Positions 1 to 38,499 of a DNA stretch of 38,499 bases are shown piece by piece. The position numbers and the translations under genes were made by a program. The DNA comes from a virus, in IMG/VR virus record IMGVR_UViG_3300036791_000820, positions 1-38,499 of that record. The stretch is one strand, 5' to 3'. The notes beneath the pieces were generated by a model. It was given only the letters and a program-made list of their open reading frames with translations, made no database searches and had not been told where the DNA came from. Numbering within the stretch: position 1 is the stretch's first letter; each line of letters opens with the position of its first letter.

Positions 1-250
1 CACCGTGGACGCAAAAGCGTACTGTGCACCGCGCCCCAGGCACTCAGCGTCAACGTGGCCGCGCATATCATGCGCCAGGAGCTGCCGCGCGCCATGTACA
101 ACGTGCAGGCGGTCGCTGCCGAGATCCGGGCACAGCAAAAGGAGCACACGACCTCGGCGGCAGAACAGCGCCTCGCGTTTCTCGAGGACCGTGCGAAGTG
201 GATCAACGACCAACTGTGGAACAGCCCGAAACCGGTGCCGTCGTTGGTCA
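1..250. repeat. Left copy of 250-bp terminal direct repeat
   Basis: Bases 1..250 match bases 38250..38499 at 248 of 250 positions. The differences are T at 66 versus G at 38315, and A at 124 versus C at 38373. The repeat falls inside the recombinase gene and restores its frame when overlapped, so it marks a circular or circularly permuted genome rather than a fixed functional terminus. Both substitutions change an amino acid. Confidence 0.9.
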
Positions 251-690
251 CTCGACTGGCCGAGGTCGACGCTGAGCTCGAGACGTTACGCGAACAGGTG
301 GCGGAGGAGAAGACTGCGGCCGAGACCGACGCCAGCCTGGCGGCCATGTGTGAGGTGCTGCTCGAATCGCCGTTCGAGGCGTTCGACGCCCTGCCGTGGC
401 AACAGCAGCACCGGGTGTATCACCTGCTGTTCGCGGGCGTGCGGATCGAGACCGAGGGTGAGGGCTTTCATCGGCGCTGGCGACTGCGCCAGTACCGCGC
501 CCTGATCGGCGACCAGTTGCGGGTCCTGAGCGATGCGCCCTGGTGCCGGCGCGAGCACCCGCACACGTCAGGGCTGCGCTTCGAGCCATCGGAAGTTGAG
601 TTGCGGGAAGCGACGTATGCGACCAGACATACGCTTGCCGTAACTCAACTGCGCGAGCTCGCCTCGGCCTTGTCTGGGGTTGGCTGCTGA
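1..690 (+). CDS. Large serine recombinase, C-terminal part (5' part is at the right end of the window)
   Basis: This frame is open from base 1 and continues in frame the gene that runs off the right end from 37230. The first codons complete the zinc-ribbon region, where the last Cys of the motif lies. They are followed by a long helical stretch rich in Glu, Ala, Gln and Arg, typical of the coiled-coil region of large serine recombinases that controls integration versus excision. An aromatic motif (PWQQQHRVYHLLF) then precedes a basic tail. Joined across the 250-base overlap the protein is 569 aa, a normal length for the family. Two residues differ between the two copies of the overlap: His here versus Gln at the right end, and Ile versus Leu. 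The stop overlaps the 3' end of a small leftward gene. The role is inferred to be integration and excision of the prophage. Confidence 0.85.
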   Translation, partial: HRGRKSVLCTAPQALSVNVAAHIMRQELPRAMYNVQAVAAEIRAQQKEHTTSAAEQRLAFLEDRAKWINDQLWNSPKPVPSLVTRLAEVDAELETLREQVAEEKTAAETDASLAAMCEVLLESPFEAFDALPWQQQHRVYHLLFAGVRIETEGEGFHRRWRLRQYRALIGDQLRVLSDAPWCRREHPHTSGLRFEPSEVELREATYATRHTLAVTQLRELASALSGVGC

Positions 691-797
691 GGCTGCTCGG
701 CTGGTGCCTGTTCCGCGCGGCGCTTCTTGGCCAGCACCAGGCGCGCGCCTTCGCCCAGCAAGCGTGCGACCTCGGCGAGCCGCTCTTCTGGAGTCAC
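645..797 (-). CDS. Small conserved-type protein beside the recombinase, 50 aa
   Basis: This is a leftward gene of 50 aa beginning with GTG at 797 and giving MTPEERLAEVARLLGEG. The N-terminal two-thirds is a predicted amphipathic helix; the tail is rich in Ala, Gln, Pro and Lys. Short proteins starting with TPEERL..VA.LL are familiar to me next to serine recombinases and insertion elements of GC-rich bacteria, but I know of no function. An upstream GTG at 839 is possible. I prefer 797 because it puts the start 30 bp from the palindromic element at 828..864, the spacing seen at the other two copies. The 3' end overlaps the recombinase stop on the opposite strand by 46 bases. Confidence 0.55.
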   Translation of the reverse strand: MTPEERLAEVARLLGEGARLVLAKKRRAEQAPAEQPQQPTPDKAEASSRS

Positions 798-827
798 GCT
801 GACCAGTCTGCGCCGCGACAATCGCTG

Positions 828-864
828 CCGGCGGGACACGACGGGACACGTTTGAAAGTTGTCC
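828..864 (-). promoter_or_regulatory. Palindromic element, copy A (leftward)
   Basis: Read leftward, this is GGACAAC-TTTC-AAACGTGTCC followed by CGTCGTGTCCCGCCGG. It shares the invariant right arm AAACGTGTCC, a left half-site GGACA..TTT and a third TGTCC half-site ending YGCCGG with copies B (1367..1403) and C (1841..1878). It lies between the stop of the leftward XRE gene and the start of the leftward 50-aa gene, 30 bp upstream of the latter's GTG. It is probably an operator or part of a promoter. A recombinase binding site is the alternative. Confidence 0.55.
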
Positions 865-869
865 GCTGT

Positions 870-1061
870 TTACTCGGGCGCCATCAGATCCGCGGGCTGC
901 ACGCCCAGCGCCCGCGCCAGCTTGCGCACGGTCACGGGTCGCACTTCGTGGTCGGCCTCGGCCTTCCACACCGTGGTGCGCGCCACGCCGGCCTTGTCGG
1001 CGAGCTCCTCCTGGGACAGCGCCCGCCTTCTGCGGACGCTACGTAAACGCGGCACGAGCAC
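870..1061 (-). CDS. XRE-family helix-turn-helix regulator, 63 aa
   Basis: This is a leftward small Cro/C1-type DNA-binding protein. After the short N-terminus (VLVPRLRSVR) comes a classic HTH: ALSQEELADKAGVARTTVWK, then a third helix region ending RPVTVRKLARALGVQPADL. It is clearly related to the rightward XRE protein at 37012..37233, which shares LVPRLR, ALSQ.DLA.KAGV.R.TV and VRKLARAL. I chose the GTG at 1061 because the paralogue starts at the same place; the frame is open further upstream to 1190. It is likely a repressor, or a small antagonist, controlling the recombinase or early genes. On the closed circle it converges with the recombinase. Confidence 0.75.
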   Translation of the reverse strand: MLVPRLRSVRRRRALSQEELADKAGVARTTVWKAEADHEVRPVTVRKLARALGVQPADLMAPE

Positions 1062-1438
1062 GCCGCGCAATGATCGCGGGCGCGACGTATACCACACAGT
1101 TCCTTGCAGGTGTGTCTCGTGTGCCACTCGGGTAGTGCAGTGGTAGCCCGGCCAGTTCACAAAGTCAACCTGTTCGGGTGCATCCTTCACCGAAGTCTCA
1201 CGTACGCCGGAGGATTTCTTTACGTTGCGTTGACGTCGCGCTAACGTTCAGCGCGGGCTAATACGTGAGCGTTCTGGGGAGGGCGCTTGCGCTAGCACGC
1301 ATGTTCTAAAATCTCCGCGGCATGAGGAGGTCACGCTGGTGGGAAGTGCGTTACCTGCCGGCAAGGGGACAGCTTTCAAACGTGTCCGCAGTTGTCCTGC
1401 CGGCGTGCCTGCCGGTGGCTGACGATAGGCACGCGCAG
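1062..1438. other. Regulatory intergenic region, 377 bp
   Basis: There is no convincing full gene here. It separates the leftward XRE gene from the rightward block. Visible parts are a leftward TATACG box at 1086..1091, a rightward TAAAAT box at 1307..1312 nine bases before an ATG at 1322, a consensus AGGAGG at 1325..1330, and palindromic element B at 1367..1403. Eight bases after the AGGAGG a GTG (1339) opens a 27-codon frame that ends at 1422 and reads through element B. That could be a leader peptide, but nothing else supports it. The attachment site of the serine recombinase might lie here, but I cannot identify it. Confidence 0.4.
1367..1403 (+). promoter_or_regulatory. Palindromic element, copy B
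   Basis: The sequence is GGACAGC-TTTC-AAACGTGTCC, then GCAGTTGTCCTGCCGG. It lies 35 bp upstream of the ATG at 1439. Only A..A..TTT differs from a perfect palindrome in the left half-site. See copies A (828..864) and C (1841..1878). Confidence 0.6.
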
Positions 1439-1852
1439 ATGCCGATGTTCCCCGGCGACCCAGGCGGCGACGACTCGCCGCGTGATCGTTTACTGTTCCA
1501 CGTCCTGGACATGCAGGCCCAGTCGGTCAAGGTGATGGCCGCGCTGCTGCAGGATGCGCTCGATGGGCGGCTGGCGCGCAACGGTCGCGTTGATGTCGCG
1601 CGCGAGAAGCGCCCGCATCGGCCGGTCAACGAGCGGCACCGTACCTACGCGAGCTTCCGCGCGGCGATGTGCGAGCTCGAGGACGCCGTCGGCGACGTCA
1701 AGCACAAGACCAAGGTTGTGGTCTGTGCACTGGGCCCGGACTCGGTGAAAACCGTCACGCGCACGATGGTCGAGTGCTATGGGCTGCGGCCGCAGCAGTG
1801 GCCGCCGTCGACCTGGCCGGCCGAGCCGCCCAACGGAACGGGACACGTTTAG
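1439..1852 (+). CDS. Hypothetical protein, 137 aa
   Basis: I do not recognise this protein. It starts MPMFPGDPGG, has a helical middle (LLFHVLDMQAQSVKVMAALLQ and a following basic stretch) and a C-terminal part with VKHKTKVVVCALGPDSVK and a Trp/Pro-rich tail. The frame is open back to an ATG at 1322 beside a TAAAAT box. I chose ATG 1439 because palindromic element B (1367..1403) would otherwise be coding, and because the same element stands about 30 bp before two other genes. The stop codon TAG lies inside palindrome C, so transcription of this gene runs through the control region of the next one. Confidence 0.5.
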   Translation: MPMFPGDPGGDDSPRDRLLFHVLDMQAQSVKVMAALLQDALDGRLARNGRVDVAREKRPHRPVNERHRTYASFRAAMCELEDAVGDVKHKTKVVVCALGPDSVKTVTRTMVECYGLRPQQWPPSTWPAEPPNGTGHV

Positions 1853-1878
1853 AAACGTGTCCGCTGTTGTCCCGCCGG
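1841..1878 (+). promoter_or_regulatory. Palindromic element, copy C (perfect 10-bp arms)
   Basis: Arms GGACACGTTT and AAACGTGTCC are perfect inverted repeats separated by AG, followed by GCTGTTGTCCCGCCGG. This is the most symmetrical of the three copies. It lies 29 bp before the ATG of the ribbon-helix-helix gene (1908). RHH proteins commonly bind such inverted repeats in their own promoter, so autoregulation is a reasonable inference. The element overlaps the stop codon of the preceding gene. Confidence 0.65.
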
Positions 1879-1907
1879 ACGCCTTGACCGCGTAGCACAC
1901 TGGCGGC

Positions 1908-2084
1908 ATGCCCGCCGCAAGTGTGTATCTCCCCCTGCAGGACGAAGAGGTCGCCCTTGTCCGCAGGCTCGCGCTCCAGGAAAACCGCACCTTCCGCGAA
2001 CAGGTGGTGGTGCTCTTCCGCTTCGGCCTGCTCGAGGCGCGCGCTCGCCTCGTACCGCCCGAGCCCATCGGCGAGGTGGCGTGA
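1908..2084 (+). CDS. Ribbon-helix-helix (Arc/CopG-like) DNA-binding protein, 58 aa
   Basis: The protein is short, with the family plan: a beta strand (ASVYLPLQ), helix one (DEEVALVRRLALQENRT) and helix two (FREQVVVLFRFGLLEARARL), followed by a Pro/Glu tail. The hydrophobic spacing in the strand (V, L, L) and the turn at NRTF fit the CopG/Arc/omega class. The start is the ATG at 1908, which follows palindromic element C by 29 bp. The stop overlaps the next GTG by four bases (GTGA), so it heads the rightward operon. Its likely role is a dimeric transcriptional repressor of this early operon, and perhaps of all three genes preceded by the element. Confidence 0.65.
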   Translation: MPAASVYLPLQDEEVALVRRLALQENRTFREQVVVLFRFGLLEARARLVPPEPIGEVA

Positions 2085-2356
2085 GCGACGCCGAGTCCGA
2101 GCGCGCCCGCTCGCGCTTCTTCGCCTGGAAGAGCAGCCACGCGCACCTGGCCGACGACCCTGCCGAGGTGTGGGCCGCGGCGTGGCGCGCCGGCGCGTGG
2201 GACGCGCTCAAACAGAACACCACCCTCGGCCTGAACCTGGCGCAGATCACCCAGCGACTCGAGGACCTGGCGCAGTTGTACAGCGACGTCGGCGAGGAGC
2301 GGCGTATCGACCGCGAGCTCGAGGAGGTCAGCGCGTACTACCGGAGCGAGCCGTGA
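2081..2356 (+). CDS. Conserved small phage protein, 91 aa (paralogue of 35744..35980)
   Basis: The function is unknown. The N-terminal half carries FAWK-x-SHAHLADDPAEVWAAAWRAG, which is matched closely by the leftward gene at 35744..35980 (FAWK..HPHESEDPSAVWAAAWKAG). The C-terminal half is a predicted helix rich in Leu, Glu and Gln. Two copies of one domain at opposite ends of a small phage genome suggest an ancient duplication or two acquisitions. It starts with a GTG that overlaps the stop of the RHH gene, and its own stop overlaps the GTG of the methyltransferase, so expression is translationally coupled. Confidence 0.6.
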   Translation: MSDAESERARSRFFAWKSSHAHLADDPAEVWAAAWRAGAWDALKQNTTLGLNLAQITQRLEDLAQLYSDVGEERRIDRELEEVSAYYRSEP

Positions 2357-3318
2357 GCGTGGCGCTGGCGCTCCCTGAGGCACGCGATATCGGCCTGGAC
2401 CAGGTGCGCGACCGGCTCATTCCGCTGACCCGCCTGCTGCGCGAGGAGATTCGCCAGAGTGGCACGGTTGAGGATGCCCGCGAGCTCGGGCGACGACTCG
2501 ACGCCTTCCAACGGTTGATGACTGACCGCGAAGCGCGCGCGCTGCTGGCCGCGGAAGCGCGGCGTACCGAGGTGCTCGTCGGCTACCTGCTCGGTGCCGC
2601 GGTGATGGGGAGACCGGCCGAAGGAACGTTAGCCGTGACTAACGATATTCTTCGCGTCGACAAGCACAAGTTCCGGCTCCTGGCAAAGCACGAGGACCTG
2701 GTCGAGCAGTTTCTAGCGGCGGGGTACGTCACGCGGCGGGCGCTGCTGGACAAGGTGGCCTCGGCGACGAGTTGCAACGGGCATTCGCGCGAACCAGTAG
2801 CCGGTCTGTTCACGACATTAGTGGCTGACCCGCCCTGGCGGTATGAGAACCGGGCCACGCGCGCGGCTGCGGAGAACCACTACACGACGCTGAGCATTCC
2901 AGAGTTGTGCGACCTGCACGTCGACGGCCGCGCGGTGGCAGGATGGACGGCGCCGGCGGCGCATCTATACCTGTGGACCACCAATGCATTCCTGCGGCAG
3001 GCCTTCGATGTGCTCGATGCGTGGGGCTTCACGTATCGGACGACCTTGGTGTGGGTCAAATCGCAACTCGGCATTGGCAATTACTTCCGCTCGTCGCACG
3101 AATTTGTGTTGTTCGGCACCCGTGGCGACCTGAAGGTCAAAGACAGTAATCAGCGCAGTTGGTTCGAAGCTGCGCGAGGTCGTCACTCGGCGAAACCTGA
3201 CCGCTTCTACGACCTCGTCGAAATTGTCTCACCGGGTCCGTATCTGGAATTGTTTGGCCGGCCATCGCCACTGTTTGGTGCACGCGAAGGTTGGACGGTG
3301 TGGGGCGACGAGGCCTGA
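2353..3318 (+). CDS. MT-A70-family adenine-N6 DNA methyltransferase with N-terminal extension, 321 aa
   Basis: The catalytic signature DPPW is at residues 159-162 (VADPPWRYENR), the hallmark of MT-A70 enzymes that methylate adenine N6 using S-adenosylmethionine. Family features downstream include a YTTLSIPEL region, LYLWTTNAFL, FTYRTTLVWVK, the HEFVLFGTRG stretch and KPDRFYDLVE. The first 90 or so residues are a separate, highly helical domain (RDRLIPLTRLLREEIR and DARELGRRLDAFQRL) with stronger G/C third positions than the catalytic part, so the gene may be a fusion. GTG 2353 overlaps the previous stop and ATG 3318 of the next gene overlaps this stop. Likely roles are protecting phage DNA from host restriction or marking DNA for the adjacent nucleases. 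Confidence 0.85.
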   Translation: MSVALALPEARDIGLDQVRDRLIPLTRLLREEIRQSGTVEDARELGRRLDAFQRLMTDREARALLAAEARRTEVLVGYLLGAAVMGRPAEGTLAVTNDILRVDKHKFRLLAKHEDLVEQFLAAGYVTRRALLDKVASATSCNGHSREPVAGLFTTLVADPPWRYENRATRAAAENHYTTLSIPELCDLHVDGRAVAGWTAPAAHLYLWTTNAFLRQAFDVLDAWGFTYRTTLVWVKSQLGIGNYFRSSHEFVLFGTRGDLKVKDSNQRSWFEAARGRHSAKPDRFYDLVEIVSPGPYLELFGRPSPLFGAREGWTVWGDEA

Positions 3319-3866
3319 TGGTCGCGCGCGACTCGTGGGAGTACCGAACCGGGACTGTGGCGGAGATGAAACTCGCCACGTTATTGCGCAGGTCTGGATG
3401 GGCAGTGTCGATCGTACGGCACGGCACGGCGGTCGCGCCGATGCTGCTCGGATGGACGGGGAAGCTAGTGCTGCCGGACCTTCAGGGTTTCCCACCGGGC
3501 GGCAGTTCGGTTTGGGTGGAGGGTAAGTGGAAAAGTACGACCGGCGTGATGGAGTGCATGGGCAACCTGGTAACGACCGGTCTGGACTTACAGAACTACC
3601 AGCACTATTGCGAGGTGCAGCGCCAGACCGGCCACCCGGTCGTCATCGCATTCATGCAACGCGAGCAGGACGGGATTTATCTCGCGCATCTAGACCGCGA
3701 CATGGTGCCAGCTGTGGGAAATGCGAAGGGAAAGATGGTGTACTGGGACCTCGCGAAGCTGCAGCGTCTGTGCTCGTACGAGGAACTGATGGCAACCCAG
3801 GCAGCGCAGCAGCAACTGGAGATGCCGTTGTTCTACCCGGCTCCAAGTCAAGGGCGATTGTGGTGA
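3318..3866 (+). CDS. Putative PD-(D/E)XK-type nuclease, 182 aa
   Basis: The predicted fold starts with a helix bearing E15 (TVAEMKLATLLRRSGW), then D54 (LVLPDLQG), then E68-G-K70 (VWVEGKWKS), and later DLQNYQHYCEV and GHPVVIAFM. This helix-E, D, E-x-K order with the later Y/Q-containing helix fits the core of PD-(D/E)XK endonucleases, although I cannot name the subfamily. It directly follows the methyltransferase with an ATGA overlap and precedes a VRR-NUC gene, so the three are made together. It could be a nuclease partner of the Bet annealase encoded downstream, or one half of a modification-linked nuclease. G+C at third positions is visibly lower than in neighbours. Confidence 0.5.
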   Translation: MVARDSWEYRTGTVAEMKLATLLRRSGWAVSIVRHGTAVAPMLLGWTGKLVLPDLQGFPPGGSSVWVEGKWKSTTGVMECMGNLVTTGLDLQNYQHYCEVQRQTGHPVVIAFMQREQDGIYLAHLDRDMVPAVGNAKGKMVYWDLAKLQRLCSYEELMATQAAQQQLEMPLFYPAPSQGRLW

Positions 3867-4306
3867 CCCGCGTGAGCCGGGGCCTGAGCTATCCCGCGAT
3901 ACGCCAGCGCCCGTTCGTGCCGCTGAACAAAGCGCAGCTCGTCCTGCTGACGGGTGCGGGCGAGGAGGAGTTCACGCGCTGGGTCAAAAGCCGCGCCCAC
4001 TGCTACGGCTGGAATGGCATCCATACGCGCGACAGCGAAGGTGTCATCGAAAGCGTGCACACGCTGCGCATGGACGGCTTCTGCGAAGGTCTCGGCATTC
4101 CAGACTGGGAGTTCTGGCACGAGGGCTTCAAGCAGTCCTTCAAAGCCGAGCTGAAAGGCGCGAGCGGCGAGCTCCACAAGTATCAGAAACGCGAGATCGC
4201 GTCGATGCGCCTGGGCGGCCAGACGGTGGTCGTGTGGTATCCGCGTGACGCGCCGATGGTCGAGCAGGTATTCCGCTACGGACTGGAGGCACTGCAGCAA
4301 CGCTGA
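3863..4306 (+). CDS. VRR-NUC-type nuclease, 147 aa
   Basis: VRR-NUC features are visible: an acidic helix near E34-E36 (GEEEFTRWVKSRAHCYGW), GIPDWEFW with D81, FKAELKGASGELHKYQ with E96-x-K98 and Q108, and a hydrophobic strand GGQTVVVWYP. This matches the D...E-x-K...Q active site of the family, which in phages acts as a small stand-alone endonuclease related to Holliday-junction resolvases. The start is GTG 3863, which overlaps the preceding stop as GTGA; a GTG one codon earlier is equally in frame. The role in phage recombination or concatemer processing is inferred from its position upstream of Bet. Confidence 0.75.
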   Translation: MTRVSRGLSYPAIRQRPFVPLNKAQLVLLTGAGEEEFTRWVKSRAHCYGWNGIHTRDSEGVIESVHTLRMDGFCEGLGIPDWEFWHEGFKQSFKAELKGASGELHKYQKREIASMRLGGQTVVVWYPRDAPMVEQVFRYGLEALQQR

Positions 4307-4593
4307 TGGCCAGGACCACGCTGATTCGGGTGAGTTTTTCCCGCCAGGTGTCGGACGGCAACTATGGCAGCGAGACGATCCGTCACGAGGTCGAGGTGAC
4401 CGCAGACGACGGGCAGGACCTGAGCTCGGAGGAGAGCATCACCGCGCTCGACCTGTGCCGACGCCTGGTGCACGCCGAGCTGGCACGCTCGCCGAACTGG
4501 TCGATCCGCCACGCCATCGAAGAGCCGAAGACGCTTTCGACTGCGGAGCTCGCGCCATCGAACTATGACGATGACGAGGACCTCCCGCTGTGA
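4306..4593 (+). CDS. Hypothetical protein, 95 aa
   Basis: The protein is not recognised. The N-terminal half looks beta-rich (TLIRVSFSRQV, TIRHEVEVTAD), the middle is helical (ALDLCRRLVHAEL), and the C-terminus is very acidic (NYDDDEDLPL). An acidic tail of this kind is common in single-stranded-DNA-binding proteins of phages, and the neighbours are nucleases and an annealase, but no OB fold can be demonstrated here. ATG 4306 overlaps the previous stop and the stop overlaps the GTG of the next gene. Confidence 0.6.
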   Translation: MARTTLIRVSFSRQVSDGNYGSETIRHEVEVTADDGQDLSSEESITALDLCRRLVHAELARSPNWSIRHAIEEPKTLSTAELAPSNYDDDEDLPL

Positions 4594-4778
4594 CATCGGA
4601 CTTCGTCTGGCCCGACATCGGCGATGACGAGCTGCCCGATCGCTGCCAGCAGTTCGGCTGCAGCCAGCCCGCGGAGACGTGGTGCCCCTTATGCCGCGCG
4701 TACTTCTGCCACGCGCACGACGAGCTGTACCCGGTGCGGCGACATGACTGCCTGCGCGGCAAGGCTGAGGCTGCCTGA
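4590..4778 (+). CDS. Small zinc-binding protein, 62 aa
   Basis: The protein is dense in metal ligands: C19..C24, C32..C35 (WCPLCRAYFCHAH), C40, H42, H52 and C54. The C-x2-C plus C-H arrangement resembles small B-box or AN1-type zinc fingers, which mediate protein or nucleic-acid contacts. No catalytic motif is visible. It sits in the coupled early operon, overlapping both neighbours by four bases (GTG at 4590, next ATG at 4778). Confidence 0.6.
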   Translation: MTSDFVWPDIGDDELPDRCQQFGCSQPAETWCPLCRAYFCHAHDELYPVRRHDCLRGKAEAA

Positions 4779-5242
4779 TGGCGCGCTTTGCGGTGGGGCT
4801 GGTGTTCGGCGTGGTGGTGGGCGTGGTGGCCGGCGCGGCCGCGGGCCTGCACGCGGACGAGGCCTCGGCGGAGGTGCTCGAGGCGGCCGCGGCGGCGCAC
4901 GTGGACCCGGTCGACCTGGCCGGCGCCGTCAATACCACGGGCATGGACCCATTCGTCTACCTGCGCCAGGTGCACGAGCTGCCCGATCTGCCCGCACCTG
5001 CACCGGTCAACCCGCGCATGGAGTGCATTATTCGCGTCGAAAGCCGCGGCGACCCGAACGCGCGCAATCGCAGTGGTGCGTCCGGTCTCGGTCAGTTCCT
5101 GCCTGGGACGTGGGCCTCGACGCCGCAGGGGCGGGCCGGGCTGTCGGTCTTCAATCCGGCCGCTAACCGCGCGGCGATTCAGTACATGCTCGACGCCGGG
5201 CGCGCGCGGGAGTTCGACGCGGTCAGGTTCTACGGATGCTGA
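4778..5242 (+). CDS. Lysozyme-like lytic transglycosylase with N-terminal membrane segment, 154 aa
   Basis: Residues 5-25 form one hydrophobic Gly/Ala/Val segment (VGLVFGVVVGVVAGAAAGL), a signal anchor or uncleaved signal. From about residue 79 comes an SLT/Rpf-like domain: CIIRVESRGDP with catalytic-type E88, ASGLGQFLPGTW, and a C-terminal AIQYMLDAGR helix. These are the motifs of lytic transglycosylases and resuscitation-promoting-factor-like domains that cleave the glycan strands of peptidoglycan. Its place among DNA-metabolism genes, not in the lysis cassette, is odd. It may act in entry or superinfection control. A separate peptidase endolysin is at 33423..33983. Confidence 0.7.
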   Translation: MARFAVGLVFGVVVGVVAGAAAGLHADEASAEVLEAAAAAHVDPVDLAGAVNTTGMDPFVYLRQVHELPDLPAPAPVNPRMECIIRVESRGDPNARNRSGASGLGQFLPGTWASTPQGRAGLSVFNPAANRAAIQYMLDAGRAREFDAVRFYGC

Positions 5243-5255
5243 TGGAGGAGGATGC

Positions 5256-6272
5256 ATGACCCAATCGGTCGCCATCGAACGCGCGGAGCCCGCTGGTCTC
5301 GCGCTGCACGTCTTCGGCGCCGAGCGCGTCGCGGTGCTCAAGGAGCAATTGTCGCGCGGCTGGAAGGAGGCGATGACCGACGCCGAGCTCGAGCACATCG
5401 CCCTGGTCTTCCAGCGCACGCGCCTCGACCCGCTCGCCAAACCGCCGCAGATCTACTGGATCAAACGCTACGACTCCAAGCTGCGCAAGGAGGTGATGAC
5501 CGGTCAGTTGGCCATCGACGGATTGCGGCTGATCGCCCAGCGCTCGCGCGAGTACGGCGGCCAGCTGGGCCCGTTCTGGACCGCCGACGGCAAGGAATGG
5601 GTCGATGTGTGGCTGCGTGACGAGCACCCGGCCGCGGCGAAGGTGGGTGTGCTGCGCAAGGGCTTCCGCGAGCCGGTCTGGTCGGTGGCGACCTGGAAAG
5701 AGTGGGCGCAGCACCAGACCGAGTATGACCGCACGGGCAACCCCACGGGCAAGAAGATCCTGGCGCAGTTCTGGGCGTCGATGGGCGCCAACATGCTGGC
5801 CAAGACCGCCGAGGCGATGTCGCTCAAACGCGCCTTCCCGCAGGAGACCAACGACCTGGAGCTGGCCGCCGTTGACGCCGAGTGGCGCCAGCAGGAGACC
5901 GAGCACGCGCGGCGCTATAGCGAGATTTTCTCAGAAGAGGACGTGGTCGTGTCGGGCGATCGGCTGGTGGACCGCACCACCGGCGAGGTCATCAGGCCGC
6001 GGGAGCTCACCGGTCCCGCGGTATCCGACCAGGGTGGCGCGGTGGACTCCCCAAGGCCATCGTCGCCACCACTGGTGGACAAGTACAAGCGCAACCGCGA
6101 GCTCGTTGCGCGCGCCCGCGAGTTGGGCGTGTCCGGCTATGACCCGCTCAAACTGGGGCAGACGGAGGACGTCGTCGACGCGGCCAACCTGGAGCTCGAG
6201 GACCGCATCGCGCGCTGCGAGTGGGAACTGGAGGAGGTGCAGCGGCAGAAGGCGAAAGAGGGCCTGCTGTAG
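5256..6272 (+). CDS. bet: Bet/RecT-family single-strand annealing protein, 338 aa
   Basis: This is a recombinase of the lambda Bet type. Family landmarks in order are MTDAELEHIALVFQRTRLDPL, PPQIYWIKRYD, MTGQLAIDGLRLIAQRS near residues 78-94, a beta-rich middle, ILAQFWASMGANMLAKTAEAMSLKRAFPQ near residues 168-197, and a long variable charged tail ending in a coiled-coil-like helix. Bet proteins anneal complementary single strands during double-strand-break repair and concatemer formation. There is a strong Shine-Dalgarno (GGAGGAGG at 5244..5251) before ATG 5256, unlike the coupled neighbours, so it is translated independently and probably abundantly. No lambda-Exo or YqaJ homologue is adjacent. 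The two small nucleases at 3318..4306 are candidate partners. Confidence 0.88.
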   Translation: MTQSVAIERAEPAGLALHVFGAERVAVLKEQLSRGWKEAMTDAELEHIALVFQRTRLDPLAKPPQIYWIKRYDSKLRKEVMTGQLAIDGLRLIAQRSREYGGQLGPFWTADGKEWVDVWLRDEHPAAAKVGVLRKGFREPVWSVATWKEWAQHQTEYDRTGNPTGKKILAQFWASMGANMLAKTAEAMSLKRAFPQETNDLELAAVDAEWRQQETEHARRYSEIFSEEDVVVSGDRLVDRTTGEVIRPRELTGPAVSDQGGAVDSPRPSSPPLVDKYKRNRELVARARELGVSGYDPLKLGQTEDVVDAANLELEDRIARCEWELEEVQRQKAKEGLL

Positions 6273-6274
6273 CG

Positions 6275-6562
6275 ATGCCGGAGTTCTGGCTGGTGGAAGT
6301 CGCGGACGATCTGGCCGCGCAGCGGACGACGCGCGCGGGCGTGTGGCTGAGCCTCAAGCAGGTCAGCGGCGTGACGGATGTCGTGGATCTGCGCGCCATC
6401 ACCCTGGACACGCTGGCGCTGTTCCTGATGCCCGACGAAGAGTTCCGCGCCGGGCTGCTTGACGCGCGGCGACGGACCACCTCGCCGGATCACGTCATCC
6501 GGGCGTACTGGAAGGGCGTGCGCCAGCCGGAATTACCGGGACTGAATGGACAGGAGCACTAA
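6275..6562 (+). CDS. Hypothetical protein, 95 aa
   Basis: The protein is not recognised. It begins MPEFWLVEVADDLAAQ and includes GVWLSLKQVSGVTDVVDLRA and a Pro/Gly-containing tail. It is a mix of short strands and helices without signal or membrane segment. ATG 6275 lies two bases after the Bet stop; the frame is open upstream but inside Bet. Position suggests an accessory role in replication or recombination. Confidence 0.6.
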   Translation: MPEFWLVEVADDLAAQRTTRAGVWLSLKQVSGVTDVVDLRAITLDTLALFLMPDEEFRAGLLDARRRTTSPDHVIRAYWKGVRQPELPGLNGQEH

Positions 6563-6565
6563 CTG

Positions 6566-6781
6566 ATGCAATTTCGTGCACGTTTGGTACAGGTGACGGC
6601 GACGGCGCCGACGTCGGTGGACAAGCCGCGCAAGGTCGCGGTGAAACTCGAGCCGTTGGACCTGCCGGAGGCCGACTGGCTGTATGACCACATCGGCGAC
6701 TGGCTGACGGTCCAACTCGCGACCGGGTCACTGCCACGCTCGCCGATCGAGGAGGCGATCGAGGAAGCTGCTCGCCACTGA
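6566..6781 (+). CDS. Hypothetical protein, 71 aa
   Basis: The protein is not recognised. It starts MQFRARLVQVTATAPT, a beta-like N-terminus, followed by a basic strand (KVAVKLEPLDLP) and an acidic C-terminal helix (SPIEEAIEEAARH). It begins three bases after the preceding stop and its stop overlaps ATG 6781 of the replication-type protein. Confidence 0.6.
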   Translation: MQFRARLVQVTATAPTSVDKPRKVAVKLEPLDLPEADWLYDHIGDWLTVQLATGSLPRSPIEEAIEEAARH

Positions 6782-7620
6782 TGGCCCGTCTGGACACCGG
6801 CTGGCATGCCAATCCGAAGGTGCTGCGCGCGGGTGCGCACGGCATGGCCTTGCACGCGTGGAGCATCAGTTATTGCGATGACGCGCGGTCGGATGGATTC
6901 ATTCCGGCTGATGCGTGGCCGGCGCTCCTAAAGGCTGGTGTCAAGCCGCTCGTCCAGGCCGGTCTGTGGGAGGCCATCGACGGTGGCTACCGACTTCACG
7001 ATTATCTGAGCTACAACCGGTCGCGCGCAGAGATTGCAGCGGAGCAGGACATGGTGAAAGTCCGTCGCGATCTGTACGCGGATGGCGAGTTGCGCACTGC
7101 AATCAGGAATCGTGATGGTGACTCGTGTCGCTACTGCGCGGTGGGCGTCGACTGGAGGGACCGCAAGGGGCCTCGCGGTGCTACGTATGACCACGTTGAC
7201 CCTAGCGGTGGCAATGCGCTGGACAATGTTGTCGTGGCGTGCCGGGCGTGCAATGCGGCGAAGGGACAACGGACGCCTGCGGACGCGCTGCTCACCCTGC
7301 TGGCGCCACCTCCGAAATCTACGCGGAATCAACTCCGATCTACTCCGAAATCTACGCGGAATCAACTCGAAAATCTGGATTCTCTCGCGCGCGCGGCCGT
7401 TCCCGGTCCCGGTCCCGGAGTTAACTCTGCCGGTATGACTGCCGGTCTGTCACAGGACTTAAGACCGGAGACCGGGACTAACTCGCGCAGACGCGCGGCC
7501 GCCCTCGCGCGCGAGGCCCTCGAGACGGCAAGCAGGCAGGCAAGCACATTTTTGAATTCTGAGAACGACGAGCTGCCCCCCGAGGTCCTCAGTCGCCTCG
7601 CCCAGACGCCCCTATCATGA
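6781..7620 (+). CDS. Replication-type protein with embedded HNH domain, 279 aa
   Basis: Residues 1-85 (MARLDTGWHANPKVLRAG, LHAWSISYCDDARSDGFIP, GGYRLHDYLSYNRSRAEI) match the winged-helix N-terminal domain common in phage replisome-organiser or O-like initiators of GC-rich hosts. Residues 97-168 are an HNH domain: C116-x2-C119, TYDHVDP with D137-H138, and C154-x2-C157 followed by NAAKGQRTP. The C-terminal part is low-complexity and contains a repeated STRNQL peptide encoded by iteron-like direct repeats (7311..7368), reminiscent of origins inside initiator genes. The likely role is replication initiation. Whether the HNH domain nicks DNA in that process is unknown. ATG 6781 overlaps the previous stop. 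Confidence 0.65.
   Translation: MARLDTGWHANPKVLRAGAHGMALHAWSISYCDDARSDGFIPADAWPALLKAGVKPLVQAGLWEAIDGGYRLHDYLSYNRSRAEIAAEQDMVKVRRDLYADGELRTAIRNRDGDSCRYCAVGVDWRDRKGPRGATYDHVDPSGGNALDNVVVACRACNAAKGQRTPADALLTLLAPPPKSTRNQLRSTPKSTRNQLENLDSLARAAVPGPGPGVNSAGMTAGLSQDLRPETGTNSRRRAAALAREALETASRQASTFLNSENDELPPEVLSRLAQTPLS
7311..7368 (+). repeat. Iteron-like direct repeats inside the replication-type gene (candidate origin)
   Basis: A 25-bp unit occurs twice without mismatch (7311..7335 and 7344..7368, period 33). Each contains the small dyad TCCG-N9-CGGA, and a partial third unit (TCCGATCTAC) lies between them. The stretch is locally A/T-richer than its surroundings and is followed by TCGAAAATCTGG. Lambdoid phages carry comparable dyad-containing iterons with an A/T-rich flank inside gene O, so this is a candidate replication origin. 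A simple coding repeat is the alternative. Confidence 0.45.
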
Positions 7621-8042
7621 CCACCGATGAAGCGCGGGCCGTCGCCATCGCCTATCGCGCCAGGTTCTCCGCGCCGGATGCCTTCGAGCGATCCTGGGAG
7701 CGTTTCTTCGACAAGACCGCCCCACCCAATCAGACCGTGCTGGCCGCTCACACCTGGCTCGAGCGCGACCTCGCCGCGGACCAGGCGCGTGCCGCCGGCC
7801 GACGTGCCGCCGCCGGTCTCGAGCGGCCCGACGCCGCGGTCCAGCCCGACCTCGTCGAGATCGCCGCTATCGCTCGCGGCGACCTGCACGACTTCCGCGA
7901 TCCGCTCCTGCCGCTCAACCAGCACATCGCGGTCTGCGTTCGCTGCCAGGCCGGCATCCGCTCGCGTCAACTCGCCGACGAGCGCGCGCTCGCTCACGGC
8001 AAACAGCCATTCCCTCGCTTCGGTGAGGTGCTGCATGTCTGA
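7617..8042 (+). CDS. Hypothetical protein, 141 aa
   Basis: The protein is not recognised. It is strongly helical with an N-terminal region DEARAVAIAYRARFS and a later C-x2-C pair (AVCVRCQAG) that could bind metal alone or as a dimer. ATG 7617 overlaps the replication gene's stop. Position between an initiator-type gene and the terminase suggests either a helicase-loader-like or packaging accessory role, but nothing in the sequence decides. Confidence 0.6.
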   Translation: MTTDEARAVAIAYRARFSAPDAFERSWERFFDKTAPPNQTVLAAHTWLERDLAADQARAAGRRAAAGLERPDAAVQPDLVEIAAIARGDLHDFRDPLLPLNQHIAVCVRCQAGIRSRQLADERALAHGKQPFPRFGEVLHV

Positions 8043-8229
8043 CCGCACCCTGGTGCTGGCCCGCGAGCTGGTGCGTGCTGACACGATTCTCGAGCAGGTG
8101 CACGAGGCCGCGGCCGTCGAGCACTGGCTGCGCTACCGCGAGCTCGTCGTCGATCGCCGCTACCGCCTGCTCCGCCAGGACATCGCGAGTTGCTTGCACG
8201 ATCAGAAGCAAGCCGTGAGCAACCCGTGA
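8035..8229 (+). CDS. Hypothetical protein, 64 aa
   Basis: This is a short helical protein (LVLARELVRADTILEQVHEAA, LRYRELVVDRRYRLLRQ) rich in Arg and Glu. ATG 8035 overlaps the previous gene by eight bases, and its stop overlaps the GTG of the next gene. The function is unknown. Confidence 0.55.
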   Translation: MSDRTLVLARELVRADTILEQVHEAAAVEHWLRYRELVVDRRYRLLRQDIASCLHDQKQAVSNP

Positions 8230-8519
8230 CGTTCAAACCCGGTCAGTCTGGTAATCCGGCAGGCCGCGCACCAATCAATCGCGATTGGCGCGAACGCTGC
8301 AAGCAATTCATGCACAAGACCGGCTGGGCCACGCTCGAGCAACTGGCCACCGACCCGAAATCCATGCACCAGATGCGCGCCCTGGAGCTCGTCGCGGCCT
8401 ACGGCTACGGCCGGCCGACGCAGCCGGTGTCCGGCGATCCCGACTCCGATATGCCACCCATCCAGGTCACCGTGACATTCGATCGTGCCGATACTGAAAC
8501 CCAGACCAGCGCCACGTAG
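8226..8519 (+). CDS. DUF5681-type protein, probable terminase small subunit, 97 aa
   Basis: The N-terminus TFKPGQSGNPAGRAP is the signature of DUF5681 proteins, which in many phages stand directly upstream of the large terminase. It is followed by a helical region (RDWRERCKQFM, HQMRALELVAAYGYGRP). By position it is likely the DNA-recognition subunit of the packaging motor. GTG 8226 overlaps the previous stop (GTGA); its 3' end overlaps the large terminase start by 35 bases. Confidence 0.7.
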   Translation: MTFKPGQSGNPAGRAPINRDWRERCKQFMHKTGWATLEQLATDPKSMHQMRALELVAAYGYGRPTQPVSGDPDSDMPPIQVTVTFDRADTETQTSAT

Positions 8520-9837
8520 CGTCGAGTTCGTGCGGCCGCGGCTGTACGCCAGGCAGCACGACGCGATTTATGCACCCGAGCGCTACAGCGTCATCGAAGC
8601 CTCCACCAAGTCCGGCAAGACCGTCGGCTGCATGTGCTGGCTCGCCGAGCAGGCCTGGCTGGGCAAACCGGGCTGGGAGTTCTGGTGGATCGCGCCGATC
8701 TACGAGCAGGCGCGCATCGTCTTTCGGCGCCTCAAGGATGGGCTGACGCGCGGCACGTTCGTGGCCAACGAAGCCCAGTCCAGCATCACACTGGCCAATC
8801 GCGCCACGATTCGCTTCAAGGGCGCCGACAATCCCGACAGCCTGTACGGCGAGGACGTGCACGCCTGCGTCATCGACGAGGCCACCCGCGTGAAGGAAGA
8901 CGCCTGGTTCGCCGTACGCTCCACGCTCACCGCTACGCGCGGCAAGGTCAGGATCATCGGCAACGTCAAGGGCCGCCGCAACTGGGCGTACCGTCTGGCC
9001 AGACTCGCCGAGGCGGGCGAGCCGGACATGCACTACGCCCGCATCACCGCCTACGACGCCATCCAGGCCGGCGTATTGCAGCAGGCCGAGATCGACGACG
9101 CGCGCGCCAGATTGCCCGAAAGCGTGTTCCGCGAGCTGTACGAAGCCGAGCCGTCGGACGACGAGGGCAACCCGTTCGGCATCAGCGCCATCCATGCCTG
9201 CCTCGAGCGCATGCACACCGAGTGCGATCCCGCGGTGTGGGGCTGGGATCTGGCCCGCGCGAACGACTGGACCTGGGGCATCGCCTTGTGTGAGCACGGC
9301 CGGGTATGTCGCTCGGAGCGCTGGAATCAGAACCAGTATCCGACGCTGGACCCGGATGCGTCCGATGGCTCGTCACATCCGCAATTCTGGAGTGTCACCC
9401 TCCGCCGGATTCGCGACCTCGTCGGCCGGACTCCAGCCGCGGTGGACTCCACCGGACCCGGTGGACCCATCGACCAGGCGCTGAATGCAGCGCACCGCAA
9501 TTACGAAGGTGTGGTGTTCACACAGAGCCGCAAACAACTCTTGATGGAGGGTTTAGCGGTTGGGATCCAGCAGCATGCGCTTGGCTTTCCGGAGGGTATC
9601 CTCCAGCACGAGCTGGAGGCATTCGAATACGTGTACTCCAGGTCTGGCGTGCACTATGCCGCCGCCGAGGGCCAGCATGATGATGGCGTGTGTGCGCTGG
9701 CATTGGCGTGGTACCGCTATGCGCAGCTCGAGCGGCTGAACACGCTGCAGATCCTGCTGAGCACACCGGCCACGGTCAGGCACCACGGCGCGCTGGTCGG
9801 CGGACGCGCGCGCAGCACTGACGGGCCACTCGAGTGA
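8485..9837 (+). CDS. terL: Terminase large subunit (ATPase and nuclease), 450 aa
   Basis: This is the motor that cuts and pumps phage DNA into the prohead. The N-terminal ATPase has Walker A EASTKSGKT (residues 38-46), Walker B HACVIDEA with D131-E132, and a coupling motif IIGNVKG (157-163). The C-terminal RNase-H-fold nuclease has D255 (WGWDLA), D321 (AAVDSTGPG) and D400 (GQHDDGVCALALAW). Length is normal for a compact TerL. The GTG at 8485 gives the full N-terminus and overlaps the small subunit gene. All key residues are present. Confidence 0.92.
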   Translation: MPILKPRPAPRSVEFVRPRLYARQHDAIYAPERYSVIEASTKSGKTVGCMCWLAEQAWLGKPGWEFWWIAPIYEQARIVFRRLKDGLTRGTFVANEAQSSITLANRATIRFKGADNPDSLYGEDVHACVIDEATRVKEDAWFAVRSTLTATRGKVRIIGNVKGRRNWAYRLARLAEAGEPDMHYARITAYDAIQAGVLQQAEIDDARARLPESVFRELYEAEPSDDEGNPFGISAIHACLERMHTECDPAVWGWDLARANDWTWGIALCEHGRVCRSERWNQNQYPTLDPDASDGSSHPQFWSVTLRRIRDLVGRTPAAVDSTGPGGPIDQALNAAHRNYEGVVFTQSRKQLLMEGLAVGIQQHALGFPEGILQHELEAFEYVYSRSGVHYAAAEGQHDDGVCALALAWYRYAQLERLNTLQILLSTPATVRHHGALVGGRARSTDGPLE

Positions 9838-9854
9838 GGCTGGACACCGAGGCG

Positions 9855-9860
9855 TAGACT
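9855..9860 (+). promoter_or_regulatory. Probable leaderless -10 box TAGACT
   Basis: TAGACT lies six bases before ATG 9867 with no Shine-Dalgarno between. This is the TAnnnT-N6-ATG arrangement known for leaderless transcripts in several GC-rich bacterial groups. No clear -35 is visible. A similar TAGAAT precedes the repressor gene at 36552. Confidence 0.4.
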
Positions 9861-9866
9861 GAGCGC

Positions 9867-10199
9867 ATGACGAGCCCAGCCCAGCCGCTCTATCCGCACA
9901 CGCTGCTCCCGCCGCCGTCCGAGGACGTGGCGCCCACCGTCGACGTCGATGCGCTGTGCGACCTGTTCGATCGCAGCGGCACCACGGTGATGTACGTCAA
10001 CACCGAGCTCACCCAGTCCGAGGCGCAGGCATTGTTCGACGCGCACCAGCTGGTGGCCGAGTTCGACAGCGTGCGGGGCGTCGACGGTATTCGCCGCGCC
10101 ACCGACGACGAGATCGCCACCGCCGCGGCTGCCGCGGCTGCCGCGGCGACCAAGCAACCGGCGCCCAAGACGACGACCACCAGCAAGAGCAGCACCTAG
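9867..10199 (+). CDS. Hypothetical protein, 110 aa
   Basis: The protein is not recognised. It has an N-terminal Pro-rich segment, a compact middle (VDVDALCDLFDRSGTTVMYVNTELTQSEAQALF) and a run of about nine alanines followed by a Lys/Thr/Ser tail, as in proteins attached to virion components. The start at 9867 follows a TAGACT box by six bases. It is probably a head accessory protein, by position between terminase and portal. Confidence 0.55.
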   Translation: MTSPAQPLYPHTLLPPPSEDVAPTVDVDALCDLFDRSGTTVMYVNTELTQSEAQALFDAHQLVAEFDSVRGVDGIRRATDDEIATAAAAAAAAATKQPAPKTTTTSKSST

Positions 10200-10206
10200 C
10201 CCGCAG

Positions 10207-10671
10207 GTGAACGAACGCGAGGTCCCGACGCCAGGCCAGCTCGCCACCATGTGCCTGAGTTGTGGTGTCCGGCCACGTCAAGCACGCACTGGCACGCGAG
10301 GACCTGCGCCGCGCTACTGCGAGCAGTGTCGAGTCGAGGTTACGCGTCAATCGATCCGCGAGTATCAGCACCATTGGCGTGAGGATCCCGAGCACCGCGC
10401 TCAGCAGTCCGAGTACTACGCCACGCGACCGCGGTATACGCGCTCAGTGACGCATCGCCGAGCACGCTACGGCCTGAGCCACAGTCAGATCCGTACCTGG
10501 CTCGCATTTCAGGGCTGGCTGTGCGGCCTATGCCAGGAACCGCTCGAGGACCGCTTCGACGTCGATCATGACCACGACACCGGTATCGTGCGCGGATTGC
10601 TGCACCACGGCTGCAACACGTTGCTTGAGCAACACCCGAACGTTGAGCACTATAAAGCCGGCTGGGTCTGA
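10207..10671 (+). CDS. Endonuclease VII-type HNH homing endonuclease, fused to a duplicated portal start, 154 aa
   Basis: Residues 85-154 are a recombination-endonuclease-VII domain: RYGLSHSQIRTWLAFQGW, C106-x2-C109, DVDHDHDTG at 118-126 and VRGLLHHGCN. The N-terminal part has a zinc ribbon (C16-x2-C19, C38-x2-C41). The first 15 codons (MNEREVPTPGQLATM) are the same peptide that starts the portal gene at 10671, with one V/I difference, but in the G/C-rich spelling usual here. The native nuclease start is probably ATG 10249, and 10207..10248 is a stranded piece of the old portal gene. Such enzymes cut an uninvaded relative and spread by repair. The stop overlaps the new portal ATG. Confidence 0.8.
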   Translation: MNEREVPTPGQLATMCLSCGVRPRQARTGTRGPAPRYCEQCRVEVTRQSIREYQHHWREDPEHRAQQSEYYATRPRYTRSVTHRRARYGLSHSQIRTWLAFQGWLCGLCQEPLEDRFDVDHDHDTGIVRGLLHHGCNTLLEQHPNVEHYKAGWV

Positions 10672-10775
10672 TGAACGAACGGGAAATTCCCACACCTGGG
10701 CAACTGGCAACAATGTGGAATTCGAAGTACTCGGAATTCATGACCACGCGTTTGCGCGTCAGAGATTGTCGCGAC
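10671..10775 (+). other. Synonymously recoded 5' tract of the portal gene
   Basis: Codons 1-15 encode the same peptide as 10207..10251 but differ in 12 of 15 codons; ten of these are purely synonymous third-base changes. Third-position G/C falls from 13 of 15 in the upstream copy to 7 of 15 here. A/T-rich codon choice (AAT, GAA, AGA, GAT, TGT) continues to about 10775, after which the normal spelling resumes. It looks like a flank imported together with the endonuclease gene. Confidence 0.6.
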
Positions 10776-12698
10776 TGGCTGGCGAATCGCTGGGACCCGG
10801 TCGTGCCCAAGGACTTCGCCCAGGTCAGCGGCAACCTGGCGGTCAAACTGCCGTACGGCATCACCGTGGCCTTGCACGCGGTGCAGATGCTCAGCTCGAA
10901 ACGACCACGCTTGCGGCGGGATCCGATGGGCAAGAGCGTCACCGCGCGCACCAACGCCTCGGACCTGGAGATCTGGGCCAACGCGGCCGTCACCGCCGTC
11001 GAGGAGCAGCACGGCGCCTTCTGGCGACCGCTCATGGACATGCTGTTCAACCAGGGCTGCGCCGCAGTGCTGTGTTTTCCCGCGGCGGCCGGCTGGGAAG
11101 ACATGCCGTCGTACGTCGACGAGGACGGCGGCGTGTACCGCCAGTGGAAGTCCGACAGTGGCAAGCACTCGCGCCAGATGTACGAGGACTACCTGCTCGA
11201 CTGGAAGGCGCGCCAGGTGCCGATCAGCATCCGCGTCGTGGGCGTCGACCAGTGCCTGCCCATCCTCGGCCCGGGGCATCGCCTGGACGGGCTGATCGTG
11301 CGCTCGCAGTACGCCCAGGAGCAGCTCGAGGCGGCCGGCTACCGCTGGCGGTTTTCGGATAGCGGCCACGTCGGCGCCGGCTACGACCCGGACTATCTGA
11401 GCCAGGCACGCGGTATGTACCCCAAGTTCACGCTGTACGAGCTGTGGCGGCCCGGCTCGGTGGTCTACTACATCGGCCAGGGCGTGACCGCGCCGGCGAC
11501 CGACGGCTCGAACCTGACCATCGCCTACCGCGTCGGCCAGGGCGGCGACACCAACCTGGCCGCGATCGACCTGAAACGCGACTTCGGCATCTCGCGACTG
11601 TGCGGCCAGTTCATCTGGGGCTGCAACTTCGCCAGTGAGACGGACCCCGATCGCCGCGGCGTGCCGTTCCTGTGGCCATTCTTGAGTTCGTTCCAGGGCA
11701 TGAACAACCTGGCGACCGCCAAGCTGGCGCACACCTGGCAGCACGCGTTCGGCGGCTGGTTCATTCCCGCCAACGCCGACGTGTCGCCCGACCTGGTGCT
11801 CGAGAACGGTCGGCCGCGCGAGATCGACATCCAGCCGATGAAGGCGCAGTACGTGGCTGGCACACCCGTACCCGCCAGCCATCCGGGTACGGGCAAGGAC
11901 GTCGACGAGCTGATGGGGCTGATGCTGGGCGCCATCCACGAGGAGGCGCCATCCGCGGCAGCTGGCGGTGGTCCCGGTGCCACGTCGGGTCATGACCGAG
12001 CATTGATTCGCTCAATGCTGCAGGACGCCTACGACGACGTGTTGAACGGCGGGTTGCAGGCGATGACCTTCGTCGGCAGCATGGCCACCGAGATCGCCGA
12101 TCGCATCGTCGACAACTACGAGGTGACGGTCCCGGTGTACTGCAGTGTGCAGCCCAAGGGCATGCGCCAATCGGTGCGCAAGGCGCAAGAGTTGACCCAG
12201 GATATGTGCGCCGGCGTGTACGACTTCTGGGCCGAATATCCACCGGAAGAGGGCGAAAACTTGCCGTACGCCCAGATGCTCATGCAGTGGAGCCTCGAGG
12301 GCCGCATCCCGTTGCGTCAGGCGCTGGAGAAGGGACTCGGCGATGAGAGTCCGGACGAGACGATGATCGAGATCCAGACCGAGAAACTGTTGTTCAACAC
12401 GCCGCAGGGACAGCAGTATCTGTTTCAGCTGGTGGGCAAGAAGCTGGACGACCAGAAGATGGCGCAGTTGTTTGCAGCAGTGCAGGCCGGCAACGCGATG
12501 CCGGACGGCACGCCCACCGCGGCGCTGCCGGGTGGCGGTCAGCCACCTGGACCCACGGGGCAACTGGCCGGCACCAACCCGCCGCAGCCGGTGAACTCGG
12601 CGATCGGTGGCATCATGGCGGGTGCCACACAGGCCGGGCCGATGCGTCAGGACGTCCTGGCGCAAATGAACACGCCGCCCGTGCGAGCGGGCACTTAG
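10671..12698 (+). CDS. Portal protein, 675 aa
   Basis: This gene follows the terminase. The size, the helical start, an YLLDWKARQVPISIRVV region, a long tunnel-like helix zone, and a C-terminal Pro/Gly/Gln-rich tail with GTNPPQP all fit dodecameric portal proteins, through which DNA enters and leaves the head and on which scaffold and ejection proteins assemble. ATG 10671 overlaps the endonuclease stop (TGATG), so translation depends on reading through the inserted nuclease gene. The first 30-35 codons are unusually A/T-rich and duplicate the nuclease's N-terminus in sense. It is followed by a strong AGGAGG before the next gene. Confidence 0.85.
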   Translation: MNEREIPTPGQLATMWNSKYSEFMTTRLRVRDCRDWLANRWDPVVPKDFAQVSGNLAVKLPYGITVALHAVQMLSSKRPRLRRDPMGKSVTARTNASDLEIWANAAVTAVEEQHGAFWRPLMDMLFNQGCAAVLCFPAAAGWEDMPSYVDEDGGVYRQWKSDSGKHSRQMYEDYLLDWKARQVPISIRVVGVDQCLPILGPGHRLDGLIVRSQYAQEQLEAAGYRWRFSDSGHVGAGYDPDYLSQARGMYPKFTLYELWRPGSVVYYIGQGVTAPATDGSNLTIAYRVGQGGDTNLAAIDLKRDFGISRLCGQFIWGCNFASETDPDRRGVPFLWPFLSSFQGMNNLATAKLAHTWQHAFGGWFIPANADVSPDLVLENGRPREIDIQPMKAQYVAGTPVPASHPGTGKDVDELMGLMLGAIHEEAPSAAAGGGPGATSGHDRALIRSMLQDAYDDVLNGGLQAMTFVGSMATEIADRIVDNYEVTVPVYCSVQPKGMRQSVRKAQELTQDMCAGVYDFWAEYPPEEGENLPYAQMLMQWSLEGRIPLRQALEKGLGDESPDETMIEIQTEKLLFNTPQGQQYLFQLVGKKLDDQKMAQLFAAVQAGNAMPDGTPTAALPGGGQPPGPTGQLAGTNPPQPVNSAIGGIMAGATQAGPMRQDVLAQMNTPPVRAGT

Positions 12699-12711
12699 GA
12701 GGTCTTCTCAG

Positions 12712-12903
12712 ATGGCAGACAGCGGAACGTCCAATCCGAATCCACCGGCCAAGACGCAGGCCAACGACAACAGCCTGGCCAACCAGTTCAACGCCAACGT
12801 GTTCCCCGGCTCGAACGACCCGCCGGTGTTCAACGAGTCACCGGCGACCAAGAAGAGCTACTCATGGAATAAGAACGGAGGTACCGGGAACGGCCCGAAG
12901 TAA
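12712..12903 (+). CDS. Small Asn/Pro-rich protein, 63 aa (perhaps truncated by a 13-bp duplication)
   Basis: ATG 12712 has a good TAGGAGG Shine-Dalgarno. The protein is Asn-, Pro- and Ser-rich (NSLANQFNANVFPGSNDPP) and ends NGGTGNGPK. Immediately after, the 13 bases GGCCCGAAGTAAA are followed by the near-copy GGTCCGAAGTGGA. Without the extra 13 bases the frame would continue GPKWTEAKD into the next open frame. It is not recognised as a family; a head or tail accessory role is likely from position. Confidence 0.55.
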   Translation: MADSGTSNPNPPAKTQANDNSLANQFNANVFPGSNDPPVFNESPATKKSYSWNKNGGTGNGPK

Positions 12904-12904
12904 A

Positions 12905-13033
12905 GGTCCGAAGTGGACTGAGGCGAAGGATACCGCGGCTGATCGCAAGGCCGGCATCAAGCCAGGCTCAGCTCGTGACAACGCGCTCGACAAGAAGCGC
13001 GGCGTGCCGATCAGGAAGGCTGGATCAAAGTGA
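12905..13033 (+). pseudogene. Open frame without a start codon, probable 3' part of the preceding gene
   Basis: The frame reads GPKWTEAKDTAADRKAGIKP and continues to ARDNALDKKRGVPIRKAGSK before TGA. This resembles short Lys-rich phage proteins of the style DKKAGIK.GS.RD..LDKKRG. There is no ATG, GTG or TTG in this frame between the upstream gene and the first recognisable residues. It is in the +1 frame relative to 12712..12903, and a 13-bp imperfect duplication at the junction would explain the shift. It may instead be expressed from a non-standard start after the GGAGG at about 12877. Confidence 0.4.
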
Positions 13034-13209
13034 TGGCAGGTAAGAATTGGATTGCTGGCGCGATCAAGAAGCCCGGCGCGCTGCGCTCACAACTTGGCGT
13101 CACGGGTGACAAGCCCATCCCTGCCAAGAAGCTGAACGCCGCAGCGCAAAAGGGCGGCAAACTTGGTCAGCGCGCGCGGCTGGCACAAACGCTCAAGAAG
13201 ATGGGGTAA
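13033..13209 (+). CDS. Short Lys-rich phage protein, 58 aa
   Basis: The protein begins MAGKNWIAGAIKKPGALRSQ and contains GDKPIPAKKLNAAAQKGGKLG and RARLAQTLKKMG. Proteins with WI..AIKKPGALR..LGV...IPAKKL are widespread in phage genomes next to portal and capsid genes. Their role is not known to me; the high positive charge suggests DNA or RNA contact inside the head. ATG 13033 overlaps the preceding TGA. It is below 60 residues and easily missed. Confidence 0.65.
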   Translation: MAGKNWIAGAIKKPGALRSQLGVTGDKPIPAKKLNAAAQKGGKLGQRARLAQTLKKMG

Positions 13210-13212
13210 GTC

Positions 13213-13371
13213 ATGGCCAACGGAATGCCGAAGATGCCCAAGGTACCCAAGACGGTCGGCCAGACGCCGGCCATGCCGCGCATGCCGGCCGCGCCGAAGA
13301 TGCGCATGACGGGTCAGCCCAAGATGACGGGCATGCGTGTGCCGAAACTGCCGCGGCAGATGAAGCCATGA
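13213..13371 (+). CDS. Methionine/proline-rich basic peptide, 52 aa
   Basis: The sequence is a run of short MP/MR/KM units (MPKMPKVPK, AMPRMPAAPKMRM, GQPKMTGMRVPKLPRQMKP) with about eleven Met, ten Pro and many Lys/Arg but no acidic residue. It starts at ATG 13213 and ends in an ATGA overlap with the next gene. No family is recognised. The composition suggests an unstructured, nucleic-acid-binding virion component. Confidence 0.5.
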   Translation: MANGMPKMPKVPKTVGQTPAMPRMPAAPKMRMTGQPKMTGMRVPKLPRQMKP

Positions 13372-13595
13372 CGCGCAACGCCGCCGAGAACGGGCCGAAG
13401 AATGCCGGCTCGCCCGCGGGTCCGAACAGCTATCCCGACCTGGACCGCATGGCACGCCTGAACGCGCAACTGCTGCCGCCGCAGCCAGGCATGCTCGAGT
13501 GCGACCGCCACTCGTACCCGTGCCCACCCGAGCGCCTGCACAACTCGCGCGGCACCGGCGGCAACGGTGGTGGCTACCTGCACGACAACTACTGA
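13368..13595 (+). CDS. Hypothetical protein, 75 aa
   Basis: The protein is not recognised. It is Asn-, Pro- and Gly-rich with one C-x8-C pair (LECDRHSYPCPPERL) and a Gly/Asn tail ending YLHDNY, probably largely disordered. ATG 13368 overlaps the previous stop, and the stop overlaps ATG 13595. Confidence 0.5.
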   Translation: MTRNAAENGPKNAGSPAGPNSYPDLDRMARLNAQLLPPQPGMLECDRHSYPCPPERLHNSRGTGGNGGGYLHDNY

Positions 13596-13762
13596 TGGAC
13601 GACAGGCTGGCCGAGATTGAGTCGCGCCACAACGACACGTCGGAGGAGAACTGGCATCAGCCGTGGGACGATGTGGAGTGGCTCATTGCTGAGGTGAAGC
13701 GACTCCGCAAGGTCAAAGAAACGCTGGCCCTTGAGTTGGGGCGACAGATGGCGCATCGCTGA
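13595..13762 (+). CDS. Hypothetical helical protein, 55 aa
   Basis: The protein begins MDDRLAEIESRHND, continues with a Trp-rich patch (ENWHQPWDDVEWL) and ends in a basic-acidic helix (IAEVKRLRKVKETLALELG). It is probably a small coiled-coil protein. Both ends overlap the neighbouring genes (TGATG at each junction). Confidence 0.5.
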   Translation: MDDRLAEIESRHNDTSEENWHQPWDDVEWLIAEVKRLRKVKETLALELGRQMAHR

Positions 13763-13899
13763 TGCCGTTGATCAAAAGCTCGAGCCCGAAGGTCGTCGGC
13801 AAGAACATCAGCACTGAGGTCGCCGCCGGGAAACCGCGCAAGCAGGCCATCGCGATCGCACTGTCGACTCAGCGACGGAGCAAACCAGGCAAGCGCTGA
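13762..13899 (+). CDS. Short phage protein of the K.ISTE..AGKP.KQAIAIAL type, 45 aa
   Basis: The protein reads MPLIKSSSPKVVGKNISTE, then AAGKPRKQAIAIALSTQRR and a Lys/Arg tail. Proteins with this N..I..E...G.P.KQA.AIA pattern are common in phages of many hosts, usually in the head-gene region; the function is not established to my knowledge. The ATG at 13762 overlaps the previous stop. Confidence 0.65.
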   Translation: MPLIKSSSPKVVGKNISTEVAAGKPRKQAIAIALSTQRRSKPGKR

Positions 13900-13900
13900 C

Positions 13901-14431
13901 ATGGCTGGGCAGTCGAGCCAGGACCTGTTCAAGCAGATCGTGGATGGTGTCGCCTCGAAAGTGGACGAGTACGCCACGGGCATCGCCGGTCGGCTCGGCT
14001 CGCCGCTCAGCGGCACGCAGCTCACCCAGGATCAGGCCGTGCAGCGCTGGAATTTCTCACCGCTCGGCGACACGAGTACCGCCGACAACGCCTACCACCA
14101 GCTGGTGGCGCAGGGCACGCCGCCGGGCCAGGCGCTCAACCAGGTGTACCCCATGCGCCAGATGCTGATTCAGGGTGCAGACGTGAACGACTCGATCGCC
14201 AGGGCCAAGCAGATCGCCGGCTGGGCCGCGGATGCGTCCGGCCAGCCGCCGCCGGAGCCGCTCGAGGGCTCGACCTTGCCGCTCGCTTTAGTCCAGACCC
14301 AGCGCGCCGCGGCGTCTGCCCTCCCAGCGCCACCGCCTGCGCCTGTGGGACCACCGCTGGCGCCGCCCCCTTCGCCGGCGCCAGTGGCTGGGCCCGCGCT
14401 GCCACCACTGCCCGCGCAAGGAGCCGTGTAA
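13901..14431 (+). CDS. Hypothetical virion-region protein, 176 aa
   Basis: The N-terminal 110 residues are mixed helix (SSQDLFKQIVDGVASKVDEYA; QALNQVYPMRQMLIQG), and the C-terminal 60 residues are almost pure Pro/Ala. It lies directly before the three giant Ala/Gln/Pro-rich proteins and shares their composition, so it is probably part of the same ejected or internal virion set. There is no signal or membrane segment. Confidence 0.55.
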   Translation: MAGQSSQDLFKQIVDGVASKVDEYATGIAGRLGSPLSGTQLTQDQAVQRWNFSPLGDTSTADNAYHQLVAQGTPPGQALNQVYPMRQMLIQGADVNDSIARAKQIAGWAADASGQPPPEPLEGSTLPLALVQTQRAAASALPAPPPAPVGPPLAPPPSPAPVAGPALPPLPAQGAV

Positions 14432-16405
14432 ATGCCGATCAGTGGCGTGGGCACGAACCCGGACGGCGGCCTGGTGTGGGTTGACGCGAGCGGCAACGCG
14501 GTCCATCCCGATGGCTCGCCCATCACCGGCGCGCCGAAACCGACTCCACTGCCGGGCGCGCAAACGCAGCAGCCGAACACCAACGTCGACATCGCGCCGG
14601 GTGCGCAGACGGCACCCGCGGCACCGGCTGCAGGACCTGCCCAACCCAACGCGCCCGGCACGAGCGTGCCGCAGCAAGGCGCCGTGTCAGGCATCGGTGG
14701 TGCACCAGGCACGCCGGTCGGCAATGCGCAGATCGATCAGATCACGTTGCAGGCGCGCCAGGAGATCAGCGACGCCAACGCCCAGGTCACCCAGGCCTAC
14801 AACACGCTGAACGGACTGCAGACGCAGTTCAACACAGAGACCGATCTGCAGAAGCGCGACGATCTCTCGCAGCAGATCGTCGCCGCGCAGACGCAACTGA
14901 GTACCGCGTCGAACCGCGTCGCGACGGCGAACGCCGGCTACTCGAAGACGCTGGGCGATGCTATCCAGAAGGTCGAGCTCACGCCCGAGCAGGCCAAGCT
15001 CGCCACCGCGCAGGCGGGTGCCGCCGACGCGCAGGCGGCGACCGCCACGGCGCAGGCCAAGGTGCTCACCGATGGTGCACCGGGTCAGCGCGACCTGGTC
15101 GCCCAGCAGGCGGGGCTCGCCAGCGCACAGGCGACCGCGGCCATCACCACGGCGAACGCGGCCGCGGCGAAGACGCCGGACGAGAAGGCAGCCCTCGACG
15201 CTCAGGCCGCCCAGGCCAACGCCCAGGCCACCCAGATCACCACGCTGCTGCCGGCGGTCAAGGCCAAGGCCGACGCCGAGGTCGGGCTCACCCAGGCCCA
15301 GACCGACCTGACCGGCTCGCAGTCCGATCTGGCCAAGGCACAGGCGCAGAGCGCGACCGCTAACACCACCCTGACTCAGGCGCAGGCGGACGCGCAGAAG
15401 GCGCTGCTGCCGGGTCTGCCGGGCGCCCAGGCGGCGACCACGGCGCAGGCCGCGGGCGCGGGTGCCGCGTCGCAGGCGAACGCGCAGGCCACGCTGGCGG
15501 GTATTCAGCAGGCGCAGCAAGGACCGCTGTACGGGCTGCAGCAGAAGCTCGACGCGATCAAAGCCATCCAGCAGCAGGTATTCGGTCCAGGCGGCTCGGG
15601 TGATCCCGCCGAAGCCAATGACCTGCTCAATCAGGCGCACTCGGCCATCGACGCGTCGCTCGCCGGCACCACGCCGTACGCGGCCAACGTCGCCGCGGCG
15701 AATGCCGGACTAACGTCATTCGGCACCCAGGCGTCACTGGCGAATGCCGCCGGCTCAGCCGCGGCGCAGCGCGCGAATGCACTCGCCGGCTTTGGCGGCA
15801 GCGTCATTGGCACCCTCGGCGGCATGAACGCCAACGCACCCAAGGGCTCGACCGCGCTGGCGGGTGCCGTCCAGGACGTTATCAACATGATGGCCGGCAA
15901 GATGAGCACGGGTGCCTTCGCGGCGCCGACGCAGCCGACCGCGCCCGCGCTACCAGCACTGCTGCAGCGGCTCGCGCCACCTGGTCAGCCGGCCGGTCAG
16001 CCGGGTGGCTCGATGACCGCGGCGTTGGGCGGCGCCGCGAATTTGCCCATGCCGCAGGTCGCGCCGAGCGCCGGCGCGCCGAATCCGCTCGCCGCCGCGG
16101 GCGTCGGCTCGGCGAGCGGCAACACGACCGCACCGGTGACGATCAACATCGGCGGTCAAGGCCAGGGTCAAGGCCAACCGCCAGCACCCGCGCCGCCGCC
16201 GGGTGGCTATGCGCCGACCGCTCAACAGCCGGGGACGTACGGTCAGTTCAGCGGTTCGATGCCAGCCATGCTGCAGCAGTACGCGCCGCCGACCACCGAC
16301 TTCGTGCACCAGTTGTGGGGCAAGGAGCTCGGCTCCGGCGCGATCCAGTCGCCGTATCAAGCCATGAATCAGCAGATCGCGGGACCGAGCCCGATGGCGG
16401 CTTAG
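14432..16405 (+). CDS. Ala/Gln-rich coiled-coil protein, probable internal virion (ejection) protein, 657 aa
   Basis: After a Pro/Ala-rich N-terminus, residues from about 100 to 400 are a continuous Ala/Gln/Thr/Asp-rich helical array (ISDANAQVTQAYNTLNGLQ; repeated AQA-T-AQA units), predicted coiled coil. The C-terminus is again Gly/Pro/Gln-rich. No enzyme domain is visible. Three such proteins in a row between portal and capsid resemble the ejection-protein sets of podoviruses, which leave the head ahead of DNA and form a conduit across the cell envelope. That function is inferred from size, composition and position only. ATG 14432 directly follows the previous TAA. Confidence 0.55.
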   Translation: MPISGVGTNPDGGLVWVDASGNAVHPDGSPITGAPKPTPLPGAQTQQPNTNVDIAPGAQTAPAAPAAGPAQPNAPGTSVPQQGAVSGIGGAPGTPVGNAQIDQITLQARQEISDANAQVTQAYNTLNGLQTQFNTETDLQKRDDLSQQIVAAQTQLSTASNRVATANAGYSKTLGDAIQKVELTPEQAKLATAQAGAADAQAATATAQAKVLTDGAPGQRDLVAQQAGLASAQATAAITTANAAAAKTPDEKAALDAQAAQANAQATQITTLLPAVKAKADAEVGLTQAQTDLTGSQSDLAKAQAQSATANTTLTQAQADAQKALLPGLPGAQAATTAQAAGAGAASQANAQATLAGIQQAQQGPLYGLQQKLDAIKAIQQQVFGPGGSGDPAEANDLLNQAHSAIDASLAGTTPYAANVAAANAGLTSFGTQASLANAAGSAAAQRANALAGFGGSVIGTLGGMNANAPKGSTALAGAVQDVINMMAGKMSTGAFAAPTQPTAPALPALLQRLAPPGQPAGQPGGSMTAALGGAANLPMPQVAPSAGAPNPLAAAGVGSASGNTTAPVTINIGGQGQGQGQPPAPAPPPGGYAPTAQQPGTYGQFSGSMPAMLQQYAPPTTDFVHQLWGKELGSGAIQSPYQAMNQQIAGPSPMAA

Positions 16406-17827
16406 ATGGCGGATACGTACAACACCATCAACGGCCAGCAGACACAGGCCACGATGGCCCAACAACTCCAGAACGCGGGCTGGGGCGGCAATACGAATGA
16501 CGCCGGTGCGGTCGCTTCAGCCTACGCGTCGACCACCGGAGGCGCGGTCACACCGATGGCTGCCGTCAACTCAGGTGGTGGCGGCGGGACATCAGGTGGT
16601 GGCGGCGGCGGCGGCGGCGCGGCGCCCCCGACGACTGACCTGAGCGGCCTCGCGAATTTCGCGGCGCAGACCTCGGGCGTTACCCAGGCGCAACTCGCCC
16701 AGCAAAAGCAAGAGTTCGACGCGCAGCTCGCCTTCGCCCAGCAGCAGATGCAGCAGCTCGGCATCCCGCAGTTGCAGATCAACCAGTACCTGGCGCAGAT
16801 GCAGCAGCAGCAGTTCCAGTCGCAACTGCTGCTCGCCCAGCAGGCGCAGCAGTACAGCCAGGCGGCGACCACCGCGGGCCTCACCGGCTACTTCACGCCA
16901 CCACCGGGTGTGCCGGGCGTCTCGCAGTTCACTCAGCCGAACCAGCCATCGCTCACCAATCCGACCGCACCCCTGCCGGGCGCCGGTGGAGCGGCGGGCG
17001 GCGCCAGCACCTATCCGCCTGGCAGCGTCGTGCGGACCGGCAGCAACCAGTTCGGCGTCGTCAACGCGAACGGGTCGATCAGCCCGCAGAGCGACGCTAA
17101 CTGGCCGCAGATCTACCAGGCGATCCAGCAGGGCAGCGGCATCCTGACCATTCCGGACAGCGCCTTCCAGCAAGGCATCAGCATGCCATCGAGCACGCAA
17201 CCCGCCGCGAGCGCCACGCCAGGTGCCGCAGCCGCGCCTGGTGCCGGCGGCGGACCGGTGCAGACGCTGGCGGGCCAACTCCAGCAGGCGCAACTCTCAG
17301 GCGTGTACCAGGGCGCGCCGACCGAGACCGCGCGCGAGTTCAACCAGAACCTCGCACTCCAGCAGGGCCAGCTCGGCCAGCAGTACCTGGCGACGGCCGC
17401 GCAACTGCAGGGCCCACAGAACACGTTCCAGTTGTCGAACTACCTGCGCGGCGCACAGGGCAACCAGAGTGTGCCGGTGTACCTGCAGAACCTGGCCAAT
17501 AACGTCGCCGGGCCCACGTTCCAGGCGCCTGGCTCCACTCCACCGACGCCGCAGAGCGCTGCAGGCATTGCGTCGCAGCTCGGCGGGACCTCGAGCGCCA
17601 CGCCTGGCTGGAATTACAACGACACGCTCGGCACGATCCAGAACATCATGCAGCGCGGCGCGCAGGGGCTCCAGCCGGGCGCGCTCGAGCAGATGAGCCC
17701 CGAGGAGCTGCAGGCCTTCGGTTCGGGCCTGGGTGCCGCCGGTGGCTCGCTGCCATCATTCATGCAGCAGTACGCCGCCAGTCGCGTCGGCCAGACGGCG
17801 CCGGTCGGCGCGACCTCGCTGGCCTAG
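16406..17827 (+). CDS. Gln/Ala/Gly-rich protein, probable internal virion protein, 473 aa
   Basis: The protein begins MADTYNTINGQQTQATMAQQ and carries a Gly-rich linker near residues 50-75. A long Gln-rich helix follows (QQKQEFDAQLAFAQQQMQQLG and QMQQQQFQSQLLLAQQAQQY). Then a Pro/Gly-rich half contains YPPGSVVRTGSNQFGVV, an SH3- or propeller-like strand pair, and a helical C-terminus. No catalytic motif is visible. ATG 16406 follows the preceding TAG without a gap. It is a likely partner of the neighbouring large proteins in DNA ejection, inferred from order and composition. Confidence 0.55.
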   Translation: MADTYNTINGQQTQATMAQQLQNAGWGGNTNDAGAVASAYASTTGGAVTPMAAVNSGGGGGTSGGGGGGGGAAPPTTDLSGLANFAAQTSGVTQAQLAQQKQEFDAQLAFAQQQMQQLGIPQLQINQYLAQMQQQQFQSQLLLAQQAQQYSQAATTAGLTGYFTPPPGVPGVSQFTQPNQPSLTNPTAPLPGAGGAAGGASTYPPGSVVRTGSNQFGVVNANGSISPQSDANWPQIYQAIQQGSGILTIPDSAFQQGISMPSSTQPAASATPGAAAAPGAGGGPVQTLAGQLQQAQLSGVYQGAPTETAREFNQNLALQQGQLGQQYLATAAQLQGPQNTFQLSNYLRGAQGNQSVPVYLQNLANNVAGPTFQAPGSTPPTPQSAAGIASQLGGTSSATPGWNYNDTLGTIQNIMQRGAQGLQPGALEQMSPEELQAFGSGLGAAGGSLPSFMQQYAASRVGQTAPVGATSLA

Positions 17828-17844
17828 GTCAGAGGACGTAGGCC

Positions 17845-20800
17845 GTGCCGAGCGGGATCTGGCTCGACAACGACACCTTCGCCCAGACGGCGGGTCAGAT
17901 CTGGGCGCAGGGCGCGCAGCAGCAGGTGCAGGCGGGCCACAACTGGGCGCAGCAGGCGATGCAGGCGGCGATCCAGCCCGCCCAGGACGCGCTGAGCAAA
18001 CTGCAGTCGATGGTGCCAAGCGTGCCCCAGGCAACGTCGGCACCCGCACCAGTCGCACCGCCGCCGACGGCACCCGCGCCCGCACCGCCGGAAGCCGCTC
18101 CGCCACCTGCGCCAGTGACGCCGCCCATTCCGATCGGGCAGACGCCGACGGCCGAGCCGACGCCCGGCGCGCCCGCGGGTATGCCGTCCGCCGCGCCGGC
18201 CGCGACGCCAGGGCTGCCAGTGCCTACTCCGACACCGACACCCGCGCCGCCCACCGACACGGCAGACACGGGCACGAGCTGGGCGCAGCAGCAGATCCAG
18301 AACCTGCTGAATCCGTCACCAGCGACGCCACAAACCGCGCCGACGCCCGCAGCCGCCCCATCGGCCTTGCCAGGACTGGGCACGTCTACGGCGCTGCCTA
18401 CGCCTACTCCGACGCCACCAGCCGGCGCACAGCCGAGCGCCGCTGCGGTGACGACCGACTCGAGTGGGCAACCGTCCGGTGCGATCGACCCGACCAGTCG
18501 CACGAGCTTCGCTCAGACGTTCGCACCCTACGCCCAGTACATCAGCCAGGCCACTGGCATTGCGCCTTCGCTGGTCGCGGCTATGGCTGGCTCGGAGTCG
18601 AACTTCGGTCAGGCAGCCGGCAACGAGCTGTTCGGCATCAAGGCGCTGCCGGGCGACTCGGCCGCGTCGATGGCCACGCACGAGGGCGCTGGCGGTGCCG
18701 CGCAGAACGTCAACCAGGACTTCGCCACCTACGCCACCCCGCTCGACGCGGCCAACCGCTTCATCGGTCTGATCAAGAACACCTACCCCAACGCTCAAGG
18801 CTCGCAGACGGCGCAAGACCTGGCGGCTGGCCTGAAGAGCGGCGTGGGCGGCTTGCAGTACATGACCGCTGGTCAGGGCGAGTACGCCGGCATCCTGGGC
18901 TCGATTCAGAACCAGATCGGCGACACCGTCAACAGCGCCCTCGGCGGTGCGCAGAACCTGGTCCAGAACGCGGTACAGACCGGCCAGACCGCGGTCAATA
19001 CCGCGGTGCAGGGCGTGCAATCCGCCGTCGCGCGTACCTCGCAGTTCGGCATGGGTTTGTCCAGTGGCGATGCGATGGCGTTCTGCGGGCCCGCCGCGGC
19101 GCTCGCCTTTGCGCAGACGTACGGCCGCAACCCGACCGTCGACGAGGCCAAGCAGCTCGCCCAGCAGGTCGGCTGGAATCCCGACCAGGGCATGGCCGGC
19201 GTGTCGTCCGAGGTGTCGCTGCTCAAGAACATGGGCATCGACGCGCACGCCACCCAGGGCGTCGACTGGTCGACGGTCGGTCAGGACGCCTCGTCCGGCA
19301 ACCCCGTCATCATCGACACGCCAGGGCATTACTACTACGTTGACGGCTTCAACCAGCAGACAGGCCAACTGCATGTCGGCACGAGCGGCACGGATCTGAA
19401 GGGCGGCAGCGAGTGGATGACGCCCGACCAGATCAACGCCATGCCGCAGTCGCACGGCTCGGCGCGCGCGGCGATCTTCGCCGATCACCCGCTGTCGGGT
19501 CCGGGTCAGGCGTCCGCGGTGGGCCAGGGCGATCGCTCGTTGAATGTCGGGCCACTGTCGATCCCGCTGCCGGCGCCAGGCGAGAGTCCGCACCCGATGC
19601 CAGGCGTGCCGGGTGCACTGGCGACGCCGCCCGGCACGTATCACCCCGCGCCATCGTCGCTGCAGGCATCGTTGCTGCAGACCGGTCAGAACCTGGTCAG
19701 CGGCTTGATCAGCGGCTCGAGCGACATCCAGAACCAGGCGCAGACCGTCGCGCAGGCGGTGCTCAACGTGGGCGGTCAGGCGCAGGGCGCTGGCCAGGAC
19801 CTGCTCGGTCAGGGTCAGAACCTGTTGTCGCAGGCACCGCAGTCGCTCAGCGACATGCTGCAGCAGAACGCGCTCACCTCGCAGGGCGTGCCGACGGTGC
19901 AGGGCGCGCTGAGCACGCTGCCCGACGTGAGCGCGCAAGGCATCGCCAACGGCATCGGCGGCGTGCCGGCGTACTTGCAGCAGCTCGGACAGCAGCGCGC
20001 CGACTACCGTGCTGGTTTGCAGGGACAGGCACAGCAGTATGGCGTCGACGTCGGCGACATCCTCAACGGACCGCAGACACTCGGCATCAATCCCTACCAG
20101 GACATCGTGCAGCAGGGCATCCCGCGCATCGCGAGCGGCATCCAGCAGGGCAACGTCGGCGACGTGCTGGGTGGCGGATTGCAGACCCTGCTGGGCGCCG
20201 CGTCGGTGCTGCCGGGCGCGGGTGGTGCCGCGGACCTCGCTGGGCGGGGCGCGCTGCAGGAGCTGACCTCAGCCGCACCGGAAGTCTTGAGTGCTGCCGC
20301 GCCCGAGGTGGCCGGCGGACGACAAGCGCTGCTCGATGAGATCAACGCCGCCGCGCAGTCCCGCATCAGTCAGGATGATCTCTTGCGGTCGATCAATCAG
20401 TCAGCGGCTCAACGAATCGCGCTCGATGATTTGCTGCGCAACCCTGCCAGCTATGACGAGTACGGCGTGCTCAAGGGCTTCCAACCACCGGGTGGCATCA
20501 CCTACAGCGAGCGGGGTATCCAGATCGACCCCACAACGGGACAGGAGATGGTGCCACCGCCGCCTGGGCCGGAGCCGCTACCGGCCAGCACGACACTCGA
20601 GGGCCTGCAGCAGATGGCCAAGGCGCGCGGCCTCGACCCGCGCCCGCTCGCGGAGCGCTTGCAGTCCTTGATCGACCAGGTCAACGCCTCGAGCGGCACG
20701 CCGGGTATCACCGGCGGCGCTCAGCCCGGCCTGGCTGCAAGCCAATTCGCGCGCATGCTGGGCGGCGGCGCAGCGGGTGGCTACGGGACGTACGAAGCGA

Positions 20801-22869
20801 CCGACCCCAATGATCCCAACCGACTGCTCAAGATCGCCGGTGGCGCGGGTGCCGGCGCGCTCGCCGCGGGTCCAGGCCTCGACGTCGCCGCGCAGATCCC
20901 CGGCAGGTTCGCCGCGGCCTCGGGCACCGCACCTGGCGCGATCAGTGCCGGCGACTGGCTCAAGGGCGCCTACAAGGGTGGCGTCATCAGTGGGCTCAAC
21001 ACGATGAGCGACGTCGCGTTCAATTCGACGCTCGGCCCGGTGATGGGTGGCGCGGCCGGCTATCTGCGCGATGTCGGGTCAGCGCTGACTGGTCAGCCTG
21101 CGGTGGGTCGAGTTGCGGGTAGAACCCTCGGCGCACTGTCGGGCATGGCCGACTGGGGCAACAACTTTCTCCAGGGCATCAGCGATTCGCTGGCACGCCC
21201 CGGCTCGCTGACCGCGCGCGCGGGATCTGGTGCGCCCAGCATCGTGGCCAACCTGATCGACGGTGCGGGCGCGCTGCATGGCGCCTTCCAGAACGCGACC
21301 GCGGGACTCATCCAGAGCATGGAGCGTGGCGCCGCCGCAGGTGGTGGGGCCGGCAACAACATCTTCAACCCCGCCTGGCACAGCGCCTTCTCGAGCAACC
21401 TCGCCAGCCTGCCAGCGGATGTCGGCGCCGGCGCAGGTGCGCGCGCCGCAGCACGCAGTGACCTCGGCCAGCTCACCGGTTGGCTCGGACAGGTGGCGGG
21501 TTCAAATAACGTGGTCGCCAACGCCCTGTTCCCCGTCTACAAGATGGGCATGAACCTGGGCACCCGTATGGTCGAGTCCTCACCGCTCGGACTGGCGGGT
21601 ACGGCGCTCGACGTCGGCAAGAGTCTGGTCGGGCGCGGTCCGTATGCGGCTGGGCTCGGCAGTACGCCAGCCAGCAACGCCGTCGGCCCGCTCGGCGAGC
21701 GCCTGGCGAACAACGTGCTCGGTACGGCACTCAGCGTGTGGCTGGCCAGCAAGGCGATGAATGGCGAGATCACCGGCAGTGGCCCGAGCGACCCGGCTCA
21801 GCGCGCGGTGTGGCTGGCGAATGGCGCTCAGCCGGACAGCTTCCAGGGACCCGACGGCAATTACTACCCGTGGGCGAAACTGCCGCCACAACTGCGCGGT
21901 CCGATGATGGCCGCGGGCGCGTATGCCGATGCGATGCAGGCGTACGCCCAGACCGCAGCGAAACAGCCAGGTCAGCCAGGCACCGGCGTCGGGGCGCAGG
22001 CGTACGGTCACCAGGACCCGGTCTTCGCCGCGGCCGGCCAGCTCGTGTCCGAGGTTGGTACCCAACTCATGTCGGCCACGCCGCTACGCACCTTCGCCAA
22101 CCTGTACGACTCGCTGAGCTCGGGCAATATCGGCAGCACGGGCCTGCAGGCGGCGACCGACATTCCCTCGAGCATTGCCGGCGGTCTGATTCCAGAGTCG
22201 GGCCTGGTGCGCTCGGTGGCGCAGATGACCGACCCCAGCCAGCGCCAGGTGCTCAATCCGCGCACACCCCAGGAACTGCTGCAGAGCATCCAGCAGAACG
22301 TGCAGCAGAACGTCCCCGGCGTGCGCGAGGCGCTGCCGGCGCGCCAGGACATCCTCGGCCGAGCCGTAAGCAATCCTTTGCAGGGGCTGGGCGAGCTGTC
22401 GCCACTGCATCCGGCCGCGGGCCAGCCGACGCCGCTGCTCAATGCGATGCAGACGGCGGGCGTGGCGCCCACGCTGCCGCCCAGGACGATCGACTATGGC
22501 CGCTACCAGCAGGTGGCACTCACGCCGGCCGAGCAGCGCGCCTGGCAGCAGGCGCAGGGTCAGATCCTGCAGCAGTCAGCGGCGCAGTTGGTCGCCTCGC
22601 CCGGCTTCCAGTCCATGCCGCAAAAGTCGCAGCAGATGGCGCTGCAGCGCTACGACCAGCTCGCCGCGCACGCTGCCGACATGCAGGTGCTGAGCGCACT
22701 CAGCCAGTCCGGGCAGGTCCAGGGACGACTCGAGCCGAAGTCGGGCGGCGCGCTGGCGCCGGTGGTCGGCTACGGCCCGAATGTGGCCGCGACCCAGATG
22801 CTGTTGCAGCAGCAGCAGATGCGCAACGCGCAGAGCCAGGCCCTCATCCAGTCACTGCTCGGTCAGTAA
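17845..22869 (+). CDS. Giant virion protein with glucosaminidase-like and papain/C39-like domains, 1,674 aa
   Basis: Residues 1-210 are Pro/Ala-rich. Residues about 215-370 form a lysozyme-like domain close to FlgJ/endo-glucosaminidase (YISQATGIAPSLVAAMAGSE with E251, NELFGIKALPG). Residues about 405-530 form a papain/C39-like peptidase fold with C414 (AFCGPAAALAF), H495 (PGHYYYVDGF) and D500 nearby. The remaining 1,100 residues alternate Gln-rich helices with Gly/Ala-rich segments that could insert in membranes (GTALSVWLASKAM; GGGAAGGYGTYEA). The plan, an N-terminal wall hydrolase on a very long helical body, is that of podovirus ejection proteins such as T7 gp16. GTG 17845 is the start. Cleaving both glycan and peptide bonds from one chain would suit passage through a thick wall. 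Confidence 0.7.
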   Translation: MPSGIWLDNDTFAQTAGQIWAQGAQQQVQAGHNWAQQAMQAAIQPAQDALSKLQSMVPSVPQATSAPAPVAPPPTAPAPAPPEAAPPPAPVTPPIPIGQTPTAEPTPGAPAGMPSAAPAATPGLPVPTPTPTPAPPTDTADTGTSWAQQQIQNLLNPSPATPQTAPTPAAAPSALPGLGTSTALPTPTPTPPAGAQPSAAAVTTDSSGQPSGAIDPTSRTSFAQTFAPYAQYISQATGIAPSLVAAMAGSESNFGQAAGNELFGIKALPGDSAASMATHEGAGGAAQNVNQDFATYATPLDAANRFIGLIKNTYPNAQGSQTAQDLAAGLKSGVGGLQYMTAGQGEYAGILGSIQNQIGDTVNSALGGAQNLVQNAVQTGQTAVNTAVQGVQSAVARTSQFGMGLSSGDAMAFCGPAAALAFAQTYGRNPTVDEAKQLAQQVGWNPDQGMAGVSSEVSLLKNMGIDAHATQGVDWSTVGQDASSGNPVIIDTPGHYYYVDGFNQQTGQLHVGTSGTDLKGGSEWMTPDQINAMPQSHGSARAAIFADHPLSGPGQASAVGQGDRSLNVGPLSIPLPAPGESPHPMPGVPGALATPPGTYHPAPSSLQASLLQTGQNLVSGLISGSSDIQNQAQTVAQAVLNVGGQAQGAGQDLLGQGQNLLSQAPQSLSDMLQQNALTSQGVPTVQGALSTLPDVSAQGIANGIGGVPAYLQQLGQQRADYRAGLQGQAQQYGVDVGDILNGPQTLGINPYQDIVQQGIPRIASGIQQGNVGDVLGGGLQTLLGAASVLPGAGGAADLAGRGALQELTSAAPEVLSAAAPEVAGGRQALLDEINAAAQSRISQDDLLRSINQSAAQRIALDDLLRNPASYDEYGVLKGFQPPGGITYSERGIQIDPTTGQEMVPPPPGPEPLPASTTLEGLQQMAKARGLDPRPLAERLQSLIDQVNASSGTPGITGGAQPGLAASQFARMLGGGAAGGYGTYEATDPNDPNRLLKIAGGAGAGALAAGPGLDVAAQIPGRFAAASGTAPGAISAGDWLKGAYKGGVISGLNTMSDVAFNSTLGPVMGGAAGYLRDVGSALTGQPAVGRVAGRTLGALSGMADWGNNFLQGISDSLARPGSLTARAGSGAPSIVANLIDGAGALHGAFQNATAGLIQSMERGAAAGGGAGNNIFNPAWHSAFSSNLASLPADVGAGAGARAAARSDLGQLTGWLGQVAGSNNVVANALFPVYKMGMNLGTRMVESSPLGLAGTALDVGKSLVGRGPYAAGLGSTPASNAVGPLGERLANNVLGTALSVWLASKAMNGEITGSGPSDPAQRAVWLANGAQPDSFQGPDGNYYPWAKLPPQLRGPMMAAGAYADAMQAYAQTAAKQPGQPGTGVGAQAYGHQDPVFAAAGQLVSEVGTQLMSATPLRTFANLYDSLSSGNIGSTGLQAATDIPSSIAGGLIPESGLVRSVAQMTDPSQRQVLNPRTPQELLQSIQQNVQQNVPGVREALPARQDILGRAVSNPLQGLGELSPLHPAAGQPTPLLNAMQTAGVAPTLPPRTIDYGRYQQVALTPAEQRAWQQAQGQILQQSAAQLVASPGFQSMPQKSQQMALQRYDQLAAHAADMQVLSALSQSGQVQGRLEPKSGGALAPVVGYGPNVAATQMLLQQQQMRNAQSQALIQSLLGQ

Positions 22870-23090
22870 GGCCAGTTCACCCAGAACGGGCAGTGCGCGA
22901 TGGCGACGTATTGCGAGGTCTGGATCGTGCAACCGCTCGGCATCGGCCTGGTGAAGTGCGTCGTGTCATAGGTCATGAAGTGGTCGGTCCACAGCATCGG
23001 GCTGAATGCCAGGATCAGCGCCGCGATGACGATCAGCGCGCAACCGATGACGATGCTCTCAGCGAGAAAAACGCTAGCCTTTGTGTGCAT
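22863..23090 (-). CDS. Small membrane protein on the opposite strand, 75 aa
   Basis: This is the only leftward gene I find within the structural block. It starts MHTKASVFLAESIVIGCALIV; one long hydrophobic segment (residues 7-31) is followed by a polar tail with two Cys and several aromatic residues. AAGGA lies ten bases before the ATG. It fills an otherwise empty 350-bp gap and its stop overlaps the end of the giant gene by seven bases. The inferred topology is a signal anchor with an exported tail. It could be a superinfection-exclusion or lysogeny-expressed protein; nothing proves it. Confidence 0.5.
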   Translation of the reverse strand: MHTKASVFLAESIVIGCALIVIAALILAFSPMLWTDHFMTYDTTHFTRPMPSGCTIQTSQYVAIAHCPFWVNWPY

Positions 23091-23116
23091 CGGAAAACAG
23101 TCCTTTTCGGTGTCGT

Positions 23117-23153
23117 GCTCCCGGTCGGTTACGCCCGATGCGGGAGCCTTTTC
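23117..23153 (+). terminator. Probable rho-independent terminator or attenuator
   Basis: A hairpin with outer stem GCTCCCG/CGGGAGC and inner stem TCGG/CCGA round the loop TTACGC is followed by CTTTTC. The T-tract is short, so termination may be partial. It ends transcription from the ejection-protein genes before the scaffold and capsid genes, or sets their ratio. Confidence 0.5.
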
Positions 23154-23218
23154 GTGCGCACTATACCGCCGGCCTGTTGAGAAACTCCTAACGGTCTACA
23201 CTAGGCAGCGTCTGAGCC
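23154..23218 (+). promoter_or_regulatory. Possible promoter for the scaffold/capsid genes
   Basis: This gap sits just after a terminator-like hairpin. It holds a TACACT box at 23197..23202 and TTGAGA at 23177..23182, but the 14-bp spacer is too short for a normal pair. There is no strong Shine-Dalgarno before ATG 23219. It is weak evidence for a promoter. Confidence 0.25.
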
Positions 23219-24100
23219 ATGCAGCCACAGACGCCGTCATCCGAATCAGGCGCACCTGCCCCGACGAGCCCGGAAGGCGAGCCGCAGGTCGAGATCAACC
23301 TCGGGCCAGATCCGTCGATCTATCCCGAGCATCTGCGACCCAGCGAATCGCCCGCACCGCCCGCTGCGGACGCACCGGAACCTGACGAGGACGACCGCAG
23401 CCCCGAGCAGACCGACGTCGCTGGAGCCGATGCCTCACCTCAACCCGGTGAGACGCGGGGCACCCGACGCAAGGCGGCCGAGGAGGCGTACCAGCGTGGT
23501 GTGGCTGAGGAACGCGCGCGGTATGAACGCGAGCTGCAACTCCAGGCTCAACGCGACACCGCCGATCGCACCCAGCGCGAGGCGACCCAGCGCGTCGAGC
23601 AGTTGTTTCAGCAAGCCGAAGCGGCAGACTTTGCGACGCGCCAGCAGGCGTGGACGCAGATTCTGGACATGTACCGCGGCAATCGCCAGGCCCAGGCGCT
23701 CACCACGGCCACCCGCCAGCAGATCCTGCAGGAGATGGCCGCGGACTTCGGGACACTCAAAGATCTGGACGGCGTGAGCGATGACGGCTATCAGAGCCTG
23801 CACACCGCGCCGTCGGCGGCCGACCTGGCGCGCCGCGCCTACGACCTGGGCAAGAAGTCGAAGGATGAGCAGATCGCTCGGCTTGAGGCTGAATTGCAGG
23901 GCCTGCGCGGTCGTCTGGTCGGCACGCGCGCCACACCCGAAGCCCACAACGGGGCGAGCGCCGATATCTCTGGCACCGTCTCGATCGAGGAATACCTGGC
24001 CATGTCGCCCAAGGACGCGCGCAAGCTCAGCTCAGCGCAGATCGACGCGCTGACGGGCCAGCTCGCCGCGGCCGCCGAGCGCAACGGCCGGAGCTTTTAG
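23219..24100 (+). CDS. Capsid scaffolding protein, 293 aa
   Basis: The protein begins with about 75 acidic, Pro-rich residues (EPDEDDRSPEQTDVAG), continues with a long charged helix (RKAAEEAYQRGVAEERARYE and onward), a second helix pair (KSKDEQIARLEAELQGLRG), and ends in a helical C-terminal motif (SIEEYLAMSPKDARKL). Immediately before the capsid gene this is the classic plan of a scaffold: disordered acidic N-terminus, dimerising coiled coil, C-terminal helix that binds coat. No protease motif is visible. Confidence 0.75.
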   Translation: MQPQTPSSESGAPAPTSPEGEPQVEINLGPDPSIYPEHLRPSESPAPPAADAPEPDEDDRSPEQTDVAGADASPQPGETRGTRRKAAEEAYQRGVAEERARYERELQLQAQRDTADRTQREATQRVEQLFQQAEAADFATRQQAWTQILDMYRGNRQAQALTTATRQQILQEMAADFGTLKDLDGVSDDGYQSLHTAPSAADLARRAYDLGKKSKDEQIARLEAELQGLRGRLVGTRATPEAHNGASADISGTVSIEEYLAMSPKDARKLSSAQIDALTGQLAAAAERNGRSF

Positions 24101-24137
24101 GGCCGAGTTAGGCAGCGAACAAAAGACACTAACAACG

Positions 24138-24163
24138 CCCTCTAACACACGAGGGTAGACTTA
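24138..24163 (+). promoter_or_regulatory. Capsid ribosome-binding site in a small hairpin before an ATC start
   Basis: CCCTC (24138..24142) can pair with the Shine-Dalgarno GAGGG (24151..24155) across an 8-base loop. Seven bases after GAGGG comes ATC (24163), the first codon of the expected capsid N-terminus. A TAGACT box (24156..24161) overlaps the spacer. The hairpin could hold back translation. Confidence 0.4.
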
Positions 24164-25044
24164 TCGCGAACGTCAACATTACGACCTCGGCGGTGTTCAT
24201 CGACCAGGTCTGGAGTCCCGAACTCAACCGGGCCATTCAATACGACATCGTGCTCGCCGCGCTGCTCGACGACAAGTCGGCGCTCGTCGACCAGCACGCC
24301 AACACCATCAACCTGCCGTCCAGGCACAACCTGACCGCCAACGCCAAGGCGCCGGGTACCGCGCTCACGCCGCAGGCGATCACCGAGACGCAGCAGCAGT
24401 TCATCCTGCCGATGACCAACGGTCACCGCGCCATCGCCCAGCAGATTGAAGATATCGCCGAGATCCAGTCGCGCTACGACATCCGCGCCGAGACGACCGT
24501 CGCCGGCGCCTACGCCCTGGCGCGCCAGATGGACGTCGATGCCGCAGGCCTGTTCAGCGCCGCGACCAACGCCGTTGGCACCCTGGGCAGCGAGCTCACC
24601 GACGACAACCTGATCCAGGGCCGCACCCTGCTGCGCAACAACGCCGCGCCGCGGCCGTGGTACATCGCCGTCTCACCCGCGACCTACTCCGGGTTTCTCA
24701 AACTGGAGAAATTCACCAACATGCTGTACGTCGGCCAGGATGAGGCGGGCACCGCCGTCGAAGAGGCCAAGGTCGGCAAGATGTACGGCGCCGACGTGTA
24801 CGAGTCGCAGTTGCTCTCGGGGACCGCGCCGAACTCAGTGGGTGCCTTCTGGTCGAAGACGCACTTCTTCAAAGCACTACAGAGACAACCGACTACACAT
24901 ACATGGTATTCTCCGCTTGATTTGAGCTGGATAGTCTCGTGCGATACGATTTACGGTATGTTTGAGCGGCTAGAAGCAGACGAAGCCGCAGCCGCCACAA
25001 CAAATAGTTCAGATTGGACAGTTAAATTAAATGCCCTGAAGTGA
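24163..25044 (+). CDS. Major capsid protein, 293 aa, apparently starting with ATC
   Basis: The N-terminus (I)ANVNITTSAVFIDQVWSPE is the typical N-arm of a large family of phage coat proteins. DKSALVDQHANTINLPS, TNGHRAIAQQIEDIAEIQS, MDVDAAGLFSAATN and PWYIAVSPATYSGFLKLE follow, and the C-terminus ends with the characteristic DLSWIVSCDTIYG strand. An in-frame stop at 24130 leaves no ATG, GTG or TTG before GTG 24193, which would delete the N-arm and has no Shine-Dalgarno. ATC 24163 is spaced seven bases from GAGGG. The last 56 codons use A/T-ending codons much more than the rest, directly before the LAGLIDADG gene. Family assignment is sure; the start is not. Confidence 0.82.
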   Translation: MANVNITTSAVFIDQVWSPELNRAIQYDIVLAALLDDKSALVDQHANTINLPSRHNLTANAKAPGTALTPQAITETQQQFILPMTNGHRAIAQQIEDIAEIQSRYDIRAETTVAGAYALARQMDVDAAGLFSAATNAVGTLGSELTDDNLIQGRTLLRNNAAPRPWYIAVSPATYSGFLKLEKFTNMLYVGQDEAGTAVEEAKVGKMYGADVYESQLLSGTAPNSVGAFWSKTHFFKALQRQPTTHTWYSPLDLSWIVSCDTIYGMFERLEADEAAAATTNSSDWTVKLNALK

Positions 25045-25112
25045 ACCTAGCATAGATTGTTCGCTTCACATGTTGGGAAATGATATGATCTACGAGCAAG
25101 GAGGGTTTGTGT
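24874..25112 (+). other. A/T-rich recoded capsid 3' end and leader of the LAGLIDADG gene
   Basis: At codon 238 of the capsid gene the spelling changes abruptly. The preceding 36 codons have G or C in third position 34 times, whereas the last 56 codons do so 23 times. The peptide still looks like a normal coat C-terminus. The A/T-rich character continues through 68 non-coding bases, which contain TATGAT (25084..25089, a possible -10) and AAGGAGGG before the endonuclease ATG. GTGAAC (25041..25046) and GTTCGCTTCAC could form an imperfect hairpin after the capsid stop. Confidence 0.6.
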
Positions 25113-25832
25113 ATGAAACCCAACTCACCCGTAGATCGTCGTCAGTGTGTCACGTGCGGCAGTGTTTTGCCTCAGCGCTATGGGCCAGCCGAAAAGTGCC
25201 GGGCGTGCCATCTCACAGCCGTAAGAGTCGCCGGAAACGGTACTGGCGAATGCGTCGACTGCGGCAAACAACTGCGCAACCGAGCGTCTGCCCGATGTCG
25301 GTCCTGCTGGATGGCGAGCACTCGTCGATCGACCTGGCAAGCGCGTCCCGACGATTGGCAACCGCGCGGTGCGCTGGAAGTTGCACCATCTCAGACGACA
25401 ACCGAGCAGCGTGCGTATGCCGCCGGGATGGTCGATGGCGAAGGCCATATCGGCTTGGCACCGTGGAAGGGCAGTTTTCTGCCACTCGCAGAGGTCATCA
25501 ATACCGACAAACGAGTGATCGACTGGTTCGTCGAGCGGTTCCCTGGTGGCAACGTTGTCAAGAACGATCGTCGCAACGCGCTGCACAAGCCGCGCTACAA
25601 CTGGAGACTCACCGGCCGTCGGGCGTATGCCTTCTTGCAGGAAGTGTTGCCCTATCTGGTCATCAAGCGCGATCAGGCGGCGATCATCTTCACCTACTAC
25701 GACGATGGTGGCTATTTTCAGCATGGCGCAGACGGTTTACCGGCGGAGGAAATCATCAGGCGTGCACAGTTGCATGTGAAGTGCAAGACACTGAACGCGC
25801 GAGGTCCGCGTGCAGCTGATTATCAAACGTGA
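25113..25832 (+). CDS. LAGLIDADG homing endonuclease with N-terminal zinc ribbons, 239 aa
   Basis: The signature AYAAGMVDGEGHIG at residues 101-114 is the LAGLIDADG helix with the catalytic acidic residue. A beta-rich DNA-contact region (VINTDKRVIDWFVERFPGGN; RYNWRLTGRRAYAFL) and VLPYLVIKRDQA follow. One motif means it acts as a homodimer. Before it lie two C-x2-C pairs per ribbon (C12-C15 with C29-C32; C47-C50 with C62-C65), probably for target recognition. ATG 25113 has an excellent AAGGAGGG seven bases upstream. The gene stands free directly after the capsid gene and overlaps the next by 23 bases. Its role is spreading itself into endonuclease-free relatives. Confidence 0.88.
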   Translation: MKPNSPVDRRQCVTCGSVLPQRYGPAEKCRACHLTAVRVAGNGTGECVDCGKQLRNRASARCRSCWMASTRRSTWQARPDDWQPRGALEVAPSQTTTEQRAYAAGMVDGEGHIGLAPWKGSFLPLAEVINTDKRVIDWFVERFPGGNVVKNDRRNALHKPRYNWRLTGRRAYAFLQEVLPYLVIKRDQAAIIFTYYDDGGYFQHGADGLPAEEIIRRAQLHVKCKTLNARGPRAADYQT

Positions 25833-26220
25833 GTTAGACCGCGCTGCCTACCGTCTACCGTTCCACGTACGCGTGCCGGCGCACGCCAGTTCCGATCTGG
25901 TCGAACGTGAGCGCAACTGGGGCCTCGGCCGTATGCGAACGCAACTCGAAAAGCAGGGTTGGACCTTCGTGACGCTGTCACCCGAGCGACCACGCGGGCC
26001 GTTTCCGGTGGTACCCGTGAAGGGCGTCGGAAAACGCCCGTCGAAGTCCAAGCGCGTGCCCGGTCGCGCCTCGCCACCGGAACGGCCGGACGACAGCCTG
26101 TGGCGAATCTCGACCCTGCCGCACCTGCTCACCGACGAGGTCGAGTGGGAATACATCGCCGTCTTTCAACGCCCAGTGATTCCGACCGCCGCGGAGGCGC
26201 CCGAAGAAACTCATGCCTGA
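25810..26220 (+). CDS. Hypothetical head-region protein, 136 aa
   Basis: The protein is not recognised. It begins MQLIIKRELDRAAYRLPFHV and continues HASSDLVERERNWGLGRMRTQL and WTFVTLSPERPRGPFPVVPV. A strongly basic linker (KRPSKSKRVPGR) separates this from a Trp-containing C-terminus. The order after the capsid suggests a head-completion or decoration protein. GTG 25810 overlaps the endonuclease end, so the insertion of that gene left this one intact. The stop overlaps ATG 26213 by eight bases. Confidence 0.55.
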   Translation: MQLIIKRELDRAAYRLPFHVRVPAHASSDLVERERNWGLGRMRTQLEKQGWTFVTLSPERPRGPFPVVPVKGVGKRPSKSKRVPGRASPPERPDDSLWRISTLPHLLTDEVEWEYIAVFQRPVIPTAAEAPEETHA

Positions 26221-27019
26221 CACTCTGACGACCGACGCCCCCAACACGGTCATCGTCGACCAGGGCTTGCTGTACCTGCGCAATCCAGCCGGCGACATCG
26301 TCTCAGCCGATGCCGCCGACGGCGAGGTCATGAAGAAGGTCCGCCGCGGCTGGACGCCACTGTTCGAGTACGGCCAGTTCGGTTCCGCGGCCTACTACAT
26401 GGATCACCCGTACGAGCCGCTGTTCCAGGCTGGCGGCGCGCGCGAGCTGAGCGTGGCCCAGATCGTCAGCATGGGCTACCACCTGCGGCCACCCGTGGTG
26501 CCGACCTGCGAGCGGCACGTCGGTACCGATGGCCACCTGACGCACGCCGGCAGTGCTGGCGGCCGCAACGCGCGCGAGCGTGGCTGCTGGAATGGCGCGC
26601 GGCCGGTGCACTTCCCGCAGCTCGCCGGCCAGGACGTGCCGGCTGAGCCGCCCGAGTGCGACTACTGCGGCCGTGACGACTTTCCTACCGACGCCGCGCT
26701 CAGACAGCACCAGAGCGTGATGCACGCCGATCGGCGCCAGCAGGTGGAGCTCGCCGACGGCATCGTGGCGGGCCTGCTGCGCACGGGCTCGCTGCCAGGC
26801 GGCACGAGCAGCGCGGCCGACATCGCCACCGCGGTGGTGCTGGCGCTGCGGCAGCTCGAGCAGCCCAAGCCAGATCCCATGCCTGACCCGGATGCTGACG
26901 AGGAGGAGGACGAGGACCAGCCCGAGGCGCCGCAGCCGGAACCCGAACCGGAACCCACGCCCGGGCAAAAAAGCGGCTGGCAGCGCCAGCGCGAACGACA
27001 GGCGGCCGCGCATGGCTAA
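26213..27019 (+). CDS. Head/tail-region protein with a C2H2 zinc finger, 268 aa
   Basis: Residues 1-95 contain GLLYLRNPAGDIVSADA, a beta hairpin, and VRRGWTPLFEYGQFGSAAYY. At 149-171 lies a clean C2H2 finger (C149-x2-C152-x13-H166-x4-H171, ECDYCGRDDFPTDAALRQH). C100, H102, H107 and C125 may form another site. The tail is an acidic Pro/Glu/Asp run (DADEEEDEDQPEAPQPEPE). A finger of eukaryotic-like spacing in a virion-region protein is uncommon. It could bind DNA, RNA or protein during assembly. I do not recognise the family. Confidence 0.55.
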   Translation: MPDTLTTDAPNTVIVDQGLLYLRNPAGDIVSADAADGEVMKKVRRGWTPLFEYGQFGSAAYYMDHPYEPLFQAGGARELSVAQIVSMGYHLRPPVVPTCERHVGTDGHLTHAGSAGGRNARERGCWNGARPVHFPQLAGQDVPAEPPECDYCGRDDFPTDAALRQHQSVMHADRRQQVELADGIVAGLLRTGSLPGGTSSAADIATAVVLALRQLEQPKPDPMPDPDADEEEDEDQPEAPQPEPEPEPTPGQKSGWQRQRERQAAAHG

Positions 27020-27299
27020 CTACGGCACCGAGGCCTTCAACGGCAGCGACTACATCCCGTTTACCACGACCAATGTGGTGGTCAAGGCGCGCGGCGGGCG
27101 ACTGGCGCGCGTGAATATCACCAGCGCGGTGACCGGCAACATCACCATCTACGACAACCCCAGCGCGGCTTCGGGAAACATTCTGTTCCAGGCTGTCGCG
27201 CCGACGGCGCCCAACTCGTTCCTGGTCGACTTTCCGGCCAAGACCGGCATCTTCTGCGTCCCCGGCTCGGCCGGCGGCGGGCTTATTTCTTTCAGCTAG
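27012..27299 (+). CDS. Small beta-rich virion-region protein, 95 aa
   Basis: The protein begins MANYGTEAFNGSDYIPF and is almost all predicted beta strand with Thr/Asn/Gly turns (VVVKARGGRLARVNITSAV; GNITIYDNPSAASGN). That profile fits a capsid decoration or connector protein, but I cannot assign a family. It overlaps the preceding gene by eight bases and is followed by a strong AGGAGG for the next one. Confidence 0.6.
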   Translation: MANYGTEAFNGSDYIPFTTTNVVVKARGGRLARVNITSAVTGNITIYDNPSAASGNILFQAVAPTAPNSFLVDFPAKTGIFCVPGSAGGGLISFS

Positions 27300-27312
27300 G
27301 AGGCTTTCCCCT

Positions 27313-27705
27313 ATGCCTGGCACTCGAGCGCAAGCCAAGGACGTCGTCGACAACGCGTGTGCGTATTCCAGCGCGGCGGTCACCGCCGGCCAGGTCCTGC
27401 AGGAATACGTCTCGACCGTGTTCGCCCGTATTTCGGGCATCAAATTCCTGGCCGTGACGGCCGGGTCTGGCGCTGGCAACACGGTGGGTGACGTACTGCT
27501 CAACGGCACCAGCGTGTGGGCCAACGCGGCCAACCGGCCCACCCTGGCCGCCGCCTCAACCGGTGAGTTCCAGAACTCCGTGCCCGACCCGAATACCCGC
27601 GCGGTGCGGCCTGGCGATCGGCTCACCATCCAGGTCAACACGATCCCGGCCACCACGGGCCACGCGCGGGTCATGGCCACGGTGTCGCTCGAGGGCAATG
27701 CCTGA
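27313..27705 (+). CDS. Beta-rich virion-region protein, 130 aa
   Basis: The start ATG 27313 follows AGGAGG (27298..27303) by nine bases. The protein is rich in Ala, Val, Thr and Asn with repeated strands (FARISGIKFLAVTAGSGAG; GDVLLNGTSVWANAAN; GDRLTIQVNTIPATTGHARV). This suggests an immunoglobulin-like or jelly-roll decoration, fibre or head-tail protein. The strong ribosome-binding site implies high expression, as expected for a decoration protein. Confidence 0.55.
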   Translation: MPGTRAQAKDVVDNACAYSSAAVTAGQVLQEYVSTVFARISGIKFLAVTAGSGAGNTVGDVLLNGTSVWANAANRPTLAAASTGEFQNSVPDPNTRAVRPGDRLTIQVNTIPATTGHARVMATVSLEGNA

Positions 27706-28648
27706 GACATTCGGCAGTTATCGCCGCCGGCTCGCCGAGACCGCTGGCTACAACGTCCAGGTCCAGACGACCATGGGCGCGGGACGCAGCGATCAGCTGG
27801 TGTGCGCCGCGTTCCAGTCGACCGAGCTCGAGCCCAGTTTCTTCGGCAATACCTGGCAGTACCAGCCAACGGGCCCGAACGCCGGGCAGTGCCGCCGCAT
27901 CCAGTACCAGGGCCTGGACCCGGCCTCGGGCACGCTCACGCTCGAGCGTGCGCTGCCCACCGCGACGCCGAGCGGCACGGCCATTGAGATCTACGGGCGC
28001 CTGCCGCCCGTCAAGTACGAGGGTCGTCTCGGGCTCAACGATCTGGTCAATCGCACGCTCAACGAGTGCTGGACGATCCAGAAGCTGCCGCTGCCGGGTG
28101 TGCAGGATCAGAAGCTGTACCCGCTCGGCAGCGCGTTTCCGTGGCTGCAGGCCGAGGACCAGATCGTCGAGGTGTTTTTCCGCGCGGCCAACGCTCCGCC
28201 GAACGCCGATGACCAGCTGATGATCAACTGGCGCTGGATGCCCGGTGGCGACAACCCGGCCGTCGAGATCGCCCAGACGTTGAACGTGGGCGACACGCTG
28301 CTGATCCAGGCGTACGTGCCGATGTCGTGGTGGATCGACACCGGCAGCGGCTTCGGACTGGCCACGACCGAGGGCCTCGCGGGTGAGACCGACCGGGCGG
28401 TCATGTCGCTCCTCGGCATGGAAATCGTCGGCAACGCCTGGGTCTACAACGAGCTCGCCAAGTGGGGCTTGCCCGACGATCAGGCGACCTACCGCCAGTT
28501 GCGATCTCAGGCGCGCGCGGCTGCCAATCAGTGGAAGCGGCTCACGCTGCAGCATCCGCAAGTCAGGAAGCTGCACTGGCCGGCGGTGCTCACGGTGCGC
28601 TCCAGAGACAACTACGGCTACGGCTACAACGTCCTGACACCTGGCTGA
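27698..28648 (+). CDS. Probable head-to-tail adaptor protein, 316 aa
   Basis: The protein begins MPETFGSYRRRLAETAGYNV, with a middle of strands carrying QCRRIQYQGLDPASG and TAIEIYGRLPP, then NDLVNRTLNECWTIQKLPLPG. Its C-terminal helices (DRAVMSLLGMEIVGNAWVYN; YRQLRSQARAAANQWKRLT) and SRDNYGYGYN precede the large tail protein. In podoviruses the gene between capsid and the tail hub/nozzle is the adaptor (tail tubular A-like). That is my best inference, based on position and size. ATG 27698 overlaps the previous gene by eight bases. Confidence 0.45.
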   Translation: MPETFGSYRRRLAETAGYNVQVQTTMGAGRSDQLVCAAFQSTELEPSFFGNTWQYQPTGPNAGQCRRIQYQGLDPASGTLTLERALPTATPSGTAIEIYGRLPPVKYEGRLGLNDLVNRTLNECWTIQKLPLPGVQDQKLYPLGSAFPWLQAEDQIVEVFFRAANAPPNADDQLMINWRWMPGGDNPAVEIAQTLNVGDTLLIQAYVPMSWWIDTGSGFGLATTEGLAGETDRAVMSLLGMEIVGNAWVYNELAKWGLPDDQATYRQLRSQARAAANQWKRLTLQHPQVRKLHWPAVLTVRSRDNYGYGYNVLTPG

Positions 28649-28655
28649 GTCCTGA

Positions 28656-30704
28656 GTGCCTTACCCACTCCGCGAGTCGATCAGCCTGAATGGTCAGGAC
28701 CTGACGCTGTATCAGTTCTCGTCGCCAGCCCAGCGCCAGCAGGGTGGCGGGAACGTGGCCAACGACCAGGAGACCAACACCGTGCAGGTCACCGGTGAGC
28801 CGGTCGACGTCTCGGAAGAGCCCCTGGTCATGGACACCTTTCACCTGGGCTTCGGCTACTCGTGGCGGCTGCTGGCTGGCACGTACGCTTACGCCGAGAA
28901 CGCCGACTGCCGCTTTCCCAGGCTGGTGCTGCCGGGCCCAGCCGTGACGGTGGTCGCACTGCCAGGCTCGGTGACCTCGGCGCCGCGCTGCGGTCAGGAC
29001 TACAACGGCCACTTCTACTTCGGGGCCGGCAATCAAGTCTGGCGCGTACCGAACGGCAACGGTGTGCCGCTGCTCGACTACACCTTGCCCGCGGGCGTCT
29101 TTGCCTGGAGCATGGACACGTTTCTCGGCAATCTGTATCTGGGCACGTCCACGGGCCAGCTCAGCACGTCGCCACCCGGCCCGCTGCAGCAAAACGCGAG
29201 CGGCACGTGGACCGGCGGCGGGCCCAACCGAAAGGCGATCGCGCACGCCTGGTATCAGGCGCAGGCCACGGGTAGCTTCGGCGCCTGGCAGCTCATCGGC
29301 TCCGACACGCTCTCGAGTGTCGCCAACGTCGCCACCGCGCCGATGACGCCCGCCAACTGGGGCGCCAGCATCACGGTGGGCGACTCGACCTATGCCATCA
29401 ACCAGCTGGTGAGCGACCAGGGCCACGTGTACGTGGCCAAGACCAACGGTCTGCACGACGTGGACGGCACCACAGGTTTCACGCCGAACCTGATGCCGTT
29501 TTACGAAAACGCGGTCGACGACGACAACGGCATCAGCGCGATCAACGCCAACGGCAGCATCTATGTGAATGACATCGCGGGCCTGTTTCGCATGGACGTC
29601 TCGGGTGGCTCGACGACCGGTCGCATCACCACTGTCACGCCCGGTCACGGACTGCCGAACGAGACGCCCATCCGCGGCAAGATCCTGGCCCAGACCAGCT
29701 ATGGCCCGTGGGTCATCGCCGCGATCTACAACGGAACTGACACGTACATCATGTGGGGCCGCGACATCAAACAGGGCGACGCGGGCTCATCGCCGTTCGG
29801 CTACGGCGCTGGCTATGGGCCCAGCCCGTCGGCGATCGGACCCAACCCGATGCTGTGGCATGGCGGTCTGATCGTGCTGCCAAATCAGATCTGCCGCATG
29901 CTGGCCGTGAGCGGCTTGACGTCGCCACCGCGTTTGTGGATCGGCTCGTACAACACCAGCACCGGCACGGCGTCCATCCAGTACTGCCTCATCCCGCGCA
30001 CCGAGAACCCACTGCAGGATGCCGAGATGACCTTCGCAACCAGTTGGAAGGTGCACATTGCCGGGCAGGACTGGGAGCACCCGGTGACCACCAAGGACCT
30101 GCTGCAGATCGAGGTGCAGGCCGACGGGCTCTCGCCGAGCTCGACGATCGACTTCGAGGTATCCGCCGACGGCGGCCCACTGATGGACTTCGGCACGGCC
30201 AATCAGTCGCCACAATCGAGCGTCGTCGGCACCCGCGACATCTTCGGGCGGCGTCTCGGGATCTGCATGGACGGCACGACGTCGTCGACCGCACCAGCCG
30301 CGGTGCGCGCCGTCATGCTGCGCAGCCAACTGCGGCCCGCGCTGCGCCGCGTCAGAACGTACGACGTGCTGCTGGGCGAGGGCAACGTCGATCGTTTCGG
30401 CGGCCGCGACATCACCCGCCCGCTGAGCGATTATCAAAAGCTCGAGCCGCTGCAGTGGGGCGGTCGGGTGAAGCTGCGGGACGAGTTCGGCGAGGGCTGG
30501 GATGTGCTCGTGCTCCCACCCATCAACCGCAAGGTCATCTATCTGCGCGGCGAATCTGGCAAAGGCACGGCCGAGCCAGTCATCGTGGCCACGCTGGTGC
30601 TCAAGCTGCTGGGCGCCGATCCGCCGGTGCCGTTCACGCGCCCGTTCTACTGGGATAACAGCGGTTCGGTGTACGACACCGACGCGTACTGGAGTGCACC
30701 CTGA
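28656..30704 (+). CDS. Large beta-rich tail protein, probable tail hub/nozzle, 682 aa
   Basis: The protein is almost entirely beta with repeated blades (YNGHFYFGAGNQVWRVPNG; DTFLGNLYLGTSTGQLS; GSIYVNDIAGLFRMDVSG; YGPWVIAAIYNGTDTYIMWG), the style of a seven- or eight-bladed propeller. The C-terminus has DRFGGRDITRPLSDYQKL and a mixed domain. Proteins of this size and blade pattern follow the adaptor in many short-tailed phages and form the nozzle or receptor-contacting hub. GTG 28656 is the start; the stop overlaps ATG 30704. Confidence 0.6.
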   Translation: MPYPLRESISLNGQDLTLYQFSSPAQRQQGGGNVANDQETNTVQVTGEPVDVSEEPLVMDTFHLGFGYSWRLLAGTYAYAENADCRFPRLVLPGPAVTVVALPGSVTSAPRCGQDYNGHFYFGAGNQVWRVPNGNGVPLLDYTLPAGVFAWSMDTFLGNLYLGTSTGQLSTSPPGPLQQNASGTWTGGGPNRKAIAHAWYQAQATGSFGAWQLIGSDTLSSVANVATAPMTPANWGASITVGDSTYAINQLVSDQGHVYVAKTNGLHDVDGTTGFTPNLMPFYENAVDDDNGISAINANGSIYVNDIAGLFRMDVSGGSTTGRITTVTPGHGLPNETPIRGKILAQTSYGPWVIAAIYNGTDTYIMWGRDIKQGDAGSSPFGYGAGYGPSPSAIGPNPMLWHGGLIVLPNQICRMLAVSGLTSPPRLWIGSYNTSTGTASIQYCLIPRTENPLQDAEMTFATSWKVHIAGQDWEHPVTTKDLLQIEVQADGLSPSSTIDFEVSADGGPLMDFGTANQSPQSSVVGTRDIFGRRLGICMDGTTSSTAPAAVRAVMLRSQLRPALRRVRTYDVLLGEGNVDRFGGRDITRPLSDYQKLEPLQWGGRVKLRDEFGEGWDVLVLPPINRKVIYLRGESGKGTAEPVIVATLVLKLLGADPPVPFTRPFYWDNSGSVYDTDAYWSAP

Positions 30705-31882
30705 TGCCAATTTATGCCCGCATCGTGCCCGGCAACGTGATTCACGCCCAGGACCTGAACCAGGTCATCGACTCGCTGGATGGTGCCGCCGGCGCGGGGG
30801 TGGCCATCGCGCTGACGCAGCTCAACGATGCGACGAATTACGCGCTCACGGTCCAGAACGACGATGCGACCAACTCGCGCGCCCTGAACGTGCTCAAGAA
30901 CGACGGCACGACGCTCATCAAGGCAGACGCGACGGGCGTGACGCTGGGCGCGCCGGTCACGCTGCCCAGCCAGAGCATCACCAACGCCGAGCTCGGCCCG
31001 GACGTCGCGCGCGCTAACCTGTTCACCAACGGCGGCTTCGAGATCTGGCAGCGCGGCAATGGGCCGTTTACGGTGAGTGCCACGTATGGACCGGATCGGT
31101 GGGTCCTCTATATCCCTGGTGGAACCATCAGCGTAAGCAGAGATGTCGCGAATTCTGACATTGGGGGTGCCGCTGCTGCCGTCACTACGACTGCGCCCGC
31201 CGGCTTCGGCAACGGCATCTACCAGATCTTCAACAGCAACGTGGAAATGCAGCAACTACGCAATCGCACAGTGTCGGTCAGCGTCCGCGTCAAGTGCTCG
31301 CAGGCCAATTCGGTACGCGTGGGGTTAGCCGCCGATATAGGGACAGCCCCGACCGTCTTCTCGAATTACCACTCCGGTGGCGGCACGTACGAAACGCTGA
31401 CTGCCACGATTGCTCTGGGCGTGGTAAATGGCATGACTGTCTGGGTGACGGGTTTGGTAGCCGGGACGTGGTATGTCGACAACGCCTGTCTGGTGGTCGG
31501 CTCGCAGCCCGCCACCTACGTGCCGCTGCACCCGGCCGACGACCTGGCGAGATGTCTGCGCTATTGTGAGATAGCCGGAGGCGCGGGTGGCGGTGACATG
31601 CTGGGTGTGACACACGCGGTATCGGCAACGAGTATCTACGGTGCGTACCGCTGGCGAGCCCAGAAGGCAGTCACTCCAACGGTGACCTTTGCCGCCCCTG
31701 CAAATTACACCGTCTGGACCGCGTCGGGAGCGGTTCAAGCCGCCACGACAATCGCAAGCAATGGTTCGACTATCTACGGTATGCAACTCAACGCAACCGT
31801 TGCGAGCGGCCTGGCGGCGGGAAATGCCTCACTCGTATACGACAATGGCAGCGGCAAGATCACGATCGAGGCCAACCCATGA
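30704..31882 (+). CDS. Tail fibre/spike-like protein, 392 aa
   Basis: The N-terminal part (IVPGNVIHAQDLNQVIDSLDG, then AINQL-like Asn/Thr repeats) is a typical virion-anchoring stem. From about residue 103 comes the motif NLFTNGGFEIWQRGNGPF, which opens a carbohydrate-binding-like jelly roll known from phage fibres, with GTWYVDNACLVVGSQPATYV and HPADDLARCLRYCE further on. The C-terminal part, from base 31060, uses visibly more A/T-ending codons than the stem, as if the receptor-binding tip had been exchanged. The likely role is recognition of host surface glycans. Confidence 0.7.
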   Translation: MPIYARIVPGNVIHAQDLNQVIDSLDGAAGAGVAIALTQLNDATNYALTVQNDDATNSRALNVLKNDGTTLIKADATGVTLGAPVTLPSQSITNAELGPDVARANLFTNGGFEIWQRGNGPFTVSATYGPDRWVLYIPGGTISVSRDVANSDIGGAAAAVTTTAPAGFGNGIYQIFNSNVEMQQLRNRTVSVSVRVKCSQANSVRVGLAADIGTAPTVFSNYHSGGGTYETLTATIALGVVNGMTVWVTGLVAGTWYVDNACLVVGSQPATYVPLHPADDLARCLRYCEIAGGAGGGDMLGVTHAVSATSIYGAYRWRAQKAVTPTVTFAAPANYTVWTASGAVQAATTIASNGSTIYGMQLNATVASGLAAGNASLVYDNGSGKITIEANP

Positions 31883-32238
31883 GTGTCTATGTCAGCGACT
31901 TTGCCCCCGGTGACGGTACATGGACTGTCACGCACGATGAGGCTGGTCACACTGGCGCGATCCAGCCGACCGATGTGGTGCACGTCCAGAACATAGATGG
32001 CTCTGACAACCACAACTTCGCTGTCGTCGTCTGCCCGGTGTGCGGCGCGGTCAGCACCCACCCGGTCGGCGGCGGCGCGCAGCCACAGAGTGTGCAGCAG
32101 ATGTTCGTGAATATGTGCCAGAGCGATGGCTGCCCGTGCGGCCAGGTGGTCGCCGGCGATGCAGACGGGCTGGGCGAATCGCATGTCCGCTTGCAAGTTA
32201 ACCGGCAAGACGGAATGGGGAGGTGGCAACTCGGATGA
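31879..32238 (+). CDS. Putative zinc-binding tail-region protein, 119 aa
   Basis: It begins MSVYVSDFAPGDGTWTVTHD, a beta start, and has a Cys cluster CPVCGAVSTHP plus CQSDGCPCGQ, which could hold one zinc ion. It overlaps the fibre stop by four bases (ATGA) and the next ATG by four. It may be a fibre assembly or tip accessory protein, by position only. Confidence 0.5.
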   Translation: MSVYVSDFAPGDGTWTVTHDEAGHTGAIQPTDVVHVQNIDGSDNHNFAVVVCPVCGAVSTHPVGGGAQPQSVQQMFVNMCQSDGCPCGQVVAGDADGLGESHVRLQVNRQDGMGRWQLG

Positions 32239-32444
32239 CTGAGGAGCAGTTCCAGTTCAAGGTTGTCTATCGCGACCCCGGCGACGGCCTGATCGTGGGC
32301 ATGGAGCCGTCCGGCGGCGCGGTCGGCAACGCGCACAAGGTCGCCGTGCTGTTCGATCCCAACGAATACGAGACGTTGATGCGCACTGACCCGGCCTATC
32401 TGTCCGCCGACAAAGATCACGTGCTGGCAGCACCCGACCACTGA
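32235..32444 (+). CDS. Hypothetical protein, 69 aa
   Basis: The protein runs MTEEQFQFKVVYRDPGDGL and HKVAVLFDPNEYETLMRTD, with alternating strands and loops. ATG 32235 overlaps the previous stop (ATGA); a GTG at 32223 is possible but inside the neighbour. The function is unknown. Confidence 0.5.
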   Translation: MTEEQFQFKVVYRDPGDGLIVGMEPSGGAVGNAHKVAVLFDPNEYETLMRTDPAYLSADKDHVLAAPDH

Positions 32445-32445
32445 C

Positions 32446-33174
32446 GTGACGCTGAAGACCAGGGTTGTCGGCTTTCTGCAGTACGCCCAGGGCGACGACG
32501 TCCAGACGTATCTGCAGCGCTGGCTCGCGCAGAGCATGCGCATCAACGACACCCTGTTCGACCCGACGAGCGGCCACAACCACAACGGCTCTGGCACCAA
32601 CGGCCCGATCGTGGCTGGCGGCGGCGGCGTGACCATGGTCTGGCGTGGCACCTGGTCGTCGGCGACGGGCTATAGCAAAAGCGACGGCGTCAGCTACAAC
32701 GGCTCGAGCTACATCGCCCTGAACGCGGTGGGTCCGAGCGCGACACCCCCGCCGTCGGACCCGACCAACTGGGGTCTGCTGGCTCAGGCGGGTTCGCCTG
32801 GGGCGGTTGGTCCAGCAGGACCCCAAGGTCCGCCAGGTACTACCGGGGCTACCGGGGCCACGGGCGCGACCGGCCCAACCGGTCCTCAGGGCGCACAGGG
32901 CATCGGCTGGGTCACGGCGACGCGCGCGCCAACCTCGGCGGATACGGGCTACGCCACGGGCACCCTCTGGCTGAACACCACGACTGGCCAGTACTGGCTG
33001 CTGACGTCGAATGCGCCGGTAACCTGGACGCTGCAGGCCAACCTGACCGGGCCCCAGGGCGCCACGGGCCCACAAGGCAATCCTGGTGCGACGGGCGCCA
33101 CGGGGCCGGCCGGACCGACGGGTGCAACAGGTCCGCAGGGACCAGCCGGCACCAACACATGGGGTTCACCCTAG
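32446..33174 (+). CDS. Collagen-like tail fibre protein with carbohydrate-binding module, 242 aa
   Basis: Residues 1-60 form a helical start with an HNHNGSGTNGP metal-site-like motif common in phage fibres. Residues 66-114 (WRGTWSSATGYSKSDGVSYN, YIALNAVG, NWGLLAQAG) match the short CBM5/12-like chitin/glycan-binding repeat. Residues about 116-153 and 202-235 are uninterrupted G-X-Y collagen triplets (GATGATGATGPTGPQG), separated by a WVTATRAPTSADTGYATGTLW strand module that is also repeated in tail proteins. It probably forms a trimeric flexible fibre. GTG 32446 is the start. Confidence 0.75.
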   Translation: MTLKTRVVGFLQYAQGDDVQTYLQRWLAQSMRINDTLFDPTSGHNHNGSGTNGPIVAGGGGVTMVWRGTWSSATGYSKSDGVSYNGSSYIALNAVGPSATPPPSDPTNWGLLAQAGSPGAVGPAGPQGPPGTTGATGATGATGPTGPQGAQGIGWVTATRAPTSADTGYATGTLWLNTTTGQYWLLTSNAPVTWTLQANLTGPQGATGPQGNPGATGATGPAGPTGATGPQGPAGTNTWGSP

Positions 33175-33183
33175 GAGCAAGGC

Positions 33184-33423
33184 ATGAGCGGCTCACAGAT
33201 CGACCACGTGGTGTGGGGCCAATACTGGCCAGGCACGACGGACAACGGCATCTACGCCTACTGGCGCGCGCTCATGAGCAGCGACCCGCCGCAGTACCTG
33301 GGCCCACCCATCAGCGACGAGATCGACGTGGGCAACGGTGCGGTACAGCGCGCCTTCGCCAGCGGCGCGGTCATCCAGTGGAGTCCTGACGACGGCGCCG
33401 AGCTGGCCAGCGACCCGCTCTGA
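33184..33423 (+). CDS. LGFP-repeat-like small protein, 79 aa
   Basis: The core YLGPPISDE followed by VQRAFASGAVIQWSPDDGAE resembles one LGFP repeat, a cell-wall-binding unit best known from mycolic-acid bacteria and from phage lysins. It directly precedes and overlaps the endolysin gene (TGATG at 33421..33425), so it may be a detached wall-binding partner. AGGAGCAAGGC before ATG 33184 is an acceptable ribosome site. Confidence 0.5.
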   Translation: MSGSQIDHVVWGQYWPGTTDNGIYAYWRALMSSDPPQYLGPPISDEIDVGNGAVQRAFASGAVIQWSPDDGAELASDPL

Positions 33424-33983
33424 TGCCCGCATGGTGGACACCGGTGTGGATCGCTGCTGCCGCGGAGCCCTATCCGCCGCAGCCTGAGCCGCCGGACCAG
33501 GGCTTCGTCTACGATGTCTGGGCGCCGGCGGTCATCCAGACCGCGGACTGGACGTGCTCGTGCGCTTCGAGCGCGTGGTTGCTCAACGCCATCGGCGATG
33601 ATCGACTGGGGCGGCCGTGGAACGAGTTCGACGTCGTCGACGCCTTGCGCGCGGCAACCTATCCCGGCGTGGTCGATCCCGCGTATGGCCTGGCACGTGC
33701 TGATATGTACGACCTGGAGACCATGTTCAACAGCCTGGGCTACGCGGTGCGACGCAAGCAGTATCTGACGCGCGACGACATCCTGGCGTGGGCCGGCGCG
33801 TACCCGCTGCAGATCAACGGCGCGCGTTGGTACCACCACTCGGGTGCGCGCACACTGGGCCCGAGCGTGGTGTATCTCGCCAATCCGGCACCGTCGTGGA
33901 AGGGCGTGGGCCAGGAGCTGGACGCGTACGAGGCGTCGAGCTGGGGAGCGTGGAACGGCATGGTCGTCGTGGGGAGGATCTGA
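33423..33983 (+). CDS. Papain/C39-like cysteine peptidase, probable endolysin, 186 aa
   Basis: After a Pro-rich N-terminus, ADWTCSCASSAWLLNAIG carries the candidate nucleophile (C45 or C47). LGYAVRRKQYLT and PLQINGARWYHHSGAR carry the candidate His (H138 or H139), and WKGVGQELDAYEASSWGAWN forms the C-terminal strand pair. This layout is that of NlpC/C39-like phage peptidases that cut peptidoglycan peptide bridges. There is no signal peptide, so export would need the holin-like proteins directly downstream. The stop overlaps ATG 33983. Confidence 0.7.
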   Translation: MPAWWTPVWIAAAAEPYPPQPEPPDQGFVYDVWAPAVIQTADWTCSCASSAWLLNAIGDDRLGRPWNEFDVVDALRAATYPGVVDPAYGLARADMYDLETMFNSLGYAVRRKQYLTRDDILAWAGAYPLQINGARWYHHSGARTLGPSVVYLANPAPSWKGVGQELDAYEASSWGAWNGMVVVGRI

Positions 33984-34144
33984 TGCATATCGCAACCGTG
34001 AGCGGGCTGGCCATCACCATTGGCTGGCTCATCGCCATCGTGGTGCTGATTCTGGCTATCCTGGGCCTGGTCGGGGTGCTGCCGCTCAGTGCAACCGTGG
34101 TGTTCGGGTTGATCGGCGCGCTCGCGGTGGCGCGTCTGACGTAG
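33983..34144 (+). CDS. Holin-like membrane protein, 53 aa
   Basis: The protein is nearly all hydrophobic: segment one SGLAITIGWLIAIVVLILAI and segment two near residues 30-50 (VFGLIGALAVA), with a short polar N-terminus and an Arg near the end. Size and place directly after the endolysin fit a holin. ATG 33983 overlaps the endolysin stop. Confidence 0.6.
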   Translation: MHIATVSGLAITIGWLIAIVVLILAILGLVGVLPLSATVVFGLIGALAVARLT

Positions 34145-34145
34145 G

Positions 34146-34319
34146 TTGTCGGGCGACCACAACGGCGAGCTGGAGTTTCCGGGTCCGCCGCGGGCGCGTC
34201 AGCTGGTGGGCGGGCTGCTGCTGCTCATCGGCGGCGCGTTGCTGCTGGGCTGGCTGCCGTTTGGTATGCAGACGTTCGCCGTGGTCATCGTGCTGATCGG
34301 CGCGGGGCTGGTCCTGTGA
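34146..34319 (+). CDS. Second holin-like protein, 57 aa, TTG start
   Basis: A hydrophilic N-terminus (SGDHNGELEFPGPPRARQL) is followed by two hydrophobic segments (VGGLLLLIGGALLLGWL and FAVVIVLIGAGLVL). TTG 34146, two bases after the previous stop, is the only nearby start. It may be the antiholin or second holin of the cassette. Confidence 0.5.
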   Translation: MSGDHNGELEFPGPPRARQLVGGLLLLIGGALLLGWLPFGMQTFAVVIVLIGAGLVL

Positions 34320-34399
34320 GCCTCGAGCTCGTTCTGCTCGTCCTGCTCGTCCTGGTGCTGCTGGGTGCGTGTGTCTGGATCTGGACCCGCGCCGGATGA
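34316..34399 (+). CDS. Very short single-span membrane peptide, 27 aa
   Basis: GTG 34316 overlaps the preceding stop (GTGA). The peptide is a run of Leu and Val (LELVLLVLLVLVLLGACVW) ending IWTRAG. It is one membrane span with a basic C-terminus. It could be a lysis regulator; the short length keeps confidence low. Confidence 0.35.
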   Translation: MSLELVLLVLLVLVLLGACVWIWTRAG

Positions 34400-34586
34400 C
34401 GAGCCCGACGGCGCGCTGTCGTCGTTCAACCTGAGCATCTCGTTGTCGATCGGCTACCAGCGCAAGCGTGCCAAGCTGGCGGGCAAGTGGGAGGCGTCGA
34501 TCACCAGCATCGGACTGCTGCTCGGCGGCATTGCCGTGGTGTTGCTGTTCATGTGGTGGCTGCTGACGCGGCTGGCGTTGCTGTAA
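34365..34586 (+). CDS. Membrane-anchored small protein, 73 aa
   Basis: This overlaps the 27-aa peptide in another frame. It has a polar N-terminus (VSGSGPAPDDEPDGALSS), a basic stretch (GYQRKRAKLAGKWE) and one C-terminal hydrophobic segment (SIGLLLGGIAVVLLFMWWLL). A spanin- or antiholin-like anchor is possible. GTG 34365 is the only in-frame start. It is the last rightward gene before the convergent leftward operon. Confidence 0.45.
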   Translation: MRVSGSGPAPDDEPDGALSSFNLSISLSIGYQRKRAKLAGKWEASITSIGLLLGGIAVVLLFMWWLLTRLALL

Positions 34587-34711
34587 TCAGTACAAATCTG
34601 TCCACGCGCAGCGCTCGCAGTACACCTCACCAAGCCCGCACCGAAGTGGGTGATGGCCCAGTTCGCGCCAACAATGGTCAGGATGTACGCGACAAACGGC
34701 GTGTACTTCAT
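34587..34711 (-). pseudogene. Degraded leftward gene: membrane start and zinc-ribbon end in different frames
   Basis: From ATG 34711 the frame gives MKYTPFVAYILTIVGANWAI and THFGAG, much like the first span of VUT-type transport proteins found in phages. It then loses sense and runs antisense into the lysis genes. In another frame of the same strand the sequence ends LRCGLGEVYCERCAWTDLY before a stop at 34587, a plausible zinc-ribbon end but without a start codon. A small insertion or deletion near 34637 would join the two. This is either a pseudogene or two separate short frames. Confidence 0.3.
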
Positions 34712-34729
34712 GGCTGCATTTTGCTAGAG

Positions 34730-34990
34730 CTAACTCGCTTTATGAGGCTCAAGCGTCTCGTCAGCAATTGCAAGAGCGTCCGCAAAAGAGGCATCACCTT
34801 CGAGGTCAAGTTCGGTGATCTCTGTCAGTGCCGCCCGCAGCCGCTCGATCTCGGCCTCTGCGGCGTCGAGGCGATCCACCAAGCCGAGCATCGCGTCCTG
34901 TAGCTCGCGGATCTCCTTGGTGCAGTGGGCATGCAGATTAACGCTGCTGTTGCTGGTGATAGACACAGGTGCGAGTCGGTCGTTTGGCAT
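34730..34990 (-). CDS. Leftward coiled-coil protein, 86 aa
   Basis: The protein begins MPNDRLAPVSITSNSSVNLH and continues into a heptad-like helix (IRELQDAMLGLVDRLDAAEA; EIERLRAALTEITELDLEG). A Ser-codon-rich, more A/T-rich N-terminus contrasts with the G/C-rich helix. It ends the leftward accessory operon. The function is unknown. Confidence 0.55.
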   Translation of the reverse strand: MPNDRLAPVSITSNSSVNLHAHCTKEIRELQDAMLGLVDRLDAAEAEIERLRAALTEITELDLEGDASFADALAIADETLEPHKAS

Positions 34991-34992
34991 AT

Positions 34993-35127
34993 CTAACCCT
35001 GCTTATCTCTACCAAGTACCAGCACGAAGACCGTCCAGCCCACCAACAGGGACACCGCGCCGAGGGTGTTGCCGTTCATGGCGAGGCCCATGCCGACAAA
35101 CAAAAGAGACCAGCGCAGCCACCTCAT
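34993..35127 (-). CDS. Leftward small membrane protein, 44 aa
   Basis: ATG 35127 overlaps the stop of the upstream gene (ATGA). The product MRWLRWSLLFVGMGLAMNG, then TLGAVSLLVGWTVFVLVLG and RDKQG, is two short hydrophobic segments with a basic tail. It is probably an integral membrane peptide, perhaps for superinfection immunity. It was easily missed because of its length. Confidence 0.5.
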   Translation of the reverse strand: MRWLRWSLLFVGMGLAMNGNTLGAVSLLVGWTVFVLVLGRDKQG

Positions 35128-35321
35128 TGCGCATTCGCGTTATCTCTGCCAAGCAGTGTCGCGCGCAGGTCCTGTTTGTGCATGCCGACCATCACCGTCT
35201 CGAGGTGATCCATGAGCGCCCGCAGCGTCTGGTCGGGGTCACCGTGCGCCTGAACGTAGAGATACACCGCCAGGTGCGCCACGCCCAGTTCGCTGTACAG
35301 CCGCGCCGTGTCTGGCTGCAT
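35124..35321 (-). CDS. Leftward hypothetical protein, 65 aa
   Basis: The protein runs MQPDTARLYSELGVAHLAVY and DQTLRALMDHLETVMVGMHK. It is helical, with an acidic-amphipathic middle. It is coupled to the downstream membrane peptide by a four-base overlap. It is not recognised. Confidence 0.5.
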   Translation of the reverse strand: MQPDTARLYSELGVAHLAVYLYVQAHGDPDQTLRALMDHLETVMVGMHKQDLRATLLGRDNANAQ

Positions 35322-35369
35322 CTCTTAGTGATACACCAGCGACACGCGTACGGTACATAGGCGCGACGC

Positions 35370-35744
35370 TCAGTCCTCGACCCACGTGAGCCACTTCTCG
35401 GCGAGGATGAGCACGTGCTCCGAGCGCACGTCCTCGCGTGTCTGGCTCAGCAAGCCGAGGAAATTGGCCGCGGCCTTGAGCACCGCCAGCCGCGTGATGC
35501 GCGCGTCGCGATCACTCACAACTGCGGGACTTTTCTCAGATTCAGTGTCAGCCATCACCTCGAGCTCGCGGATAAAGCCTTTACCGTCCACCTTGAGCCG
35601 CACGTGCGCGCCGGCCTCGGGCAGATCGAGCGGGTGGAACTGGCTGATGTTGACCCAGGCGCCGCCGATCTTCAAGCCGGTGCGGTTGACGGCCTCGACG
35701 ATACCTTCGACGTCGTTGGTCTGCACGCGCCCATTCATGGCCAT
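35370..35744 (-). CDS. Leftward OB-fold-like protein, possible ssDNA-binding accessory, 124 aa
   Basis: Residues 8-65 form a five-strand pattern (EGIVEAVNRTGLKIGGAWVN; GAHVRLKVDGKGFIRELEV) that fits a small OB fold. The C-terminal helix (RITRLAVLKAAANFLG, then HVLILAEKWLTWVED) is a pattern I have seen in phage proteins with an N-terminal OB-like domain. The role in DNA binding is an inference. ATG 35744 overlaps the stop of the upstream gene (ATGA). Confidence 0.55.
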   Translation of the reverse strand: MAMNGRVQTNDVEGIVEAVNRTGLKIGGAWVNISQFHPLDLPEAGAHVRLKVDGKGFIRELEVMADTESEKSPAVVSDRDARITRLAVLKAAANFLGLLSQTREDVRSEHVLILAEKWLTWVED

Positions 35745-35980
35745 CAGAACGCCGGCTCCGCGAGGCCGCGGAACTCGAGCTCGACGCGGCCGTCCTCGAG
35801 CGCGTACAGCAGGTCGGTCAGCAGTGGCACGAGGCCGAGCAGGCGCGAGCTGTCGTTGAGCGCGGCGCGACCGCCGGCCTTCCACGCCGCAGCCCACACG
35901 GCCGACGGGTCCTCCGACTCGTGCGGGTGGTGAAACTTCCAGGCGAAGTACGCGCCTGACGGATCGACGGACACGCTCAT
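35744..35980 (-). CDS. Leftward paralogue of the 91-aa early protein, 78 aa
   Basis: The protein carries YFAWKFHHPHESEDPSAVWA followed by AAWKAGGRAAL, matching residues 13-46 of the rightward gene at 2081..2356. After that the two diverge. Here the C-terminus is a leucine-rich helix (GLVPLLTDLLYALEDG). The function is unknown. Both ends overlap neighbours by four bases (ATGA). Confidence 0.6.
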   Translation of the reverse strand: MSVSVDPSGAYFAWKFHHPHESEDPSAVWAAAWKAGGRAALNDSSRLLGLVPLLTDLLYALEDGRVELEFRGLAEPAF

Positions 35981-36153
35981 GGCAGCAGGTCCGCGCGCGC
36001 GGCTTCGTAGTCCTCGTCGACCTGAGGCGTGCACCTGGTCTGGCAGCCACAGAACGCGAAGCCGTCCCAGGCGATGCACCATACGTCCCGCATCAGCAGG
36101 CCGTGTAGCGCGAGGCGATGGCCACACTCGGGGCAGGTGCTGTGCGCGGGCAT
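35977..36153 (-). CDS. Leftward zinc-ribbon protein, 58 aa
   Basis: CPECGHRLALHG near the start and FCGCQTRCTPQ later form a four-Cys ribbon. The Trp/Asp-rich middle (RDVWCIAWDG) and acidic tail are unremarkable. It is probably a small nucleic-acid- or protein-binding factor. It begins one base before the stop of the SWIM gene and overlaps the next gene. Confidence 0.55.
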   Translation of the reverse strand: MPAHSTCPECGHRLALHGLLMRDVWCIAWDGFAFCGCQTRCTPQVDEDYEAARADLLP

Positions 36154-36154
36154 G

Positions 36155-36490
36155 TCAGTCCTCCCGCTCGATCTGGGCGGCGGGGATGACGCCGCGCAGT
36201 GGTCTGCCAAGGATGCGCTTGAGTTCGGAGCGCTCAACCGTGACCGGCTCCTGCGCGGCCATGAGATCGCAGTGCAACTGGACCGCGATCTGGTGCTTGC
36301 AGGTGCGGCGACCACCGTCGTAGCAGGTGCACGAGGTGCGCGTGACCAGGTAGTAGTGGCCGTCGCCCTTGCTGGACGGGATGCCGTAGGCCTTGCGGCC
36401 ATCCTTGGTGCGGCACTTGAGCCACTGGCCGGCGTCGGTGGCGATGGCGACGGCCTTGGGGCCGCGCGGGTCGGTGCTTAGCATGTTCAT
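36155..36490 (-). CDS. Leftward SWIM zinc-finger protein, 111 aa
   Basis: The SWIM motif C54-x-C56-x7-C64-x-H66 (SCTCYDGGRRTCKHQIAVQL) is complete. Before it stands a strand-rich segment (WLKCRTKDGRKAYGIPSSKG; YYLVTRT), and after it a charged tail. SWIM fingers bind DNA or protein. It is the first gene of the leftward operon and starts at ATG 36490, nine bases after a TATACT box and with no Shine-Dalgarno, so it is probably leaderless. A second ATG lies two codons on. A role in the lysogenic state is plausible because it diverges from the repressor gene. Confidence 0.7.
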   Translation of the reverse strand: MNMLSTDPRGPKAVAIATDAGQWLKCRTKDGRKAYGIPSSKGDGHYYLVTRTSCTCYDGGRRTCKHQIAVQLHCDLMAAQEPVTVERSELKRILGRPLRGVIPAAQIERED

Positions 36491-36499
36491 GATGGACAG

Positions 36500-36528
36500 A
36501 GTATACACAACAACTAGCATAGAAGCAA
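36500..36528 (-). promoter_or_regulatory. Strong leftward sigma70-type promoter
   Basis: TTGCTT (36523..36528) and TATACT (36500..36505), both read leftward, are separated by exactly 17 bp. The predicted transcript starts about three bases before ATG 36490, giving a leaderless or nearly leaderless mRNA for the SWIM operon. It is the best promoter I see in the window. Confidence 0.65.
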
Positions 36529-36540
36529 CATAGAAAGTGC

Positions 36541-36546
36541 TAGAAT
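36541..36546 (+). promoter_or_regulatory. Rightward -10 box TAGAAT before the repressor
   Basis: TAGAAT lies five bases before ATG 36552 without a Shine-Dalgarno, the leaderless arrangement. No good -35 is seen. It is divergent from the leftward promoter, 13 bp away from its -35, so one operator could control both. Confidence 0.45.
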
Positions 36547-36551
36547 GAGGC

Positions 36552-36824
36552 ATGCACACAACAAGTGGAAGCGGCAGCGATGTACCGCGCATGCCACAGA
36601 GACGTATCCTGCCTAGCGTGTCGCTCGTCATCCGCAACCTGCGCCAGCATCGCGAGCGCGCGGTGATGACCCAGGCCCAGCTCGCCACCGCCGCCGGCCT
36701 GTCGCGCCACACGGTGCAGCAGCTCGAGGCCGGCATCCGACCCGCCTATCCGACCACCGTCCAGAAGCTGGCCAAGGTGCTCAAGGTCAAACCTGCGGAC
36801 CTGGTGACTGAGGCCAGCGTATGA
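36552..36824 (+). CDS. XRE-family repressor, 90 aa
   Basis: A Ser/Gly/Arg N-terminus precedes a standard HTH: RNLRQHRERAVMTQAQLATA, AGLSRHTVQQLEAG, then TTVQKLAKVLKVKPADLVT. It is the first rightward gene after the divergent promoter region and the best candidate for the lysogeny repressor. It is short, with no C-terminal cleavage domain, so induction would not be by LexA-like self-cleavage. The end LVTEASV is shared, at DNA level too, with the second XRE gene (29-bp repeat). Shorter starts (ATG at 36591, GTG at 36618) are possible. Confidence 0.75.
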   Translation: MHTTSGSGSDVPRMPQRRILPSVSLVIRNLRQHRERAVMTQAQLATAAGLSRHTVQQLEAGIRPAYPTTVQKLAKVLKVKPADLVTEASV

Positions 36825-36829
36825 CCATC
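36801..36829 (+). repeat. 29-bp perfect direct repeat, first copy
   Basis: Identical to 37210..37238 (offset 409). Both copies encode the last residues of an XRE protein (LVTEASV) and the start ATGACCATC of the following gene. They bracket the coiled-coil gene and second XRE gene. Confidence 0.85.
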
Positions 36830-37015
36830 GAAGAGCGCGTGAGCCGCCTCGAGCAGCGCATCGATCAACTCGATGGTGTCGTCGAGCGGCTCGAACGCAT
36901 CGAAGTCATCTTGACGCGGATGTTGGCCACGCTCGACAACCACGACCGCACGCTGCGCGAGATCGCGGCAACGTTGCCGCGGCTCGGTTTCCACTGGCCC
37001 TGGGAGCGCGCATGA
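36821..37015 (+). CDS. Small coiled-coil protein, 64 aa
   Basis: MTIEERVSRLEQRIDQLDGV and VERLERIEVILTRMLATLD form near-perfect heptads, followed by HDRTLREIAATLPRLG and a Trp-Pro-Trp end. It is a dimer or trimer by design. Between two XRE genes and coupled to both by overlaps, it may help the repressors oligomerise; that is inference. Confidence 0.6.
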   Translation: MTIEERVSRLEQRIDQLDGVVERLERIEVILTRMLATLDNHDRTLREIAATLPRLGFHWPWERA

Positions 37016-37233
37016 CGATGCCTGATGGCCTTCTGGTACCCCGGTTGAGGTTCTTTCGCAACGAGGTCGCGCTGAGTCAGGACGATCTGGCCGAAAAGGC
37101 TGGCGTCGGCCGGGCGACCGTGGCCCGCGGCGAGCGCGGCCTGACCATTCGCCCGTCCAGCGTCCGCAAGCTGGCGCGCGCGCTGAGCGTCAAGCCGCGC
37201 GACCTGCAGCTGGTGACTGAGGCCAGCGTATGA
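37012..37233 (+). CDS. Second rightward XRE-family regulator, 73 aa
   Basis: The HTH is LLVPRLRFFRNEVALSQDDL, then AEKAGVGRATVARGERG, then PSSVRKLARALSVKPRDL. It resembles the leftward XRE at 870..1061 more than its neighbour at 36552..36824, except for the shared LVTEASV end. Its stop overlaps the recombinase ATG at 37230, so it and the recombinase are made from one message, suggesting that it controls integrase level. Confidence 0.72.
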   Translation: MTMPDGLLVPRLRFFRNEVALSQDDLAEKAGVGRATVARGERGLTIRPSSVRKLARALSVKPRDLQLVTEASV

Positions 37234-37238
37234 CCATC
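37210..37238 (+). repeat. 29-bp perfect direct repeat, second copy
   Basis: Identical to 36801..36829. It spans the end of the second XRE gene and the start of the recombinase gene. Confidence 0.85.
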
Positions 37239-38499
37239 ATCGGCTTGACCATCCGTAACTCGACCGTTCGCCAAGTCGGCAACTTCCGCTCAGAGGCGCA
37301 ACTCGACATGGTTGGCCGACTCGAAAGTCGCGGCTACCAGGTGCGCGTGTATGACGAGCAGGGCACCTCCGGCGCCCACCTCAAGAAACGAGCGGTCGCG
37401 CTGCAGATGTTCGATGACCTGCGGCGGGGCGATATCGGTGGTATCGGCGCGTTTGACGTCAAGCGACTCACGCGCGACGAGTTCGGCGTCGATGGCGGGA
37501 CCATCGCGCGGCGCATCGTTGAGGCCGGTGGCCTGTTCGTCACCTGGGATAAGGACTACGACCTGCGCAACGATGACGACCTGCTGCAGTTCCAGTTCCA
37601 GTGCCTGCTCGCCGGCATTGACTGGCGGGGCATCCGCAACACCTTCTGGTCGGGCATCTTCAAGAAGCTGGAGCGCGAGCCCATGTACATGCGTCCACCG
37701 ATCGGCTACATGACCGAGCTGCTGCAGTCAGAGGGCACCACTCGGATCAAGCGTCGTGTCGCCAAAAATCCCGGACATGCCGGGCTGATCGCTGAACTCG
37801 AGCGCCTGTTTGAAGAGAGCGATTCACTCACGCAGATCGCGCGCGTGCTCAATACGCAGGGGCCGGCGCGTCCAGCCTTCCGCGGCCGCGGCGGGACCAC
37901 CACGCACTGGAGTGTGCAAAGCCTGCGCTACCTGCTGCGTAACTCGATCTACACCGGTGTGTTCACCTTCGGGGCACGCCTCAAGAAACGGTCCATCGTC
38001 TGGCACAAATTCGCGACCGATCCGCAGACCGGGCAACCGAAGGACTTCCGTCAGCACGTACCTGACCTCGCGTACTGGACGCCGGCGCAGGTCGGCCGCT
38101 GGCGAGCCAAGTTCGATAACCCCGGCGTCATTCGTACCGTTGAGACACGCTACCCGCACCCGTTGTCGGGCGTGCTCGACTGCATCAGTTGCGGCCAGCC
38201 GATGGTCGCGCGTGGCCCACGCCTGTACGCCTGCTCTGCACTCGGCACCCACCGTGGACGCAAAAGCGTACTGTGCACCGCGCCCCAGGCACTCAGCGTC
38301 AACGTGGCCGCGCAGATCATGCGCCAGGAGCTGCCGCGCGCCATGTACAACGTGCAGGCGGTCGCTGCCGAGCTCCGGGCACAGCAAAAGGAGCACACGA
38401 CCTCGGCGGCAGAACAGCGCCTCGCGTTTCTCGAGGACCGTGCGAAGTGGATCAACGACCAACTGTGGAACAGCCCGAAACCGGTGCCGTCGTTGGTCA
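37230..38499 (+). CDS. Large serine recombinase, N-terminal and central parts (continues at base 1)
   Basis: Catalytic resolvase domain: TIRNSTVRQ with R9 and nucleophile S11, YDEQGTSG at 41-48, VKRLTRDEFG at 78-87, and a helix FQFQCLLAGIDWRG in place of the usual long E helix. The recombinase DNA-binding domain follows (MRPPIGYM; HWSVQSLRYLLRNSIYTGVF, typical), then LSGVLDCISCGQPM and LYACSALGTH, the zinc ribbon. The coiled-coil part follows and runs off the window, to be completed by bases 1..690. ATG 37230 overlaps the stop of the XRE gene. It catalyses site-specific integration of the prophage via a serine-DNA intermediate. A directionality factor is not identified. Confidence 0.9.
   Translation, partial: MTIIGLTIRNSTVRQVGNFRSEAQLDMVGRLESRGYQVRVYDEQGTSGAHLKKRAVALQMFDDLRRGDIGGIGAFDVKRLTRDEFGVDGGTIARRIVEAGGLFVTWDKDYDLRNDDDLLQFQFQCLLAGIDWRGIRNTFWSGIFKKLEREPMYMRPPIGYMTELLQSEGTTRIKRRVAKNPGHAGLIAELERLFEESDSLTQIARVLNTQGPARPAFRGRGGTTTHWSVQSLRYLLRNSIYTGVFTFGARLKKRSIVWHKFATDPQTGQPKDFRQHVPDLAYWTPAQVGRWRAKFDNPGVIRTVETRYPHPLSGVLDCISCGQPMVARGPRLYACSALGTHRGRKSVLCTAPQALSVNVAAQIMRQELPRAMYNVQAVAAELRAQQKEHTTSAAEQRLAFLEDRAKWINDQLWNSPKPVPSLV
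38250..38499. repeat. Right copy of 250-bp terminal direct repeat
   Basis: Matches 1..250 with two substitutions (38315 G versus T; 38373 C versus A). See the left copy. It closes the recombinase frame and implies a 38,249-bp circle. Confidence 0.9.

Follow-up and report, generated by a model that had tools for sequence, protein, structure and literature searches.

Among the closest described systems are those of yeasts and fungal mitochondria. The WHO elements of yeasts pair a WHO gene with a 3' region of FBA1 that confers resistance, and the old ends of FBA1 are pushed aside (PMC7282813). The mobile ORFs of fungal mitochondria bring foreign C-termini, which differ from the native copy largely by synonymous changes (PMC3630166). 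The EndoVII motif is described for the known homing endonuclease F-CphI, and also for proteins that are resolvases or restriction enzymes (PMC6083498). No phage precedent was found in the open-access literature searched. As far as their available parts go, the phage reviews PMC2988022, PMC10448857 and PMC12724721 describe neither a stranded gene end nor a nuclease fused to one.

The stretch of DNA analysed here, called the window, comprises the 38,499 bases of the IMG/VR virus record IMGVR_UViG_3300036791_000820; its portal/nuclease arrangement is known from one metagenomic contig. The ends of the record (1-250 and 38250-38499) overlap over 250 bp at 99.2%, with 2 mismatches, as in a circular or terminally redundant genome, and the record is therefore probably near complete. 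The segment from 10249 to about 10769 is probably a homing cassette, made up of an EndoVII-type nuclease gene and a replacement for the first ~33 codons of the gene that it entered. The features of this region are the following.

9867-10199, plus strand: small native gene upstream of the portal gene, 110 aa, 71% identical to that of the relative L019
10207-10251, plus strand: native start of the portal gene (codons 1-15), left stranded and now forming the nuclease ORF's N-terminus; spelling of nuclease-free relatives, GC3 0.87
10249-10671, plus strand: Endonuclease VII-type nuclease proper (MCLSCG...), catalytic D, H, H, R and N intact; from PF02945, phrog_2914, alignments and AF2
10671-12698, plus strand: putative portal gene, 675 aa, its start overlapping the nuclease stop (TGATG); named from position only
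10671-10769, plus strand: 5' end of the portal gene supplied as a replacement (codons 1-33), A/T-rich and synonymously rewritten; from codon comparison and GC3
10767-10781, plus strand: right junction TGTCGCGACTGGCTG, where the relatives' spelling resumes (as in L015 and L027); from comparison with relatives

The nuclease ORF (10207-10671, 154 aa) starts with GTG and has the N-terminus MNEREVPTPGQLATM, and the putative portal ORF (10671-12698, 675 aa) has the N-terminus MNEREIPTPGQLATM. The two 45-bp starts, at 10207 and 10671, encode 15 residues that are alike except for one V/I change, and their start codons are GTG and ATG. Three codons are identical, ten differ synonymously, all at the third base, and two differ otherwise, giving 13 differences in 45 nucleotides. 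When all forward-strand stop-to-stop ORFs of the whole window were compared, the 14-residue match between the starts had E=2e-7. The other pairs with E<0.05 were low-complexity chance matches, except the terminal overlap and one similar HTH pair. In a flank-comparison test of 88 EndoVII loci, the window scored 73; in comparisons across loci, the 99th percentile was 51 and the maximum 77. Composition also changes along the region, with a GC3 of 0.87 for the upstream copy, 0.70 for the nuclease core and 0.58 for portal codons 1-33; in the rest of the portal gene (codon 34 onward), it is 0.88. The nuclease and the patch are thus both low, with neighbours at 0.83-0.91. An earlier note on this DNA had described a nuclease gene that opens with the first 15 portal codons, spelled with G/C upstream and A/T-rich downstream, and both observations hold. 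Its name for the second gene, 'portal', agrees with the place of the gene after TerL. This place is the sole basis of the name, as the putative portal protein has no Pfam, PHROG or PDB match and its AF2 model is poor.

The nuclease matches PF02945 (E=1e-11), phrog_2914 and the PHROG endonuclease VII families. As in Endonuclease VII / DHHRN nucleases, the residues D120, H121, H123, R129 and N137 are conserved in the alignment. The AF2 model has a pLDDT of 83, and its best PDB match is T4 EndoVII 1e7l (probability 1.00, E only 0.02), followed by Hpy99I. As for the zinc pairs, CGLC is present, and the second pair reads HHGC, with His for the first Cys. The probable own ATG of the nuclease coincides with the ATG of portal codon 15 in the shared ATGTG. 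Since some related nucleases begin with M, zero to two residues and CxxC, the 14 portal-derived residues are probably an addition to the nuclease. A group I intron or intein was rejected because the window has no Rfam match and the portal start and stop both lie outside the nuclease. Elsewhere in the window, a gene at 6781-7620 (GC3 0.68) combines an N-terminus resembling replication initiators with an HNH domain (about residues 90-180), and is possibly another nuclease invasion.

A scan of viral contigs gave 33 portal relatives, 30 of which include the portal 5' end. An EndoVII gene is in none of the 33 relatives' records, which may be fragments. All 30 relatives with the 5' end spell the portal start as in the upstream copy of the window, and the A/T-rich start occurs in none of them. 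In codons 5-15, 2 of 33 nucleotides separate the upstream copy from L003 and 4 separate it from L002; for the downstream copy, the differences are 11 and 8. The portal gene of the relatives either follows the small upstream gene directly or has an unrelated gene in between. In L027, for instance, it starts directly after the small preceding gene, 'ctagcgcgtgGTCCGCGACCGCGACGTCCCGACGCCCGGCCAACTCGCCACCATGTGG'. Because the nuclease-free relatives share the spelling of the upstream copy, 10207-10251 is the old native portal start. As expected of a homing element, the nuclease is sporadically present, and the site is empty in relatives. The gene upstream of the portal gene in L008 and L024 was considered as a nuclease remnant (YGLSH...) and rejected as an unrelated small ORF.

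The foreign spelling extends beyond the duplicated codons. Compared with L002, the closest relative with a 5' end (92% protein identity), 19 of 26 informative codons are re-spelled in codons 2-33 and 171 of 544 from codon 34 onward (Fisher p=5e-5). The comparison with L003 gave 17/23 in the patch and 153/525 after it (p=2e-5), and the contrast fades with more distant relatives (L004, p=0.36). The re-spelling switches back at TGTCGCGACTGGCTG, about 10767. At the left junction, ATGTG is shared: portal codon 15 reads ATG followed by TG(G), and the nuclease reads ATG TG(C). The TGATG overlap of nuclease stop and portal start also joins the portal gene to other upstream genes in L004-L008. By their spelling, portal codons 1-33 are now a foreign patch. 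The earlier note had the nuclease inserted after portal codon 15, with the old start stranded as its N-terminus, and proposed an alignment with nuclease-free relatives. Their portals start with the upstream spelling and none is A/T-rich, so this account agrees with the left junction and with the 30 relatives. A foreign flank of about 100 bp was also well judged, the rewritten flank measuring ~99 bp. The rewritten start itself was confirmed, with an extent that reaches past codon 15 to about codon 33 (~10769).

Instead of having been recoded in place, the patch may be the donor's own start that came along by co-conversion. No donor of the nuclease was found when the nuclease was searched in viral contigs and genome contigs. 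The same holds for the patch, which was sought by its MWNSKYSEF start pattern, by a portal profile (which returned the same contigs) and by the portal in phages and genomes. A second copy of the exact element was likewise absent from the viral and genome contigs searched. In L019 (IMGVR_UViG_3300036791_000938), TerL is 90% identical to that of the window and the portal only 68%. The donor of the patch may belong to the lineage of L019, since its portal shares the MWNSKYSE wording with the rewritten start. An adaptation of translation initiation was discarded as the reason for the A/T-rich start: the patch reaches codon 33, the starts of the relatives are GC-rich, and the capsid case described below lies at a 3' end.

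The insertion at portal codon 15/16, the native and the replacement copy, both junctions, the foreign composition and the absence of the nuclease from the relatives can be read from the aligned sequences. The left join lies at the shared ATGTG, and translation of the nuclease now begins at the native start (GTG and 14 codons), which kept its translation signals. The right join formed by homology in codons 33-37; the portal gene therefore begins at the start that the cassette supplied, and TGATG couples this start to the stop of the nuclease. The history proposed for the cassette is as follows. The nuclease would cut the native portal start of co-infecting relatives, and repair would copy the cassette into the cut relative. 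The re-spelled start would escape cutting and would not recombine with the native end, and the protein would remain nearly unchanged.

A second gene end in the same genome is rewritten, next to a nuclease of another family.

24193-25044, plus strand: major capsid gene (phrog_267, E=2e-31)
24868-25041, plus strand: capsid codons 226-283, the second gene end that is rewritten, with GC3 0.41 against 0.91 before
25107-25832, plus strand: LAGLIDADG-like endonuclease after the capsid gene (phrog_5046, E=3e-22, named HNH in PHROGs; motif AAGMVDGEGHIGL; synteny)

The capsid spelling shifts near codon 225, affecting the last ~58 codons. Compared with L314, re-spelling affects 55 of 206 informative codons up to this point and 38 of 51 beyond it (p=6e-10). 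L314 has a small gene where the window has the LAGLIDADG-like endonuclease. No stranded native capsid end was seen in the window. Two relatives, L320/L321 (L339, L340), have a counterpart of this endonuclease with 52% identity; it adjoins the 3' end of the capsid gene, runs on the opposite strand and has one TGA within the matching region.

Similar arrangements were surveyed in two samples of viral contigs with 80 EndoVII loci each (partly overlapping), in seven annotated phage loci and in the window, using protein-level repeats across the nuclease as the test. Besides the window, clear cases were L147 (3' type) and L286 (5' type). In L100, a probable case, the C-terminus of the nuclease resembles that of the upstream gene. 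L117 is only a possible case and may represent two paralogues instead of a swap. L131 and several other matches were rejected as low-complexity or chance.

The neighbour of the nuclease in L147 is a DUF1599 gene with many relatives. In L147/L154 (one contig), L159 and L161, the order is a replaced 3' end (TARINNLLDNGVQ...), the nuclease and a stranded native end. The replacement tail is present in 3 of 3 nuclease-bearing loci and in no other of 76 loci. The gene body of L154 differs from the nuclease-free L155-L157 by 1 nucleotide in 270, and the tail by 47 in 129. Its stranded tail is identical over 129 nucleotides to the tail of L163, in which no copy of the L154-type nuclease was detected. 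L154 and L159 share 1,036 identical bases, covering the replacement end, the nuclease and the stranded junction, inside genes that are ~87% identical. Mismatches beside this tract are 27/210 on the left and 19/102 on the right. An identical tract between mismatched flanks indicates that the DUF1599 cassette was transferred whole, together with short stretches of co-converted flank. Judged from this tract, an analogous cassette has moved between other phages. Another EndoVII, in L213/L214, has the native DUF1599 tail, ...KWPELPND*, at its own end, and the gene now ends in RKWPELPGDDK* with re-spelled codons. L222-L224 have the same gene tail and nuclease, the nuclease end being slightly diverged. 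In its layout, the L213/L214 nuclease, with a native gene end as its C-terminus, is the mirror image of the window. Small nuclease genes are frequent just behind the DUF1599 gene across L154-L233, a hot spot in which at least three EndoVII types occur within ~1 kb. With such insertions at gene ends in other phages, the whole looks like a natural cut-and-replace element.

Ordinary mosaic recombination could also have produced the locus, though this seems unlikely. A lower-GC donor phage would have carried the nuclease as a plain gene before its portal gene, and one crossover in the portal gene and one illegitimate join would have brought in the donor's spelling, without selection for resistance and without drive. 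The low GC3 of both nuclease and patch would fit such an origin, as would the wording that codons 15-22 share with the divergent L019 portal. The unequal identities of TerL and portal in L019 also show that mosaicism occurs. Moreover, the replacement end of L286 has only ~50% protein identity, like a plain divergent homologue, which suggests that such elements also use plain divergent ends. Nevertheless, no donor was found in the contigs searched, and the combination of a nuclease and a rewritten end recurs at different genes with two nuclease families. The synonymous change is also too high for the protein similarity at all three ends. At given protein identity, it exceeds that of native pairs, being 0.65-0.67 at the portal end (mean of others 0.38, maximum 0.56), 0.71 at the capsid end (against 0.42 or 0.15) and 0.70 on average at the DUF1599 end (against 0.41); the compared pairs share ancestry, and these tests are not independent. 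Re-spelling beyond the protein change fits selection by the nuclease for an uncuttable spelling, which could cause it, without proving it. The excess would also arise if the ends had evolved apart for a long time in a host that uses codons differently.

It is very unlikely that the nuclease is a packaging or Holliday-junction enzyme which serves the phage, with the duplication as a by-product of its acquisition. The site between terminase and portal resembles that of the HNH packaging nucleases of lactococcal skunaviruses (PMC12724721), and the EndoVII motif is common to the T4 resolvase (PMC6083498). In the skunaviruses, however, the packaging nuclease occurs in 89 of 89 assessed (PMC12724721), whereas EndoVII is in 0 of 33 records of relatives with the same head genes. 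The insertion also displaced the portal's own start, and other EndoVII genes of like architecture lie at the DUF1599 gene.

An assembly chimera of two phage strains is highly improbable: the contig is metagenomic and comes without reads, but the ORFs are uninterrupted and joined by the TGATG overlap, the words shared at the junctions are only ~5 and ~15 nucleotides, the capsid gene has a second rewritten end, independent contigs have the same architecture, and the window ends overlap in the way expected of a nearly complete assembly, whether circular or terminally redundant. It is equally improbable that the portal start was duplicated locally and the copies then drifted, for although AACGAACG is common to both copies and not seen in the starts of relatives, the nuclease sits between the copies, about two thirds of the patch codons with identical amino acids are re-spelled against ~0.3 in the rest of the gene, and the composition of the patch is foreign.

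Beyond the homing cassette at the portal gene, a broader proposition is about evenly balanced between right and wrong. Phages would carry recurrent natural cut-and-replace homing cassettes, in which a nuclease (EndoVII or LAGLIDADG-like) is permanently linked to a synonymously recoded 5' or 3' end of its target gene. The re-spelling would be driven by the nuclease and the protein conserved, the stranded end could be captured by the nuclease, and one phage would hold two such cassettes (portal and major capsid). If this mechanism is true, phages have evolved the trick of engineered home-and-rescue gene drives, namely a nuclease with a recoded, uncuttable part of an essential gene. Such an element could sit inside an essential gene without an intron or intein, and would explain why phage structural genes show abrupt mosaic patches at their ends. 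A re-spelled gene end beside a nuclease would be a signature that can be scanned for in sequences, and target sites would be predictable.

Among known phage nucleases, F-CphI and the DHHRN homing endonucleases share the EndoVII catalytic residues and are phage-borne, but, unlike the window, no duplicated gene end is reported for them in the available part of PMC6083498. Like the nuclease of the window, the free-standing homing endonucleases of T4 are intronless, and they spread in mixed infections with co-conversion of flanks. They lie between genes with the cut site elsewhere, and the available part of the source describes no stranded end or fused nuclease (PMC2988022). In the mobile ORFs of Allomyces (atp6) and Glomus (atp6, atp9, cox2, nad3), as in the window, an endonuclease ORF is combined with a duplicated host-gene end, synonymous divergence and a hybrid gene. 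Those ORFs concern C-terminal ends, LAGLIDADG or GIY-YIG enzymes and mitochondria, whereas the phage cassettes include an N-terminal version (PMC3630166). At FBA1 of Torulaspora and Lachancea, the WHO nuclease gene likewise lies beside the gene that it targets, whose end has a divergent replacement and whose native end is stranded (PMC7282813). The window shares with WHO and mobile ORF cassettes this replacement of a host-gene end and its stranded counterpart. It lies outside the WHO family proper, whose members are LAGLIDADG, intein-derived nucleases with a zinc finger at the FBA1 3' end of yeast chromosomes; in the window, an EndoVII lies at the 5' end of a phage gene, and the native start is fused to the nuclease (PMC7282813). 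Resistance to cleavage was demonstrated for WHO (PMC7282813) and is presumed for the cassette of the window. The arrangement is thus, by analogy, one already known from yeast and fungal mitochondria, where it is found at 3' ends with other nucleases, and the window probably holds its phage counterpart.
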